Of a DNA stretch of 64,000 nucleotides, positions 1-64,000 are shown in pieces. Under the pieces are notes generated by a model, which worked only from the letters and a program-made list of their open reading frames with translations, did not search any database and had not been told where the DNA came from. Every line of letters starts with the position of its first letter. Positions within the stretch are counted from its first letter, which is position 1. The stretch covers positions 186,001-250,000 of the forward strand of contig NZ_BBWW01000003.1 in assembly GCF_001485215.1 (NCBI RefSeq). Direction: 5' to 3'. Position numbers and translations under genes: made by a program. Source of the DNA: Leptolyngbya sp. NIES-2104 (lineage in GTDB: Bacteria; Cyanobacteriota; Cyanobacteriia; Leptolyngbyales; Leptolyngbyaceae).

Positions 1-1087
1 GTGGACGACGCTTGAGCAATTGAAATTTGGCAGTAAGTAAGCGTTCTGTCAAGAGCGCATAGAGAACACCGACAAAAGCAGTACCTGCGATCGCCAGCAC
101 TAAGCTAAAGACCCTCAATCCTAGCGGGATCGGTAGCTCTAGTCTGACTTGCCCAAATAAGTCACCATAGCCACCGAGCAGTAGAATCGCAGTGGTAAAG
201 AACGCATCCTGAAGTGTGAGGTTCGGGTAATGCCACCAGAAAAGTAGCGTTCCGAGTAAGGTTAATGAGCCGATCGTTGCCCCTGAGACGATCGCGACTT
301 TCTGAGTTTGGCTGCTACTTTGCCAGATCGGTTGTAATCCTTGTTTGATACTTTGATTTTTGAATAAACTTACAACAGTTGAAAAATCTATTTTCTGCTG
401 TGATTTTTTGTGCCGTCTTTGCTGTGGGATTTCAGCCACTTCAGCGTAAGCGATCGTATCTCCTGCGCTAATGATTCGCTCTCGATCCCAATCATGAAAG
501 GCAGATTGATTGCAGGACAGAACAATTCGAGTAGAGCTATTGAGTTCATACAGTTTACGGCGATCGCACCAAGCGTGATCTGGTACAATTTGCTGCTGCA
601 CGATCCGCACGAGTTGATTGCTTAAGCGAAACAATCCAACCGTTTCCTGTTTGAGTGCAGCTAGAGCAAATGCTGGCGCGGGCAGTTGTGTCGCTTCAAA
701 GGCAACAAAGTTTCCAAGTTGCTGTTCTAAAAGCTGATTCAAGTTTTGCTGGTCAGAGCGAATCACGAGGCGAACGGTAGAATTAAGCGATCGCGCCACA
801 AAAGCCGCCTGCACATTCACCGTTTCACTACTTGTTACTAATAAAATTGCGTGGCATTGGGTAATTTTCGCTCGTTGAAGTACGTCCAGTTGCCGACAGT
901 CTCCAATGACTAAATCATCTAACAGCGTCGGTAGTTCCGCCATTTCCCAGCTTTTGCTTGTAGCTTCTTCGATCGCAATCACCCTTACCCCAAATTCCTT
1001 GAGGTAGCGAACGCACTGCTGCCCCAAACTACCTAAACCGCAGACCAAAATAAACTCAGACGCTTCAGGCTGGATGTTCTCGGTCAT
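1..1087 (-). CDS. TrkA-N / ion-channel family membrane protein (3' end outside window)
   Basis: The reading frame is open from an ATG at 1087 to the window edge, giving about 362 residues with the C-terminus missing. The N-terminus has a Rossmann nucleotide-binding motif (VCGLGSLGQ, about residues 14-22) followed by a TrkA-N (RCK)-like domain; a second RCK-like stretch follows at about 130-230. Hydrophobic segments appear near residues 270-355 (SGATIGSLTLLGTLLFWW and a segment with GGYGDLFG, which resembles a K+ filter loop). Known relatives bind NAD(H) and gate or form K+ channels at the plasma membrane. The order, RCK domains first and pore second, fits cyanobacterial potassium-channel-like proteins. 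Transport substrate and C-terminus cannot be judged from here. Confidence 0.75.
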   Translation of the reverse strand, partial: MTENIQPEASEFILVCGLGSLGQQCVRYLKEFGVRVIAIEEATSKSWEMAELPTLLDDLVIGDCRQLDVLQRAKITQCHAILLVTSSETVNVQAAFVARSLNSTVRLVIRSDQQNLNQLLEQQLGNFVAFEATQLPAPAFALAALKQETVGLFRLSNQLVRIVQQQIVPDHAWCDRRKLYELNSSTRIVLSCNQSAFHDWDRERIISAGDTIAYAEVAEIPQQRRHKKSQQKIDFSTVVSLFKNQSIKQGLQPIWQSSSQTQKVAIVSGATIGSLTLLGTLLFWWHYPNLTLQDAFFTTAILLLGGYGDLFGQVRLELPIPLGLRVFSLVLAIAGTAFVGVLYALLTERLLTAKFQLLKRRP

Positions 1088-1276
1088 AGCTTTACGGCTG
1101 CGATTTGCTTGATTCTATTCTAAGAACAACGATTGGGTGATGTCAAAGAAAAATTCAGCTTTCTTAGCTTGTTTTTTGATTCAATACCGCTTCTGTTCGG
1201 GCAAGTAATGATCGCGACCACACGATTCTGATCTTGTCGGCTATCACCAGTTGGAGAAGGTTAGAATGCTGAGAAT

Positions 1277-1825
1277 TTATTTTCCGTAGTGATGCTCCAG
1301 CAACGTTCTTAGCATATCGACGATCGAGATTCCTTCTTCAACAGCCTGCGCTTTGATCGCTTTATGTAGCGGTTTCGGAATGTCTAAGGTAAGCCGCTTC
1401 ATCTTGACTGCCTTTCCAGAAGCTTGCTCTTTTTCTTTTGCTGCCTTTTTAGTAACTGGAGCAGCTTCCTCAGTGACAGGCTCGATCGTTTGCAGGTTCG
1501 TTGCTTTCCCAGCAGTATGAATCTGGTTTTCTGCCACCGACTCTTCCGCCACAGTAAGCTCGGCAACCTGCTCTTTTTCTTTGACCAACCTGTTAGCAAC
1601 GGGAGTCGTTTCCTCAGCGAAAGGTTCAGTCGATCGCGATTTAGCTGCGCTCTTCTTGGCAATACGGGCTGATTTTTCTGCTCCAGGTTCTTCAGTAATG
1701 CCAGGATCTACGACTGGAAGGGCTACTTCTGGAACCGGTGTGACTGCTTCGTTTTGGACTTGAGCAATGTCTTCCGTAGAAAGTGTTTCAGAAGGTGCAT
1801 CCACTTTGACTTTTTTCCTTGCCAT
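1277..1825 (-). CDS. ribbon-helix-helix (CopG/ParG-like) protein with long disordered N-terminus
   Basis: This 182-residue protein ends in a compact module (about residues 141-182) of the form MKRLTLDIPKPLHKAIKAQA followed by EEGISIVDMLRTLLE. That is the beta-strand/helix/helix pattern of MetJ/Arc/CopG-type DNA-binding proteins, including plasmid partition factors such as ParG. The first 140 residues are charged, low in complexity and rich in Glu, Lys, Ala and Val. They carry an approximate internal duplication ending in KEKEQ (near residues 84-88 and 130-135). No parA-like ATPase is adjacent. The direct repeats just upstream (1892-1939) are a plausible operator, so autoregulation is likely but inferred. 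Partition and transcriptional repression remain alternative roles. Confidence 0.65.
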   Translation of the reverse strand: MARKKVKVDAPSETLSTEDIAQVQNEAVTPVPEVALPVVDPGITEEPGAEKSARIAKKSAAKSRSTEPFAEETTPVANRLVKEKEQVAELTVAEESVAENQIHTAGKATNLQTIEPVTEEAAPVTKKAAKEKEQASGKAVKMKRLTLDIPKPLHKAIKAQAVEEGISIVDMLRTLLEHHYGK

Positions 1826-2454
1826 GTTTCTATTCGCTCGTCTACCTAAGTATCTATGTTTTGCGCTACGACGCTAAAGAAGTACTGTTCTGTATTTACA
1901 GAAAAGCGCATTTACAGAATACCGTATTTACAGAAAAAAATTACAGATTTACAAAAATCACTGAAGCAACTTTTGCTGTATTCGTTTGCGTTGGAAAGAG
2001 CACAACATACAAAGGAATAAACAGGTATCAATTGGCATCAGTACTTGAGTAAGCTCTCTCTTGATACAGAAAGCCGTAAGGGATTGTTTTAAAGCCTCCT
2101 CACTGCGTTGCTAATCTGCTTCGGAGTGGAATTCGGGGCGAGAGCGATCGAAGCGAAGGGTTTCAAAACACGCCCTAGAGATCGAAGAGCCAAGATTTTT
2201 TTACTCTACAGTCTTTGCAAACGATCGCTATGTTGCTACGAAACACGAACACAACACTCTAACAATTCTAAAATCTAGTCTAACTTAAAGTACTCTTGAA
2301 CAAGCATTAGGCACATCTTAACCCTCAAAGCCTAATGTATGAGTGCTTAGTAAAGACTATAAAATTGCGGCAATCAATATTTCAAAATTAGGAATTGTCA
2401 AAGCCATTCTCACATTTTTGATTCGTTCACCTGTTCCGCAAAAGGGTTTTGCAA
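1826..2454. other. non-coding stretch with iteron-like repeats at one end
   Basis: About 630 bases without a convincing gene. The part next to the ribbon-helix-helix gene holds the direct repeats described at 1892-1955. A 77-codon open frame crosses the repeats but encodes their AT-rich sequence and has no recognisable features. From about 2060 to 2454 I see no gene, no convincing hairpin terminator and no RNA gene. Confidence 0.5.
1892..1955. repeat. three exact-spacing 16-bp direct repeats (iteron/operator-like)
   Basis: Three units begin at 1892, 1908 and 1924, each of the form G(T/C)ATTTACAGAA followed by four variable bases, so the spacing is exactly 16 bp. Degenerate copies follow (ATTACAGA near 1940 and ATTTACAA near 1947). 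They lie 67-130 bp upstream of the start of the ribbon-helix-helix gene. Short direct repeats beside a ParG/CopG-type gene are the usual binding sites of such proteins, or iterons of a replicon. Confidence 0.6.
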
Positions 2455-2571
2455 ATGATCTACCCATTTCAGTCTCCAGTTGAATTGCTAGAAGCTTTGT
2501 ATGCCATGCCTGCGGTTGCAGGAGAATTAAACACTGCTATTCGTTCAACCAGGGCTGATGCTGATGATTAA
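2455..2571 (+). CDS. possible 38-residue leader peptide or gene remnant upstream of the deacetylase
   Basis: ATG at 2455 opens a 38-codon frame (starting MIYPFQSPVELLEALYAMPA) that ends with TAA at 2569-2571 and overlaps the start of the next gene by 14 bases. An AAAAGGG tract precedes the ATG and could act as a ribosome-binding site. The overlap suggests translational coupling, or the frame may be what is left of a longer gene. I do not recognise the sequence. Confidence 0.3.
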   Translation: MIYPFQSPVELLEALYAMPAVAGELNTAIRSTRADADD

Positions 2572-3316
2572 GAAATTGACTCGTCTCGCTCAAACCTTGC
2601 GTTTCAATAGTTTGTCGTATTGGTTCAGGCATTACAGTAGTCGAGAGATGACGGTGAGCGATCGACCTTGCCTGATCGTTGCTCCGCACCAAGACGATGA
2701 AACGTTGGGCTGTGGTGGGTTGATTGCACTGAAGCGCCAACTGGACGTTCGGGTTGCAGTTGTCTTTCTCACGGATGGGGGCGGAACTTGTACATCGTTC
2801 ACGAATTACGAATATGAAGTCAATTTACGCCGCCAAGAAGCGATCCTAGCTTTGAATATCTTAGGTGTTTCAGCCTCAGATCTCTATTTTCTCAATTATC
2901 CCGATGGTAAGCTACAGGATCTTTCCGAATCTGATCAGCAGAATTTAGTCACTCAATTGCAGCAGTTGATAAAACACTATGAGGCTGAGGAAATCTATGT
3001 TCCTCATGCTAAAGATGGACATCAGGATCACGAGGCAGCCTGTCAACTCGCCCACACTGCAACCGCGGCAGTCTCCTCTGAAATCACACGATTCCAATAT
3101 CCGATCTGGCTGTTTTGGGAGCGTCCATTTCTATCACAGCTAAAACGGCAAGATTTGGCAGGTGTCCATCGCTTGAACATTGAGGCTGTGAGTACAGAGA
3201 AGCAGAGAGCAATTCGGATTTATCAATCCCAGCTATCAATTCTGCCCTTTGGTTTTCTTAATCCCTATCGGAGTTCAACAGAGTTATTTTTTGTTCAAGC
3301 GATGCAAAAACTATAA
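2558..3316 (+). CDS. PIG-L family deacetylase
   Basis: A 252-residue protein of the PIG-L/LmbE family, zinc enzymes that remove N-acetyl groups from GlcNAc-type sugars. The metal-binding signature PHQDDETLGCGG (about residues 43-54) and the second motif HAKDGHQDHEAA (about 151-162) are both intact; the AHPDD-type His-Asp-Asp and the distal HxDH residues bind zinc in the family. VVFLTDGG lies between them. The start could be ATG 2558 or ATG 2564. A methyltransferase-like gene and a GT4 glycosyltransferase follow within 3 kb, so a role in building a surface glycan or a glycosylated small molecule is likely, but the substrate is not evident. Confidence 0.85.
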   Translation: MLMIKKLTRLAQTLRFNSLSYWFRHYSSREMTVSDRPCLIVAPHQDDETLGCGGLIALKRQLDVRVAVVFLTDGGGTCTSFTNYEYEVNLRRQEAILALNILGVSASDLYFLNYPDGKLQDLSESDQQNLVTQLQQLIKHYEAEEIYVPHAKDGHQDHEAACQLAHTATAAVSSEITRFQYPIWLFWERPFLSQLKRQDLAGVHRLNIEAVSTEKQRAIRIYQSQLSILPFGFLNPYRSSTELFFVQAMQKL

Positions 3317-3332
3317 AGGAAAATACTCGCTA

Positions 3333-3572
3333 TTAATGCCCGGAGATGTTAGTGCGAATGACTTGATTTGCTTGACGTGCCTCAGAGTTCTCATCGTCTA
3401 GAGGATCAGGTTGGTCAACATTCTGCCCTTGCGGTGGAACATCTGCAACTGTGGCTTCATTAGAACTCAAGTATTCTTGCTGCAAAGGGTCTTTTTTTGC
3501 AGCTTGTTTTAACTCAGTTGGATTAGGAGTTTGAAAGGGAATATCTTTCTTGTTAGAAACACTATCGCTCAT
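3333..3572 (-). CDS. small hydrophilic hypothetical protein
   Basis: A 79-residue, acidic, proline- and glutamine-rich protein with no hydrophobic segment and no cysteine, probably largely disordered. It is convergent with the deacetylase gene, 16 bp away. It resembles the short low-complexity conserved hypotheticals common in cyanobacterial genomes, and I can assign no function. Confidence 0.45.
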   Translation of the reverse strand: MSDSVSNKKDIPFQTPNPTELKQAAKKDPLQQEYLSSNEATVADVPPQGQNVDQPDPLDDENSEARQANQVIRTNISGH

Positions 3573-3750
3573 AGTATGCTTACCAGTTGTAAGAGTTCTA
3601 AATCAAAATTTAGATGTTGTGCGATCGCGCTACATCTTACAGAAGAGATAGATTCAAGTGATCTAGACAACATATAAAGCAAAATGATTTACCTTAATAT
3701 TGCCCTATTGCAATGTGTTCAGATTTCATTCAGCATTTACCCAAAAGACT

Positions 3751-4452
3751 ATGACTGTAGACGATTCAAATTCTGATCGGTTTAACGGCATTGTTCGATC
3801 TCTGCGTCGATCTGCGGCTCGGAATCCGATCGTGCGAAAGTTATATTACTCAAAGATTCAGCGCCCAGATTTGCCGAATGGAATTGGGATGTCGCTCTAT
3901 CAAGCCCGATCGTCGTGGGTGCTCCAACCTGATTCTTGTCCGTGTGATATTCAGTTTGTTGAATATCTCAAACAGCACAACATTCAGAGCAAAAGTATTT
4001 TTCACTTCGGAACCGGAGAGCATCATTTCGTGGGGCTTCAGAATCAACAATTTGATCAACCCAATGAAATTTTCGGCATCACCGCATCTGCTCCCGAACA
4101 TCAGAGCTATGTTCAATTGGTGTTAAAGAACACAGAACTCCCGAAATACTACAAAGTTTTATTTGCTGACATCTACACCCTGACGGCTCATACGCTGCCG
4201 ACTTTCGACCTTGTGACTTTATTTCACTTGTGTGAGTTCTATCTGCCTGAGAATGCTTCTCTCATTCACCAAAATGATGCAACCCTGCTGCAATTATTTT
4301 TAGATAAACTGAATCCAGAGGGAAGAATTCTCTTTTATTTAGGTTCGCAAAAGTGGCAAGCGGCTAAATCGATCGTTCAAACGTTTGAAGCAGCAGGAAA
4401 AATTAAGCAGATTGATCAGTACGAAAGCTTACTGATTTATGCAAAGAATTAA
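3751..4452 (+). CDS. SAM-dependent methyltransferase-like protein
   Basis: About 233 residues from ATG 3751; an in-frame TTG at 3700 would add 17 residues, but the sequence after 3751 looks more natural as an N-terminus. The middle contains SIFHFGTGEHHFVG, similar to motif I (a hydrophobic strand then G-x-G) of class I methyltransferases. TFDLVTLFHLCEFY fits the post-II strand, and LLQLFLDKLNPEGRILFYLG matches the typical 'L.P.G.l' strand. The fold is therefore inferred from these blocks. It sits between a PIG-L deacetylase and a GT4 glycosyltransferase, which suggests a glycan or natural-product locus. Confidence 0.55.
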   Translation: MTVDDSNSDRFNGIVRSLRRSAARNPIVRKLYYSKIQRPDLPNGIGMSLYQARSSWVLQPDSCPCDIQFVEYLKQHNIQSKSIFHFGTGEHHFVGLQNQQFDQPNEIFGITASAPEHQSYVQLVLKNTELPKYYKVLFADIYTLTAHTLPTFDLVTLFHLCEFYLPENASLIHQNDATLLQLFLDKLNPEGRILFYLGSQKWQAAKSIVQTFEAAGKIKQIDQYESLLIYAKN

Positions 4453-4453
4453 T

Positions 4454-5599
4454 TCACTTGTAGTCTACAAGCTGCTTTTTTGATTCCTGTTGGGTTGAAA
4501 CATCTAAGACTTGAACATATTGATGAATAATCCGCTCGATCGCAAATGCTTTGGCGCGTTGTTTGAGTAGTTCAGCGTTGAGCGGGTCGCGAAGGGTTGC
4601 GAGAATCCCTTCGGCAAGCTCGTTTGGATTCGCGATCGATACAAGCCGTCCATACTTTCCAGCCTCTAGAATTTCCGTCGGTCCGCTTCCACAATTTGTT
4701 GCCACAACTGGCGTTCCGACTGCCATTGATTCAACTAAAACATTGCCAAACGCTTCGATCACAGACGAAAGCACAAAGACGGAAGCTCCTGCCATATACG
4801 GATAGGGATTTTCGACAAATCCTGGCAAGGCAACACAGGAATCAATGTCCATTTGACGGATCAGCGCTTCTAACTGCGGTCTTTGCTCCCCATCACCTAA
4901 GATCATCAAACGACAGGGTAACTGCTGACGCACGATCGCAAATGCTCGAATCAGGGTGCCAAAATCTTTGTCTTTTACTAGTCGTCCAGCCCCCAAAATG
5001 ACTGGCAGTTGTCCAGGCTCAAGCCAAGGATGCGATATTTTATTCAGTTCTATAGAAGGCATCGTAATCGGATTCGGGATCACATGAATCTGTTGTAGTG
5101 ATATTCCTGTAATCGATGCAATGCTCTTGGCAACGCCGCTAGAAACTGCAACAATTCCGTCTGCCAGACGGTAGGAATAGCGAATCAGAAAAGGCTTGAT
5201 CCAGGTCTTCAAGTCTTCAACAGGTTCGGGCAAGTTGATGTGTAGGCTAACAATGACGCGAGTTGAGACACCAGATACGTGTTTGGCAAAGGAAGCAACG
5301 TTGATGTTGTCGAGAATGGAAAGTAAAACGGTCGGCTGTTCGCGCTGAAAATACTGTTTCAGTCCACAAAATCTGCCCACAATACCAGGGCTTGTAAAAT
5401 TAATGATTCTGACTCGCGCATCGACTTGGTTTAAAAATGCCCCACCTGCCTCTTGCAGCACTAAATCAACGTTGAAGCCCCGATCAACCAAGGCATGAGC
5501 AAGATTCAATGCAACTCGCTGTGCTCCACCGATCGCAAGTGAGGGAACAAAAATAGCAATATGAGTATTCTGGGAACCTTGCTCGAATCTTGAAGTCAT
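4454..5599 (-). CDS. glycosyltransferase family 4 (GT-B fold)
   Basis: A 381-residue protein with the full GT4 pattern. The N-terminal domain opens with IAIFVPSLAIGGAQRVALNL (the GGAxR donor-loop motif). The C-terminal domain has GRLVKDKDFGTLIRAF, then LPGFVENPYPYMAGASVFVL, and the E-x7-E region SSVIEAFGNVLVESMAVGTP (both Glu present). These enzymes transfer sugars from nucleotide donors with retention of configuration, usually at the inner membrane face. It is convergent with the methyltransferase-like gene, with stop codons nearly touching. Acceptor and sugar are not predictable. Confidence 0.88.
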   Translation of the reverse strand: MTSRFEQGSQNTHIAIFVPSLAIGGAQRVALNLAHALVDRGFNVDLVLQEAGGAFLNQVDARVRIINFTSPGIVGRFCGLKQYFQREQPTVLLSILDNINVASFAKHVSGVSTRVIVSLHINLPEPVEDLKTWIKPFLIRYSYRLADGIVAVSSGVAKSIASITGISLQQIHVIPNPITMPSIELNKISHPWLEPGQLPVILGAGRLVKDKDFGTLIRAFAIVRQQLPCRLMILGDGEQRPQLEALIRQMDIDSCVALPGFVENPYPYMAGASVFVLSSVIEAFGNVLVESMAVGTPVVATNCGSGPTEILEAGKYGRLVSIANPNELAEGILATLRDPLNAELLKQRAKAFAIERIIHQYVQVLDVSTQQESKKQLVDYK

Positions 5600-5880
5600 G
5601 AAACGCGCTGTGAATGAGCAGCCATAAAAGAATAGAGCTTTCCTCTCAACAGATTGGCATGTACCATAACTGCTATTTTGAACAACTCTTCAGCATTATA
5701 AAGACTGTCCCAAGCGTAAAACGCTGTAGTAAAAAAAACATTAAGTTCATTTAATTAATTAGTTAAGAAAAAGCGATCGTAAGTTGAGCGGCTAATCTCA
5801 GGCTTTATCAAAAGCTACCGAAAGCATAGTTAGCAGCATTTCTGGTGTCGTTCAGATCACATCAAAGCCACAAACCAAAA

Positions 5881-6077
5881 TTATTCCTGATTCGTCTCGG
5901 TTTGACCGAGAATGAGCGCATCCACGATCGCAATTTGTCGATCGACATCAACCTCAGTCACAATCCAACTGATGGATAGCCGTGATTGTTCAAAGCTACC
6001 AGGATCGCTTCTTCGGATGCAGCCACAGAATCATATAAAGTCACTTCGATTGTAATTAAACGAGCTGCACTGGTCAT
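5881..6077 (-). pseudogene. frameshifted small gene remnant
   Basis: An ATG at 6077 opens a frame reading MTSAARLITIEVTLYDSV then EEAILVALNNHGY, which stops early. Restoring one base after the HGY codons gives ISWIVTEVDVDRQIAIVDAL and a natural stop (TAA at 5881-5883), for a 65-residue protein. The total length, 197 nt, is one short of a multiple of three. The continuation across the shift is sensible protein sequence, so a single-base deletion in a small conserved protein is the simplest reading. The family is not recognised. Confidence 0.5.
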
Positions 6078-6216
6078 CTTTTAATCTTCGATTAACTCAG
6101 CACATTTTTCAATGCTGAAGCGCCTCCCTTTCATCCATCTAGAGAGAGAAGATTGCGAAGTTCACAGAGTCTTTATGAACATCAAGCGGAAGTGAGGTTT
6201 CAGTAATTGCACAGAG

Positions 6217-6246
6217 CATTAAAGAGACGTTAGCAATTCCTTAAAG
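6217..6246 (+). promoter_or_regulatory. candidate Pho box (three octamers at 11-bp period)
   Basis: Three octamers, CATTAAAG (6217), CGTTAGCA (6228) and CCTTAAAG (6239), share the pattern C-N-TTA-R-M-R and are separated by exactly 3 bp. They end 75 bp before the start of the nucleotidase/phytase/nuclease gene. Cyanobacterial PhoB-type (SphR) boxes are tandem 8-bp repeats related to CTTAACCT with 3-bp spacers. The spacing fits well; the base match is only partial. Confidence 0.35.
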
Positions 6247-6321
6247 TTTGTATGAGATGAATGTGATCTGTCAGGCTATTGCGCTCTGAAGTCCGCACAC
6301 ATTCAACCCAAGACACGAACG

Positions 6322-9300
6322 ATGGCATTTCAACTTCAAATTTTGCACGCCTCTGATTTTGAAGCTGGTATTCCGGCAATTACGGATGCAGTCAACTTTT
6401 CAACCGTTATTAATGCTCTAAGAGACGACTACGCAAACACACTTCTTCTGTCTTCGGGTGATAACTATATTCCTGGTCCCTTCTTTTCGGCAGCGAGTGA
6501 CCCAGCACTGCGACAAGTGTTGGGTCGCGAAGGCGTTGGGCGGGCAGACATCAGCATCTTAAATGAGATTGGCTTTCAAGTTTCGGCGTTTGGAAATCAT
6601 GAATTTGATCTCGGACCTAACACCGTTTCCACTTTAATCGGCGCTGATCAAGGCTATCGAGGAAGCCAATTTCCCTACCTCAGCACAAATTTAGATTTTT
6701 CGAGAGACACGAACCTGAATCGGTTTATTGTCCCTGACGGACAAGCTCCTCGCCCGAATAGCATCGCGAAGAGCGTTGTTGTGACGATCGACGGTGAACG
6801 AGTTGGCATTATTGGAGCGACAACGCCCACACTGCCCTCGATTTCGTCACCAGGGCAAAACATTATTGTTACGCCTCAACCCTTTGCTGGAGCACCAACC
6901 CCGGAACAGCTTGATGCCTTGACTCAAATTATTCAAACGGAAGTGAATAATCTGACCAGTGCAGGCGTGAACAAAGTTGTTGTGTTAGCGCATATGCAGC
7001 AGTTGTTCATTGAGCGAGAGCTAGCAAAACGCTTGTCAAACGTTGATATTATCATTGCGGGTGGATCTCACACATTGCTGGCAGATGACAACGATCGCAT
7101 TCGTCCCGGAGATACCGCAGGTGGAATTTATCCATTGATTGAACAGTCTCCAACGGGATCAGTGTTAGTTCTGAACACCGCTGCGAACTATGAATATGTA
7201 GGACGGTTAGTTGCTGAATTTGATGCACAAGGCAATATTGATCTATCTAAACTTGATTCTGTAATTAATGGCGCTTACGCAACAGATGATGCAAATGTTT
7301 CTGCACTGATTGCCACCAATCCGGGAACACCTGATCCTGAAGTTGTAGCAATTGCTCAAACTCTGCGAGATCAAGTGGTTGTGCCTAAAGATCGCACTAT
7401 CTTTGGAAGTACCAGTGTCTTTCTTAATGGGACTCGTGAAGATGTTCGGACTCAGGAGACGAACTTAGGCAACCTGACAGCGGATGCAAATCTATTTGTT
7501 GCCAGAGAGGTCGATTCGAGTGTTGTGATCTCGCTCAAAAACGGTGGCGGCATTCGAGATAATATTGGACAAGTCAGCGGTGCAGGAGGAGCAACGGGAG
7601 CTGTCGATCGATTACCTCCTGCTGCGAATCCGCTGTCTGGAAAACAAGAAGGACAAATTTCTCAACTCGATATCGAAAATTCCCTCCGCTTTAACAATGG
7701 ATTAACCTTAGTAACCGTCACTGCCGCACAACTTAAAGAGTTAGTTGAGCATGGCGTTTCTGGTGTTCGTTCTGGCGCAACTCCTGGAGCTTTCCCACAG
7801 GTTGGAGGATTTCGATTTAGCTTTGATCCCGCTCGAACGGCTCGAACTGCAACAACAGTTGGCGATCGCGTTCGTTCTCTTGCAATCACCGATGAGAACG
7901 GCAACCCAATCGATCAAGTCGTTCTAGATGGGCAGATTGTCGGCGACCCGAATCGCACGTTTCGCATGGTGACGCTGAACTTCTTAGTCGGCGAAACTGG
8001 CGCAGCGACGGGAGGCGATGGTTATCCATTCCCGCAAATTGTTGCAGCAAATCCGACACTTGCCAATCGGTTAGATCTAGTCAACGCCAATGTTCCACGT
8101 ACTGGGGAAGCGACTTTTGCGGCGAACGGAAGTGAACAAGATGCTTTTGCGGAATATTTAGAAGCGATCGACACTTTTAATGCCGCTGATGTTAGCCCGA
8201 TCGCAGACTCACGCATTCGGAATTTAGGGGTTGCCGCTGAGTTCACAAACAATCTTTCGGGTGCTACAAGCGCACTCCGGAAGATTGGAACATTTTCAGG
8301 CACTGGCTCAGAAATTTCTGCTTACGACGCAGGCACGAAACGCTTGTTTGTCGTGTCTGGTCGGTCAACGATGCAGGTGCTAGATATCAGCAATCCGAAC
8401 AATCCGACTCTGGCACAGGAGATTGATCTCTCAGCCTATGGTGCGGGTGCAAATAGTGTTGCTGTAAGCAATGGTTTGGTTGCGATCGCAGTTGAAGCGA
8501 CGACTAAAACTGATCCCGGTCGAGTTGTTTTCTTCAGAGCAGATGGCACTTTCCAAAATGCTGTCACCGTTGGCGCATTGCCAGATATGCTGACGTTTAG
8601 CCCGGATGGAACAAAGGTTTTAGTGGCAAATGAGGGCGAACCGAATAGCTATAATCAAGCTAATTCGGTTGATCCAGTTGGTTCTGTTAGCATTATCGAC
8701 TTGAGTAATGGAGTCGTGAATGCAACCGTGAATACTGCGGGATTCGAGAGTTTTAATGCTCTAAAAGCAGATTTACAAGCAAAAGGTATTCGCATCACAG
8801 GACCGAATGCAACCGTAGCGCAAGATTTGGAGCCTGAGTACATCACAATTTCAGGCGATAATAAAACGGCTTGGGTGACGTTGCAGGAAAATAATGCGAT
8901 CGCAGTGGTTGATATTGCGACATCGAAAGTAACAAGTCTTCTCCCTTTGGGTTTGAAGGATCATAGCAAAGGTTTACCAACGCTGAAAACTTATGAGTTC
9001 AAAGACCTTCCTGTTCTCGGAACAACCGCAACAGTCAATCCGAACAATCCCACTCAAACAACAGCCGGACAAAACATCCGACTGGGTGGCTTTTCTGGAT
9101 TGGTCTTTGAAGGGATTGCGGCAAATGGCAATTTCAAATTTATTACACATACCGATCGCGGTCCGAATGGTGAACCTGGCGATCAGGGTCGCCCGTTTGC
9201 ACTGCCGAATTTCCAGCCACAACTCATTCGATTTGAGTTAAATCAGGCTTCGGGTGAAATTACGTTCACAGAGCGCATTGGTTTAAGTCGCCCCGATGGC

Positions 9301-12300
9301 ACACCGCTCACAGGCTTGCCAAACATTCAAGCGGGAGCCACAGGAACTGCATTCACAGATGAAGTGCCGATCGATCTATTTGGCAACCGCCTACAAGATG
9401 ATCGACTGGGAGGCGATTTTGAAGGGCTTGCTGTTGCACCAGATAGTACATTCTGGCTCGTGGATGAGTATCGTCCAGCTATCTATCATTTTGACCCGCA
9501 AGGGCGACTAATCGATCGCTTTATTCCCCAAGGTTCTCCGACTTCTGATGGTACATTTGGAACACCTGTTTTACCAGAGGTCTACGCCCAACGTCGAAAC
9601 AATCGGGGATTTGAAGCTGTAGCACTCGAAGGCAACAAGCTTTATGCGTTTATTCAAAGCGCGATCGACAATCCCGACACCGCAAACGATAGTACTTCTC
9701 GAAATTCCCGAAATCTAAGAATTTTAGAGTTCGATATCTCAACGAAATCTGTCACGGGCGAATACCTCTACATCTTGGATGATATTAGCGGCAGTGGAAA
9801 CGCTAGAACTGACAAGATCGGGGATGCTGTCTCACTTGGTAACGGCAAGTTCTTAGTAGTTGAGCGCGACGATCGCAGTGGTACAAACGCGAACAAGTTG
9901 CTCTATGAAATTGATCTCAAAGGTGCAGCTAACATCAATGGACTTGGCAACGTTGGCGGAAAAACGATCGAGCAATTAACTGTTGCAGAATTAACGACCG
10001 CAAATCTTCGACCTGTTAATAAACGCCTAGTGACGAATGCTGCGGCTCTAGGTTACACAGGCATTGAAAAACTAGAGGGACTTGCACGAATTGATGCAGA
10101 CACGATCGCAGTGATCAACGACAATGATTTTGGAGTCGGTGGTAGCACTGCAAAAGATGGTGTTTTATCAGGTGCAACGGTTCCTTCTACAATTAAGCTT
10201 GGCATCATTGATTTTAATCAAAGCAATAGATTAGATCCCAGCGATCGTGATAGTGGCATTAACATTCGCAATCAGCCTGTCTTTGGAATGTATCAACCGG
10301 ATGCGATCGCGAGTTTTACCGTCAATGGTGAAACGTTTGTGATTACTGCCAATGAAGGGGATGCGCGTGACTATCCTGGATTCACTGAAGAAGTGCGTGT
10401 GGGTAGTAGTAACTATCGCCTTGATCAAACTGCATTCCCGAATGCCACTGATTTGAAGCTGGATGCAAATTTAGGACGCTTGAACGTCACGAATGCAACA
10501 GATGACATCAACGGAGATGGATTGTTCGATCGAATTGAAGTATTCGGTGGTCGATCGTTTTCCATTCGCGATACGAGCGGAAATCTTGTGTTTGATAGCG
10601 GCGATCAGTTCGAGCAGATTACCGCAAATCTATTGCCCCGAAACTTTAACTCTGATAATGCTGCCAATAATTTTGACAATCGCAGCGACAACAAAGGACC
10701 TGAACCTGAAGCGGTTGTGGTTGAAACGATTAACGATCGTATCTATGCTTTCATTGGTTTAGAGCGCATCGGTGGCGTGATGATTTATGAGGTTACAAAT
10801 CCGCGTAAGCCTGCTTTCGTAGAATATGTTAATGTTCGTGACCTTACGATTGATCCGACCTCTGGTCGCACTGATTCTGGTCCTGAAGGTTTGACATTCA
10901 TCTCTGCTCAAAACAGCCCGAACGGAAAGCCGTTGCTAGTTGTAACGAACGAGATTAGTAATACCACTTCGATCTTTGAATTCACTCCTCCGACTCGAAT
11001 TAGCGACATTCAAGGAACTGCTCATCGATCGCCCCTTGAAGGCAAAACTGTTAACAATGTAGCGGGTATTGTGACGGCAATCCGCAGCAATGGCTTCTAC
11101 ATTCAAGATCCTACTCCCGATAGCAATCCTGCTACTTCAGAAGGGGTCTTTGTGTTCACGAATACTCGTCCTGTCATCGCAGTGGGCGATTCTGTTCTCG
11201 TCAATGGAGTTGTGAGCGAGTTTCGTCCTGGTGGAGCAACAAGCGCAAATCTCACTACAACTCAAATCGGCGGATCAGGTAATGCTACCGCGACCTTCCG
11301 AATCGCTTCTAGTGGCAATTCTTTACCGGATTCTACGATCGTTGGCGCAGGTGGACGAATTCCGCCCAATCAAGTCATTAGCAGCGGTGCTGTTGGTGGT
11401 AGTGTAGAAAATTCAGGTTCTCGCTTTGATCCAAGCACGAATGGAATTGACTTCTATGAAAGCTTGGAAGGAATGCGCGTACAGGTGAATGACGCGGTTG
11501 CAGTCAGTCCCACCACTGATTTTGGCGAAATTGCAGTTCTAGCGGACAACGGCGCGAATGCAGGCTCTCGGACGGCTCGTGGTGGGATTTATATTCGCCC
11601 TGATGATTTCAATCCAGAACGAATCATCATTGATGATGTCTTAGTCAGCAATCCGCCAAATGTCAATGTGGGCGATCGCTTTTCTGCTCCCGTTCAAGGC
11701 GTTCTAGATTATAGCTTCGGCAACTTCAAACTGTTGAACACAGAAGCTTTACCCAGCGTCATTTCTGGCGGTCTAACACGAGAAACGACAGCTTTACAAG
11801 GCGACGAGAATCAACTGACGGTTGCAACGTTCAATGTTGAGAACTTGAGTCCTGCTAGTGGTGCGGAAAAATTTGCAGCACTCGCCGATCGCATTGTGAA
11901 CAATCTCAAAACCCCGGACATTCTAAGTGTTGAGGAAATTCAGGACAATAGCGGAGCAGCGGACAATGGAATCGTGGATGCTAGTCTTACTTATCAGCGA
12001 TTGATTGATGCGATCGTAGCGGCTGGAGGTCCGAGATACGAATACCGCCAAATCGATCCGGTCAACAATCAAGACGGAGGACAACCGGGCGGAAACATTC
12101 GAGTAGGATTCTTATTCAACCCGAATCGCGCTTCGTTTGTCGATCGTGCTGGTGGTGGCTCTCTAGTAGATGCAACGGTGATCAGTGGTGCTTCTGGTAT
12201 TGAACTATCGGCAAGCCCTGGACGCATTGATCCGACTGATCCTGCCTTCAATAGTTCTCGTAAACCACTTGTGGGTGAGTTTCTATTCAATGGTGGGAAT

Positions 12301-13602
12301 CAGGTATTTGTGATTGGTAATCACTTCAACTCAAAAGGCGGCGATCAACCACTCTTTGGGCGATTCCAACCACCAACATTAACCACCGAAGCACAACGAT
12401 TGCAGCAAGCTCAGATTGTTCGTGAGTTTGTCGATCGCATTTTAGCGCTAGATGCCAATGCCAATGTTGTCGTTGCTGGAGACTTAAACGATTTCCAATT
12501 CTCGCCGCCATTGCAGGTTCTCACTCGTGATGAGGCATTGGTCAATCTATTTGACACACTGCCTGAGAATGAACAATACACTTACATTTTCGACGGCAAT
12601 TCTCAGGTCTTAGACCATATTTTGGTCAGCCGCAATTTATTTGGTGCAGACGCAAAGTTCGATGTAGTTCACATCAACTCAGAATTTGCAGACCAAATCA
12701 GCGATCATGACCCAGTGATCTCTCGCTTTACGCTACTTCCAAATGGATCTAGAGGACAGCGAACTTTTGAGGTGAAACTGGGTGATGAAATCACGATTAC
12801 AAATTTTGGCGGTGTGGGTCGAGGAGTGACCCCTAGTGCTGCAACTCAATCAGAGACAGACACTCTAAAGTTCTCTGGTGCTGATTTAGTAGCTCGTAAT
12901 CTATTGCTTACTCAGAACGGCAACGATTTAGATATCACCTTCGAGGGTGTGAGCAGTACAAAAGCCACTCTGAAGAACTTCCAGCTAGATCAACTGGACA
13001 ATCTGCGAACAGAAACAGGAGCCTCGGTCAATCTAGGCAACATTCTATTTACAGGACAGACTCAGATTGAAGATAGCTTCGATGTATTTGACGCAGATGC
13101 AACCCTAAATCGTCTCTTCAACCGCAACACCGTCACGTTCTTAAATGATCTAGACAACACCGTGAGCGGCTTCAATAACTCGGATGATGTGATTAATGCT
13201 CAAGGAGGAAACGATCGAATCTTTGGACTGAGCGGCAATGATCTTCTGCGAGGTGGATTCGGCAATGATTCACTCTTCGGCGATCGCGGTAATGATTCAC
13301 TCTTCGGCGGCGATGGGGATGACTTGCTCGATGGGGGTTTAGGCGATGACTTCTTACGCGGGGATGCGGGTCGCGATACTTTCGTGATTGCTCGCCGTTC
13401 GGGAACTGATACGATCGCAGATTTCCAAGTCGGTGTCGATCGCCTCGGCTTATCTAACAATTTGCGATTTGAGCAACTATCCATCTCATCTGGTTCGACT
13501 GGCACTATGATCAGCCTAACGCGATCTAGAGACGTGCTAGCAATTCTCACAGGCGTTGAGGCAAACACGATTACACGGTCTAGTTTTGCTATGGTTCCGT
13601 AA
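6322..13602 (+). CDS. giant secreted phosphoesterase: 5'-nucleotidase + phytase-like propeller + ExeM-type nuclease + calcium-binding repeats
   Basis: 2426 residues, no classical signal peptide. Residues 1-610 are a 5'-nucleotidase/cyclic phosphodiesterase: metallophosphatase motifs near LHASDFEAG, GNHEFDLG (about 91) and a GGSH block (about 247), then the 5'-nucleotidase C domain (NLTADANLF, LKNGGGIRDN). Residues about 650-1560 form a propeller of the choice-of-anchor/alkaline-phosphatase-associated type. Nested in it (about 920-1290) is an 'esterase-like activity of phytase' module (FEGIAANGNFKFITHTDRG, GDFEGLAVAPDSTFWLVDEY). Residues 1831-2135 are an endonuclease/exonuclease/phosphatase domain (VATFNVENL, SVEEIQDN, VAGDLNDF, SDHDP) preceded by an ExeM-like OB-type region. 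Glycine/aspartate nonapeptide repeats (about 2290-2360) and a C-terminal tail indicate type I secretion. It likely degrades extracellular DNA and nucleotides and perhaps phytate to phosphate. Domain order is seen; activities are inferred. Confidence 0.88.
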   Translation: MAFQLQILHASDFEAGIPAITDAVNFSTVINALRDDYANTLLLSSGDNYIPGPFFSAASDPALRQVLGREGVGRADISILNEIGFQVSAFGNHEFDLGPNTVSTLIGADQGYRGSQFPYLSTNLDFSRDTNLNRFIVPDGQAPRPNSIAKSVVVTIDGERVGIIGATTPTLPSISSPGQNIIVTPQPFAGAPTPEQLDALTQIIQTEVNNLTSAGVNKVVVLAHMQQLFIERELAKRLSNVDIIIAGGSHTLLADDNDRIRPGDTAGGIYPLIEQSPTGSVLVLNTAANYEYVGRLVAEFDAQGNIDLSKLDSVINGAYATDDANVSALIATNPGTPDPEVVAIAQTLRDQVVVPKDRTIFGSTSVFLNGTREDVRTQETNLGNLTADANLFVAREVDSSVVISLKNGGGIRDNIGQVSGAGGATGAVDRLPPAANPLSGKQEGQISQLDIENSLRFNNGLTLVTVTAAQLKELVEHGVSGVRSGATPGAFPQVGGFRFSFDPARTARTATTVGDRVRSLAITDENGNPIDQVVLDGQIVGDPNRTFRMVTLNFLVGETGAATGGDGYPFPQIVAANPTLANRLDLVNANVPRTGEATFAANGSEQDAFAEYLEAIDTFNAADVSPIADSRIRNLGVAAEFTNNLSGATSALRKIGTFSGTGSEISAYDAGTKRLFVVSGRSTMQVLDISNPNNPTLAQEIDLSAYGAGANSVAVSNGLVAIAVEATTKTDPGRVVFFRADGTFQNAVTVGALPDMLTFSPDGTKVLVANEGEPNSYNQANSVDPVGSVSIIDLSNGVVNATVNTAGFESFNALKADLQAKGIRITGPNATVAQDLEPEYITISGDNKTAWVTLQENNAIAVVDIATSKVTSLLPLGLKDHSKGLPTLKTYEFKDLPVLGTTATVNPNNPTQTTAGQNIRLGGFSGLVFEGIAANGNFKFITHTDRGPNGEPGDQGRPFALPNFQPQLIRFELNQASGEITFTERIGLSRPDGTPLTGLPNIQAGATGTAFTDEVPIDLFGNRLQDDRLGGDFEGLAVAPDSTFWLVDEYRPAIYHFDPQGRLIDRFIPQGSPTSDGTFGTPVLPEVYAQRRNNRGFEAVALEGNKLYAFIQSAIDNPDTANDSTSRNSRNLRILEFDISTKSVTGEYLYILDDISGSGNARTDKIGDAVSLGNGKFLVVERDDRSGTNANKLLYEIDLKGAANINGLGNVGGKTIEQLTVAELTTANLRPVNKRLVTNAAALGYTGIEKLEGLARIDADTIAVINDNDFGVGGSTAKDGVLSGATVPSTIKLGIIDFNQSNRLDPSDRDSGINIRNQPVFGMYQPDAIASFTVNGETFVITANEGDARDYPGFTEEVRVGSSNYRLDQTAFPNATDLKLDANLGRLNVTNATDDINGDGLFDRIEVFGGRSFSIRDTSGNLVFDSGDQFEQITANLLPRNFNSDNAANNFDNRSDNKGPEPEAVVVETINDRIYAFIGLERIGGVMIYEVTNPRKPAFVEYVNVRDLTIDPTSGRTDSGPEGLTFISAQNSPNGKPLLVVTNEISNTTSIFEFTPPTRISDIQGTAHRSPLEGKTVNNVAGIVTAIRSNGFYIQDPTPDSNPATSEGVFVFTNTRPVIAVGDSVLVNGVVSEFRPGGATSANLTTTQIGGSGNATATFRIASSGNSLPDSTIVGAGGRIPPNQVISSGAVGGSVENSGSRFDPSTNGIDFYESLEGMRVQVNDAVAVSPTTDFGEIAVLADNGANAGSRTARGGIYIRPDDFNPERIIIDDVLVSNPPNVNVGDRFSAPVQGVLDYSFGNFKLLNTEALPSVISGGLTRETTALQGDENQLTVATFNVENLSPASGAEKFAALADRIVNNLKTPDILSVEEIQDNSGAADNGIVDASLTYQRLIDAIVAAGGPRYEYRQIDPVNNQDGGQPGGNIRVGFLFNPNRASFVDRAGGGSLVDATVISGASGIELSASPGRIDPTDPAFNSSRKPLVGEFLFNGGNQVFVIGNHFNSKGGDQPLFGRFQPPTLTTEAQRLQQAQIVREFVDRILALDANANVVVAGDLNDFQFSPPLQVLTRDEALVNLFDTLPENEQYTYIFDGNSQVLDHILVSRNLFGADAKFDVVHINSEFADQISDHDPVISRFTLLPNGSRGQRTFEVKLGDEITITNFGGVGRGVTPSAATQSETDTLKFSGADLVARNLLLTQNGNDLDITFEGVSSTKATLKNFQLDQLDNLRTETGASVNLGNILFTGQTQIEDSFDVFDADATLNRLFNRNTVTFLNDLDNTVSGFNNSDDVINAQGGNDRIFGLSGNDLLRGGFGNDSLFGDRGNDSLFGGDGDDLLDGGLGDDFLRGDAGRDTFVIARRSGTDTIADFQVGVDRLGLSNNLRFEQLSISSGSTGTMISLTRSRDVLAILTGVEANTITRSSFAMVP

Positions 13603-13619
13603 CTCTGATTGCAAGTTTG

Positions 13620-13657
13620 ACCTCTAAGGAAAACAGTTTATTAGCTCCCTTAGAGGT
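13620..13657. terminator. hairpin between convergent genes
   Basis: A perfect 10-bp stem (ACCTCTAAGG at 13620-13629 and CCTTAGAGGT at 13648-13657) with an 18-nt loop lies in the 108-bp gap between two convergent genes. There is no strong T tract on either side, so its efficiency as an intrinsic terminator is uncertain. Its position suggests a shared bidirectional terminator. Confidence 0.45.
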
Positions 13658-13710
13658 TAGCTTTGAGAACAATTGAAAAATCTTAGAGAGTGGGAAAGAC
13701 GATCGCAGAT

Positions 13711-16089
13711 TTAGGCAATCGGCAATTCATTCAACTGCACACCTTTGAGAGTTGCCAGCAAGTCGTCCCCTAGATTCACCAACGTATCTCCATTGTTCAC
13801 ACTGAAGCTCAGCCCAGGAGCCGGATTACTACCCGAAGCAGACAATCCAATGCCTCGATTAAACACTGAGTCTGGTGTGAAACCATAAATAGTGACCGAA
13901 CCTGCTCCAGCATTCAGCACGAATCGATTGTTTCCGCCATTGACAAAAACGCGATCGTCGCCCGTTCCGCTATCGATCACGCTATTACCAGAACCGCTGA
14001 TAATCGTATCGTTACCTAAACTTGACTGAATGATGTTCGCTCCATCTCCCGCATAAATCAGATCATCTCCCGTTCCTGTACTAATGTAATCATCACCCGC
14101 ACCCGCAAACACTGTGTTGCGCCCAGCACCCGCAAAAACGCTGTTATTGCCTTCGCCAGCATAGATTGAATCATCGCCAAAGCTTGCATAAATCAGGTCA
14201 TTGCCAGCGCCAGAATAAACTGTATTGTTTCCACGATTGGCATAGATGTAGTTCGTTCCCTCTTCAGCAAAGATAGTATCGTCTGTGACATCTGCGTAAA
14301 TCAGATCATCGCCTTCTTCGCCAAAGATTGTGCCGCTGGCTAAAGGACGATCGGTTGATCCAGTGATTGCAGTCAGCATGGTTTTATAGAGTTGGCTTTG
14401 ATCCACAACACCCGGCAATCCAGCAATCTCAAATCCATAGCTTTCATAGCCCTGCCCGATAAAGCTAGACAACGCCTCAGAACCCGCTCCTTCGTAATAA
14501 ACCGGAACCGGACGATTTGAGTGATTGCCCCAGCCATATTTCACTTTTGGATCAGATCCCCAGAAATTACCAGCGATCGCGGGATCATCAATGTCAGTTA
14601 AAGCTTTGGCACTGATTGTTTGTAGTAAAGATGGATAGTTCGGATTCAGCGTGAAGTAATGATCGTGATCGGCAGTCACAATCAGCAAGTTCTCCTCCCA
14701 TCCTCCATTAGCGTTAATCCACTCCACAACCGAGCCAACGGCTTTGTCAAAATCGATGACGGTTCCAATGAGATTATCGATGTTGTTATCATGAGCAGCC
14801 CAATCAATGTCACCACCCTCAATCATCAACCAGAAGCCGTCCTCGTCCTTGCCCAGAACGTCAAGCGCTGCTTTCGATAACTGTTGTAGCGTTGGATTCT
14901 CGTTGACTTCACGAGAAATAAATTCAAAGTCCGTTTCACCCGGCAATAACGGTCGTTTTGTATCAGGATTTAGCCCTTGTGTCGTAAAGACGCTGAACAT
15001 ATCCAACCCGGTTCTGCTGTAGTCCCCGTTAGCAGTGCTAACTGGTAGGTTGCCGTTTTGCCCTCTTGCACCATACAGTCCCAACAAGCGATCGCCTGCA
15101 TTGGGATCAAGATTGGTGGCTGTATCGGCAAGAGTTCCAGCCGCATTTTCTCCCCGTTCTAGAAAGGTATAACCATAGCGGTTAGCGGTTGGATTATCTC
15201 TCAGATACTGATAAGTGTCATCAGTGATGAACTCAAACGTATTGGGCGGCTCTACTCCGTCCGGTAATGGATCGCGCGTGTTCGAGAGTGGGTGTCCACC
15301 ACCTAACAAAACTGTGGGCTGATAGATTCGGAGTTCCTGTTGCAGGATGCTATCGATGTCAGGAAATTCACTATCGTATTTTGCCCGTCGATTAACTGTA
15401 GCAGCGGCGGCTCCTGGTGTCGCATGGTCAATCGGAACCGAGCTAACTAATCCAGTGGACTTGTTGTTTTGTGCAGCCGTTACAAGCAGAGTTTCGAGGG
15501 GTTGCTCGTAGATGTCAACCGCGATCGCATTGTTGTAGCTCTTGACTCCGGTGTATAGCGTTGTGGCGGTATTAGCAGAGTCGGGATAGCTGTACTTGAT
15601 GTATTCACGCTCAAAACCCACAGGCAGTTCGCCACCATAATAAGCCGCGTCCCAGGGAACTGCACCGCCTCGCCTGGGATCATAACCGACTAAATTTCCT
15701 ACTGCTCCCTGATTTATTCTTGCTCCACCTGTTGCGGTTGTTCCGGGATTGAAAGTTGGGTCAAACTCAAAGCCAGGACGAAGGGGGTTCGATGCTGTCG
15801 GAGAATTGATTGAGGGGAATAGGGTGGCTCCTAGCTCATTGTTGTTCAGCAGGGCGGAGTTTCCGGTGCTGAAGGTTCCTCTTTGATCTGCGATCGTCGT
15901 GCCATACGTTGTGGCTAGGGTTTTATTTTCAAGGTTTTGAAAATTTAGGCTGCTGCCATAACCAGAAGTATAGAAATCATCTAGCGTGTTGCCTCGATTG
16001 CCCTGCTGAATCTGCTGATAAATTGAAGCAGCACGAGCCATTTCCCAACCCATACCATCCCCAATCATAAGGATTACATTCTTTGCCAT
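13711..16089 (-). CDS. alkaline phosphatase (PhoA-type) with calcium-binding repeats
   Basis: 792 residues from the ATG at 16089 (MAKNVILMIGDGMG); an upstream TTG at 16131 is less likely because the phosphatase fold begins immediately at MAKNV. The metal and catalytic residues are all visible: Asp in IGDGMG, the phosphoserine motif DSANTATTLYTG, IDHATPGAAA, EGGDIDWAAHDN (Glu, Asp, His), TADHDHY and WGNHSNRPVPVY. After about residue 580 comes a run of degenerate glycine-aspartate repeats (GEEGDDLIYA, GAGNDLIYA, GTGDDLIYA), then a short C-terminal domain, as in type I-secreted proteins. It removes phosphate from monoesters outside the cell. It is convergent with the giant nucleotidase and divergent from a Na+/phosphate transporter gene; a candidate Pho box lies upstream. 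Confidence 0.9.
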   Translation of the reverse strand: MAKNVILMIGDGMGWEMARAASIYQQIQQGNRGNTLDDFYTSGYGSSLNFQNLENKTLATTYGTTIADQRGTFSTGNSALLNNNELGATLFPSINSPTASNPLRPGFEFDPTFNPGTTATGGARINQGAVGNLVGYDPRRGGAVPWDAAYYGGELPVGFEREYIKYSYPDSANTATTLYTGVKSYNNAIAVDIYEQPLETLLVTAAQNNKSTGLVSSVPIDHATPGAAAATVNRRAKYDSEFPDIDSILQQELRIYQPTVLLGGGHPLSNTRDPLPDGVEPPNTFEFITDDTYQYLRDNPTANRYGYTFLERGENAAGTLADTATNLDPNAGDRLLGLYGARGQNGNLPVSTANGDYSRTGLDMFSVFTTQGLNPDTKRPLLPGETDFEFISREVNENPTLQQLSKAALDVLGKDEDGFWLMIEGGDIDWAAHDNNIDNLIGTVIDFDKAVGSVVEWINANGGWEENLLIVTADHDHYFTLNPNYPSLLQTISAKALTDIDDPAIAGNFWGSDPKVKYGWGNHSNRPVPVYYEGAGSEALSSFIGQGYESYGFEIAGLPGVVDQSQLYKTMLTAITGSTDRPLASGTIFGEEGDDLIYADVTDDTIFAEEGTNYIYANRGNNTVYSGAGNDLIYASFGDDSIYAGEGNNSVFAGAGRNTVFAGAGDDYISTGTGDDLIYAGDGANIIQSSLGNDTIISGSGNSVIDSGTGDDRVFVNGGNNRFVLNAGAGSVTIYGFTPDSVFNRGIGLSASGSNPAPGLSFSVNNGDTLVNLGDDLLATLKGVQLNELPIA

Positions 16090-16584
16090 ACCTAACCAAT
16101 CCGGTGAATGAAATAAAGAAATAAAAAGCAAAGTCTTGAAGTGAATTGCTGAAATATTGATGTTTCAGAAGCAATTTAGCTGCAAGAATCTGTGCTGTTT
16201 TAATTCGTAAGCTGTCAAAGTTAAGAGGAAGGATGAGCTAGTTTAAGTAGTGATTATCTTTCAAGATGGAGCTTGTTAAGAGTATAAATCGAATACCGCT
16301 CAAAGTGAGAGCTGAAGAGCCATTAGGCGATTCAGTTGTATGAGTGTAAATTTCTAATAGAAAAGGTAAAGCTATGTTTAGAAGCCTTTCTTGTAGAATT
16401 CAATTAGATTAAGGCAGGCTAAATAGAAAATAAATTTAGGTTTCTGTCTAGAAAGGAATTATGAGATGTATCTTTTAGAAGAGATCAAGTATCGTCTTAC
16501 TCAATATTCTATTCGTATTCGCTCGCTTAGTTTATGTTTACTCGTTTTCTGCTTGCATAATTATTGAAAGTGTGAGAAATAGTC
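16090..16584. other. divergent promoter region between alkaline phosphatase and Na+/phosphate transporter
   Basis: About 495 bases, AT-rich, holding the promoters of two outward-facing phosphate genes. The only ordered signal I could find is the spaced octamer pair at 16218-16247, oriented toward the phosphatase. No equally good octamer array faces the transporter. Confidence 0.5.
16218..16247 (-). promoter_or_regulatory. candidate Pho box upstream of alkaline phosphatase
   Basis: Read toward the phosphatase gene, CTTAAACT (16240-16247) and CTTAACTT (16218-16225) each differ by one base from the cyanobacterial Pho-box octamer CTTAACCT. They are 22 bp apart start to start, i.e. two 11-bp periods. 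The intervening octamer position (TCATCCTT) is a poor match. The site is about 130 bp upstream of the ATG. Confidence 0.4.
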
Positions 16585-17838
16585 ATGTTTCTTCTGAAGC
16601 GATTGAATCGAAAACTGTTCAACTATTTGAGTATTGCTCTAGTAACGTTAACTCTACTGATTTTTCCGCCCTTATTCACCGACCACGTTCCATTTCTAAA
16701 TCCATTACCTGTGCTCTCGTCGGCAGTTGCACAAGAGCAACCCAAGTCTGAATCAACAAATCTTGCACAGCCTGGACCTTTAACGCCCGAAGAGCAAGAG
16801 GCTGAGGTAGTTGATTTCTTCAAAATCGCAATGGGTGCAGTTGCAGGATTAGTGCTATTCATCTACGGAGTAACACGCCTAGCTGAAGGACTGGAGGACG
16901 TGGGTGAAGAACGCATGAAAAACTTATTGAGCAAATTTACCACCAATCGATTTGCTGGGGTTGCCACGGGAATTGTAGCGACAACGTTTTTAGAATCCTC
17001 GTCGGTCACAATCATTCTTGTGATCGCGATGGTGAGTGCAGGAATTCTGACCTTTGTTCAATCACTCGGCGTTGTACTGGGGTCGAACATTGGAACTGCT
17101 GTGGGCGCACAGATTATTTCACTCAACATTGAACTCTATGTGCCTATTTTGATGTTTGCGGGATTGTTGGTACTATTTCTGGGTCGAACGGCGCGGCAGA
17201 AGACGATCGGTATTATTTTGTTAGGATTTGGCTTGATGTTTTATGGTTTAGAAGCGATCGATGCCGCGATGGAGCCGTTTCGAGACTACCCGCCCTTTCT
17301 GAGCCTGATGAAGCAGTTAGGAACGACTCCAATACTGGGAGCATTGGTAGGTGCCATCTTCACCGTGATTGTGCAATCGTCCTCAGCAACCGTCGCGATC
17401 GTGGTAACGCTGGCGAGTTCGGGCTTGATTGCTTTACCTGCTGGCATTGCGTTAATGCTGGGGGCAGAAGTGGGAACCTGTGCAGATACACTGATTGCAA
17501 CAATCGGACGCGGAAGCTATGCGCTACGGACAGGTGTGTTTCACTTGCTCTTCAATCTTGTCAGTGCTACAATTGGCATTCTGTTAGCTCCTCAATTGGC
17601 TCAACTCACCCTAGCGATTTCTGGTGCAGATGTTGGACGACAAATTGCCAATGCTCAAATGATGTTCAATATCTTTGGTGTAGTTGCCGTGATTGGCTTT
17701 TTGCCATTGATTGTTCGATTTCTAGAGCGCCTTGTACCCGCTACAGAAGTCGATCGCCAACGACTAGAACGCCAGTTGCAAAAACATCAATCTAACACCG
17801 AACAACAAACCTCAGCTTCTGTTACCCGTAAACAGTGA
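16585..17838 (+). CDS. Na+/phosphate cotransporter family protein (NptA/PNaS type)
   Basis: 417 residues. A hydrophobic N-terminus (about 10-30, signal anchor or signal peptide) is followed by a proline/glutamine-rich linker and then a Na/Pi-cotransporter II core with two inverted repeats. Each repeat carries the family signature: TFLESSSVTIILVIAMVSAG (about residue 135) and IVQSSSATVAIVVTLASSG (about residue 258). GSNIGTAVGAQ and GAEVGTCADT are the paired G-x-x-x-GT motifs. About eight membrane helices are visible. Family members import phosphate with sodium at the plasma membrane. Placement beside alkaline phosphatase and other phosphoesterases supports uptake of released phosphate. An acidic/glutamine-rich tail ends the protein. 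Confidence 0.88.
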   Translation: MFLLKRLNRKLFNYLSIALVTLTLLIFPPLFTDHVPFLNPLPVLSSAVAQEQPKSESTNLAQPGPLTPEEQEAEVVDFFKIAMGAVAGLVLFIYGVTRLAEGLEDVGEERMKNLLSKFTTNRFAGVATGIVATTFLESSSVTIILVIAMVSAGILTFVQSLGVVLGSNIGTAVGAQIISLNIELYVPILMFAGLLVLFLGRTARQKTIGIILLGFGLMFYGLEAIDAAMEPFRDYPPFLSLMKQLGTTPILGALVGAIFTVIVQSSSATVAIVVTLASSGLIALPAGIALMLGAEVGTCADTLIATIGRGSYALRTGVFHLLFNLVSATIGILLAPQLAQLTLAISGADVGRQIANAQMMFNIFGVVAVIGFLPLIVRFLERLVPATEVDRQRLERQLQKHQSNTEQQTSASVTRKQ

Positions 17839-17926
17839 AACTACTGTCACAACGAAGTCAGGTTGTTTAGAGTTTGGAAATTTATGTTTGAGGCGAAACT
17901 CTACAAGCAATGGAGCTAATTTTTCA

Positions 17927-19963
17927 ATGTCCCTCAAAACCGTAACCTACAACGATCAGTTTCTTGACAAACTCAAAGCCCTGCGTAGTCAGAAGCCAAC
18001 CTCACCCGAAAACCCGCTGTTCGCTCAAGTTGAAAGCCGCGATCGCACCACTGATTCGATCGCGGCTTTCGCTCGACGAGTTGATAATATCGCCGCCAGT
18101 GGCTCTGGTGTCTCTTCTTTTGACTTAGAGCGTGTGTTAGGACGCAACGATCTTCTGCCCGTGAACTATCTACAAAAAGGGAGCCTTGCGGCTCGCGCCG
18201 TGTGCAGAATTTGGGTCGGAGATATCTTTGGGTCGAATGGCAGTTGGGGGACTGGTTTTCTAGTTTCTCCTCGGCTACTGATCACGAATCATCATGTGAT
18301 TCACTCGATCGATGAAGCAACTCGTGCATCGGTGCAGTTTAGCTATGAGATGGATATCAATGGCAGAATTCGCGATGGTAAGACTTTTCAGCTTAGCCCT
18401 CAAGAAGCTTTCGTTACGGACGCTGAGCTAGATTTTACGCTAGTTGCTGTGGCGGAACAATCAGAAGATCAGCAAGTTGCACTGAGCGACTACGGCTTTT
18501 TAAGGCTCGATCCGACGTTGCACAAAGTAGAACCCGAAGAATTTGTCACCGTGATTCAGCATCCGAATGGACAACCCAAGCAGATTGCAATTCGAGAAAA
18601 TAAAGTGCTGAAAATCGGTGATGCTCAAGATGCACTGCAAGATAATTTTCTCTGGTATGCCAGCGATACGGCTCCTGGTTCGTCTGGATCTCCGGTGCTG
18701 AATGATAACTGGCAGGTCGTTGCAGTCCATCATAAAAGTGTGGTCGAAAGCCGTACTCAAGATGGAGTTGAGGAAGTTCAACTAACAGGCGGTGAATGGG
18801 TCACAAGAGAAGCCGCAGAGAAACTGAGCGAAGATAAAATCAAATGGGTAGCGAATCAGGGAGTCCGCACCAGCAGAATTCTCGATCGCATCAGCAAAGA
18901 CCAATCTGATTTGAATGGTTCTGCCTCCGGTTTAATTCAAGCCTTGCTGCAAGATGCTAGAGGAATTCGAGTTTTTCCAGGAACAACGCCACGCGAAAGC
19001 GTTGTCAGTTCAACCCCTGATCCCCTTCAGGAGAGTGGTCTGAGCTTAGAGAAGCGCAAACAGCAGCGTTCTCAAACTAATCGCTCTGATGGTAGCATTC
19101 GCCCACTCAGCTACTATCAAGGACGCAAAGGCTATGATCCTAATTTTCTAGGCGTGAATGTTCCTTTACCAGAATTAACTCCAATAGCATTGGCATTTGG
19201 TCCAGTTGCTACGATCGCAGGAACGCAAGACAATGTTCTGCACTATACACACTTCTCGATCGTCATGTGTGAAACTCGCCGTTTAGCATTTGTGACGGCG
19301 GTGAATATCGATGGCAAGCAGTGGGTCGGATTAGAACGCGGAAAAGATGAATGGTTCTTTGATCCGCGTCTTCCTGAAGATTTTCAACTTGGTAATCGCT
19401 TTTATGGCAATGAAGCAGGTGGAAATTTCTTCGATCGTGGACATTTGGTGCGTCGGCAAGACCCAATCTGGGGTGAAGAGCGTGAAGCGAGACTTGCAAA
19501 CAGTGATACTTTTCACTTTACCAATTGCTCCCCTCAATACTTCGAGTTCAATCAATCGGCAGAATTGTGGCAGGGGTTAGAGAACTTTATTCTCACCAAC
19601 ACAGATCAAGAAGATCTGTTGGCAACGGTCTTTACGGGTCCAATCTTTCAGCAAAATGATGTGACTCACCGAGGAATTCAGGTTCCTCAATTTTTCTGGA
19701 AGATTGTTTTAGTCGTCGATCGAGCAAAAAAACTCTTTTCGAGTGCGTATGTGGTGAGTCAAGAGAAGTTTGTAGATCACATTCCATTCGAGCGGCTACC
19801 AGTTGGAGAATTTAATCACTTTCAAGTTCCTGTGGCTGAAATTGAAACGAGAACAGGCTTAAAGTTTGCGGATGCCGTTCGTCAAGCAGATGTCTACAAG
19901 GGGTCGCCAAAAGGTAAGGGACTCCGAGGATTCAGTGATATTGAGCATCCCCGCCGTGCTTAA
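17927..19963 (+). CDS. trypsin-like protease fused to NucA-type DNA/RNA nonspecific endonuclease
   Basis: 678 residues from ATG 17927, with GGAG 12 bases upstream; a TTG at 17888 is possible. Residues about 85-320 are a trypsin-like serine peptidase: GTGFLVSPRLLITNHHVIH (His), LDFTLVAV (Asp) and TAPGSSGSPVLND (Ser) form the triad. Residues about 410-670 are a beta-beta-alpha-metal nuclease: FDRGHLVRRQDP contains the DRGH active site, followed by ANSDTFHFTNCSPQ and the conserved Asn/Gln region. No signal peptide is obvious. The nuclease would supply nucleotides to the neighbouring phosphatases; the protease may process the nuclease or other secreted proteins. It lies 88 bp after the transporter gene on the same strand, so co-transcription is possible. 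Confidence 0.87.
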   Translation: MSLKTVTYNDQFLDKLKALRSQKPTSPENPLFAQVESRDRTTDSIAAFARRVDNIAASGSGVSSFDLERVLGRNDLLPVNYLQKGSLAARAVCRIWVGDIFGSNGSWGTGFLVSPRLLITNHHVIHSIDEATRASVQFSYEMDINGRIRDGKTFQLSPQEAFVTDAELDFTLVAVAEQSEDQQVALSDYGFLRLDPTLHKVEPEEFVTVIQHPNGQPKQIAIRENKVLKIGDAQDALQDNFLWYASDTAPGSSGSPVLNDNWQVVAVHHKSVVESRTQDGVEEVQLTGGEWVTREAAEKLSEDKIKWVANQGVRTSRILDRISKDQSDLNGSASGLIQALLQDARGIRVFPGTTPRESVVSSTPDPLQESGLSLEKRKQQRSQTNRSDGSIRPLSYYQGRKGYDPNFLGVNVPLPELTPIALAFGPVATIAGTQDNVLHYTHFSIVMCETRRLAFVTAVNIDGKQWVGLERGKDEWFFDPRLPEDFQLGNRFYGNEAGGNFFDRGHLVRRQDPIWGEEREARLANSDTFHFTNCSPQYFEFNQSAELWQGLENFILTNTDQEDLLATVFTGPIFQQNDVTHRGIQVPQFFWKIVLVVDRAKKLFSSAYVVSQEKFVDHIPFERLPVGEFNHFQVPVAEIETRTGLKFADAVRQADVYKGSPKGKGLRGFSDIEHPRRA

Positions 19964-20388
19964 TCATCAATTTCGTTGAGAAAGATTGCAGCGTTCAGCA
20001 AACGAGGCTTTATTCTTCTCTTCATGATTAATACGATCGTACAGAGCTTTCATTAACTCATTCAATCAACATACAAATATTTAGTGTTGCTGTGATCCAG
20101 AAAACATGAGTTCCACAGAAAGTTGATGTTAGAGTGCTGTCGGTAAGTCTCAGTACATTCTAGGATAAGCGTCAAGCCATTGAGCGCAAGTTTTAGAAAG
20201 CAACCTTCTAGAGAATTTTTCACACCCTTTCTTCAAGAAGGGCTGAGGTTTGTTATGCCTTTTTGGGCTTTGTGCGATTCCGCTCTTTATCGATCGCGAT
20301 TCACTCGTTTGACTAACTTAACTTGATCACAGTCCGTTTCTTCTAGACAGCAAGAAAGCCTCCGTTCTGTCATTCACCTGTAAAAGTT
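19964..20388. other. intergenic region upstream of EEP/phytase gene
   Basis: 425 bases. A single good Pho-like octamer (CTTAACTT, 20317-20324) occurs 65 bp before the next gene, but no second unit lies at an 11- or 22-bp step. No small gene or RNA was recognised. Confidence 0.4.
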
Positions 20389-23300
20389 ATGTCTGAAACT
20401 GTTCGTTTTTCCCAATTCAATGCGTCGCTCAATCGTGCCGCAGAGGGTCAAATCATTCATGATTTCTCTGACCCTGTGATTTCTGATAGTCGAGGCACAT
20501 CTACGCCGCAAGCGGTGAGAATTCAGCAGGCAAAAACAGTCGCAGAGATTATTCAGCGCACAAACCCTGATGTACTGCTGATTAATGAATTTGATTTCTT
20601 TACCCCTGATCCAGAACGAGCAGTCGAACTTTTTCAGCAGAACTTTCTATCAGTTTCTCAAAGTGATGCAGCTCCGGTTAATTATCCCTACTTTTACATT
20701 GCGCCTTCTAATACAGGAATTCCGACCGGATTTGACTTGAACAATAATGGTGCTGCTGTAACCACGATCGTCGATGGGGTCGGTGCGTCAGGGTACGGGG
20801 ATGATGCGTTTGGATTTGGAAATTTCCCTGGACAGTTCGGCATGGTGTTGCTGTCGAAGTACCCGATCGACGCGGAGAATGTCCGCACGTTCCAAACGTT
20901 TCTCTGGAAAGATATGCCAGGAAACTTGCTGACCAATGATCCGACCGTAGATAACCCGGATACGACCGTTAAAGAAAATCTTACTGAGTTCTACACACCA
21001 GAAGAACAGGCGATTCTACGTCTTTCTTCTAAGAGTCATTGGGATGTGCCGATTTTGATCGAGGGTCGAACCGTTCATGTTCTCGCAAGCCATCCGACTC
21101 CTCCGGTGTTTGATGGACCCGAAGACCGGAACGGCAAGCGGAACTATGATGAGATTCGCTTTTGGGCAGATTATGTGAGCGCGGGACAGAGTGACTATAT
21201 CTATGATGATCAAGGCAGAACTGGAGGATTGCAGACAGGTTCTAGCTTTGTGATTATGGGTGACCAAAATGCCGAAGCTTACGATGGCGATGCGTTTCGA
21301 GTGGGCGATCGCAATGCAATTCTGCAACTGTTGCAAAATCCTAATATCAATACAAATTTTATTCCGACAAGTCCCGGTGCTGTGCAACAGGCAACACTCC
21401 AGGGGCAAAGTAACCTGACTCAGCGCGGGAATCCCGCCTTTGATACCGCAGACTTTGCTGATGGTTCTCCGGGAAATCTGCGGGCGGATTATGTGTTGCC
21501 TTCGGGTGATTTGTCGATCGTTAACTCAGGTGTATTTTGGACGCTAGACACTGCTCCGCTCTTTCCGCTAGTGGGAACGTTCAATCCTGCACTATGGAAT
21601 GGGTTTCCCAGTTCTGATCATCGGCAGGTCTTTGTCGATGTGCAAATCGGTGCAATTTCAACCGGAAGCACTGGGATTGAAATTGAATTCGCAGGGCAAG
21701 ACATTTTTCCCACTGGATTTACACCGTCTGGAGCCGCAGGCAGTATTAACGGCACTCCGGTAGCTGTGGGTGGACTTTCTGGAATCGTCTACGATGCGGA
21801 AAACAATCAATACTATGCGATTTCTGACGATCGCTCTTCAAACGCCCGCTTCTACACTGCCACGATCGATCTGAAAGATGGCAAACTCGATCGCGGCAAT
21901 GTCAATTTTACAAATGTCACTCAACTAAAGGATGCGAACGGTAATCCCTTTGCAGCAAATTCGCTCGATCCAGAAGGCATTGCTTTTACTAAAAACGCGA
22001 CGGTATTTATCTCTTCTGAAGGTGAGGTCAGCGCCAATCGAGTGCTGAATCCCTTTGTCAATGAGTTCAATCTCACAACCGGACAACAAATTCGCGCCCT
22101 GCCGATTCCCGCGAAGTTCCTACCTGTGATTCAAGACACGAATGGAAATGGGCAATTAGATGCTGGAGAAATTCAATTGTCTGGGGTGCGGAACAATCTG
22201 GCATTCGAGAGCTTGACGATTACGCCGGATCAGACCTTTCTGTTCACCGCGACCGAGAATGCTTTGGTGCAAGATGGTTCTGTTGCCTCGTTAACAACTG
22301 GAAGCCGCAATCGGATTGTGCAATACAATCTCATCAGCGGACAACCTGAAAAAGAATATCTTTACATCACTGATCCGGTTGCCTTGTCGCCCAATCCAGA
22401 GAACGGTTTCGCGACCAATGGTTTAGTCGATCTGTTAGCGATCGACGATCGAGGAACGTTTCTAGCTTTAGAGCGATCGTTTTCCACAGGTGCAGTTGGA
22501 ACTCCTGGCAACACAGGCAATACGATCAAACTCTATGAAATTGGTCTCCAAGGTGCAACCGATATTAGTTTTTACGACTCGCTCAACACCCTCAGCCCAG
22601 CACTTCTAGAACAGATTCAACCTGTCCAGAAGCGATTGCTGCTCAACTTTGATGATTTAGAACTTGCGACCGGAACTGACAACATTGAAGGCATTAGTTT
22701 TGGTCCTCGGTTGCCGGATGGTCGTCGATCGCTCATTGTGACGAGCGACAATAATTTCAGTCCAACTCAGTTTACTCAAATCATTGCTTTGGATGCTGAG
22801 ATTGTTCCGACAGTTTCGCCCACTGTGGAAACTCGCCCCGATCTGCTTGATGACGAAATCCAAGAGTCGGATGCGGATGATCCCGCTATCTATGTAAATG
22901 CGATCGATGCTGGAAAGAGTTTAGTTGTGACTGCGGTGAAAAATGGGGGATTGCGAGTGTATGACTTGGGTGGCGCTCTCGTGCAATCGATCAATCCGGG
23001 GAACATCCGCTACAACAATGTGGATCTGCAATACAACTTCGAGCTAGGTGGAGTGAAAACTGATATTGCGATCGCAACCGATCGGAACAACGACAAGTTA
23101 GCGATCTTCAAAATTAATCCGAATGCAACCAATGGTCAGTATCTAGAAGACATCACAGATAGCAGCATTGGAACATTGTTTCAGTCTGAACCGTTTGCGC
23201 CGCCTTACTCGCCAGATGAGCGTAGTGCTTACGGAATCGCTGTGTATCGCAGTCCGGTGAGCAATAATTCATTTGTGTTTGTCAATCGTCGCGAAACCGG

Positions 23301-24408
23301 AGATGTGGCACAGTACAAGCTTATCGATCGAGGAAATGGCACAATTGGAATCGATCGCGTTCGCAACTTTACGGTTCCTGCCCCCGCTGATGTTGATCCC
23401 CAACTCGAAGGCATGGTCGTAGACCAAGAAACGGGTTTTCTCTACATCGGTCAGGAGAATGTCGGTATCTGGAAGTATGAAGCCGAACCGAATGGAGCCA
23501 ACACCGGAATTCTGATTGATACAGTTAAGGAACTCGGTGGGGCGAACCTAACCGATGATGTCGAAGGACTCACAATTTACTACGGCAAAAATGGAACAGG
23601 CTATCTGCTCTCTTCTAGCCAAGGGGACAATACTTTCGCAGTTTACACTCGTGATGGCTTTAATCAGTTCCTTGAACGGTTTGCTGTTGGGGCGAACGGC
23701 AGTATCGACAGTGTGCAGGAATCTGATGGAGCCGATGTGATCAATCTACCGCTTGGCGCTAACTTTCCTTTTGGCTTGTTTGTCACTCAGGATGGTTCTA
23801 ACGATCCGGCTGTGCTAGTCGAAGATGATGGCGAACTAGAAAACATTAACTCTAACTTTAAGTTCGTACCTTGGGAGAATATTGCCAACAGTTTTCCGAA
23901 TCCACTAGAGATTGATACAACGAGCTTTAATCCTCGCGCTCCGCAAGTCGAGTCACTAAACGGAATTGCAAGCGGTGATACAACTCAGCATTCAACCGTA
24001 CTACTTGCCAGCAGCAATTTTAGAGGCACTGTTACTTTTGAATATTCCACTTCAGCAGACTTCAGCACGATCGCAGGCACAAAAACTGCCACGATCGCTG
24101 ATCCCTATCTACCCGTCAAAGTTGATCTATCTGATTTGCATCCTGAAACTTCTTACTTTTACCGCGTCACTGATGTTGCAGGCGATCGAGCAATCGGACA
24201 GTTCAAGACAGCAAACTCTGTAGGAACTCGATCTGGTTTTACCGTTGAAGTGACGAGCGGACTCGCTTCGAGCGAGAAAACCAGCATTGCATCCTCTAGT
24301 GGACTGTTATCGAACAATGCTTTGATTCGTGCAGCAAACAGCAATGATCTCTTTGCTAGTGCCTCCGATGCACGACCAACGCTTACAAGTAGCCCGCTTA
24401 CCATCTAA
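20389..24408 (+). CDS. EEP phosphodiesterase + phytase-like propeller + 3-phytase propeller + orphan PhoD N-domain
   Basis: 1339 residues, no signal peptide. Residues 1-425 are an endonuclease/exonuclease/phosphatase domain (FSQFNASLNR, LLINEFDFF, VLASHPTPP, IMGDQNAEA, SSDHRQVF). Residues about 434-810 are an 'esterase-like activity of phytase' module (GLSGIVYDAENNQYYAISDD, LDPEGIAF). Residues about 815-1175 are a beta-propeller 3-phytase (DADDPAIYVN, GIAVYRSP, LEGMVVDQETGFLYIGQE, DDVEGLTIYYG). Residues about 1182-1280 match the Fn3-like N-terminal domain of PhoD phosphatases (GIASGDTTQHS, FEYSTSADFS, HPETSYFYRV), but the PhoD catalytic domain is absent and the protein ends after a serine-rich tail. 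Likely secreted; it would attack organic phosphate esters including phytate. Assignments are from motif reading. Confidence 0.82.
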   Translation: MSETVRFSQFNASLNRAAEGQIIHDFSDPVISDSRGTSTPQAVRIQQAKTVAEIIQRTNPDVLLINEFDFFTPDPERAVELFQQNFLSVSQSDAAPVNYPYFYIAPSNTGIPTGFDLNNNGAAVTTIVDGVGASGYGDDAFGFGNFPGQFGMVLLSKYPIDAENVRTFQTFLWKDMPGNLLTNDPTVDNPDTTVKENLTEFYTPEEQAILRLSSKSHWDVPILIEGRTVHVLASHPTPPVFDGPEDRNGKRNYDEIRFWADYVSAGQSDYIYDDQGRTGGLQTGSSFVIMGDQNAEAYDGDAFRVGDRNAILQLLQNPNINTNFIPTSPGAVQQATLQGQSNLTQRGNPAFDTADFADGSPGNLRADYVLPSGDLSIVNSGVFWTLDTAPLFPLVGTFNPALWNGFPSSDHRQVFVDVQIGAISTGSTGIEIEFAGQDIFPTGFTPSGAAGSINGTPVAVGGLSGIVYDAENNQYYAISDDRSSNARFYTATIDLKDGKLDRGNVNFTNVTQLKDANGNPFAANSLDPEGIAFTKNATVFISSEGEVSANRVLNPFVNEFNLTTGQQIRALPIPAKFLPVIQDTNGNGQLDAGEIQLSGVRNNLAFESLTITPDQTFLFTATENALVQDGSVASLTTGSRNRIVQYNLISGQPEKEYLYITDPVALSPNPENGFATNGLVDLLAIDDRGTFLALERSFSTGAVGTPGNTGNTIKLYEIGLQGATDISFYDSLNTLSPALLEQIQPVQKRLLLNFDDLELATGTDNIEGISFGPRLPDGRRSLIVTSDNNFSPTQFTQIIALDAEIVPTVSPTVETRPDLLDDEIQESDADDPAIYVNAIDAGKSLVVTAVKNGGLRVYDLGGALVQSINPGNIRYNNVDLQYNFELGGVKTDIAIATDRNNDKLAIFKINPNATNGQYLEDITDSSIGTLFQSEPFAPPYSPDERSAYGIAVYRSPVSNNSFVFVNRRETGDVAQYKLIDRGNGTIGIDRVRNFTVPAPADVDPQLEGMVVDQETGFLYIGQENVGIWKYEAEPNGANTGILIDTVKELGGANLTDDVEGLTIYYGKNGTGYLLSSSQGDNTFAVYTRDGFNQFLERFAVGANGSIDSVQESDGADVINLPLGANFPFGLFVTQDGSNDPAVLVEDDGELENINSNFKFVPWENIANSFPNPLEIDTTSFNPRAPQVESLNGIASGDTTQHSTVLLASSNFRGTVTFEYSTSADFSTIAGTKTATIADPYLPVKVDLSDLHPETSYFYRVTDVAGDRAIGQFKTANSVGTRSGFTVEVTSGLASSEKTSIASSSGLLSNNALIRAANSNDLFASASDARPTLTSSPLTI

Positions 24409-24485
24409 GTAGACTGCGATCGCTCACCACGAGTAATCAAGCTTCTCCTATCTATCACAAACATTCACTGCTCATCTACCAAACT

Positions 24486-27400
24486 ATGGCAACCACAATT
24501 CTAAAAGGCTTTGCATCGATTCCTGCTGATACCTTTGCTCCGGGTCCTGATTCGGGTCAGGGTATTTCGGCAAACGGACGCACCGGACTCTTTCCTGGAC
24601 AACCTGTGCAAGGATTTAGTGGCGTTCAATTTGCGACTCCGACAACGTTCTGGTTTATGCCCGACAACGGTTACGGGGCGAAGAACAACAGTGCTGATTT
24701 TCTGTTGCGCGTGTATCCAGTTGATCCGAACTTTCGAGGTGAAAACGGCGATGGCACAGTTAGCATTAACTTTGACAACCTGATTCAACTCGCTGATCCG
24801 CATCGTCGAATTCCCTTCGAGATTGTGAATGATGAAACCAGTGAGCGCCTGCTGACTGGAGCCGATTTCGATATCGAAGCGTTTGTGATAGCTAAAGATG
24901 GTTCACTCTGGTTTGGAGAAGAATTTGGTCCCTTTGTGTTTAACACCAATCCCACTGGCGAAGTTCTGAGCGCACCTGTGGCAACTCCAAACTACTTCAA
25001 CATCCCCACGCTCAACGGAGAAGCACCGCTAGTCATCGGACATCGGGGAGCGAGTGGAGAACTGCCAGAACACACGATCGAAGCCTATCGATTAGCTATT
25101 CTGCGCGGTGCAGACTTCATTGAACCTGATCTCGTTTCGACCAAAGATGGGGTGTTGATTGCCCGTCATGAACCAACACTAGGCACAACAACTGATGTAG
25201 CGAACCGTCCCGAATTTGCCGATCGTCGGCGCAGCGGCACGATCGATGGTGTCCTCTACGAAAACGAATTTTTCGCTTCTGACTTCACGCTAGAAGAAAT
25301 CAAGACTTTAAGAGCAATCATGCCTCAGAGCTACCGCACTCAGGTTTTTAACGAAGTGTTCGAGATTCCGACGCTCGAAGACGTGATTAACTTAGTGAAG
25401 CAGGTCGAAGCGGAAACGGGCAAGAAGATTGGAATTTACCCAGAAACCAAGCATCCAACCTATCATGATCAACTCGGTCTGTCGTTAGAAGAACCGTTGT
25501 TAGAAACCTTGGAGCGTACAGGCTTTACCAATCCAAGCCGCGTCTTTATTCAGTCGTTTGAAGTAAGCAATCTTAAAGAACTGAACACCAAAACGGACAT
25601 TCCTTTGGTGCAATTGCTCGATGCTTTTGATGTAGATTACACAACAGGTTCTCTGTTGTATCAGGATGCGAATGCTCGTCCGTTCGATTTCACCATCACT
25701 GCGGACACTCGCACCTATGCTGATCTGCAAACTCCCGCAGGTTTAGCAGAAATTGCAACTTACGCCGATGGGATTGGTCCCTGGAAGCGGATGATCGTCT
25801 CTGTGAAAAATGTAGACAATAACAATGATGGTCAGCCCGATGATTTGAACAATGATGGCGTGATCAACGATGCCGATCGCATTACGCTTGAGCCGTCTAG
25901 CTTAATCGGGGATGCTCACCAGCAGGGTTTATTCGTCCATGCTTACACCTTCCGCAACGAAGATCGCTTCTTGGCATCTAACTATAACAACAATCCTGAA
26001 CTCGAATATCGCCAGTTTATTCAACTAGGAGTTGATGGCTTTTTTACTGATTTTCCTGGCACTGGGGATCTTGTTCGCGATCAGATTACAGGCGAGTTTG
26101 TTCGTTCTCCGCAAAATCCAGAGGTTCTGAGCAAACCTGAATTTAACACGCTGAACGGTCAAACTCCGCTCGTCTTGGGACATCGGGGAGCCAGCGGCGA
26201 TCGTCCAGAACATACCCTCACAGCTTATAAAAAAGCGATCGCTGACGGAGCCGATTTCATTGAGCCAGATCTGGTGGTCACGAAAGATGGGGTATTGATT
26301 GCCCGTCACGAACCGATGTTAGGTGTGGTGCAATTGAATGCAGATGGCACAATCCGACGTGATGCAAACGGCAATCCGGTGTTGAACACAACCGACACCA
26401 GCACCGATGTTTACCTGCGTCCCGAATTTGTCGATCGATTAACTGTGAAACGGCTCGATGGCAATCTCGTTGGCGGTTGGTTTGCTGAAGATTTTACCCT
26501 CGCAGAAGTGAAGCAATTGAATGCGATCGAACGTCTTCCCGCCCTTAGAAGCACTGCTTTCGACCAAGATGGCTTGAAAGTACCAACGCTGGCAGAAGTC
26601 ATCGAGCTAGTCAAGCAAGTTGAAGCAGACACCGGACGCAAGATCGGCATCTATCCAGAAACGAAGCACCCAACCTTCTTTCTAGATCAAGGGTTTAATA
26701 CAAGCCAACTGCTAATCGATACGCTCCAGTCAACTAGCTTCACTGATCCAAGTCGCATCTTTATTCAGTCGTTTGAGGTCGGTAATCTGAAGGCACTCAA
26801 CGAGACTATCATGCCTGCTGCGGATGTGGACATTCCTTTGATTCAACTGTTTGGCAGTGCTGGGCGACCTTACGATTTTGTTGTTAGCGGTGACACTCGC
26901 ACCTACACCGATTTATCGACTCCAACAGGTTTAGCCGAGATTGCGACTTATGCGGCTGGCATTGGTCCCAATAAGCAGCGGATTGTTCCTCTATCGACCG
27001 TCGATCGAGATAACAATGGTCAAGCGGATGACTTGAACGGCGATAGCATCATTAGTGATGGCGATCGCATCACAGGCACTCCGACAACTCTAATCGACGA
27101 TGCTCATCAGGCTGGATTGTTTGTTCATGTCTACACGCTGCGAAACGAGCCTTTCTTTCTACCGACTAGCTACAACGGCGATCCGACTGCGGAATATCGT
27201 CAGTTCATTGATTTGGGAGTTGATGGCTTCTTCACCGACTTTTCTCGTACCGGACGTTCTGTGATTGTTAACGACTATCTAGCAGGGACTGGGTATGCAA
27301 ATCCTAACGGCAACCTCAATACGCCTTACCTGAGCGATCCGAATCAGCCCTATTATGGTGACTTGATTGTGGCGAACCTCAACCGCTCTCAGGGCTTCGA

Positions 27401-28133
27401 GGGCATTGCAATCAATCCCGACAAGAGCCGCATCTATCCCTTACTCGAAGGAACAGTCGTCGGAGATCCAGCGGGTACATTGCGGATTCATGAATTTGAC
27501 TCATCAGGTAGTGAGTTTCTCGGCTTGCTCGGCTACTACAAGCTAGACAATCCCAGCAATGCGATCGGGGATTTAGCAGTGGTTAATGAAAATGAGTACC
27601 TTGTGATTGAGCGGGATAATGGTCAGGCTGCTGGCGCACAGTTCAAGAAGGTCTTCAAGCTCGACTTCTCTAAACAAGATGCAAATGGCTTCGTTGACAA
27701 GGTGGAAGTTGCCAATCTATTGAACATCCAAGACCCGAACGATCTAAGCGGTGACGGAGATACTATCTACCGAATGCCCTTTCAGACGATCGAAGATCTG
27801 CTCGTGATCGATGAAAAGACAATCTTGGTTGCCAATGACAACAACTATCCTTTCTCGGTGGGTCGTCCTCCTGCGATCGATAACACTGAGATCGTTCTCC
27901 TAGAACTTGACCAGCCCCTAAATCTCGATTCGCGGGTCGGTGCAGCCGGATTTGATCGTGAGCCAGCGATCGCTGGCTCTGGTGGACTAACTTTTGGACG
28001 GTCACTGTTGCAAAACCGAGGTGCGACTGTCGATAGTCCTTTAGTTCGTGCAATAAGTAGCAGTGAATTACTTACGACGTTATCAAACGTTCAGACAGGC
28101 TCGATGACCAGCGCGAACTTGCTTATCGCATAA
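24486..28133 (+). CDS. tandem glycerophosphodiester phosphodiesterase nested in a phytase-like propeller
   Basis: 1215 residues, starting 77 bp after the preceding gene on the same strand. Residues 1-175 are the first half of an 'esterase-like activity of phytase' module (GFSGVQFATPTTFWFMPDNG, FDIEAFVIAKDGSLWFGEEF). Two GDPD TIM-barrel domains follow, at about 180-530 and 560-920. Each opens with the catalytic block (VIGHRGASG and VLGHRGASG), then GADFIEPDLV and GVLIARHEP, so catalytic His and metal-binding Glu/Asp are present in both. Residues about 925-1160 resume the phytase-like module (NRSQGFEGIAINPDKSRIYP, NEYLVIERDNG). The enzyme should cleave glycerophosphodiesters from phospholipid breakdown. 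The serine-rich C-terminus resembles that of the upstream protein, suggesting a shared secretion route. Confidence 0.85.
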   Translation: MATTILKGFASIPADTFAPGPDSGQGISANGRTGLFPGQPVQGFSGVQFATPTTFWFMPDNGYGAKNNSADFLLRVYPVDPNFRGENGDGTVSINFDNLIQLADPHRRIPFEIVNDETSERLLTGADFDIEAFVIAKDGSLWFGEEFGPFVFNTNPTGEVLSAPVATPNYFNIPTLNGEAPLVIGHRGASGELPEHTIEAYRLAILRGADFIEPDLVSTKDGVLIARHEPTLGTTTDVANRPEFADRRRSGTIDGVLYENEFFASDFTLEEIKTLRAIMPQSYRTQVFNEVFEIPTLEDVINLVKQVEAETGKKIGIYPETKHPTYHDQLGLSLEEPLLETLERTGFTNPSRVFIQSFEVSNLKELNTKTDIPLVQLLDAFDVDYTTGSLLYQDANARPFDFTITADTRTYADLQTPAGLAEIATYADGIGPWKRMIVSVKNVDNNNDGQPDDLNNDGVINDADRITLEPSSLIGDAHQQGLFVHAYTFRNEDRFLASNYNNNPELEYRQFIQLGVDGFFTDFPGTGDLVRDQITGEFVRSPQNPEVLSKPEFNTLNGQTPLVLGHRGASGDRPEHTLTAYKKAIADGADFIEPDLVVTKDGVLIARHEPMLGVVQLNADGTIRRDANGNPVLNTTDTSTDVYLRPEFVDRLTVKRLDGNLVGGWFAEDFTLAEVKQLNAIERLPALRSTAFDQDGLKVPTLAEVIELVKQVEADTGRKIGIYPETKHPTFFLDQGFNTSQLLIDTLQSTSFTDPSRIFIQSFEVGNLKALNETIMPAADVDIPLIQLFGSAGRPYDFVVSGDTRTYTDLSTPTGLAEIATYAAGIGPNKQRIVPLSTVDRDNNGQADDLNGDSIISDGDRITGTPTTLIDDAHQAGLFVHVYTLRNEPFFLPTSYNGDPTAEYRQFIDLGVDGFFTDFSRTGRSVIVNDYLAGTGYANPNGNLNTPYLSDPNQPYYGDLIVANLNRSQGFEGIAINPDKSRIYPLLEGTVVGDPAGTLRIHEFDSSGSEFLGLLGYYKLDNPSNAIGDLAVVNENEYLVIERDNGQAAGAQFKKVFKLDFSKQDANGFVDKVEVANLLNIQDPNDLSGDGDTIYRMPFQTIEDLLVIDEKTILVANDNNYPFSVGRPPAIDNTEIVLLELDQPLNLDSRVGAAGFDREPAIAGSGGLTFGRSLLQNRGATVDSPLVRAISSSELLTTLSNVQTGSMTSANLLIA

Positions 28134-28643
28134 ATCGCTTTTGAGACTGGTTCAACTCGATTCATGTTTAGCCGATCTCTACATCGGCGTAATTCTGGAT
28201 CTTGGTCTATGTCAAACTCTATCTTTGACCTCGCTTGTAATTTTCAAAATCAAATTGCTGTGGTTCAAACTTGGCAGAGCTTTTAGCGATTCTCCATCAG
28301 TTCACCCTTCATCATCTAAGTTAGACGGAGACGGGCGAAAAAGCCTGGTCTCTCGTTAGGTGTGAAATAGTTTCGACACCACACCATTCGAGTGCGGATT
28401 GCTCAGTTCCTTTCAACATCTACCTTCTCAAACATTTCTAGTGAAGACGCAGACGAAACAGCGATCCAACTCTATCCCGAACTCTATCTGTCCGTTCTTA
28501 AGACTATTACTAACCCTACCTTTCTCTATCTTGTTTGAACAGGTAGACAATTACGGCTGCATTGATCGGATCGCGATCGCTCAGCGAATACCTCACAGAT
28601 GCACATTTTTGACTGATCGCCAGCTTACTGAACGGTTCAGTCT
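28134..28643. other. intergenic region, no gene recognised
   Basis: About 510 bases at the right border of the phosphate block. Short open frames on both strands show no family features. An imperfect hairpin (28330-28355) and a 7-bp palindrome around 28627-28641 at the 3' end of the next minus-strand gene may act as terminators. Nothing else is visible. Confidence 0.4.
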
Positions 28644-28916
28644 CTATCCTTTTGCTTGATAAATTTGGTGCATGTTTGGATCATAAAGAACTCCACTCGC
28701 AAATAGCAATGGCGCTTTCGCTCCAGTATTGCGAACCAAGCAGTAGACATCTTCATTCCCTGCAAAACACCGATGATACTGGTGCCTCAACCGCAGATAG
28801 TCGAATCGATAAAGCTGCGACAAAATTCGCTGGGCTGGCTCATTGCTGGTATCGATCACACTCAGACAAACTCCCAGTGCCAGATACAGAAAAGTAAACA
28901 AAATAAATCGTTTCAT
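28644..28916 (-). CDS. small secreted hypothetical protein
   Basis: 90 residues from the ATG at 28916, which has a clear GGAGAAACC ribosome-binding site; an upstream in-frame start at 28970 is not needed. The N-terminus (MKRFILFTFLYLALGVCLSV) is a signal peptide or single membrane anchor. The rest is short, with two cysteines about 13 residues apart (RCFAGN and YCLVRN) that could form a disulfide. No family recognised. It begins the run of small minus-strand genes to 35.3 kb. Confidence 0.5.
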   Translation of the reverse strand: MKRFILFTFLYLALGVCLSVIDTSNEPAQRILSQLYRFDYLRLRHQYHRCFAGNEDVYCLVRNTGAKAPLLFASGVLYDPNMHQIYQAKG

Positions 28917-28933
28917 GGTTTCTCCGATCAAAC

Positions 28934-29221
28934 TCATTCTCTGTACCAAACGCGCACGCATTGAAAGCAATTGATTGTCACGCCTTGAGAGAGCATGACT
29001 GGATGAAAACTATTACTGCTCGTCAAACCATAAACATCATCACTGGTGCCTTCGATGCGATCAGGTAAAACAACAGTTTCAACACTGATCACCTGAATCG
29101 TCGTCATGTCGATCCACTGATTGACCGCACTCACAATCTCAGAGAAGGATTCATACTCGGCAGCTCCACCGAAAGGTCCTCGCTCAGTAATCCGAGGCGC
29201 AAAATCTTTGTACTGAATCAT
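28934..29221 (-). CDS. hypothetical protein
   Basis: 95 residues from the ATG at 29221, chosen because AAGGTGG lies about 9 bases upstream; the frame is open further but without a better start. The protein is soluble, mixed in composition, and ends with two nearby cysteines. I do not recognise a domain. It lies 17 bp upstream of the small secreted protein gene and 34 bp downstream of a broken SnoaL-like gene, so these may have formed one operon. Confidence 0.4.
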   Translation of the reverse strand: MIQYKDFAPRITERGPFGGAAEYESFSEIVSAVNQWIDMTTIQVISVETVVLPDRIEGTSDDVYGLTSSNSFHPVMLSQGVTINCFQCVRVWYRE

Positions 29222-29255
29222 GTTATCTACCACCTTAAATTTGTAGAGTTGAGCA

Positions 29256-29641
29256 TTACGCTTTATTGTTGCCTGAGCGGGCTGATACAGGTTCCATATA
29301 CAAACGTGCCCACTCGATCTGATCCGCTTGTATACCAAGAATCGTCACGCCGCGCATCCCAAACTGCGTCCCATCCCGATGGGTGCCGAACCAGAACCAC
29401 TCAGCCCAAGCCATGTCCCCCTCAACTGCCGAACGGAGCAACTCTGAGTGAAAGTCTGGGATGGCGTGGGAGATGCCAGACCAATTCTTACGGACATCCT
29501 CATTCCCTCGAACCCTCGCTCAGGATGGAGTGGATGATTGCCCTGAAAGTTGGGTGCAAAGCAGGCTAAGAGCGCTTTCAGGTCTTGTGCGTTTTGTGCT
29601 TGTTGCAGTCGCTCTAGGACGGTGATTTGTCTAGTTTCCAT
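29256..29641 (-). pseudogene. frameshifted SnoaL/ester-cyclase-like protein
   Basis: The start METRQITVLERLQQAQNAQD and LACFAPNFQGNHPLHPERGF are typical of NTF2-fold SnoaL-like proteins. After FEG the frame is lost. Adding one base near 29513 lets the sequence run on as NEDVRKNWSGISHAIPDF and then WAEWFWFGTHRDGTQFGMRG, the expected core of the family, ending GNNKA. A single-base deletion (or sequencing error) therefore splits an otherwise complete gene of about 128 codons. Family members are often small-molecule isomerases or cyclases; the substrate is unknown. Confidence 0.7.
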
Positions 29642-29757
29642 AATTTCTCCTTGTTTCTCTGCGTGTTGTCAATTGAGTCACTCAACGGTGTTCAAGCTAT
29701 TTTTCTACTTATCAAAGAACGGCAACTCGTTTGTTTTGAGATGAAACCATCCTGTTG

Positions 29758-30483
29758 CTAGTCCCGTCCTGCCACAATAATCTTTTCGGCTAAACCAACC
29801 GGGTTAGAAAACATCACCTCATGGCTACCGGACATTTGCACGAACCGAAATTGCCCCAAGCGGCTAGACATTTTGGGATGCCATCCCCACTCGTCTTGAG
29901 GCAGAACGTTGTCTTCTGTGCAGTAGAGGTAACTTTTAGGGATGGACAGCGAGTAAAACTGCTTCAAGTTCAGCTTGTCAATCCACGGTTGATACGGTTC
30001 AGGCGATAATTGTGCGTAACTGGATTTAGCCAAATCGAGGTCAGCATCGTTGAGAAACGTTTCTCGCCAAATCTCAAAAGGTAGCATCACCGTCCGATCG
30101 TTTAACTCTCTAACTAGCTCGTCGAGTAATGTTTGAAGATGCGGTGGAAAGTTATCTCTAAGGCTCTCTCCATCGTTGAGAACAAAGGCATCGAAGAAGA
30201 TGAGCCGTTTAACGCGATCGCTAACCGCTTCGGCAACTTTCGCAATCACTGTATCGCCGAAACTATGACCTAATAGGACAATATCGGTTAAGTTTTTGCC
30301 AACAATGTAATCGACGATCGATTGCGTACATTGAGCATGGTTAACATTTTTATCTACGCCTTTCCCATGACCCGCGATCGTGGGAGCAAAAGCTAGATGT
30401 CCTTTTGCTTCTAGCTGGTCAATGACTGGTTTCCAAGCAGAACCATCATGCCAGGAGCCATGAACTAAGACAAAAGTTGACAT
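29758..30483 (-). CDS. alpha/beta hydrolase (esterase/lyase-like)
   Basis: 241 residues from the ATG at 30483 (MSTFVLVHGSWHDGSAW), preceded by a strong GGAGGAA site 7-9 bases upstream. The frame is open 90 bases further, but that extension looks like a remnant of another gene. The oxyanion region VLVHGSWHDG, nucleophile elbow GHSFGD (about residue 80) and the late GSHEVMF histidine form the expected Ser-His layout. Sequence style matches the plant methyl-esterase/hydroxynitrile-lyase-like branch. It is a soluble cytoplasmic enzyme; the substrate is unknown. It sits in a patch of small metabolic genes, many broken. Confidence 0.8.
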   Translation of the reverse strand: MSTFVLVHGSWHDGSAWKPVIDQLEAKGHLAFAPTIAGHGKGVDKNVNHAQCTQSIVDYIVGKNLTDIVLLGHSFGDTVIAKVAEAVSDRVKRLIFFDAFVLNDGESLRDNFPPHLQTLLDELVRELNDRTVMLPFEIWRETFLNDADLDLAKSSYAQLSPEPYQPWIDKLNLKQFYSLSIPKSYLYCTEDNVLPQDEWGWHPKMSSRLGQFRFVQMSGSHEVMFSNPVGLAEKIIVAGRD

Positions 30484-30552
30484 AGAATCATTCCTCCACA
30501 AAGCGATCGCCGTGTTTGCCTCTTCCAAGATTGCTTTATTTTTCTCTGACAT
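30484..30552 (-). pseudogene. N-terminal remnant of an NTF2/SnoaL-like gene
   Basis: In frame and directly upstream of the hydrolase start, 23 codons read MSEKNKAILEEANTAIA and then ALWRNDS. The opening is characteristic of small SnoaL/NTF2-like proteins, not of alpha/beta hydrolases. The simplest view is a deletion that left the 5' end of one gene fused to the leader of the next. This is inference from sequence style only. Confidence 0.3.
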
Positions 30553-30622
30553 TTGAATCGCTCCTTTGTTCAAGTGGATGATTTAACGGAGCAGTCTCTC
30601 TCCCAGCCCGTCCTTATCGGTT

Positions 30623-30736
30623 TTAGCTCGTGATTGCAGTGACGCGGATCTCAATCCGCATCGCTGGAAGTGCAAGAGCTGCAACTCCTATCTCTGTCCA
30701 AAGTGGGGCGTGGTTGGGCATGTAATGACGAAATGT
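30623..30736 (-). pseudogene. C-terminal remnant of a RidA-family gene
   Basis: Thirty-seven codons ending at TAA (30623-30625) read RHYMPNHAPLWTEIGVAALA and then LPAMRIEIRVTAITS, which matches the end of RidA/YjgF-family enamine deaminases (…PAMRIEIrVTA). A TGA lies just upstream in frame and no 5' part is found, so only the tail survives. Confidence 0.6.
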
Positions 30737-30797
30737 TCAGTACGTTTGACGGTAGTTTTATGAACTGACAAGATCACCGACGACCAATCCGATCGCT

Positions 30798-31757
30798 CTA
30801 GGAAACGGGTTCGGATGCCTTATCGCGTTTGAACACCCAGAAAACGATCACTAAGAAAATGGGATTCAGCACGAGAGAGATGATGTCGTAGAATCTCGCA
30901 TGGTACTCGCTGATGCTGAACAGGGCTGGCGCGGCAAAGAAGCTTCCAGACCAGTTGAACAAGAGAAAGTACGCAATGTTGTTGGCGAAGTGCGCGCCGA
31001 TCGCCAGCTCGGTAGTGCCATCGATCAATGAAACGATCGCATACAGCAGACCCGTGCCGACGAAGTAGCCGACGAACATTCCGATCCAGCCACCCTCCTG
31101 TGACTCTGGATTGGTGGCGTGCGGCAGGGTGAAGATCACGGCTGAGACGATCGCCAGAAACACGCGGTTCGACCAAATCAAACTCGCACCCTGCACGATG
31201 TACCCGCGAAAGAACAGCTCCTCGATGGTCGTCTGGATTGCGGTGATGACCAGTGCGATCGGCACGAAGAGCGCAAACGTTTTGAGGTCAGAGTTGAAGG
31301 AGAAACTATTGGGATAGAGGAGGTACTGCCCCAGCCCGCCGAGCAGAACCCAGGGCACGAACCCAGCCACGAAGCCGTGACCGACGCGCCGCCAACTGAT
31401 CTGCTCCCGCGCCGTGACGAGCGTTCGGGGATGACGCTGGTGGATGAGGGTGACGGCGATGAGAATTCCCGCGAGGAACACCGGAAAACCCGCCATGGAC
31501 ACGACGAAGCCCCCCACGGGACCGAACGCAGCGTAATCCAGCCGACCGAGTGCCGCAGCACCCTCCTGACCGCCGAGGGCGATCGCGACGAGCGCACTCG
31601 CGACGTTGGCGGCGATCATCCATGCAAAGAGGATGATCATCAGCCCCAGAACATACCGCCACCACCGATACTTCCCCCACCCGGCAGCATCCACGTAAGT
31701 CGCGTCTTTCACTGCCGTTCCGCTTCTCTGATGTCCTTTGATTGCTTTAAACTTCAT
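30798..31757 (-). CDS. CPBP-family intramembrane metalloprotease
   Basis: 319 residues, about eight hydrophobic segments. The family motifs are complete: TTIEELFFRGYIVQ (EExxxR, about residue 185), FTLPHATNP (motif with His) and GAHFANNIAYF (HxxxN). The start ATG at 31757 has AAGGAGACG upstream. CPBP proteins are membrane glutamic/metal-dependent endopeptidases related to CAAX prenyl proteases, involved in prenyl-protein processing, bacteriocin self-immunity or anti-sigma cleavage; which applies here is unknown. The stretch 30.95-31.7 kb is visibly richer in GC than the flanks, pointing to transfer from another bacterium. Confidence 0.85.
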   Translation of the reverse strand: MKFKAIKGHQRSGTAVKDATYVDAAGWGKYRWWRYVLGLMIILFAWMIAANVASALVAIALGGQEGAAALGRLDYAAFGPVGGFVVSMAGFPVFLAGILIAVTLIHQRHPRTLVTAREQISWRRVGHGFVAGFVPWVLLGGLGQYLLYPNSFSFNSDLKTFALFVPIALVITAIQTTIEELFFRGYIVQGASLIWSNRVFLAIVSAVIFTLPHATNPESQEGGWIGMFVGYFVGTGLLYAIVSLIDGTTELAIGAHFANNIAYFLLFNWSGSFFAAPALFSISEYHARFYDIISLVLNPIFLVIVFWVFKRDKASEPVS

Positions 31758-31787
31758 CTTCGTCTCCTTGACTTATGCGCGATCGAG

Positions 31788-31883
31788 TTAGTAAACCTGT
31801 TTTGGGGTCATTCCAGTCAGGCGCTTAAACTGTTGGGTTAAGTGGCTTTGATGGGAGAAACCATCTGCTGCTGCTGAGCCTAC
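31788..31883 (-). pseudogene. C-terminal remnant of an AraC-family regulator
   Basis: Thirty-one codons ending in TAA (31788-31790) read DGFSHQSHLTQQFKRLTGMT followed by PKQVY, the recognition helix and tail of the AraC/XylS helix-turn-helix domain. The upstream part is missing. It closely resembles the end of the longer AraC-type gene at 34260-34616. Confidence 0.7.
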
Positions 31884-32001
31884 CGGATTCGATTGGCGGG
31901 ATGTTCCTAACGCTGAGCTAAATGGCGATCGCCGTAGTGATGCTTATGCTGAAAAGCTGCGTCAGTCTGTCGAAGTCATACAGGAATACAACGCAGCGTG
32001 A
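31879..32001 (+). pseudogene. C-terminal gene remnant of unknown family
   Basis: A 40-codon open stretch without a start (GFDWRDVPNAELNGDRRSDA, then EKLRQSVEVIQEYNAA) ends in TGA at 31999-32001. It reads like the C-terminus of a soluble enzyme. It abuts the AraC remnant on the opposite strand, so the point around 31880 is probably a recombination junction. I cannot name the family. Confidence 0.35.
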
Positions 32002-32106
32002 GCTGGTAAAGCAGTGCTGCATAAACACGTCTGTTCTAGGGTCGCTAGCAGGCGTATGGAGCTAGTGTTACCCTGTCGGAACTTGAGTTGAACCATGCCG
32101 CATATT

Positions 32107-33127
32107 TTAATCGTTCAAGAGTGGCGACATTTGCATTCCAATCAGTTCAATAGAGCGCATCAGTTGGGCGTGGTTCATCTGCGCGTTGTCCATTTGAAAA
32201 GTTACTCTCGAAACGCCGCCGAGCGATTCGCTGTGACGACGGATTTTTTCCGCCACTTCTTCGGGACCGCCGACCAGTAACGCGCCGGTTGCGCCGCGCT
32301 GCGCGTCAAAAGCGGCGCGCGTAACGGGCGGCCAGCCTCTCTCTCTGCCAATTTTAGTGAAGGTTTCGGCGTAGCCCGGAAAAAATTCTTCAACGGCTTG
32401 TTCAGTCGTGTCGGCGACATAACCGATTGAATGCAATGAAACTTTCAACGTTTCGGGCGCGTACCCGGCGCGCTCCGGCATCGCGGTATAAATCGACGAG
32501 CGCGCGAAAGCGGTGCGTTTCGCCGCCGATAATGGCAACCACGAGCGGCAGTCCAAGCATTCCGGCGCGGCGGAAAGATTGCGGCGTACCGCCGACCCCG
32601 ATCCAGATGGGAAACGGCTTTTGCAGCGGACGCGGATAAATTGCTTGGTTTTCCAGCGCGGGGCGAAATTTGCCCGACCAATCGACCGTTTCATTGTCCC
32701 GAATTTTGAGCAAGAGTTCGAGCTTTTCAGCGAAAATCTCGGCGATTACGACGAGACTAAATCCGAATAGCGGAAAGGCTTCGGTGAACGAGCCGCGCCC
32801 GACAACCATTTCGGCACGACCTTTTGAAATCAAATCGAGCGTGGCGAATTGTTGAAACACACGCACCGGGTCAGCCGCGCTCAGCACCGTAACCGCGCTG
32901 GTTAGACGGATGCGCTCGGTGCGTGCGGCGGCAGCGGCGAGAATAACCGCGTTTGCCGAATCTAAAAATTCATGCCGATGATGCTCGCCGATACCGAAGA
33001 TATCTAAGCCGGAGCGATCTGCCTGCTCTATTCTCTCCAGCAGTTCAGCGACAGACCGCGTAGCATCCGCCGTTTCACCATTTTCACTCGTTCCAACCGA
33101 GGCAAAACTGTCAATTCCAACTTCCAT
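32107..33127 (-). pseudogene. frameshifted luciferase-like monooxygenase (LLM class)
   Basis: From the ATG at 33127 the protein runs MEVGIDSFASVGTSE, DIFGIGEHHRHEFLDSANAV, SAVTVLSAADPVRVFQQFAT, MVVGRGSFTEAFPLFGF and FPIWIGVGGTPQSFRRAG, a classic flavin-dependent luciferase-like monooxygenase. Near 32480 the frame breaks at YRDAGAR. A one-base shift restores AGYAPETLKVSLHSIGYVAD, then GALLVGGPEEVAEKI and the end SPLLND. The break lies in a GC-rich run. These enzymes oxidise small substrates with FMNH2 or F420. The base composition is GC-richer than neighbours, so recent acquisition followed by decay (or a sequencing indel) is likely. Confidence 0.8.
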
Positions 33128-33231
33128 ATCATTTCCCAAGCGTTTTGCGAATGAAATAGACTTAATCCAAAACAGTAGAAAGCCTAGTTAAGCTGCTGTT
33201 CTCTCGTTCAGCAAAGAACGCCTAAGCATCG

Positions 33232-34131
33232 TCAACTCAGAGGGGTCGCGCTACTACCGTGATCTGAATGATCAGGGAGCGGAATAAATTCAGTTTCACC
33301 GGGAACTGCTGGGAAGCGGCGGTCTTGCCAATCTCGTTTTGCCTGCTCGATACGCGCTGAGCGGCTCGACACAAAGTTCCAGTCCTTTGTGCGATCGCCC
33401 ACTGGTGCCCCGCCGATAATCACTGCTTTTGCCTCAGCCCCTGCACGGATATCTACTGATTCATCCGGCGCTAAAACGGCTAGACGATATGGCTCTAACG
33501 GCTTTCCATTTACGAATAGGCCGGATGTGACGCTATAAACTGCCCTTTCTAAACCTTCCATTGGCGCTAGCTGAAATTGACTACCCTCCGTAAAAACGAG
33601 CGCTAGGTAAAGGGTAGCAGAGTAGGTTTTAACGGGTGATTGGTGAGACTGGTAGCTACCGGCGATCAAGGTCGCGCTGGTGCCTGTTTGAATCCACCTC
33701 AGTAAATCAGTCGCCGGATAATGTGAAAAGCTGGGTTCAACTTCTTCAGCGATTTCGGGGAGGGCAATCCAGGTCTGAATGCCGTGAAGAGTAGATTCTT
33801 TCTCTCTAAAGCTCTCGGTCGATCGCTCAGAATGAACAATACCTTTGCCCGCTGTCATCCAGTTCACCTCGCCCGGAAAAATCTCTTGTACTGTACCTAG
33901 ACTATCTCTATGCAGAAGGCTTCCTTCAAACAAATAGGTAACCGTCGCCAAATTGATGTGTGGATGGGGTCTAACATCGACACCTTTTCCAGCCGGGAAA
34001 ATAGCTGGACCTAAGTGATCAAAGAAGATGAAAGGTCCAACCATTTTTAGGGTTTCACTCGGTAAGATGCGCTGTACACTAAACCCACCTAAGTTGTGCT
34101 TTTCGGGCGTGATTAATTGCTGAATACTCAT
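33232..34131 (-). CDS. pirin family protein
   Basis: 299 residues from the ATG at 34131; an ATG at 34146 and a non-ATG start further up are possible. The N-terminal cupin carries the family metal ligands in RPHPHINLATVTYLFEG and the HRDS block, followed by FPGEVNWMTAGKGIVHSE (His and Glu), and DHLGPAIFPAGKG precedes them. A second cupin-like half follows. Pirins bind iron or nickel; some have quercetinase activity and others act as redox-sensing co-regulators. It lies next to an AraC-type gene and the broken monooxygenase, in a patch of small-molecule metabolism genes. Confidence 0.85.
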   Translation of the reverse strand: MSIQQLITPEKHNLGGFSVQRILPSETLKMVGPFIFFDHLGPAIFPAGKGVDVRPHPHINLATVTYLFEGSLLHRDSLGTVQEIFPGEVNWMTAGKGIVHSERSTESFREKESTLHGIQTWIALPEIAEEVEPSFSHYPATDLLRWIQTGTSATLIAGSYQSHQSPVKTYSATLYLALVFTEGSQFQLAPMEGLERAVYSVTSGLFVNGKPLEPYRLAVLAPDESVDIRAGAEAKAVIIGGAPVGDRTKDWNFVSSRSARIEQAKRDWQDRRFPAVPGETEFIPLPDHSDHGSSATPLS

Positions 34132-34259
34132 TTTTGTACGATCCATTCTTAGTTGACGTTGTGGACAAAGATACAATCTTAGTTCTGTTTCAAATGTAAT
34201 GAGTTCCAAGGTTCGACTTCTTTCAGATCCCTAGGACAAATTTTCAGACTCTTATGGTG

Positions 34260-34616
34260 CTAGCGGATCTGCTTGGGAGTCTTTCCCGTGAATCGCTTGA
34301 AGTGCTGCGTCAAATGGCTTTGACTGGAGAAACCTACTTGTAGGGCAATATCTGCGATCGCCAAATTAGTTTTCGACAACATTGTTTTCGCCCGTTCCAC
34401 TCGCTGTTGAATCACATACTGATGCGGTGAAATTTCCATCGCCTGTTTGAATAAACTGGCAAAGTAAGTCGGGCTACTGTTGATCACTTCTGCAAGTTCA
34501 ACCAGTGACAAGTCCCGGTCAAGGTGAGTCTGAATATAGTCGAGTAATTGTTGTAATTGGGTGCGCGCTAAGCCTTTGTGCTTGAATTCAGTTGTTGACG
34601 TTGTGATTGTTAGCAT
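34260..34616 (-). CDS. AraC-family DNA-binding protein, short form
   Basis: 118 residues that contain only the double helix-turn-helix domain: LLDYIQTHLDRDLSLVELAE and SPTYFASLFKQAMEISPHQY (first helix pair), then RAKTMLSKTNLAIADIALQV and SQSHLTQHFKRFTGKTPKQI (second). Normal AraC regulators are about 250-300 residues with an effector or cupin domain, so this is either a natural stand-alone version or a gene cut at its 5' end. The start is an ATG with a plausible leader. It may control the pirin or monooxygenase genes, but nothing in the sequence proves it. Confidence 0.7.
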   Translation of the reverse strand: MLTITTSTTEFKHKGLARTQLQQLLDYIQTHLDRDLSLVELAEVINSSPTYFASLFKQAMEISPHQYVIQQRVERAKTMLSKTNLAIADIALQVGFSSQSHLTQHFKRFTGKTPKQIR

Positions 34617-34717
34617 GGTTCAAAAATGGGAATTTGTTCAACAAAACACGCAAAAGCTAGCGATCGCGCATTTGATCGCTGACTAGCACTAACAAACAAG
34701 TCAGATATAAATAGAGC

Positions 34718-35273
34718 TTAGTAACTTGCAGCAATTATGGCTGTCATCAAGTCTGTTATTTTCCAGCGTCCGGTATATCGAATGTTATTGATAAACAGGG
34801 CTGGAGCAGTCGTTACTCCACTGTGCAATCCACTTTCGATATCTTCATTGATGCGATCGCGATGCACTTGTTTAGATAACTCTTTGAGAAACTGAGGAAT
34901 ATCAAGCCCTAAATCATTGGCGTACTCAATCAGATAACCGTTCTCTAACTTTTGTTGATGAGTATATAAAGTATCCATGCATCGACCAAAACTGTCCCTG
35001 AGCAGCGGCAGCTTGGGCGGCTTGGGCGGCCCGTTGAGCCTGGGGATGAATCTGTGCTTGCGGGAAATGACGGAAGATGAAGGATAAATACTCCTCTCCA
35101 GCAGCACTCAGTTCTTGTTTGATGACTTTAATCATCTTGTAAACGTCTGCACTTCTGGAGTCTTGATAGTCTCCATACATCACCAGCACAACCCTGGCAC
35201 TTAGCACACCTTGAATCCAATCCTGGGTTGAAGGGGGTATAAGTAAGGAACTGTGACCACGATCGTTGCTCAT
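34718..35273 (-). pseudogene. frameshifted DsbA-like (thioredoxin-fold) protein without the active-site cysteines
   Basis: From the ATG at 35273 the sequence reads QGVLSARVVLVMYGDYQDSR, LSFIFRHFPQAQIHPQAQRA and QGQFWSMH, a thioredoxin_4/DsbA-like arrangement. After WSMH the frame is lost by one extra base near 34978. Removing it restores DTLYTHQQKLENGYLIEYAN and the family C-terminus VTTAPALFINNIRYTGR. Where the family has CxxC after GDY, this protein has QDSRS, so disulfide chemistry would be absent even if intact. An adaptor or peroxidase-independent role is possible; the gene is most simply non-functional. Confidence 0.7.
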
Positions 35274-35366
35274 TTTTCTCAATCTGTATCAGGCATGAAA
35301 CCCCGTAATTAACTTGCTGAATGAGTTGACTGCATATCGCTGCCTATCTATTTGTATAAATTCAAT

Positions 35367-36510
35367 CTAAGTACGGGACAAAAACTTGCAAATAGTTGAC
35401 GGGGCGGGATTTCATGAGAATTACCACATTCCAAAACACGAAACCCCTATGAATCGGGTTACTGCACTTCGAGAAAAATTGCGTCCCCACCTCGCTTGGC
35501 ACGGTGCAAGATTGAGCTTTGTTGCCGCCTTTCTGATTGCGTTGTTTCGGGTCAAGACTGTCAACTTTAGCGAACTCTCAACTGCCTTCAGTGGCAAGAC
35601 TCAGACAGATTCTCATTACAAGCGACTGCAACGGTTTTTTCGAGACTACGAGATGGACTATGTCGAGATCGCCCAAGCCGTTGTCGCCCTGATGGCAATT
35701 CCAGAACCGTGGGTGCTATCGATAGACCGAACCGATTGGCAGTTTGGCACTTGTGTGTTCAACATCCTGATGCTGGGAGTCGTCCATGACGGAGTCGCAT
35801 TTCCATTGGTCTGGTGTTGTCTCGATAAGCGAGGCAACTCAAACAGTACTGAACGCATGGAACTGTTCAATCAGTTTCTTGAACGCTTTGGAGATCGCGA
35901 AGTTGCCTGTCTCACCGCAGACCGAGAGTTTATCGGCAAAGCTTGGTTTGGCTATCTCTTGCAAGACCCCCTCACCCGATTTCGCATTCGGATTCGCGAA
36001 AATCACAAGCTTAGTGATGGTCGCATCAGTCGCAAGGTTCGGACTCTCTTTGCTGATGTGCAAATCGGTCAGACGAAGATTCTGCGGCACAAGCGTCGTC
36101 TGTGGGGACATTGGGTTTACATTGCGGCAACCCGTTTAGCCGATGGCGAACTCCTTGTCGTTGCCACTCAAAGCGCTCCCAAGTCTGCGATTGCCGATTA
36201 CGCCAAGCGTTGGGCAATTGAAACGCTATTCGGCATTTTCAAGACCCGTGGCTTCTGCTTGGAATCGACCCACCTGACCGATGCCGAGCGATTGAGCAAG
36301 CTACTCGCGCTGCTCTCATTAGCCTTGTGCTGGGCGTTCTTAGTTGGAGAGTGGTTGCATCAACACACACCGCTCAAGCTCAAAGAGCATGGTCGCAAAG
36401 CCAAAAGTATCTTTCGCTATGGCTTCGATCATCTCCGTCACATTGTACTCAACTTGAATGAAAAGATGAGCGAGTTTATGCAAGTTCTACAATTTTTGTC
36501 CTGTACTTAG
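35367..36510 (+). mobile_element. IS4-type insertion sequence with matched terminal inverted repeats
   Basis: The element is 1144 bp. The left end reads CTAAGTACGGGACAAAAACT (from 35367) and the right end, reversed, CTAAGTACAGGACAAAAATT (to 36510), an inverted repeat with 18 of 20 matches. One transposase gene fills it. The flanks (…AATTCAAT left, GAATTCTCC right) do not form a convincing target duplication. On the right it abuts a tnsB fragment whose remainder is not found on the left, so insertion was followed by a deletion. Confidence 0.85.
35449..36510 (+). CDS. IS4-type DDE transposase
   Basis: 353 residues from ATG 35449; a TTG at 35386 would add 21. The RNase H-like catalytic core shows Asp in VLSIDRTDWQFG, Asp in CLTADREFIGKAWF and Glu in YAKRWAIETLFGIFKTRGF (Y-x2-RW-x-IE signature of the IS4 group). 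The N-terminus (ALREKLRPHLAWHGARLSF) is basic and helical as in relatives. The stop codon TAG is the last three bases of the element's inverted repeat. The gene seems intact, so the element could still be mobile. Confidence 0.88.
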   Translation: MNRVTALREKLRPHLAWHGARLSFVAAFLIALFRVKTVNFSELSTAFSGKTQTDSHYKRLQRFFRDYEMDYVEIAQAVVALMAIPEPWVLSIDRTDWQFGTCVFNILMLGVVHDGVAFPLVWCCLDKRGNSNSTERMELFNQFLERFGDREVACLTADREFIGKAWFGYLLQDPLTRFRIRIRENHKLSDGRISRKVRTLFADVQIGQTKILRHKRRLWGHWVYIAATRLADGELLVVATQSAPKSAIADYAKRWAIETLFGIFKTRGFCLESTHLTDAERLSKLLALLSLALCWAFLVGEWLHQHTPLKLKEHGRKAKSIFRYGFDHLRHIVLNLNEKMSEFMQVLQFLSCT

Positions 36511-37174
36511 GAATTCTCCCTTGATCCACGACTAAAACATCGATCTTCGTATGGTCGCATTGCCACACTTGGTTGCTCCACTCGATTGCGAGTTCAATCC
36601 CCTCGCGAGTCGTAATTAATAAGCGATCGCCTCGCCATCCCAGAGATTGCTTCGCTTGCTGTTTCTCAATTTGGGGTTGGAGTATTCAGTAGACGGTGGT
36701 ACGACTCGGATAGTCCTCGACCCCTAATTCTTGGGCACGGGCACGGACGCGCAGGGTCACTTGCGCTGGAGTCATGCTGCAACTGCCACGATTGCCTTCT
36801 CGATACGTTCTGAGAATAAAGTCGCGCCACTCTGAACTGATTCTGACCGCACCATGATCGACGCGATATTGTTTTGATAGCGCTGACAATCCGTGCTCTC
36901 GCCACCGTTTCACCAATCGCTGGAGGCTGCGAACCGTAATCCCTAGTTGCTTTGCCGATTGTTGTTGCAGTTTGCCGTAACGTTCAGTCCCTTGTGCTGC
37001 GATCAATTGTTGAATCACTTCGATTCGCTGTTGCATCTCGATCGATAACTCAGGGGACACAATCTCCCATTGCCCCTCAGCTTCTTGCAGCGAGATTGGG
37101 GCGATTGGCAGTGACAATTGCACAGCGGAAGCGGTCGATCGACCCGTTGACTTTTCCGGGGGTGAATCACTCAT
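36511..37174 (-). pseudogene. tnsB: truncated tnsB of a Tn7/CAST-type element (copy A)
   Basis: The first 162 codons from the ATG at 37174 encode the N-terminal helix-turn-helix domains of a TnsB transposase (EMQQRIEVIQQLIAAQGTER, AKQLGITVRSLQRLVKRWRE, LSKQYRVDHGAVRISSEWRD, TYREGNRGS). A TGA interrupts at VY*ILQPQ where an Arg codon is expected. Translation continues past it as QSLGWRGDRLLITTREGIEL and SNQVWQCDHTKIDVLVVDQ, including the first catalytic Asp, and then ends at the IS4 boundary (36511). Sequence style is closest to TnsB of type V-K CRISPR-associated transposons and their Tn7-like relatives. It is dead: nonsense mutation plus loss of the C-terminal two-thirds. Confidence 0.8.
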
Positions 37175-37645
37175 CCGATTCTGCCCAAACTCAGAACACG
37201 CCTGATTCTACGCCTCATGCGACACGGAGCGCGTTACTTTTTGTGGCAAATTAATTACACAACCTCAAGCCCTTCAACGGTTTGACATCCTGATCGACCT
37301 CAGACGATCAATCCTCACACGACACAGAGCGTGAAATTTCAGCACGAAAAGTCGGCACACACGACACAGAGCGCGGGACGAGGCTGAAAAATCTTGGCGA
37401 CGCAGAGCGCGGAACGCTGAGAAAACAGCATACTACATCGCTTAAGCTCAAACACAGCAAGCGTTTCAACCGATCAAACCACGCGACGCGAAGCGCGGGA
37501 TCGACGACAAAAAGTGGCTCATACTCAGTTTTGGTGAAGCAAAGTTGCGATCTCTGATTGCCTTGACGCACCTATTGAGTTTCAGGCTGCTCAACACCCT
37601 ACTTCACCTAAAGTGCGTAAGAGCCAAAAAAGTGCGGGACGCGAC
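37175..37645. repeat. left end of Tn7/CAST-type element A (repeat array and terminus)
   Basis: Five copies of a motif close to CGACACAGAGCGCGGGA occur at 37219, 37320, 37362, 37398 and 37484, all in one orientation between the start of tnsB and 37645. The outermost copy (GTGCGGGACGCGACA, ending at 37645) reads, from outside, TGTCGCGTCCCGCAC; a 5'-TGT terminus is the hallmark of Tn7-like ends. Such arrays are TnsB-binding sites. GCTCG (37646-37650) would be the target duplication, but its partner was not found. From 37646 to 37820 there is no gene; an 11-bp inverted repeat (37640-37650 and 37760-37770) occurs there. Confidence 0.6.
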
Positions 37646-37820
37646 AGCTCGAAAGCTTGTTAAGAAAAATGTGACTAAAGAATGGAGCCAACTAGAACGC
37701 TTGCTCAAACTCTCCCAAAACGCTTCGGTGGCTCTGCCTAGCTGAAGGCAACGCTTCTACGAGCTGTCGCAAACACTTCATGAAGCAGAGCTACCGTAAA
37801 TTGTAGCCGTCGTCTAACAC

Positions 37821-38654
37821 CTAATTAGCTGGGATTGCTAACTCTAGGCTAAAAGGCATCTCGCTTTTTTTGTTCGGCTCACCCCAGGATAGCTTTCCTG
37901 TGATTTGGTACTTGCCCGGAGCAAGGTCGATCGATTTTTGGTCGGGAGTGTTCTTGATTGAAATTAGCCGTTCACTTTCTGGCACAATTCCAATTGAAGG
38001 AATGACACCTGCTTTAAGAATGTTGCCGCCCTGATTCACGCCCCAATTGATATCTGTGTAAGCAGAGGCTTTACCAGTATTCTTGATGAGCAACTGAATT
38101 TTCTTCTCTTTACTGTTCCATTGAGCACTTGCAAGCGCAAGGTTCGGTTTCACATCTCCTTTGCGGATAAAAATTGTTGACCCAATACGGGCAGCGACAA
38201 CGGATTTGAACGTGGAGCCTTGATTATCTGTACCTGTGAAAACAGATTCTTTAAGATTTTCGGTGAAAATAACTGCCCGATATTCACCGTCGGGGAGACT
38301 GGGTGGAAGCCGAAGAACTAAGCTAACTCGGCGCTCAATTCCGGCGGGAATGGACAGTTCGCGGGGCGAAAACTGTAAGTAGGGAGTCAGATCACTAGGG
38401 CTAGAGGGTAGCGTCTGAAACCCTAGCTCTTTGTTATAGGTGAATGGCTCAACATAGATACGAGCACGAAACAGCTCATTGCCATTGTTTTTTACCAGAA
38501 GGCTGGTTTGGGCTTGACCGTTCTTAGCGGTGGTCTGAATAATTACTGGTGACAGCCCAACCTGGGCTTTGGCAACCCCTCCCCATAGAATTGCTAGGGG
38601 TAGGCTCCAGTGAATCAGGTTAACTGTTGTTTGTTTGAGTAGCGATTGAGGCAT
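37821..38654 (-). CDS. periplasmic pilus-assembly chaperone (PapD-like)
   Basis: 277 residues. A signal peptide (LIHWSLPLAILWGGVAKAQV, cleavage likely after AKA) leads into an immunoglobulin-like pair of domains. VGLSPVIIQTTAKNGQAQTS and LLVKNNGNELFRARIYVEPF form the G1-like start, LQFSPRELSIPAGIERRVSL gives the conserved 'P..l.l.pg..q.vr' block, and a second domain begins at about residue 175. Chaperones of this type hold pilin subunits in the periplasm and hand them to an usher. The gene follows a pilin-like gene on the same strand with a strong hairpin between them and is 1.07 kb from a divergent usher-like gene. Confidence 0.75.
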   Translation of the reverse strand: MPQSLLKQTTVNLIHWSLPLAILWGGVAKAQVGLSPVIIQTTAKNGQAQTSLLVKNNGNELFRARIYVEPFTYNKELGFQTLPSSPSDLTPYLQFSPRELSIPAGIERRVSLVLRLPPSLPDGEYRAVIFTENLKESVFTGTDNQGSTFKSVVAARIGSTIFIRKGDVKPNLALASAQWNSKEKKIQLLIKNTGKASAYTDINWGVNQGGNILKAGVIPSIGIVPESERLISIKNTPDQKSIDLAPGKYQITGKLSWGEPNKKSEMPFSLELAIPAN

Positions 38655-38767
38655 AAGAACAGCCGTAAGTTAAGATGAGAAATAAGGGGGTGTTTAGTTG
38701 TCAAGTTCAGTATGCCCAACGGGTAGTAGCAATCTACCATGAGAAGATGGATTACTGCTTGTAGCAA

Positions 38768-38801
38768 AACTACTCCCATACACTGAAGCATGGGAGTAGT
38801 T
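38768..38801. terminator. 12-bp perfect hairpin between pilin-like and chaperone genes
   Basis: AACTACTCCCAT (38768-38779) and ATGGGAGTAGTT (38790-38801) form a perfect 12-bp stem with a 10-nt loop. Read in the direction of the operon, the stem is followed by TTTTGC. It would act as a partial terminator or an mRNA-stabilising stem, giving more pilin than chaperone transcript, a common feature of chaperone-usher operons. Confidence 0.6.
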
Positions 38802-38847
38802 AATGCAAACGGTTGATTCGTTCGTAGTTATTCAGAAAAACTGGCTG

Positions 38848-39387
38848 TTAGGGCACAGCAGTCAGAGTGGTTCTCATGGTGTAGACACCTGGAGGGAGTA
38901 GTGCGCCTCCTGTTGTTAGCGTAGCCTGCTGCGACACCTTCAAGTCACCTGTTGTTCCGGCTGCGTTTGTCACAAAGTTGCCACTAGTAGTAGTGGGAGT
39001 AGTACAAGAGGACGCATTGTAAGTACTAGATCCAAAGGTACCAGATGTAGGCACTACAGCAACGGAACAGTTGGTTAGCGAACCTGTGTAAGCCGCTGGC
39101 TTTGTAACAAGACTTGGGGGCGCGATTGTCAAATTCGTTGGACCATTGCAGGTAATAGTGACGGTGCTGTGGGCGGCGGCTGGTGCCACGCCTGAAAAAC
39201 TTGTTAGCCTACCCTCACCGCTGGAGTAATAGGCACCCAATGTTCCTGTAGTTGGTGTACCAAATTGACAGGAAGCAGCAATCGTACCACTGGCATCAAC
39301 GTTTACAGATTGAGCAGATGCTCTGGGAGCGCAGACAAGGGCAGACAGAATGACTAACCCCCCGGTCAAAGCTAAGCGACGTTTCAT
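38848..39387 (-). CDS. pilin-like secreted protein (spore-coat-U/fimbrial subunit type)
   Basis: 179 residues with a clear signal peptide (LALTGGLVILSALVCAPRAS, cleaved after ASA). The mature part begins VNVDASGTIAASCQFGTPT, with a Cys placed as in SCPU-domain/fimbrial major subunits, and contains three more Cys residues in the middle. It is rich in Thr, Ser, Gly and Ala and ends PPGVYTMRTTLTAV, a beta-strand C-terminus as expected for donor-strand exchange partners. Encoded directly upstream of the PapD-like chaperone. It is the probable shaft or surface subunit; identification rests on composition and context. Confidence 0.65.
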   Translation of the reverse strand: MKRRLALTGGLVILSALVCAPRASAQSVNVDASGTIAASCQFGTPTTGTLGAYYSSGEGRLTSFSGVAPAAAHSTVTITCNGPTNLTIAPPSLVTKPAAYTGSLTNCSVAVVPTSGTFGSSTYNASSCTTPTTTSGNFVTNAAGTTGDLKVSQQATLTTGGALLPPGVYTMRTTLTAVP

Positions 39388-39723
39388 CGTACCAAAATCC
39401 TGTTGAATACTTGTTGAGAAGTCAATCCGTTAGAGATGCGAGTAGCAGAAGACATCACGTTACTCTTCTCTCGTTTCGTAAATACAGTTTTGCTGATGAT
39501 TCACCCGCTACACCTCAGAAGATCTACTAATCTTTTTTAAGGAAATCACAAACTGATGTAGTCCCACTTGCTCTTTATGGATACTTCTAGAAGGATGACG
39601 CGACGAGATAGCTGTTTTGCCGCAATACTTCTACCCTCAGTCGCTGTTATCTTGCTTGCAAAAATGGGTTAGCTAGCGTTGGTCATCGATGGAAGATTGT
39701 GCTTGAGGTGATTCCTTCAATTT
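39388..39723. other. divergent promoter region of the pilus cluster
   Basis: 336 bases between the pilin-like gene (minus) and the usher-like gene (plus). It should contain both promoters. I see AT-rich tracts near 39470-39560 but no clear operator, small gene or RNA. Confidence 0.4.
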
Positions 39724-42306
39724 ATGCTGAGATTAACGCTGCTGACCATAAGCCTGGTGTCGGCATCAATCACGCCTTGTCAATCTGCTATTGCTGTAGA
39801 AACTCCTGCCGCTATTCCTGCAAGCGCTACACCCTCAGAGGCTGATCCCGCATTTACAGTTTTTCCAGTTGCGTTAACGGCAAATAATCGTAGCCTTCTT
39901 GAAGGCATCCTAATTTGGGGAAAAGAAGATGGCTCTCAACCAGTCGAGTTCGATCGTTGGTTGGTGCCTTTCGATGCGGTGATTCAGGCATTAAAGTTCA
40001 GCACTAAAGCATTGCCTGATGGTCAGCTTGAACTGCGGTCGTCCTTCATTGTTACCCGATTTGATCCCAAAAAGCTTCGTAACGATCCAGAAATTGGTCC
40101 TGCACTCTCGATTCAAGACCTCAAAACCCTACTAGGCGTTGAAATTAAATTCGACCTGATTTCTTATGCGATCGTGCTTAAGCTGCCTGAAGCCGCCGCT
40201 GCATTGGAGCAGGCAAGAGAAGCACCTGTTAGTTTGGAGGGGTTATCGAAAGTTGCGCCTCCTACTATTTCGCTTTCTGCAATTGAGCAGCGAACCAACG
40301 CAACAGGTTCATCAACGAGTGCAACACAATATCAGGGAGACTTACTAGTAGTGGGTAGCCTTGCCGCCGGAAGCTGGTCTGCACGAGTTCGGCAACCGGA
40401 TCTAACCCGTCCGCAAACCTGGAATTTAGGTGAAGTTCAGTATCTTCAGCAAAGCAATACCTTTGATTTAGCTTTGGGATCACAGCCTAAATTCTGGCGT
40501 AGTCAAAAATCTGGCGAATACTGGGCAGCCACAATCGTCATTCGTCGAGGATTTGCTCCACCTGCAATCACGGGCACTAGCTTTAGCCCGACTCAGCGTT
40601 TGCAAAGTAACCAAGTGGGTCAAACGATCGTTGGAAAAGCAGCACCCGGAACCTCAGCACGGCTAACTCGCAGCGGATTTGGTGGGCAGGTGCTTGCTGA
40701 AGTCTTAGTTGACTCTACTGGCATTTATCGATTTGAAAACATTCCGTTTGGCGAGTCCGCAGGTAGCGCTTACCGAATTTTGCTCTATCCCAACGGGCAA
40801 CTAACCGCCCGACCTCAAGAGCGGGCGGCAGTCTTCAACGTGCTGCCTGGGCAAATTCCTCAAGGGGCATCCGCACTAATTATCTCAGGAGGCTGGCAAC
40901 GAGATAAAAAGGATAATTTTTTGGGTGACTTCACAACATTTAGTGGAGGACTTGCTCAGCGTTGGGGACTTTCAGAATCTTTAACCGTTGGTTTGGGCGG
41001 ACTGTACGATAGTACTCCTAAAGCTCTAGCTGAGCTATACTTTCACCCCCGAAACTTTCCCATTCGAGTTGTAGGGTCGGCGTTAGGCGGAACCCGTTGG
41101 GATATCAACTTAGACATTCAACTGCAACCCTCGCCTAGCATAAATGTCTTATTCCAGAGCGATCGACTCAGTAGCCAATTCAGCACGAGTTGGCAAGTTA
41201 TTCCCAATCTCGGATTATTACTCACGACTGATAGCCGTATCGGTCTTGGTTATGGTGTGCAAGTCAGTACCTCTCTAGGGCGTAGCTTTCTGTTTGGCAC
41301 TGTCGCTCATAACGAAAGTACTGGCTGGAACTGGACAATATTACAATCGTTAGGCAAACTTCAATTTACTCACGTCGGACGTGACATTGGAACTTCCTCT
41401 AAATTGAGCTATAACTTCTCGGACAACCGATTTTTAGGGTTAACCTATGAAACTCGTACTCAGGGAACAGGAGATAAGCTGTTAACTGCCTTGTGGCATT
41501 ACAACTCTCTTACAAAAGCGAGTGATGGAACTCCGAATTGGTTAGCTGAAGTAGGCTACGGCATTGGGTCGCGTGGTTCAGGCTTATATGCTTCTGCTGG
41601 GGTTTCTATTTCACCAGGATTACTATTACGAGTCCGGTATCAAGGAGTTGCATTAACCTCAGACCAATCTAGCTTTAGTCTTGAACTCGTTTCTAGTACT
41701 AATTTTCAGCAAGGCTTTCGTTTTAGCGATCGACAAGCTGAGTCACTTCATAGCTTTGGCGGATTAATGATCCAAACCTTTTATGACATCAATGGTAACA
41801 ATCAAAAAGATCTTGGCGAGGAAGTATATGCTAATCCGAATTTACTTATGATCAATAACCGTCCCATTAATAGCTACCAATTCAGCGATTTAGGAGATCG
41901 ATTATTATTACGCTTACCACCTGGTACTTACAGGCTGGATTTAGACCCCTCTGGGTTTCCAATTGACTGGCAAGCCTCAGTTGATGCTTTGGCGGTAGAA
42001 GTTGTCGCTGGAAGTTATACACCTCTGCAAATCCCTTTAATTCATACTTATACAGTAGGGGGAACTGTAACTAGTGCTGAGGGAAAACCTATTGGCGGTG
42101 CGCGTGTAGAAGCAATCTCTAATACAAACCTAAAAGTCTTTTCAATCACCAATGAAGCAGGTGTATATTACTTAGAGCGGTTACGCCGGGGAAACTACAA
42201 ACTTAGAATTAGTGGCAAACCTGCTGAACCAGGAATACTGAACATTGAGGCGAATTCTAAGCCTCTACAAGAACTTAATCTTAAACAACCAGTCGTACAA
42301 CATTAG
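39724..42306 (+). CDS. usher-like outer-membrane protein with C-terminal carboxypeptidase-regulatory-like domain
   Basis: 860 residues with a signal peptide (MLRLTLLTISLVSASITPCQ). Residues 40-160 resemble an usher N-terminal domain (LEGILIWGKEDGSQ, WLVPFDAVIQALKFSTKALP). From about 380 to 680 alternating hydrophobic strands with aromatic girdles (GLAQRWGLSESLTVGLGGLY, FLFGTVAHNESTGWNWTIL) mark a large beta-barrel. After it come DINGNNQKDLGEEVYANPNL and a C-terminal regulatory-like beta domain (TVGGTVTSAEGKPIGGARVE). Ushers export and assemble pilins handed over by PapD-like chaperones, both encoded next door. The overall layout matches an alternative chaperone-usher family known from scattered non-enterobacterial genomes. 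Confidence 0.7.
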   Translation: MLRLTLLTISLVSASITPCQSAIAVETPAAIPASATPSEADPAFTVFPVALTANNRSLLEGILIWGKEDGSQPVEFDRWLVPFDAVIQALKFSTKALPDGQLELRSSFIVTRFDPKKLRNDPEIGPALSIQDLKTLLGVEIKFDLISYAIVLKLPEAAAALEQAREAPVSLEGLSKVAPPTISLSAIEQRTNATGSSTSATQYQGDLLVVGSLAAGSWSARVRQPDLTRPQTWNLGEVQYLQQSNTFDLALGSQPKFWRSQKSGEYWAATIVIRRGFAPPAITGTSFSPTQRLQSNQVGQTIVGKAAPGTSARLTRSGFGGQVLAEVLVDSTGIYRFENIPFGESAGSAYRILLYPNGQLTARPQERAAVFNVLPGQIPQGASALIISGGWQRDKKDNFLGDFTTFSGGLAQRWGLSESLTVGLGGLYDSTPKALAELYFHPRNFPIRVVGSALGGTRWDINLDIQLQPSPSINVLFQSDRLSSQFSTSWQVIPNLGLLLTTDSRIGLGYGVQVSTSLGRSFLFGTVAHNESTGWNWTILQSLGKLQFTHVGRDIGTSSKLSYNFSDNRFLGLTYETRTQGTGDKLLTALWHYNSLTKASDGTPNWLAEVGYGIGSRGSGLYASAGVSISPGLLLRVRYQGVALTSDQSSFSLELVSSTNFQQGFRFSDRQAESLHSFGGLMIQTFYDINGNNQKDLGEEVYANPNLLMINNRPINSYQFSDLGDRLLLRLPPGTYRLDLDPSGFPIDWQASVDALAVEVVAGSYTPLQIPLIHTYTVGGTVTSAEGKPIGGARVEAISNTNLKVFSITNEAGVYYLERLRRGNYKLRISGKPAEPGILNIEANSKPLQELNLKQPVVQH

Positions 42307-42393
42307 GTTCTTGTCGGGTTCCGCGCTTTTTCCATTCTTTAGTCGCATTTTTTTCATATAATTCTGAGACTTGCTTGATCGCTAAGATTATGG

Positions 42394-43230
42394 CTATGCA
42401 ATGCTTTTAGGCAATACTCCGGGTGTTGAATCAGGGATAATTAGGTGAAATGCATAGTCGATGATGGCTTTGTTTTGAGCGCAATCGTGGTAGTCCGCAG
42501 CGGACGCTTTGACATACCCTACTCGACTGGATATGGATATGCAATCAAGTGAAGTTCGAGTACTCCTAAACGGCAATCGCCCAGTGTCGATCGCCATTTC
42601 TCCAATTCCCGGAACGCCTGTCTCTGGATCAATCTCATGCCGCACCCACGATCGCTCGCGTTCGCGGAACGGATACTCAGTTTTCAATTCGCGCAAGCGT
42701 TCCGTAACTTCGGGTGAGCCTTGCCATGCCGCGAGTTCTTCGTCGCTTTGCCAAACATCCGGCGGCGCTGTATTTCCATAAACCATGCGAAGGGCAGCTT
42801 GGAACTTCTCAAATGGCTCGGCTTGCCAAGCCGTGTATCGATCAAGCTGGGCAGCTAGGGCAGGAGCATCAAATGGTAGAAACGCTAAATCTGGATACGC
42901 AGCTTCAATCTGTTGCTGATCTTGCTGAAATTCTAGAAGTTGGTCTTCTGCTGTGCCCAGTGCGCCAAGATCAGTTTGCCAGTGTTGGCGTGGGTCAATC
43001 CGTAGCGCCGTTCTGGTGATCCGCAATTGCCAAGCTTCAGCCATCAGCCCTCGTGACGACAAGGAGCCGTCGCCATCGGGATGCCGATCAAACGGTGGGA
43101 CTTGTAGCCCATCTTTTTCGAGTACCCAAACGCAGAAGTCAATCACAGCTCCCATACCCAAGCTGAGGAAAAACAACGGATTTAGATGTTCAGGCGGCGG
43201 ATTCTCAATCGCAAACATCAGCAACACCAT
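42394..43230 (-). CDS. hypothetical protein with a fused hydantoinase-like tail
   Basis: 278 residues. The first 200 (LNPLFFLSLGMGAVIDFCVW, then a hydrophilic region rich in Trp, Gln, Asp and Glu, ending DPETGVPGIGEMAIDTGRLP) match no family I know. The last 40 (ADYHDCAQNKAIIDYAFHLI, IPDSTPGVL) look like an internal piece of a dihydropyrimidinase/hydantoinase (…KAiIDYaFH.ii.D.TPeVL). The 3' end therefore seems to come from a recombination into an unrelated gene remnant. It lies beside plasmid-type and transposon debris. Confidence 0.45.
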   Translation of the reverse strand: MVLLMFAIENPPPEHLNPLFFLSLGMGAVIDFCVWVLEKDGLQVPPFDRHPDGDGSLSSRGLMAEAWQLRITRTALRIDPRQHWQTDLGALGTAEDQLLEFQQDQQQIEAAYPDLAFLPFDAPALAAQLDRYTAWQAEPFEKFQAALRMVYGNTAPPDVWQSDEELAAWQGSPEVTERLRELKTEYPFRERERSWVRHEIDPETGVPGIGEMAIDTGRLPFRSTRTSLDCISISSRVGYVKASAADYHDCAQNKAIIDYAFHLIIPDSTPGVLPKSIA

Positions 43231-43422
43231 GAGAATGATTGCTGCCTATCAGCATAATCGATCGCGATGAGATTTTATATGAGTAGTGCAAGCAGCAGAA
43301 TCAGCTATTAACCCGGCAATGAAAGTTACAAAAAGAAATTCAGCGTTTTCAGGGGTTCCAGCCTCAAGAATGCACTCTCAATCATTGCCGGAGTTAGAAG
43401 CTAAACTCAGCGAGAGCGCTAT

Positions 43423-44205
43423 TCAATCGCCCGTGTAATCCGAGACCCGAATTACATCCGAGTGTTTGATCGATTTTCCACCCGATCCAGGAAAGTGAAC
43501 ATTCAAGCTTCCAGATTTCTCATCTAGCACTTTCACAAGCGTTTCACAGCTATCACCTGCTAATCGAGCATAGACCCACTTTGCAGCACCAACGGTCGCT
43601 TGGATGCTCTCTTGAGGTAAATCAGCCTCAACCTCTTCTGGGGATTCAAACTGTTGCCAAAATTCATAGAAGCGCCCTTGCTGATCGTGGTCTGTCTCAG
43701 CCGTGAAGCGATCGAGGATTTGATCTCTCTGCGGTTGAGTGCGGCAGTTAAAGAGATCGTAAAACTGCCTGAAGTCATCAAGCGAGTTAATCGCAATCAT
43801 TTGGGAGATCGCTCGTTGAACTGCGGCTTGAGGCAGCATAGACTTGTCCACCCTGTCCGCGCTGTCCATCTTTGCTGAATTCGCTGAAACTGGTTCTAAA
43901 TCTGCCTGTCCACCCTGTCCAGTTTGTTCACCCAGAGTTGAAAGGTTTAAATTTGTTGATTCAACTTGTTCCGTAAAATTCAACTCAGATTCATTTTCGG
44001 AAATCAGATTGATAGACTCACTGTGGACAGTTGATCCACCCTGGACACTCGCACTGTATAAGGGTTTCAGACTGTCCACTCCCTGATCCTCAGAATTTTG
44101 AGGCTGGACACCCTGGACATCCGCGCTGTGTAAAGGTTCCGGTGATGCAGAATCAGGCTGGTTGGGCGTTGGACTCCAATAAGTTTCAAACTCCTCAATT
44201 CCGCC
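43423..44205 (-). pseudogene. C-terminal fragment of a plasmid-type primase/helicase-like protein
   Basis: The frame is open from about 44205 (GGIEEFETYWSPTPNQPDSA) to the stop at 43423, about 260 codons, with no start codon of its own other than internal GTGs. The middle is low complexity, built from repeats around TGTCCA(C/G)CCTG that encode VQG/GQGGQ-like units. The end (LVKVLDEKSGSLNVHFPGSG) looks like a small beta-barrel. This layout is seen at the C-termini of large DUF3987/DUF3854-type proteins of cyanobacterial plasmids; that family call is tentative. It is joined directly to the cut end of tnsC. Confidence 0.45.
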
Positions 44206-44683
44206 GCAGTCGATGTGCTTCGTCCACGATCAGCATTTCGACTTGGCAGGCTTTGAGGGTGCGATACACGCGGCTTCGCATTTCCGACAACGTACCGCGA
44301 TTGAGTTGGTATCTCAGGGCTTGCAGAATCCCTTCAAACAAATCGCGATTGCCACTATCGGGCGGTGATTGCCACGACACCACCGGAATGTGCGGCGGTT
44401 GTCCAGTAATCAGTGTTGGCGGATGTTTCAACCGATAGGTATCACACGCGCGCCCGTAGGGATCAGCTTCGCTGCGCGTCTTTCCGGTACGAGAATCGCC
44501 GACCACTCGACAAGGTTGCCGTGCAGTCCGCTTCTCATCGAGCCACTGATGAAATCGCCGCATTTGCTCTAATTCCACAATCCAGCGGCGTTGCAATCGG
44601 GCGATGTCGGGATTGAGTTGAGGGGCTGTTTCAGTTTGATCATTGGGTACAGATTGTTCATTCATCTCATCGGGATTCACCAC
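44206..44683 (-). pseudogene. tnsC: truncated tnsC ATPase of a Tn7/CAST-type element (copy B)
   Basis: The gene starts at GTG 44683, overlapping the end of tnsB, and encodes the N-terminal half of a TnsC AAA+ ATPase. IARLQRRWIVELEQMRRFHQ and WLDEKRTARQPCRVVGDSRT lead into the Walker A (GDSRTGKT), and VEMLIVDEAHRLR is the Walker B. Homology ends there, where a 276-residue type V-K CAST TnsC would continue into the sensor region; instead plasmid-type sequence follows out of frame. A 10-codon insertion (RSEADPYGRA) sits directly after GKT, where relatives continue with a short helix. TnsC normally links target selection (TniQ) to TnsB; this copy cannot function. Confidence 0.8.
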
Positions 44684-46385
44684 AGATTAAACTCCTGTTT
44701 CAAGGCTTCATAGTCATACACCCGCACATCGGGAACGACGATCTCAACGGGTGTTTCGACCTCCGACTCGATCGCAGCGGTGGAAGCAGGTTCTAGAGCA
44801 GGTTCAGTTGTTTTGCTCGTTTCCTTTGATGTTGCACTTTGCACGGATCGTTTAGTTTTCCGCCGTTGTTGTTCCTCAATGTCACGGTCACGCGATCGCA
44901 CTTCCTCAAACATCGATTGGTTGCTGATGCTTTTTCCAGCTTTCCGCAATCACCGACTCATGGCTTGGGCTTCCGCATACGACAACATCTCTGTTTCGAG
45001 TCCGGTGGCATGAGCGCGACTGAGAAAGATATCTTTGCCCCCATCTTCTCGGTAAATCAGAATGCTGGTAATGTCACGGGGATTGTAGCGCAGGACGACC
45101 CAACTTCCGGTGTAGCCTTCTAAATGCTCGCCGCGATAGTTTAAGTTCGCGAATTGAATATAACCGCCGCGATATACAGTTCGTCGATCGCGTCGCATGA
45201 GGCAGATGTCGAGTTCGCGATCGCTCAGTAAGGGAAGTTGAGCCACTCGATCCGATTCCCAGCGTCCCAAGCGCGTTTGATCGCCAATTCTTGGATCAAT
45301 CCCTTGGTTGTAGCGCTCCACGAGGTAGCGCACAATCTGTTTTTCCAGTTGCATCAGAGTTAAACTGGCATTCGTTTCGGCTTGCTTGGGACGACGTTTG
45401 GTATTGCTCCCGGTATGTCCGGGCAGGTTCGCAAATAGCTCACTATTCAATGTGCCAAACGGTCGTTCCACAATGCCACCTTCCGCTGGGTAGCGCCGCT
45501 GACAAAGACGATTTTGAGTTCATTCGCCACTTGCTCTAAATGCTTGGAATTGAATTCTTTGCCGCCATCGGTGTACAAATACTGAGGGATGCCATAGGTT
45601 CCCCAGAGCTGAGTGAGTTCATACGCTGAACTGTATTGCTTTGGCAGAATTGCATGACGTAGAGCTAAACACACGACGACAGCGCTCGGTGCTTCCATCC
45701 CCAAGTGAATGCCGATGATGCACCGGGAGTGAGTATCGACGATCGTCGTCAGCCACAGTCGCCCTAATACTTCTCCCACTTGATCGACAACCAATAAGTC
45801 AACCCGCGTGTGATCGCATTGCCACACTTGATTGCTCTCTTTGACTTTGACTTCTAAGCCTTCACGGGTTCTCAGAATTAAGGTTTCGCCACTCCAGCCG
45901 ATTGATCGGGAGCGCGATCGCGTCTCTTGTCGTTCCATCTCACTCTGCAAAACTCGATAGACACTCGCTCGGCTGGGTGGGTTGCTGTCTCCAAGTTCCA
46001 AGGCTCGTGCTGCCACTCGAACAGCAACTTGGGCGCGACTCATTCTCCGTCCACCCCGATTGCCCGCACGATACGTTTGCAGGATGTAATCGGTCCAATC
46101 TTCATCGAGTCGCTGCTCCCCACGATCCGCTCTCTCTTGCCGAATGACCCCAGTGACTCCTTCGGCTTGCCACGCTCGCATCAAATGCCGCACGTTTCGC
46201 ACTGTCATGTTCAGTTGCTCGGCGATTTCTTGCTGAAGAGCGAGGTAGGTTGAGCGATCTGGAGCATTCGCCAACCGCTGCATCGCTTTGACGCGCTGTT
46301 GTTCTGCGATCGTTAAAGGATGAGAGCGCACCACGATTTCAGTGTGCTCTGGAACTGCGGCGGGTTTAGCTTCCTCGGTCCCCAT
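44677..46385 (-). pseudogene. tnsB: degraded tnsB transposase of a Tn7/CAST-type element (copy B)
   Basis: Starting at 46385, about 570 codons cover a full TnsB: N-terminal DNA-binding helices (LNMTVRNVRHLMRAWQAEGV, TYRAGNRGGRRMSRAQVAVR), then the DDE core (VWQCDHTRVDLLVVDQ, YLYTDGGKEFNSKHL, and AEGGIVERPFGTLNSELF), then the DRELDICLMRRDRRTVYRGG block and C-terminal tail AGKSISNQSM. It closely resembles TnsB of type V-K CRISPR-associated transposons. Two lesions: a one-base shift near 45470 (…KIVF then CQRRYPAEGG) and a TGA at 44950-44952 (AMSR*LRKAG). All three catalytic acids survive but lie on both sides of the shift. Overlaps the start of tnsC. Confidence 0.85.
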
Positions 46386-46400
46386 ACCTCACTGCCCTGA

Positions 46401-46677
46401 GAAATTTAATCTGAGATTTGACGCAGTTACTTTACACCCGATGAACGCGCCTTCTACTCTCGCTTTACACGATTTCGCGACTCGTAATCTTTTGTAATTT
46501 AGGAAAAATAATTTGAGATCAGTCATCCAGAAATTTAGGAAATTTAATTTGAGACGAAATCGATCTCACGCTCAAGCTGTACTACTCGACGCTCAAACTC
46601 AGTTGCAGTAAACGTTTTAGCCGTTTGAAGCGGAAAAATAATTTGAGACGAAAGGAAAAATAACTTGAGACTCGACA
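46401..46677. repeat. left end of Tn7/CAST-type element B (five TnsB-site-like repeats)
   Basis: Five same-orientation copies of GGAAAWWTAAYTTGAGAY occur at about 46401, 46502, 46538, 46632 and 46654, between tnsB and 46677. The last runs into CTCGACA, so from outside the element begins TGTCGAGTCTCAAGTTA (terminus at 46677). The outermost two repeats are 22 bp apart. Copy number, position upstream of tnsB and the TGT terminus are those of a Tn7-like left end. ACGGT (46678-46682) is the expected target duplication on this side. Confidence 0.75.
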
Positions 46678-47250
46678 ACGGTTCGCAGCTGGGATCGAAA
46701 AGACCAAATCACTGGGATTCAGTTCATCTACTGCCTGTAATGTTGAGATCGCTTGAGTTCTTGACCACATCAAGCCAAACTGCGTTCCGGGTTCGAGCGT
46801 GATCTGATGTTTATGAACGCTTGATTGAAAATCGATTTGAGCTTCATCATTCAACACACAGCCCAACGTGGAGTTGCTAATTGCTCTCTTGATCGCGGCT
46901 TGTACAAATTCTGGAGAACCCGTTTCGAGCGTTTCTAATCCTGCCAGACTAAAGAGTGCAATTTCGCCGATTTTTGGCGTAGAGTTTGAAAATGCAATCC
47001 GAACGATTCCGCCAGCTTCAACCGTGAACTGTCCTGCCGTGAACTGAACTTGTGTTTGATCTGGTTCGGTTATTTTAAACAGGTGATCTACCTGGCTACC
47101 ATCAATCACTTGAACGATGGGCACTTCACTCATGATGTCTTCTGAAGTCATCTCCGAATTCGACAGCAAAAGTGCAGATTCGTTTAGAAGCGGTGAATCG
47201 GGTGATGAGTTTTGTGCCGAACTCGCATCGAACTGAAAAGACTGAGACAT
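46678..47250 (-). pseudogene. N-terminal fragment of an adhesin-like gene cut by element B
   Basis: From the ATG at 47250 (MSQSFQFDASSAQNSSPDSP) about 190 codons read as secreted-adhesin-type sequence: VPIVQVIDGSQVDHLFKITE, EIALFSLAGLETLETGSPEF, VQAAIKRAISNSTLGCVLND and SDLVFSIPAANR. They then run straight into the TGTCGAG terminus of element B, where the frame continues only as transposon sequence to a stop at 46582. The style is that of the region preceding DUF4114/FG-GAP repeats in cyanobacterial surface proteins. The missing C-terminal part was not found on the far side of the element. Confidence 0.65.
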
Positions 47251-47541
47251 AGTAGAATGCACCGGGTAGAAATGAGAAGCTACAACCTGCCGAACCACTG
47301 TTGGCTTCATTAATGCTTAATATTTCAGACTCATTTCAATCAAAACATGATGCTTTTACGCATTTATTAAACAACCTTTTCCCATTGCTTACGTAATTAA
47401 ACGGGCTTTTTCCGTAGAAACCGCAGTCCCAAATCTGTGACCGATTAGTAAAGTGTGGGGCTAGGTTAGTGTGTTTCTCGCTCGTCGAACCGCAAGGACT
47501 GAACCACATTTAAATTCCCCAAGCACTGCATCTCCCTTGAT

Positions 47542-49584
47542 ATGACCACTCTGCCCTCAATTTCGATCATTATCACGGTATACAATCGAGCGTTCTTCTT
47601 AGGTGCGACGATCGAGAGCGTGCTGGCACAGACGCGGAAGGATTTTGAGCTATTGATCTGGGATGATGGCTCGACGGATGATTCTGTCGCGATCGCACGA
47701 CAGTATGAGCAGCAAGACGATCGTATTCGAGTCGTTGCAAGCTGCCATCAGGGACTCTCTCCCACTCTGAAAGCCGCAGTCGCAGCAACAATAGCACCAT
47801 TTGTGGGCTGGGTCGATAGTGATGATTTATTAGCACCAACCGCGCTAGAAGAAACAGCCGCAGTTCTGGAAACACTGCCTCAAGTTGGCATGGTGTATAC
47901 CAACTATCATTTGATTGATGCCAGCGGTCGCGATCATGGATTGGGTCATACCTGTAAAGTGCCTTATTCACCAAAGCGATTGTTAGTAGATTTTATGACG
48001 TTTCATTTTCGGTTGATTCGTCGATCAATGTACGAGCGAGTCGGGGGTATTGATCCCACTTATCCGACGGCTGAAGACTATGATTTATGTCTAAGACTTT
48101 CTGAAGTGACTGAAATTCAGCATCTTGCTCGTCCGTTGTATTTTTATCGTCGGCACTCCGCCAATAAGACCAACGAGCAGATGTTGACAATTCAGTGGAC
48201 ACAACGTGCAATTGAGGCTGCGATCCGCCGTCGAAATTTAGACAGCCACTATCAACTGCACACCCGACTGGTTGCCTATTTCTCACTTCAATCTCGCTCA
48301 ACGACACCTCAGCCGCGGAAAGCGGTAGAACTGGTTGTTCCAAAACCCAGAACGCCGCTGGTGTCGATCGTCATTCCTTGTCATAACGCTGCACCACGAC
48401 TCGATGCCTGCCTCAAAAGCTGCGTCGCGCAAACTTACCCGAATCTGGAAATTCTTGTCGTTGATAATCAGTCAACCGATGATTCAATGTTGATCGCCAA
48501 ACACTGGAGTGAACAGACGGAGCGCCCGATTCGGATTCTACAGTGTGAAACTCTGGGAGCCAATGCAGCAAGAAATTGGGGATTTCAACAAGCAAAAGGG
48601 GACTACATCCAATGGTTAGATGCAGACGACGAACTTGAGCCAAAAAAACTGTCGCTCCAGGTCAATGCACTCGAACAGCAGGTTGAGGTGGATGTGGCAT
48701 TTGGCGATTGGGAATGGCAGTTTGTCAATCAGAATCAGACAACACAGTTCAAATTTGCTGGACAACAATACTCGGATATGCCATTACAAATGCTGTGGGA
48801 CAATTGGCGACCCCCGCACTGTTATCTCTTGCGACGCTCTGTAGCAGAGCGGCTAGATCGCCTGCAAGCATGGCATCCAGAAACCAGAATCTGTATGGAT
48901 CGGGAGTATTTTACGATCGCTGCACTGCTAGGGTTGCGGTTTCAATACGTGCCTGGGTCGCTGGTGCGGTATCACTGGTGGTCAGCGAATCAACTCAGCC
49001 GGAGTCGATCGTACCAAGAGCGAGTTGTGAGCCGTGCCCAAATGTTTCAACGGTTTCGCGATTTATCAGAAGTTCGGTGGGCAGCAGGAATTCCAGAGAA
49101 TTATCGCTTCCTTCTACAGCAGAATTGGGAGATATGGCTGCCTGCCTTTACAATCCACCACAAGGAGACTCACTCAGTTCTTAAACATTCTGAGACGAAT
49201 GTAGAACTTGCACTATCCCGACCTCAGCAGCAAATTGCAACGGCACTTTCATCGCTCTCCATGCCACAGACGTTAGAGGATCTGTCGCGTTGGGTACTGC
49301 GGCAAATTTGGAGTAAGTTGATTACAAGAATAAGCGAGGATTCTAATGCCTTGCTCACAACTCAACAGTTAACGGAGGAATTAGCTGTTCAACTTGGATT
49401 TTCAGTGCCATCTTTTCCAACCTCGGTGACTGATAGTGATAGAAATGAGACAGGCTTACTCATTACACCATTGCTGCATGACTTTCCCCTCTTTGCCCCC
49501 TCATTTGGTGAGTACCGCCTGATTGTTCAAGGTTTTCTTGAGTCTCTGCGACAGCATGGATGGCTAAAGCGTCTTAGTCGCTAG
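47542..49584 (+). CDS. two-domain family 2 glycosyltransferase (copy 1)
   Basis: 680 residues with two GT-A domains in tandem. The first (about 1-230) has ISIIITVYNRAFFLGATIES, LLIWDDGSTDDSVAIA and the metal-binding VDSDDLLAP. The second (about 272-500) has VSIVIPCHNAAPRLDACLKS, ILVVDNQSTDDSM and WLDADDELEP. A C-terminal helical region of about 170 residues follows. No membrane segments, so it is cytosolic or peripheral. Family members build polysaccharides or glycosylate surface proteins. It is divergent from the adhesin fragment and closely related along its length to the protein at 60342-62366. Confidence 0.88.
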   Translation: MTTLPSISIIITVYNRAFFLGATIESVLAQTRKDFELLIWDDGSTDDSVAIARQYEQQDDRIRVVASCHQGLSPTLKAAVAATIAPFVGWVDSDDLLAPTALEETAAVLETLPQVGMVYTNYHLIDASGRDHGLGHTCKVPYSPKRLLVDFMTFHFRLIRRSMYERVGGIDPTYPTAEDYDLCLRLSEVTEIQHLARPLYFYRRHSANKTNEQMLTIQWTQRAIEAAIRRRNLDSHYQLHTRLVAYFSLQSRSTTPQPRKAVELVVPKPRTPLVSIVIPCHNAAPRLDACLKSCVAQTYPNLEILVVDNQSTDDSMLIAKHWSEQTERPIRILQCETLGANAARNWGFQQAKGDYIQWLDADDELEPKKLSLQVNALEQQVEVDVAFGDWEWQFVNQNQTTQFKFAGQQYSDMPLQMLWDNWRPPHCYLLRRSVAERLDRLQAWHPETRICMDREYFTIAALLGLRFQYVPGSLVRYHWWSANQLSRSRSYQERVVSRAQMFQRFRDLSEVRWAAGIPENYRFLLQQNWEIWLPAFTIHHKETHSVLKHSETNVELALSRPQQQIATALSSLSMPQTLEDLSRWVLRQIWSKLITRISEDSNALLTTQQLTEELAVQLGFSVPSFPTSVTDSDRNETGLLITPLLHDFPLFAPSFGEYRLIVQGFLESLRQHGWLKRLSR

Positions 49585-49676
49585 GGTGTGTTCAACGGAT
49601 GAACAGTCTGACGCGAAGTGTTGTTGACCTGCAAACTAGCGGAGGTGTTTGCGATCGCATCTCCCACTAAATCCTG

Positions 49677-51404
49677 TCATTCATCTGATCCTACCAGCGT
49701 AATCACATCGGTAACTTTGTGTTTCCCCCGATGTTTGAGGTTATGCCTCTCCGGGTCAATTTGATGTCTTTGGTGATGCTCCTGGACATCACTGCGTTCC
49801 CTCAGCGTTTTTTCGATTCTAGGCTGAGATCCCCCAACACTCTTCAAGAGTGAAATCGTAATCGCCCATTTCTGATCATGGAGTCGATCTCGTTTATCGT
49901 TATAGTCCATAATCGCCCCAATCCAATCATCGATCAGCCGTTGACTACTTTCAGTCGAGGACTTCGTGCGTTTCGCCGATTCAACCGGGGCGCTCAGTGG
50001 TTTTTCCGGTTTTGGTTGTGGCTTCTCGGACTGGATTCGTTTTGCCTTTGGTGCTGGCTGAGAGATCGTCGCTTGTTGTAGCGCCACCAATTGTTGAATC
50101 GCCCCGACCAGTTGTTGAATATCCTGACGCAATGGGTCATCTGCCTGGAGCTTTTGAGCCTCCACAACCTGTTGAGGTCGTTCTTCAGTCGATTCTACCT
50201 GTTGGGTGTTCTCTTCTGCTTCCTGGGTCAAATCCGCCGCATTCAACCGTTCTTCAATCCATTCCAGCAGTTTCTGTGCCTTTTCCGGTTGCGTCCCCTC
50301 CGGTGAAATCGTCTCCAACACCTTCGACCAGCGATCGCGCTCCTGTTGAAAAATCCGCAACTGCCCCACTTTCCGACGAGGCGGCAGAGCTTCAAGCGCC
50401 TGTTTTGCCTGCTCCAAGCTTGCCTGACTAAACATCTCAATTGCCACCACTCCTCCATGCCCCAACTTAATGCCTTTACGTTTACCGTTGTAGAGCGCGA
50501 TCACCTTGTCTGCAATCTCATAATCGCTGTAGTGACGTGAAGCCGTCAGGGATCGCTTCAACTCACCATCCTCTTCATCGAGAATCTGAAAGTGCCCTTG
50601 AATTGCTGCCTTAAACTCAGTCGCATCAACGGTCGGTGGGCAATACCAAAAGGTGGCAATACAGGCATACACGGAGCGAAACAAGTGCGTGTACAAATTA
50701 TCCTTGCCTTCCCTCGTCGGCACGAGACCTTGAAAGTTTTGATCGCATGATCGCGCCACCGCCTGCCCAAACTTGGCATTCACTTCATCAGCGGGCATCT
50801 CCACTGCTTGGGGTAATTCCCGGCGTAGTTTCTCGATCGCCGTCACGACACGTTTCGCCGTCGCCAGCGTCGGAATTTCAAACGCCAACCCCTTCTCCCC
50901 GCGCCGTTTCACCGCCCCCCGAAACGTCACCGACCATTTCGACTTGACTTCAAACCGAGCGGTCGAAAGCAATTCAGCCGAGCGTCGTCCCGTCAGCACT
51001 GCCAACCCAGCGGCAATATCCGCCCAATCTGGCTGCCCGATTAATTGGACAGCCCGCGCCGCGATCGCATCGGGGTCATGAAGAAACTGCACCTGTTCAT
51101 TGCGCTTAGCGACATTGCCTTGTTTGCGATCGTTAATTTCGGCATACTCCTGCTTAGAAAGCCCCACAATCTCCAGTGACCAATGATCTTCTCCCAGCGC
51201 ATCCTTAATGGCTCGACGAGTCATATCCATCAGTCTTTGTTGTTGGTCAAGCCTGGGCTTACTGTGTTGCGTTGCCCAGTGATCGCGCATCTGCACTGTA
51301 AAGTCTTGCAACCGTTGACGATCGCCCTCAGACTCAGCCAGAGACTGAATAAAGGGCAAATACTTATGTGTGATCGCATGATCGAGCCAAGCGGAGCGAC
51401 CCAT
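49677..51404 (-). CDS. telomere resolvase (protelomerase)-like protein
   Basis: 575 residues. The N-terminal half is helical and charged (SWLDHAITHKYLPFI-type opening, then TRRAIKDALGEDHW). The core (about residues 130-330) shows the tyrosine-recombinase/telomere-resolvase pattern: IAAGLAVLTGRRSAELL (Arg), FRGAVKRRGEKGLAFEIPTL (Lys), LYTHLFRSVYACIATFWY (Arg) and LTASRHYSDYEIADK (His and Tyr). These correspond in order to the R-K-R-H-Y set of TelK/ResT. The C-terminal 200 residues are low-complexity, Gln/Glu/Lys/Pro-rich with a coiled-coil flavour. Telomere resolvases make hairpin ends on linear replicons; related genes occur on cyanobacterial plasmids with unknown function. A plain tyrosine recombinase is the alternative. 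Confidence 0.65.
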   Translation of the reverse strand: MGRSAWLDHAITHKYLPFIQSLAESEGDRQRLQDFTVQMRDHWATQHSKPRLDQQQRLMDMTRRAIKDALGEDHWSLEIVGLSKQEYAEINDRKQGNVAKRNEQVQFLHDPDAIAARAVQLIGQPDWADIAAGLAVLTGRRSAELLSTARFEVKSKWSVTFRGAVKRRGEKGLAFEIPTLATAKRVVTAIEKLRRELPQAVEMPADEVNAKFGQAVARSCDQNFQGLVPTREGKDNLYTHLFRSVYACIATFWYCPPTVDATEFKAAIQGHFQILDEEDGELKRSLTASRHYSDYEIADKVIALYNGKRKGIKLGHGGVVAIEMFSQASLEQAKQALEALPPRRKVGQLRIFQQERDRWSKVLETISPEGTQPEKAQKLLEWIEERLNAADLTQEAEENTQQVESTEERPQQVVEAQKLQADDPLRQDIQQLVGAIQQLVALQQATISQPAPKAKRIQSEKPQPKPEKPLSAPVESAKRTKSSTESSQRLIDDWIGAIMDYNDKRDRLHDQKWAITISLLKSVGGSQPRIEKTLRERSDVQEHHQRHQIDPERHNLKHRGKHKVTDVITLVGSDE

Positions 51405-51434
51405 ACCGAAAAGCTCCAGATTCAGATTTGTATT

Positions 51435-51451
51435 GATATAGATACTATATC
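51435..51451. promoter_or_regulatory. palindrome upstream of the telomere-resolvase-like gene
   Basis: GATATAG-ATA-CTATATC is a perfect inverted repeat with 7-bp arms and a 3-bp centre, 31-47 bp upstream of the gene's ATG. The surrounding 51405-51664 is AT-rich and gene-free. It could be an operator overlapping the promoter; it is shorter than known telomere-resolvase target sites. Confidence 0.35.
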
Positions 51452-51667
51452 CACATCCATATTAATAGTCAATGCAGCGCGAACCCTATTTATATATAAA
51501 CTTCCTCACCATGCTAGACCTCAGATGATTGCGAACGAAGAGAGGATTGAAAGGTCAGCGAATTCATCGTGGTCAGGGGGAACATGACATAATGCCTCAG
51601 ATCGCTAAATTTTGCCTCGTAGATAGCAGAAACAGCGAATTCTTGAATCTGAATTAACCTGAAAGTG

Positions 51668-52027
51668 ATGATTGAAATTCTTCAGAGTCGCGCCACACCA
51701 GAGCAGATGACCTCCATGCTGGAAGTACTGGGCATCTATGTTAAGTTAGGGGTTGACATTGATCGCGAGGTGATAGCCGGAGGCGGAGAGCTTCATGCAG
51801 ACTGTGAGAAAGTGCTGCTTAAGTCTGGGAGTCGGCAAGCCGACGTGTGGGGCGCGGATTGGTATCCCTTCAGTCAAACGATTGGGTATGAGTCCATCAT
51901 CAACATCCGAGCGAATGCAAACAATCGCTCAATGAAGATCCAAGACCCGGTGATTCGATCGCGAATTGAGGACATAGTTTATCGGTATTTAGGCGGTGTG
52001 GAATGGCAATCAACTGGGACAATCTGA
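51668..52027 (+). CDS. DUF5674-type small protein
   Basis: 119 residues from ATG 51668 (a GTG lies three bases before). The sequence EILQSRATPEQMTSMLEVLG, VKLGVDIDREVIAGGGELHA and WGADWYPFSQTIGYESIINI followed by NRSMKIQDPVIRSRIE matches the DUF5674 family as I remember it. The conserved GGGELHADCE and WGADW blocks suggest an enzyme-like fold; the function of the family is unknown to me. It overlaps the next gene by 25 bp, so the two are translated together and behave as a two-gene unit of toxin-antitoxin style, which is inference from layout only. Confidence 0.6.
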   Translation: MIEILQSRATPEQMTSMLEVLGIYVKLGVDIDREVIAGGGELHADCEKVLLKSGSRQADVWGADWYPFSQTIGYESIINIRANANNRSMKIQDPVIRSRIEDIVYRYLGGVEWQSTGTI

Positions 52028-52359
52028 AGCAGCGATACCTCCAATCTGGTCGTGCCTCTCAGTTAGAAAGCATCGTCCTGAACCTGGCGCGAATTCAGAC
52101 CTTAGCCAACAGTGGCGAGGACGGACAAGTGGCGCGTCACTTAGTGCGAGAGAGTCAGTTTTTGATTGAATGGACGGTGCCAACGATTGACCTGGAAACT
52201 GACTTGCCGATTGCCACAGCATTAGTTGATCTTCAGCGACAACTCAGTGAGTGGAAACTCGATTGGGACGGGCTGTGGGAAAATGCCAGCGCTCGTTCCT
52301 CTTTAGTGATGCAAGCCCAGCAGTGGTGCGACCGATTACAGACTTGTGTGATGCCGTAG
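52003..52359 (+). CDS. small hypothetical partner of the DUF5674-type protein
   Basis: 118 residues, helical, Gln/Leu/Trp-rich (WDNLKQRYLQSGRASQLESI, VRESQFLIEWTVPTIDLETD, WKLDWDGLWENASARSSLVM), with no membrane segment. The first half looks like a small helical bundle. The start ATG lies inside the preceding gene, 25 bp before its stop, in a different frame. I recognise it only as a cyanobacterial conserved hypothetical; the tight coupling suggests a partner protein or antitoxin-like role. Confidence 0.5.
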   Translation: MAINWDNLKQRYLQSGRASQLESIVLNLARIQTLANSGEDGQVARHLVRESQFLIEWTVPTIDLETDLPIATALVDLQRQLSEWKLDWDGLWENASARSSLVMQAQQWCDRLQTCVMP

Positions 52360-52684
52360 CGATGACCTGGCGGTGCAATGGAGCAGAAATATCAGTCGCA
52401 ACGCGGTCTTAGCGGGCGTGAGATAAGGCAAATTACCGAGTTTGAGCATCACCATCAAAAGCGATAGACCTGTGCTGGCAGGGGGACTCTTGGACACAGC
52501 CGCGCAGTAACTCTGGCAGTTGTGCCTCTTCTGGGGTGCGGAATGTCATTGCTTTCAGCCGCTTAGTCAACCGAGTTGTCTTTGTGCGATCGCTTGCTCA
52601 GATCCAGATTAGAAGGCAAATTGAAACCCAAATGCCCTGCAAGATGGAATGCTTACAATGAGAAGAGAGTGAGGTAAATCTCGG
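52360..52684. other. intergenic region containing a decayed gene copy
   Basis: 325 bases. The middle (52428-52528) is a degraded duplicate of the gene at 53472-53804. The AT-rich end before 52685 should hold the promoter of the xisH-xisI pair. No further feature was seen. Confidence 0.45.
52428..52528 (-). pseudogene. deleted duplicate of the gene at 53472-53804
   Basis: Two blocks match that gene: 52428-52458 (GCAAATTACCGAG…CACCATCA) corresponds to its 3' end, and 52461-52528 (GCGATAGACCTGTGCTGGCA onward) to an internal part. About 200 bp between them is missing. The copy has diverged at several positions, so it is not a recent duplication. Confidence 0.7.
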
Positions 52685-53095
52685 ATGGCAAAAGACCGAT
52701 TTCATTATGTGGTCAGAACCGCATTGGAAAAAGAGGGCTGGAGAGTTACCGATGATCCCTACGTCATCAATATTGATGATGTCGAGTTCGAGATTGACTT
52801 AGCGGCAGAAGAACTTTTGGCGGCAGAGCGAGAGGGACGCAAAATCGCCGTAGAAGTGAAAAGCTTTATCAGCCCCTCTAACACTTCCGAATTTCACACC
52901 GCTTTGGGTCAGTTTCTGAACTATCGGGATGCGCTTGACCAGATGGAGCCAGACCGCCAGCTCTACCTTGCCGTTCGTGAGCCAATCTACACCAGCTTTT
53001 TCCAACGCCGCTTTATTGTGTCAGCAGTGAAACGCTATCAACTGCGATTGGTGATCTATGATGTTCAACAAGAGGTGGTACTCCAATGGCTGTAG
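52685..53095 (+). CDS. xisH: XisH-family protein
   Basis: 136 residues, full length for the family: MAKDRFHYVVRTALEKEGWR, INIDDVEFEIDLAAEELLAA and REGRKIAVEVKSFISPSNTS. The E-x-D…E-V-K pattern is that of a restriction-endonuclease-like fold. XisH was named from the fdxN element of Anabaena, where xisH and xisI are required with xisF for excision; in most cyanobacteria the pair is scattered in many copies without that element and behaves like a toxin-antitoxin-type unit. It overlaps xisI by 10 bp. No xisF-type recombinase is next to it, though a telomere-resolvase-like recombinase lies 1.3 kb upstream. Confidence 0.88.
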   Translation: MAKDRFHYVVRTALEKEGWRVTDDPYVINIDDVEFEIDLAAEELLAAEREGRKIAVEVKSFISPSNTSEFHTALGQFLNYRDALDQMEPDRQLYLAVREPIYTSFFQRRFIVSAVKRYQLRLVIYDVQQEVVLQWL

Positions 53096-53451
53096 AGCAA
53101 TATCGGCAGTATATTCAACGACTGCTCTCCGAGCGACGATCGCGTTCCTTCAAACCCCATAATGCCCAAGAGTATGAGGTTCAGACGATCTTCGACACTG
53201 AGCAGGATCATTATCAACTGCTTTATGTTGGGTGGCGAGGAACCCGACGTGATTTCGGGTGCATCCTGCATCTAGATATCAAAGATGGCAAGATTTGGAT
53301 TCAGCATGATGGCACGGAAGAAGGAATTGCCAATCGTTTAGTGGAATTTGGTGTGCCGAAACAAGATATTATCCTGGCATTCCATGAACCTGAAGTGCGG
53401 CAATTCACCGATTTTGGCGCTGCTTCCTTTGATCCCGTTTCATCAAAGTAG
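53086..53451 (+). CDS. xisI: XisI-family protein
   Basis: 121 residues: the opening YRQYIQRLLSERRS, the core QTIFDTEQDHYQLLYVGWRG and GCILHLDIKDGKIWIQHDGT, then EEGIANRLVEFGVPKQDIIL and AFHEPEVRQFTDFG, which is diagnostic. It overlaps the end of xisH, so the two are co-translated, and they are thought to act together. Both genes look intact. Confidence 0.9.
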   Translation: MAVEQYRQYIQRLLSERRSRSFKPHNAQEYEVQTIFDTEQDHYQLLYVGWRGTRRDFGCILHLDIKDGKIWIQHDGTEEGIANRLVEFGVPKQDIILAFHEPEVRQFTDFGAASFDPVSSK

Positions 53452-53471
53452 AAGCTGACGACAAGCAATCC

Positions 53472-53804
53472 TTACAGAGGCAAATTGCCAAGCTTGAGCA
53501 TCACCATCAGATGTTCAATGCGCTCGTATTCGTCAAGTTCCTGCCGTTCAGCCGGAGTCAGAACACCTTCCTGATTTCGCGCCAGTAGGGACCGCAATCG
53601 GTCTTGCATTTCCTCTGTAGGGCGAAACGCCGCAATTTGTTCAGGCGTGGGTTGGCTGGTCAAAAAATTGAGGACGTAGCGATAGACCTGGGCTGGCAAG
53701 GGTGACTCTTGGACACAACGGCGCAGCAACTCTGGCAGTTGTGCCTCAAGCGGAGCGAGCTGCTCGAATAACTCATCTGGAATCTGGATCGTAATGCTTG
53801 CCAC
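53472..53804 (-). CDS. small antitoxin-like hypothetical protein
   Basis: 110 residues: MASITIQIPDELFEQLAPLE is a strand-helix start reminiscent of ribbon-helix-helix antitoxins, followed by a helical region with PTPEQIAAFRPTEEMQDRLR and LLARNQEGVLTPAERQELDE. The last motif (NQEG-LTP-E--EL--Y) recurs in a large group of cyanobacterial small proteins, including the neighbour at 53891. It is convergent with xisI, 20 bp away. A decayed duplicate lies at 52428-52528. No toxin partner is adjacent on the same strand. Confidence 0.5.
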   Translation of the reverse strand: MASITIQIPDELFEQLAPLEAQLPELLRRCVQESPLPAQVYRYVLNFLTSQPTPEQIAAFRPTEEMQDRLRSLLARNQEGVLTPAERQELDEYERIEHLMVMLKLGNLPL

Positions 53805-53890
53805 AGGATGCTGCTCAACCCCTAGAAACTGTCAGTATTTTAGCAATTCAAGCGCGATCGAGAATTTAAGCAGCATCCAATGCAATCACC

Positions 53891-54346
53891 TCACGATCGC
53901 ACACCCGGACTCTGAATTCCAAGATCCTCCATCAATTTGAGTAGCGGAACCTGTCGGATGGTGGCTAATTCTGCCAGTGCCTCGATTCGTTTCACCCCGA
54001 TTGCTTCAATTTGCTCGTTGCTCTCCAACAGTTCTGCATATTCCGCATCCGTTAGAGCACCCTCATCCCGCTTTTCCAGCAAGCCCTGATAGCGATCGCG
54101 AAGGTCAGTCGGAATGCCTTGATTAATCTCTAAAAGTAAAGCAGTCTCTTCCGACGGTAAGGCGGGTGCTCTCCGTCTTGCCCGTACCAGCAGCGCCCCT
54201 TCAATGAACTGTCCCAAATCAGCATCACTCAATTCATTGATCACCTTGAGTAGTTGTCGAGTATCACGCAAAATGTCGTCGTACCAAATTAAATGTCGTC
54301 CGCGATGGAAAGTTTTGAGCATCAAGGATCTGCGCTCTAGATTCAA
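53891..54346 (-). CDS. small hypothetical protein whose 5' end overlaps an inverted-repeat element
   Basis: About 110-151 residues depending on the start. The core (LLKVINELSDADLGQFIEGA, LPSEETALLLEINQGIPTDL, KRDEGALTDAEYAELLESNE) is a helical cyanobacterial family that shares the 'LT-AEY-ELL' motif with the upstream small protein. The first residues (IWYDDILRDTRQ) are encoded by the 36-bp inverted repeat at 54255-54290. The original start may therefore be a TTG near 54274 or may have been replaced by the element. The function is unknown; the family often neighbours toxin-antitoxin genes. Confidence 0.5.
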   Translation of the reverse strand: MNLERRSLMLKTFHRGRHLIWYDDILRDTRQLLKVINELSDADLGQFIEGALLVRARRRAPALPSEETALLLEINQGIPTDLRDRYQGLLEKRDEGALTDAEYAELLESNEQIEAIGVKRIEALAELATIRQVPLLKLMEDLGIQSPGVRS

Positions 54347-54628
54347 CGATCGAAGGATTGAAGACGATGAATTAACATTCGGCTTTTTCCGCCAATCTTG
54401 TTCGGGAGATCAATTCAATAATCTCGATGGGAAAGGGCTTCTACCGTTTGAACGACACTTAACTTGAGACCTCCTGGCTGAAATTTACGACACGCAATTC
54501 GATACGCCAAGAATTCTCAAATCAAACTGTACTACTTTTGTCTCAAGATTCTGTGCAGCAAGCGTTATGGGTACTGAAACAGTGCGACATTCAATTTGGT
54601 ACGACGACATTTTGCGTGATACTCGACA
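54255..54628. mobile_element. 374-bp element with 36-bp perfect inverted ends starting TGTCGAG (Tn7-like MITE or solo ends)
   Basis: 54255-54290 and 54593-54628 are perfect reverse complements over 36 bp; both begin TGTCGAGTATCACGCAAAAT when read inward. Homology extends about 8 bp more with one mismatch, and each end contains two ATGTCG-type units 20 bp apart, as expected for transposase-binding sites. The outer flanks are GTAGT and GTAGC, a 4-of-5 match to a target duplication. No gene lies inside. The interior also holds motifs like those of element B (TTAACTTGAGAC at 54459, GTCTCAAG at 54540, and a shared CTGTACTACT). Non-autonomous Tn7-like element is the best reading; an inversion scar is the alternative. 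Confidence 0.6.
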
Positions 54629-54640
54629 GTAGCTTTTTGG

Positions 54641-57600
54641 TTGATGAATGGCACAACGGTGAAAGATGCCTCGGTGTCACCCAATGTTGTGGGAGCAGAA
54701 TGGACTCTTGAAGGAGTTGCAGATCTTGATGGCAACGGTAAAACGGATCTGTTTTGGCGACACAATAGCCGATTTGAAACTGTTACTTGGTTGATGAATG
54801 GCATGACTCCAGTTCAGGGTGGACTTTTACCCGCTTCTGTTCCATTGAACTGGAAAATTGAAGGGTTTGGAGATTTCAGCGGCGACGGCAATGCAGATGT
54901 GCTTTGGCGGAACACAAATAGTGGCGAGGTTGTGGCTTGGATGTTTGGATCAAGCCCATCTGGTGGAAATGTTCAAATCATTCAAGGAGATTTCCTATCT
55001 CACCAAAATCAGCGACTGTCTCAACCGCTTGAGTGGCAGGCGATTGGCATTGATGACTTTACGGGAGATTCCAATCTTGACATTGTATGGCGACACGGCA
55101 CAACCGGAGAAATCATTGTCTGGGAGATCAATGGACTGAGAATGATCCGAAGCATTACCTTCAGTGATGCAAGTTTACGCAATCTCAGTCAACGAGCGAT
55201 CGGGACCACCAATCGTCCTGTGATTCCCACACTGCCCGTTCTAGAAACCACACCGCCGACTGTAGAAATTGCCTTGGCAAATGATACGGGTACAGTCGGA
55301 GACCGCATCACTCGTGTACCCACTATTAATGGACGCATTGTTGATCAAGGTGGTTTGTTAGAAGTATTCGCGAGTCTTAACGATCGCTCATTTATCAATA
55401 TTCTGAGTTGGCTTGCGCCAGATGGCACGGTAACGCTCGATCAGACCCAGCTAGGAACGCTGTTTGGTGGAGCGATCACGGATGGTAGCTATCAACTCAG
55501 AATTCGTGCCAAAGATCGCTCTGGAAATCTCACAAGTACTGTTGACACTCCGTTCCGTTGGACGCTCGATACAACTGCTCCGACTGCGACCCTGAATTTA
55601 GATCGAGCCACTGATACCGGACGCAGAGATGATGATTTCCGCACAAGCAGTCAAACTCCTCGATTCTTTGGAACCGTGGAGTCAGGAGCACAGTTGCAGT
55701 TGTGGTTCAACGATGTGCCAATCAGTCCAACCATTCATAATGGGAGCTGGCAAATTAATGCTCCCATCCTGTCTGATAATGCTTATCGAGTTCGAGCGGT
55801 CGCGATCGATCAAGCAGGCAATTCACAAGAAATCGTGTTGCCGTCGTCGTTGGTGATTGATACACAGACGGTAACACCCACCATTTCACAAGTCGCTGCT
55901 TCGACATCGGGTGCCGTCAATCAACGCACGGTAAGCGGAACTGCTGAAGCCGATGCGATCGTGTCGCTCTATGCGGGAACTGTGCTAATTGGAACCGCAC
56001 AAACTGATGCAGATGGAAGATGGCAGCTTGAAACGAGCGTGCTGAATGATGGCAGTTATCCGATCGTTGCCAAAGCGATCGATGTCGCGGGTAATGAAAG
56101 CGCCGCATCAGCACCACTCGTTGTTGCAATTGGACTCAAACCCAATGCGCCCCAAAATGTCCGATTGCTGCCGGAAACGGATTCAGGCGCAAGCAGCACC
56201 GACAACATTACGCGCATTTTGCAGCCCAAAATTACAGGGACAGCAGCGACAGGCACAACGATCAAACTGTATCGAGACAATCAGGTCATCGGACAAACGC
56301 TGGCAGGTTCCACGGGGGACTGGACAATCCCGCTAATCGCTGAGTTACCGTCCGGACGACAAACATTGCAATTGACGGCAAGCAATGCGATCGGGGAAAG
56401 TGCAGCAACTGGGTTTGAGTTTGTGATTGATGCAATACGTCCTACACTGTCGCTGCAATTGCTAAACGCAGATCAGTTGAATGCAATCGCGGATGGTGTA
56501 ACGATTGGAATGGGGTCTCGCTTGCTCGGAACGGTTGAAGGGACAGGATCAGGCGTGTCTCGATTGACCTATCAATTAGGCGATCTACTAGAACGCGAGA
56601 TTCAGGTTTCTGCGGATGGATTGTTCAATCAATTGATCGATCTCAGTGGTGCGGTCAGTGGAACGAATACATTGACATTGAGCGTAATCGATGTCGCTGG
56701 CAATGTTCAAACCCAAACCTATACAATTGCGGTTGATGTGCGTCCGGTTGCCCCAGAAGCACCTGGAATGGTCGCACGATTGCGACAGGATACGGGAGCG
56801 AGTGCAACCGATGGGTGGACGACGACACCAGAGATTTTAGGGGTGCTTCAAGGTGGAATCGGAACGCTCGAAATTCAATTGATGTCGGGCACATTCACCA
56901 GTGAATTTGTTGATATTGCTTCGCTGCTGAATGCGAATGGAACGTTTACGATCAATGAAGCTCGTTTGGCGAGTTTGTACGGAGGTGAACTCGGTGATGG
57001 CTCGTACACGGTGCAACTGCGCTCTATGATCGCGGGCACGACGACGAATCAATCGGTGCAGTTTAATCTCGATCGCACGACACCGGAAACGATTTTTATC
57101 GGGATGACGAACGGAACCGAGTGGGAGCGTGGTAAACCGCTCGAAGCTCAAGTCAAAGATAAAAGTGAGATTGCGATCGAGTATTGGTTCGAGACGACTG
57201 AGGGAACGAGAATCGACGGACGAACCGTGTCGGTGACGAACGAGGAATTGAATCATGCGGTGCCAGAGTTTGCAGCAGAGAATTCGACACTGCAAAAGGA
57301 GCGCCCGTACGATTTGGTGATGACCAGTACAGATTTGGCAGGCAATCAGCAACGATCTCGCTTTCAGTTTTTCTTGAAGAGCGATCGCAGAGTCGTCGAT
57401 GATGATCTGTGGGAAGAGCCACCGTCTGATGATCCACCGAATCCCGACCCAGAGCTTCCGGGTTATGTCGGTCCTGGAGGGGGCTGGGGGTCCTGGGGTA
57501 ACGGGGGCTTCGCTGGTGATGGAGGTGGTGTATCGCGCATCGGCTCAGGAGGGTTTGCGATCAGTGGGGACACAGATGGCGACGGTGATCCGGATCAGCG

Positions 57601-59650
57601 AATTATTGTGTTCGAGGGCTGCGGATATGAATACAGCTACTATAGCAGCGTTTCGGAGATAGTGGAAACGGCTGTAGACAGTATCAGTTTTCATCCTCAA
57701 ACCGTGCATAAAAAAGCAGCGCTCCACAATCGGCGCAATCTTTTAGACGCGATCGCGTCTAGAATTGAGCGATTGATTTGGCAGGACGGTGACTTTAGGA
57801 ATGATCAGTCATTAATCGATCGCTTTCAGCCCGTGATGGAAGGATTGTTTGTCGATGCTTATGATCCTCGTGGTGAAGACGCAGGTGTGAGCGAATGTTA
57901 CGCACCGTGGGCGGGACGCTGGTTGGCACAGGAGCTGGTACGTGATGAACGGTCTGTGCGGGTGCAGGTGTTTCAGGCGACACTGTTGGCGGTGGTGACG
58001 GAAGTGCTGAAAGACCATCCGGTGGTGGCTGAGTCAATTCAGCATCAGCAGTTAGTCGATGCGGTGCTGGAGTTGGGTAAGACGTATGCGTGGCTCAATC
58101 CTGATGCGGAAACGGCGATTCCAATCGAGGACAAAGACTTCGCGTTTCTCAATCAGTTGTGGCGGCTGCAAATGCCGGACGCATCGGGCAGTTTTGCACA
58201 GGATGCGAGTGCTGTGCTTCAGCAAAGCGTAGAGGCACTAACGCGATTATTGACTAGCGTAGATGATCCCGCAAGGGCAATTGAATTTATCAGTCGCTTG
58301 ATCGTCTCTGCGACCTACGCCACGGCATTGAAAGAAGGTACAACACCAGACATCAAGAACCAGACATTTCTACGCGAGTTGAATGAGTTTGGGTTTGTGG
58401 CGGCAAGAGTGAATTTAAGGACGACGCTGGAAGCGCCGAAAGCGGGTGAGTTTTTGGAGGCGTTGTGGCAAGGGAGAGGGTTGTCGATCGCTCATGAGGG
58501 ATTGAATGACTTCTTCAGTGGAACAGTTGAACGTGTTAAGTTGATGAACTACGCGGAACGACTGGTGCAAGCAACGCAGCAAGTTCAAGGGCTAAATTTG
58601 CAAACTCAGAAAAAAGACCCACGGTTTCTTAGCCATTTGCTCAACTTAGGTAGTGCTTATGTAGCGCTACACCTAAAGGAGATAGGCTCCAATGCAACTG
58701 ATCCAAAGCTTTTCTTAAACACTTTATGGCAAGGTCAAAATCTTCAAAAGGGAGCTACAGAGCTAGAAACTTATCTAGCTCAATTTGAAGGTAATGATCT
58801 AAATCTTCTAAAAGGAAGCAGCAATCTTCTTCGGGTATTAAATTCGATTTCAAACCCCTATATTCAGTCAGAAATTCAGGATGTTGTTGTAACACGGAAT
58901 TGGCTTCATGAGTTCGCATTCCATGCTAATTTGAAGCTCGCTCTACGTGAGGGTGAAATCATCCTCAATCCAGGTGATTTCCACAATGCAATTTGGGAGG
59001 CTTCAGCGGCTAATCAGCAACGAAGTTTAGCAGAGCAACTTTATCGCTTCATTAACCCAAATGAAATTCTTGTTGCTTCCAATAGTGATGAACTACTAAT
59101 CGCACAAGATGTGTGGGAAGGTGTGCAAGGAGGATTAGGTTCACTACTTGGAGGAATAGTAACGCTGGGAGGTGGAGTTTTATATTTCATTACTGATGCA
59201 TCAGGAAAGATTATTAGGACTGTATTCCATACAGAGGGTGATGAAGATGATCGAACTGAAGGTCAAAAGAAAACTCAAGAAGCAGTAGGAGAATTATTGC
59301 AAGATGCAGTTCCGACTGATCAGCAAGGAAGACCGTTAAGACCAGGTCAAAGACAGAAGGGCATAGTAGATAATTATGTTAAGGAACCTGGCAATAATGC
59401 GGAAGAAGCAGCTAATCGAGACTTCGATCGATTTGCTGGTAAACTACAGAAAACACCTAAAGATCAAGGTGGCGGGAAACGCTCAGTTGACCTACCTGAT
59501 GGTGGTAGCGCTGGAGTCTATCCAACAGCTAAATCAACTGGAGAACCTTCTATTCAAATCAATTTGAATCAAGGTAATATCAATGGAAAAACAACAATCA
59601 AAATTCGATATAGCAGGCTTAAAGCAACGCTCATAATTCCAATTGCATGA
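54641..59650 (+). CDS. giant adhesin with polymorphic-toxin-like C-terminus (5' end missing)
   Basis: 1669 residues; the coding frame reads back to 54629 (VAFWLMNGTTVKDAS) and stops at the element end, so the true N-terminus is lost. Residues 1-170: three FG-GAP/VCBS-like repeats (GNGKTDLFWRHNS, GDGNADVLWRNTN, LDIVWRHGTTG). Residues about 200-890: six or so bacterial Ig-like domains (GTAEADAIVSLYAGTVLIGT). A Gly-rich linker follows at about 925-985. Residues about 1000-1490 hold helical repeats, each with a FLxxLW block (58130, 58437, 58700, 58970). A hydrophobic segment (GGLGSLLGGIVTLGGGVLYF) and a basic C-terminal domain (SVDLPDGGSAGVYPTAKSTG, GKTTIKIRYS) end the protein. From about 58.6 kb the DNA turns AT-richer. 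Likely a surface toxin-delivery protein; the effector activity is unknown, perhaps an RNase. Confidence 0.7.
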   Translation: MMNGTTVKDASVSPNVVGAEWTLEGVADLDGNGKTDLFWRHNSRFETVTWLMNGMTPVQGGLLPASVPLNWKIEGFGDFSGDGNADVLWRNTNSGEVVAWMFGSSPSGGNVQIIQGDFLSHQNQRLSQPLEWQAIGIDDFTGDSNLDIVWRHGTTGEIIVWEINGLRMIRSITFSDASLRNLSQRAIGTTNRPVIPTLPVLETTPPTVEIALANDTGTVGDRITRVPTINGRIVDQGGLLEVFASLNDRSFINILSWLAPDGTVTLDQTQLGTLFGGAITDGSYQLRIRAKDRSGNLTSTVDTPFRWTLDTTAPTATLNLDRATDTGRRDDDFRTSSQTPRFFGTVESGAQLQLWFNDVPISPTIHNGSWQINAPILSDNAYRVRAVAIDQAGNSQEIVLPSSLVIDTQTVTPTISQVAASTSGAVNQRTVSGTAEADAIVSLYAGTVLIGTAQTDADGRWQLETSVLNDGSYPIVAKAIDVAGNESAASAPLVVAIGLKPNAPQNVRLLPETDSGASSTDNITRILQPKITGTAATGTTIKLYRDNQVIGQTLAGSTGDWTIPLIAELPSGRQTLQLTASNAIGESAATGFEFVIDAIRPTLSLQLLNADQLNAIADGVTIGMGSRLLGTVEGTGSGVSRLTYQLGDLLEREIQVSADGLFNQLIDLSGAVSGTNTLTLSVIDVAGNVQTQTYTIAVDVRPVAPEAPGMVARLRQDTGASATDGWTTTPEILGVLQGGIGTLEIQLMSGTFTSEFVDIASLLNANGTFTINEARLASLYGGELGDGSYTVQLRSMIAGTTTNQSVQFNLDRTTPETIFIGMTNGTEWERGKPLEAQVKDKSEIAIEYWFETTEGTRIDGRTVSVTNEELNHAVPEFAAENSTLQKERPYDLVMTSTDLAGNQQRSRFQFFLKSDRRVVDDDLWEEPPSDDPPNPDPELPGYVGPGGGWGSWGNGGFAGDGGGVSRIGSGGFAISGDTDGDGDPDQRIIVFEGCGYEYSYYSSVSEIVETAVDSISFHPQTVHKKAALHNRRNLLDAIASRIERLIWQDGDFRNDQSLIDRFQPVMEGLFVDAYDPRGEDAGVSECYAPWAGRWLAQELVRDERSVRVQVFQATLLAVVTEVLKDHPVVAESIQHQQLVDAVLELGKTYAWLNPDAETAIPIEDKDFAFLNQLWRLQMPDASGSFAQDASAVLQQSVEALTRLLTSVDDPARAIEFISRLIVSATYATALKEGTTPDIKNQTFLRELNEFGFVAARVNLRTTLEAPKAGEFLEALWQGRGLSIAHEGLNDFFSGTVERVKLMNYAERLVQATQQVQGLNLQTQKKDPRFLSHLLNLGSAYVALHLKEIGSNATDPKLFLNTLWQGQNLQKGATELETYLAQFEGNDLNLLKGSSNLLRVLNSISNPYIQSEIQDVVVTRNWLHEFAFHANLKLALREGEIILNPGDFHNAIWEASAANQQRSLAEQLYRFINPNEILVASNSDELLIAQDVWEGVQGGLGSLLGGIVTLGGGVLYFITDASGKIIRTVFHTEGDEDDRTEGQKKTQEAVGELLQDAVPTDQQGRPLRPGQRQKGIVDNYVKEPGNNAEEAANRDFDRFAGKLQKTPKDQGGGKRSVDLPDGGSAGVYPTAKSTGEPSIQINLNQGNINGKTTIKIRYSRLKATLIIPIA

Positions 59651-59658
59651 GAAGAAAA

Positions 59659-60255
59659 ATGACAGAGTTTAAGCATATTTGTCCTATTGAAGACCCAACT
59701 CAGCTTCATACCTATCACCAAATCATTGATAGTGTGTTGGGGACGATATACAGCGAAGATGATCTGTGGATTCGTAAACAGGAGAATTGGATCGCTGTTG
59801 CTACATCTGACTCTTTTTTCGAGTCAGAGTTTGAAGTGAGGTTAGCCAAAACGTTAAAAGCTTACGGTTATTCGCAAATCATTGCTGTTGCTTGGGAGAA
59901 ACTACTCAACTTTCCACAAGCTTTCGTCATTCCATCTACATTAGAAGCTATATCAGAATTCAATCTGAAGAACCCTGGTTTTATGTTTGTAATATTTGCA
60001 GGCAGTCCTGATTGGCTTATTCTTCTAACACGACTAGAATTTCTGATTACTGCTGGTCAATCTAGTTTTGTCGACGCAATTTTAGGTTGCGAATTCGAGA
60101 ATGCTTTTGGTGAAATTCCAGAAATGTCTGAGTCTGAGTACATAAATCCTGTCATTCGCAGACACTATAGCCACATTCTTGAACAGCTTCAAGTTATTTA
60201 TCCACAGGTGGAGCCAGGAACTATTATTAGTTTAGGCTGGCTAGACTGGGATTAA
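59659..60255 (+). CDS. putative immunity protein for the upstream toxin
   Basis: 198 residues from ATG 59659 (MTEFKHICPIEDPTQLHTYH), preceded by AGAAG; an ATG at 59647 overlapping the toxin stop as ATGA is also possible. The protein is acidic, soluble and single-domain (WIAVATSDSFFESEFEVRLA, PGFMFVIFAGSPDWLILLTR, PEMSESEYINPVIRRHYSHI) with no family I recognise. It shares the AT-rich composition of the toxin tip and is separated from it by no more than 8 bases. Tight coupling downstream of a toxin-tipped adhesin is the standard position of an immunity gene; the assignment is by context. Confidence 0.5.
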   Translation: MTEFKHICPIEDPTQLHTYHQIIDSVLGTIYSEDDLWIRKQENWIAVATSDSFFESEFEVRLAKTLKAYGYSQIIAVAWEKLLNFPQAFVIPSTLEAISEFNLKNPGFMFVIFAGSPDWLILLTRLEFLITAGQSSFVDAILGCEFENAFGEIPEMSESEYINPVIRRHYSHILEQLQVIYPQVEPGTIISLGWLDWD

Positions 60256-60341
60256 GTCTAGATTCCTCTTGTTGTTAGGAACATATATCTCTCAATTTGT
60301 GGCGGGCATTCTAAGTTTGTCGATCGACCTCATACCATTCA

Positions 60342-62366
60342 ATGCTCACAACGATCTCGCTCATCACTACCGTTTACAACCGCGATCGCTATCTCGCCCA
60401 AACCCTGGATAGCATTCTCGCCCAAACCTACCCCCACTTTGAACTGCTGATCTGGGATGACGGTTCAACCGATAATTCGATCGACATTGCCCACGACTAC
60501 GCTCAACGCGATGATCGCATTCGCGTGATGCAATCCCCCCACAATCAAGGCTTTCCCCAATCTATCAAAGCCGCGATCGCTGCCACGACTGCCCCTTATT
60601 TCGGTTGGGTCGATAGCGATGACCTCCTCGCCCCGACTGCCCTTGCCGAAACGGTTGCCGCTTTAGATGCCCATCCTGATATCGGTTTAGTCTACACCAA
60701 TCATCTGCTGATCGATGAGCAAGGCAACGATCGAGGTCTCGGACGACAATGCCGCATTCCCTACTCGAAAGACCGCCTGCTCGTAGACTTCATGGTGTTC
60801 CACTTTCGATTGATACGGCGATCGTGCTACGAGGAAGTGGGCGGCATCGATCCGACGATCTCATGTGCCGAAGATTATGACCTTTGCCTCAAACTCTCTG
60901 AAGTCACTGAAATTCATCATCTGCCAAAACCGCTGTATCGTTATCGTCGTCACGATCACAATGTCACCAACAATCAAGTTGAAGTCATTCGATCAGCACA
61001 GCAAGCGATTCAAAATGCACTTGAGCGGCGCGGATTGAATCAAGCGTATGAGTTGAAAATCACACCGACCTTTTCTCTACGTTCCAAGCCAACCATCACG
61101 CCGGCTTCGACGCTACCGAAGATCGCACCTGTTTCACTCAATCCGCTCGTCTCGATCGTCATTCCAGCTTACAACGCGGCTCCTCACCTTCAGCGCTGTT
61201 TGCGAAGCTGTCTCGCTCAACACTATGACAATCTAGAAATTATTCTGGTAGATAACGGTTCGACAGATAACACCATAAAGATTGCACAAATGGTAGCTCA
61301 ATCTGCAAATCGCCCATTCCACATGCTTCAGTGCTCAGAACGAGGTGCAAATCAGGCTCGTACACTCGGCATGGACTCCGCACAAGGCGATTTCATTCAA
61401 TGGCTTGATGCCGACGACGAGCTTGCACCGGATAAAATTCTGCTGCAAGTGCTGGCATTAACTCAGCAACCAGAGTACGACATTGCTTATGGAGATTGGC
61501 ACTGGTGGTTTTGGCAAAACGATGATTGTTTTGCGCGATTGCGTTTTGTCGATCGTCCTTACAGAGACTTTCTGCTGGAGAGTTTGCTGGATAACTGGCG
61601 ACCGCCCCATTCGTACTTGTTACGCCGGAGGGCTGCTCTGCGATTGCAGCAGTTGAATGCGTGGAATCCAGAGACGACGGTGTACATGGATCGTGAGTAT
61701 TTTACCCTAGCAGTGCTATTGAACGATCGCTTCCTCTATGTGCCCGGAAGTGAAGTGCGCTATCACCGCTGGGCACTGACGCAGGTAAGCCGCCAAGCCA
61801 CTTATCTCGATCGCGTCATCAATCGCAAACGGCTATTTCGTCGATTTCAAGATGTAGGGATGCTGTCTCAAGCAGAAAAGCTCACAGCACAGCACCAGTT
61901 TTTATTGCAGCAGTCTTGGGAGCTTTGGCAGCCTACTTTTACCTTGGTTGAAGAGGGCGGGTTTAGACTGTTCCAAACCGAGCAACCGGAACCTTTTGAA
62001 ATCACTTGGCAGCAAGCAAATCTGGCGCGAGCATTGCTAAAAGCGCCAACGCCTCGCACCTTGGAGGACTATGCCCGTGAGGTGATGCAAGTGCTCTGGC
62101 AAGAGATTTTGGTGGAACTGACGCAAGCGGGAGTGATGCTTGAGTATGATTTGATTGTAGATAAGTTAGCTTGGCGAATTGGTAGCAAGACGACGAATGC
62201 AGCAATTCAAGCAGTTCCAGAGGTATCCTCTCTTGAAGTGTCGTTGCATCCGCTACTCACACAGGTTCCTCTGTTCACTCCGTTATTGAGCGAAGAAAGG
62301 TTTGTAGTGCAGCAGTTTCTCGATCAACTTCGTCGCGATCGCTGCTTACAACCCGTTCCCTTATAA
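60342..62366 (+). CDS. two-domain family 2 glycosyltransferase (copy 2)
   Basis: 674 residues, same architecture as the protein at 47542-49584. The first GT-A domain has ISLITTVYNRDRYLAQTLDS, LLIWDDGSTDNSIDIA and VDSDDLLAP. The second has VSIVIPAYNAAPHLQRCLRS, IILVDNGSTDNT and WLDADDELAP. A helical C-terminus is shared too. Long identical stretches (VDSDDLLAPTAL, DFM.FHFRLIRRS.YE.VGG, SEVTEI.HL..PLY) show clear paralogy. It follows the adhesin-immunity pair on the same strand, so it may glycosylate the adhesin or a surface polymer. Confidence 0.88.
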   Translation: MLTTISLITTVYNRDRYLAQTLDSILAQTYPHFELLIWDDGSTDNSIDIAHDYAQRDDRIRVMQSPHNQGFPQSIKAAIAATTAPYFGWVDSDDLLAPTALAETVAALDAHPDIGLVYTNHLLIDEQGNDRGLGRQCRIPYSKDRLLVDFMVFHFRLIRRSCYEEVGGIDPTISCAEDYDLCLKLSEVTEIHHLPKPLYRYRRHDHNVTNNQVEVIRSAQQAIQNALERRGLNQAYELKITPTFSLRSKPTITPASTLPKIAPVSLNPLVSIVIPAYNAAPHLQRCLRSCLAQHYDNLEIILVDNGSTDNTIKIAQMVAQSANRPFHMLQCSERGANQARTLGMDSAQGDFIQWLDADDELAPDKILLQVLALTQQPEYDIAYGDWHWWFWQNDDCFARLRFVDRPYRDFLLESLLDNWRPPHSYLLRRRAALRLQQLNAWNPETTVYMDREYFTLAVLLNDRFLYVPGSEVRYHRWALTQVSRQATYLDRVINRKRLFRRFQDVGMLSQAEKLTAQHQFLLQQSWELWQPTFTLVEEGGFRLFQTEQPEPFEITWQQANLARALLKAPTPRTLEDYAREVMQVLWQEILVELTQAGVMLEYDLIVDKLAWRIGSKTTNAAIQAVPEVSSLEVSLHPLLTQVPLFTPLLSEERFVVQQFLDQLRRDRCLQPVPL

Positions 62367-62805
62367 TTTTGTGTTCAATCCTGTTAATCCCTGAAGCGAT
62401 CTCTGAGAAAATCTGCCAGCATCTGAAATGATCTGAAACGATAGCGGGTGCTTACCAGTCAAATGTTATTTGCGGGTTGGGCAAATTAGAACGATCAATA
62501 ATCGCACCGCTCACAGCAACATTCGCGATCGTTGTTTCCTCCCATATTGTTGTGGCACATCGCGGTTTCTTCAGTTCTCACAACGCAATGGAGACAATTT
62601 AGATGGTATGTTTCGCTCGCTATTGAAATTTTAGAAAAATGCAACACTACAGCCGATAAACTTTCTAATCACCGAACAGAAATACACTGAAAACAATCAG
62701 TTTTATACATAAAAGACAATCAGTGAAGTTCCATTAAATCCTTGCCTTCGTTCAGGGACGCAGGCGTAGAGTAGTCACTGTTTTGTACGGATTAGAGAGG
62801 TCCTG
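62367..62805. other. intergenic region between glycosyltransferase and the tniQ-side gene
   Basis: 439 bases, AT-rich in 62.62-62.76 kb. A short tandem motif (ATCTGAAATG, ATCTGAAACG near 62414-62440) is visible. If the third Tn7-like element ends here its terminus should lie in this stretch, but I found no TGTCG-type repeat array. A promoter for the next gene is expected before 62806. Confidence 0.4.
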
Positions 62806-63165
62806 ATGTTGAATTTTCCTGATGACCCATTTTCTAAAGCGAATCTCGATCTGCTTGGCCCAGTGGACGTGATTGAATTGATGATCGACCTCCGCATTCA
62901 ACTCGCACAGCTAGAACACAAACTCAAACGATTGCAACCCGTCTTCTTTTCGGCGTGTGTGACACTCGACCAAGCTAAGATTGAACGCGATCGCGCGATT
63001 GTGACGCGCAAGTACACCCCGGCGCAATGGACGTATGCCGCTGATGTCTTAGAACAAGAACTACTACTCAAACAGCTTCGCAAACAGTTTCAGCAGGATC
63101 ATGAGCCAACCGGAGGTCGAGACATCACCTGGATGATTAAATTGCTGCTGGCTCAGCCAAGTTGA
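62806..63165 (+). CDS. small helical hypothetical protein next to tniQ
   Basis: 119 residues from an ATG preceded by GAGAGG. It is highly helical with a coiled-coil segment (VIELMIDLRIQLAQLEHKLK) and a Gln/Lys-rich C-terminal half (TYAADVLEQELLLKQLRKQF). No family recognised. It is convergent with tniQ and overlaps its 3' end by 13 bp, so it is probably carried by the same Tn7-like element as cargo or an accessory factor. Confidence 0.5.
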   Translation: MLNFPDDPFSKANLDLLGPVDVIELMIDLRIQLAQLEHKLKRLQPVFFSACVTLDQAKIERDRAIVTRKYTPAQWTYAADVLEQELLLKQLRKQFQQDHEPTGGRDITWMIKLLLAQPS

Positions 63166-63674
63166 TGCAAATCTGAATCGAACGGGTGCATCTGATGAAA
63201 GGGCAGCCAGCAGCATTCGCAGCACCCGTTTTCCCACAGTGCGGGTAATCGAAATGTAGTGTAACACGCAGGGCAAGCGGTGAGTAATGGAGCATTGTGG
63301 CGATCGCAGTGTTTAACTTCAGTTCGCTGCCACGCTTGACGATGAATTGGTTCTTCTGCATAGCATTTAGGGCAAAGTCGTGTTGCGAGATGGAGTTGCG
63401 ATCGCACTGGTGGCAACATTGCTGCAAGCTCGGTTTCAGACAACCTCAGAAAGCAGACAAGTTTTTTCAATTGCTCCGCGTTTAATGGCTGCCCCAGTGA
63501 CGGCATTTCTAATCCTCGCAGCAATCGTGCATCCATCAACATCAGTTCTGCCAACGCACTTTGACTTAAGCAGTTGGCTCGGCGAAATCGACCCAGATAA
63601 TGCCCTAAGCTTTCTCCACGAAGCGGAGCAATCTGAAATATCCAACCGTCATTAAGCAACTCAATCATCGACAT
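63153..63674 (-). CDS. tniQ: TniQ-family target-selection protein (element C)
   Basis: 173 residues (171 if started at ATG 63668), the short size typical of type V-K CAST TniQ. GWIFQIAPLRGESLGHYLGR and FRRANCLSQSALAELM are the family's N-terminal signature. Zinc-binding Cys/His pairs follow: CPKCYAEEPIHRQAW, CDRHN, CPACYTTF and NGCCECCWLPF. The gene overlaps tnsC by 10 bp, as in known operons tnsB-tnsC-tniQ. TniQ joins the targeting complex (Cas12k-guide RNA or another selector) to TnsC. In CAST elements cas12k would lie downstream (lower coordinates); none is visible there. Confidence 0.88.
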   Translation of the reverse strand: MSMIELLNDGWIFQIAPLRGESLGHYLGRFRRANCLSQSALAELMLMDARLLRGLEMPSLGQPLNAEQLKKLVCFLRLSETELAAMLPPVRSQLHLATRLCPKCYAEEPIHRQAWQRTEVKHCDRHNAPLLTACPACYTTFRLPALWENGCCECCWLPFHQMHPFDSDLHQLG

Positions 63675-64000
63675 TCGGCAGCCACTTCATTCAAAATGTT
63701 GAACTCAATTCGCTTCAGTCCGCGTGACAAGGCTCGTACTGCTGATTCGCGTAAAATGCGATCGAGTAATCCCAGATACCCACCCGTGACAGGTCCGAGA
63801 ATTTTTTGCATTTTGGCACTGCCTAAATGAGAGGGTTCCGGCAATCGCAACACATGAGTTTCCCAAATGGCGCTCGTTTCGACCAATTGGGCACTCGTAA
63901 GCCGTTCATAGCGATGGCTGGCAATAAACCGGCGATGCACTTGTTCATCACGCGGCATCACCGCATCTAAGCGATCCGTTCCCACAAGCACGATCGCAAT
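63665..64000 (-). CDS. tnsC: TnsC ATPase, C-terminal part (element C, 5' end outside window)
   Basis: The frame is open to the window edge (…AIVLVGTDRLDAVMPRDEQV). It contains the sensor-1 block VGTDRLDAV, RRFIASHRYERLTSAQLVET, LRLPEPSHLGSAKMQKILGP and LDRILRESAVRALSRGLKRI with its arginine region, matching the C-terminal half of type V-K CAST TnsC proteins. TnsC is an AAA+ ATPase that forms filaments on DNA and bridges TniQ and TnsB. The sequence is distinct from the N-terminal fragment at 44206-44683, with which it does not overlap, so it belongs to a separate copy. It appears intact as far as seen. Confidence 0.88.
   Translation of the reverse strand: MAIVLVGTDRLDAVMPRDEQVHRRFIASHRYERLTSAQLVETSAIWETHVLRLPEPSHLGSAKMQKILGPVTGGYLGLLDRILRESAVRALSRGLKRIEFNILNEVAAECR

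Follow-up and report, generated by a model that had tools for sequence, protein, structure and literature searches.

The question raised by this locus is whether a short palindrome, lying just upstream of a telomere resolvase-like gene in Leptolyngbya sp. NIES-2104, takes part in the control of that gene. The window analysed here is a stretch of 64,000 nucleotides within the 263,280-bp contig C3, and the features relevant to the question are the following.

49677 to 51404, minus strand: telomere resolvase (protelomerase) gene, 575 aa (PF16684, ResT-TelK_cat).
51405 to 51467, minus strand: conserved upstream block of 63 bp, 54/63 identical to NIES-3755.
51431 to 51444, minus strand: telomere-type element TATCTATATCAATA in the -10/start region, made up of the palindrome's right half with flanking bases and matching the G387:C4 end.
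51435 to 51451, no strand: palindrome GATATAG-ATA-CTATATC (GATATAGATACTATATC), overlapping the -10 box and present as a single copy in the assembly.
51444 to 51449, minus strand: -10-like hexamer TATAGT (consensus match), identical in NIES-3755.
51447 to 51465, minus strand: telomere-type element in the spacer, TTAATATGGATGTGGATAT, the segment that scores best against the telomere-like ends of pLBX.
51467 to 51472, minus strand: -35-like hexamer TTGACT (consensus match).

The product of 49677-51404 contains a PF16684 catalytic domain (E 4.4e-32; 111.5 bits, cut-off 27) and resembles protelomerases in the PDB (4dwp, E 1.8e-10; 2v6e, E 2.1e-8), which bears out the description of the gene in the initial annotation as telomere-resolvase-like. 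GRR, R, GH and Tyr positions are aligned in 11/11 proteins compared, phiKO2 included, and the aligned Arg, Arg, His and Tyr are the known active-site residues, with a catalytic role. The catalytic domain and the aligned Tyr, His and Arg are held in common with the hairpin telomere resolvases of the PF16684 family (TelK of phiKO2, TelA and ResT). The window resolvase differs from this family in a C-terminal part far longer than the Pfam domain span, in the lack of a visible cognate telomere in its own assembly, and in a promoter with telomere-type words.

The palindrome is found exactly as reported, at 51435-51451 with its centre at 51443. This is 39 bp before the start codon of the minus-strand ORF, whose first base is 51404, in agreement with an earlier estimate of about 40 bp. 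The upstream DNA is AT-rich, as had been claimed, but 'strongly' somewhat overstates the case, because 63% AT in 120 bp compares with a mean of 55.5% for 214 ORF upstream regions of C3. As a palindrome, the site is weak and unexceptional. Perfect palindromes with arms of 7 or more and a gap no longer than 3 were counted as equally good. Dinucleotide shuffling of 51405-51524 produced one in 90 of 2000 sequences, 13 of the 214 C3 ORF upstream regions have one (7/48 where AT is at least 0.6), and they occur at 71 distinct centres across the contig. The pattern GATATAGNNNCTATATC has one occurrence in the 6.39-Mb assembly. No RNA element was matched in 51300-51800 by Rfam at gathering scores, and no viral relatives were confirmed among viral contigs.

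The conserved unit is the predicted sigma-70-type promoter, not the palindrome. The sequence TTGACT-17-TATAGT (51444-51472) has 10/12 consensus matches and a spacer of 17, and the palindrome overlaps its -10; the 500 bp searched contain two promoter-consensus sites, where shuffled sequence averages 0.9. By this consensus match, the candidate operator overlaps the resolvase gene's own predicted promoter. NIES-3755 (81.5% identical) is the only close orthologue with readable upstream DNA, the FACHB-63 sequence stopping inside the gene and G390:C240 being without its N terminus. The blastn homology upstream of the gene ends at 51467, and conservation in NIES-3755 fades above the -35. Within this block, NIES-3755 retains the -10 hexamer, the right half of the palindrome and TATAGTATCTATATCAA. 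In all, 15/17 palindrome bases are retained, and the symmetry is lost because both substitutions lie in the left arm. The palindrome is absent from the other upstream regions compared and is thus not conserved among orthologues, the outcome that the initial annotation had named as refuting its reading.

Telomere-like ends can be recognized in related plasmids. In L. boryana, contig G387:C4 at both ends and contigs C2 and C5 at the left end have a common pattern containing ATCCATA(C/T)C words; one tip among these ends has GTAAGTTC-A-GAACTTAC. The NIES-3755 plasmid1 record, labelled circular, opens at its left end with L. boryana-type end sequence, which its right end does not have; the telomere-like end in this strain is approximately 1.5 kb upstream of the resolvase gene. 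NIES-4102 plasmid2 has palindromes with 94-bp arms at both ends, and plasmid3 has one with 46-bp arms at the right end. In G027 (C1:2110500-2116500), G395:C54 (5000-13000) and G409:C72 (1-8500, with the centre masked or N), resolvase copies stand head to head within inverted repeats of kilobase length that are perfect or nearly so, as would be expected from hairpin read-through. Several cyanobacterial plasmid records look linear in spite of a circular label; those with telomere-like or mutually inverted-repeat ends (in NIES-3755 the left end only) are AP017309.1, NZ_CP092421.1 / G387:C2, AP018305.1, AP018302.1 and NZ_CP026691.1. An odd centre, TATC-A-GATA, is common to the telomere palindromes of the NIES-4102 plasmids and G027, and tandem units of about 20 bp, reminiscent of repeat telomeres, run from the tip inwards at the ends of NC_014535.1 and the left end of NC_020052.1.

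The window promoter was compared with these ends by a two-segment score, taken from the two best ungapped segments between a promoter and a plasmid end. It ranks 1/214 among C3 ORF upstream regions against the NIES-3755, pLBX and pLBY ends each (2, 1 and 1 when only the best segment is scored), as opposed to 82, 70 and 26 of 214 against three unrelated plasmid ends. When similarity is summed over five Leptolyngbya ends, the maximum on the whole of C3 is the window promoter, and z values of 5.6, 4.7 and 2.1 with three Leptolyngbya ends compare with no more than 1.0 for any of the remaining ten ends. The segment 51431-51444 is 14/14 identical to positions 237-250 of the L. boryana G387:C4 left end; since this identity alone has only E 0.34 in a whole-contig search, weight is placed on the combined score. 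The words TATGGAT and TATCTATATC are also present in the window promoter. A matrix built from the five Leptolyngbya ends only is of low specificity, 5/178 controls scoring as high as the window. It places the window, NIES-3755, G392:C86, pLBX and G399 within the top 1-6 of 178 controls and pLBY at rank 51, and gives no clear match for the distant homologues (FACHB-8 rank 8, G406 12, G395:C51 80 and Prado106 107, of 178 controls); FACHB-8, G406, pLBY, G395:C51 and Prado106 are either not outstanding by this matrix or match via a different word.

These comparisons suggest that the window promoter shares sequence with the type of target used by the resolvase, the ends compared being those of relatives and not its own. 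The palindrome mostly reflects a TATAGT -10 box overlapping a telomere-type word. The initial annotation, in which the palindrome was suggested as an autoregulatory operator or part of a recognition site, pointed in the right direction, in that the promoter is similar to the telomere-like ends of relatives, but the palindrome is not the conserved unit.

A similar correspondence is seen in other cyanobacterial plasmids. End words differ by group (AATAGAACTAG in NIES-4106 plasmid7, TAACCTGTTA in pNPM10, TACAAGACTCT on one strand in NIES-4102 plasmid5 and ACTTGTATA in PCC 7822 Cy782206), and each group's end word has copies in that plasmid's own resolvase promoter. In nine plasmids, previously inspected by eye or in part, the resolvase promoter, ranked for similarity to the plasmid's own ends among the upstream regions of that plasmid, stands at 2/11, 1/20, 1/35, 1/40, 6/11, 1/23, 3/57, 1/41 and 6/42 (Fisher p 1.2e-4; 4.2e-4 by single best segment). 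In a cross matrix of 13 ends, the 13 own pairs have a mean z of 3.6 and the 144 foreign-group pairs a mean of -0.2 (Mann-Whitney 1.7e-6; label permutation 5e-5). Own-pair z values are 1.4 for NIES-3755, 3.6 for pLBX, 0.4 for pLBY, 9.2 and 7.9 for NIES-4106 p7 and p4, 2.8 for pNPM10, 4.7 for pNPM9, 2.6 for Cy782206, 4.1 for Cy782202, 6.8, 1.3 and 3.4 for NIES-4102 p5, p2 and p3, and -1.8 for PCC 7437. The pNPM9 promoter was reassigned for this matrix, after the failure of the prospective test described below, because an IS1634 copy (NZ_CP026691.1 2041-5962) splits the gene into residues 1-126 and 127-621, relative to pNPM10. The matrix was constructed without NIES-4106 plasmid2, FACHB-8, Prado106, G406 and G395:C51, and the promoters of the window, G392:C86, G399, Cal7716 and pP742401 and the PCC 7437 operon leader stand outside the own-pair statistics. 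The p values are optimistic, because related plasmids are not independent. The promoters and ends compared are AT-rich.

Not all plasmids fit. The misfits in the cross matrix are pLBY, PCC 7437 and, largely, NIES-4102 plasmid2, the last with a foreign z of 4.9 against its own value of 1.3; the NIES-3755 own pair, at 1.4, is also low. In pLBY, an upstream gene is 81 bp from the resolvase gene, which may be transcribed from it, and in PCC 7437 the resolvase gene follows another gene by 2 bp; such arrangements could account for the misfits of these two plasmids. The PCC 7437 leader reaches a z of 0.8 at most against its own end. Two promoters match the ends of relatives: that of Cal7716_p8 the Nostoc plasmid ends (z 5.0 and 4.8) and that of pP742401 the Cy782202 end (4.4). 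In five further plasmids, for which a rank near the top was predicted beforehand, the ranks were 17/18, 8/21, 5/25, 1/35 and 5/37, which is not significant (p 0.089); three of these five have no telomere-like end where one was looked for, which, like the split pNPM9 gene, was noticed after the test. The ends of Cal7716_p8 are not inverted repeats (25/100), and the single ends of pP742401 and NIES-4106 plasmid2 resemble, by eye, ordinary coding DNA.

Among 14 promoters, chosen from those with matches and counted without a shuffle control, the spacer is partly covered by telomere 8-mers in 12, and in 13 such 8-mers overlap the -10 or begin no more than 15 bp downstream of it. A protein bound to words in these positions would stand in the way of polymerase. 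On the sequence evidence, the window promoter probably carries operators of telomere type, and by binding them the resolvase would repress its own gene. The resolvase would recognize the telomere words at the telomeres first. With the telomeres occupied, surplus resolvase would bind the copies of these words in the promoter and, positioned at the spacer and the -10/start, would block RNA polymerase, so that its level would track how many telomeres it has to serve. Both the resolvase as the binder and repression as the effect are what we infer from this arrangement.

A plain promoter, in which the palindrome arises incidentally from the AT-richness of the -10 region and no regulator binds it, is an unlikely reading. 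In its favour, TTGACT-17-TATAGT suffices to explain the conservation, equally good palindromes are common and the symmetry is not kept in NIES-3755. This reading leaves unexplained, however, the rank of 1/214 against the ends of relatives but not against unrelated ends, and the way in which other resolvase promoters follow their own end words. The telomere-type operators might instead be the target of a different protein encoded by the plasmid, one that binds telomeres or acts in partition, the resolvase gene being one member of a small regulon. On PCC 7822 Cy782206, a second gene (6271-6912) is preceded by a match to the end repeats as good as that of the resolvase gene, indicating a possible regulon. 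This seems distinctly improbable for the window: telomere resolvases must recognize telomeres by virtue of their family function, and such recognition is thus required of the resolvase in any case.

It is most improbable that a resolvable telomere site, or the remnant of one, lies beside the gene. Phage phiKO2 has an annotated telRL 165 bp upstream of its protelomerase gene, and the position of the telomere-like end in NIES-3755 would also be in keeping with such a site; however, relatives have extended palindromes at their tips (arms of 94 bp and 46 bp, plus kilobase read-throughs), compared with the 7-bp arms found here, and conservation tracks the promoter. The palindrome itself was rejected as a telomere because its arms are too short and its symmetry is not conserved, and, being short and internal to the contig, it does not look like a resolution site.

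Autoregulation by the resolvase would have parallels in known systems. In iteron plasmids, Rep represses its own gene via iteron-like half-sites. The likeness lies in a replication or maintenance gene whose promoter has copies of the protein's functional target; the target is the origin there and the telomere here, with binding in the present case a prediction. The phiKO2 protelomerase locus is similar in having telomere sequence just upstream of the gene, and the region between telRL and the gene has TATTATGTG and GTGTTA-GATAA-type words in common with telRL, although these are borderline (the top segment is reached in 5.3% of 300 shuffles). It differs in that a full telRL palindrome adjoins the gene. 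A protelomerase gene is also carried by linear plasmids of Rhizobiaceae, which are different bacteria (PMC13293297), and the word 'promoter' is absent from the main text of that paper.

In the window's own assembly, neither the ends of the five contigs nor pattern and DNA searches with the ends of relatives revealed a telomere-like stretch; the searches gave one hit of E 0.19. Either the assembly lacks the tips, or the plasmid has become circular while retaining the promoter of a linear ancestor. Window 54231-53892 is syntenic with the NIES-3755 end region 610-949, which fits a putative common linear ancestor. Between the resolvase gene and this syntenic stretch, 51665-53451 contains DUF5674, an unassigned ORF and a XisH/XisI pair. 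When the C3 ends are joined, one open frame of 118 residues spans the junction, which is uninformative. The right end of C3 (260800-263280) is an inverted copy, in pieces 90-99.7% identical, of internal 134272-137157.

Cyanobacteria are named among the bacteria with hairpin-ended linear chromosomes in PMC3558466. Autoregulation via telomere words was not found in the open-licence literature searched, including passages of PMC11271964, PMC10612081 and PMC8987985, and in the same literature no description was found, for cyanobacteria, of the control of resolvase level on hairpin-ended replicons. As a tentative general rule, which may well not hold throughout, the resolvase promoter of hairpin-ended cyanobacterial plasmids could be built of the plasmid's own telomere words, in the spacer and at the -10/start. 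The enzyme would then count telomeres by titration, free telomeres drawing enzyme off and surplus shutting the gene, and promoter and telomere would co-evolve between groups. If this is true, the titration idea is directly testable, and, if C3 is linear, TATCCATATC-type words would be expected near its tips. Resolvase promoters would also offer a cheap predictor of telomere sequences missed by assemblies.
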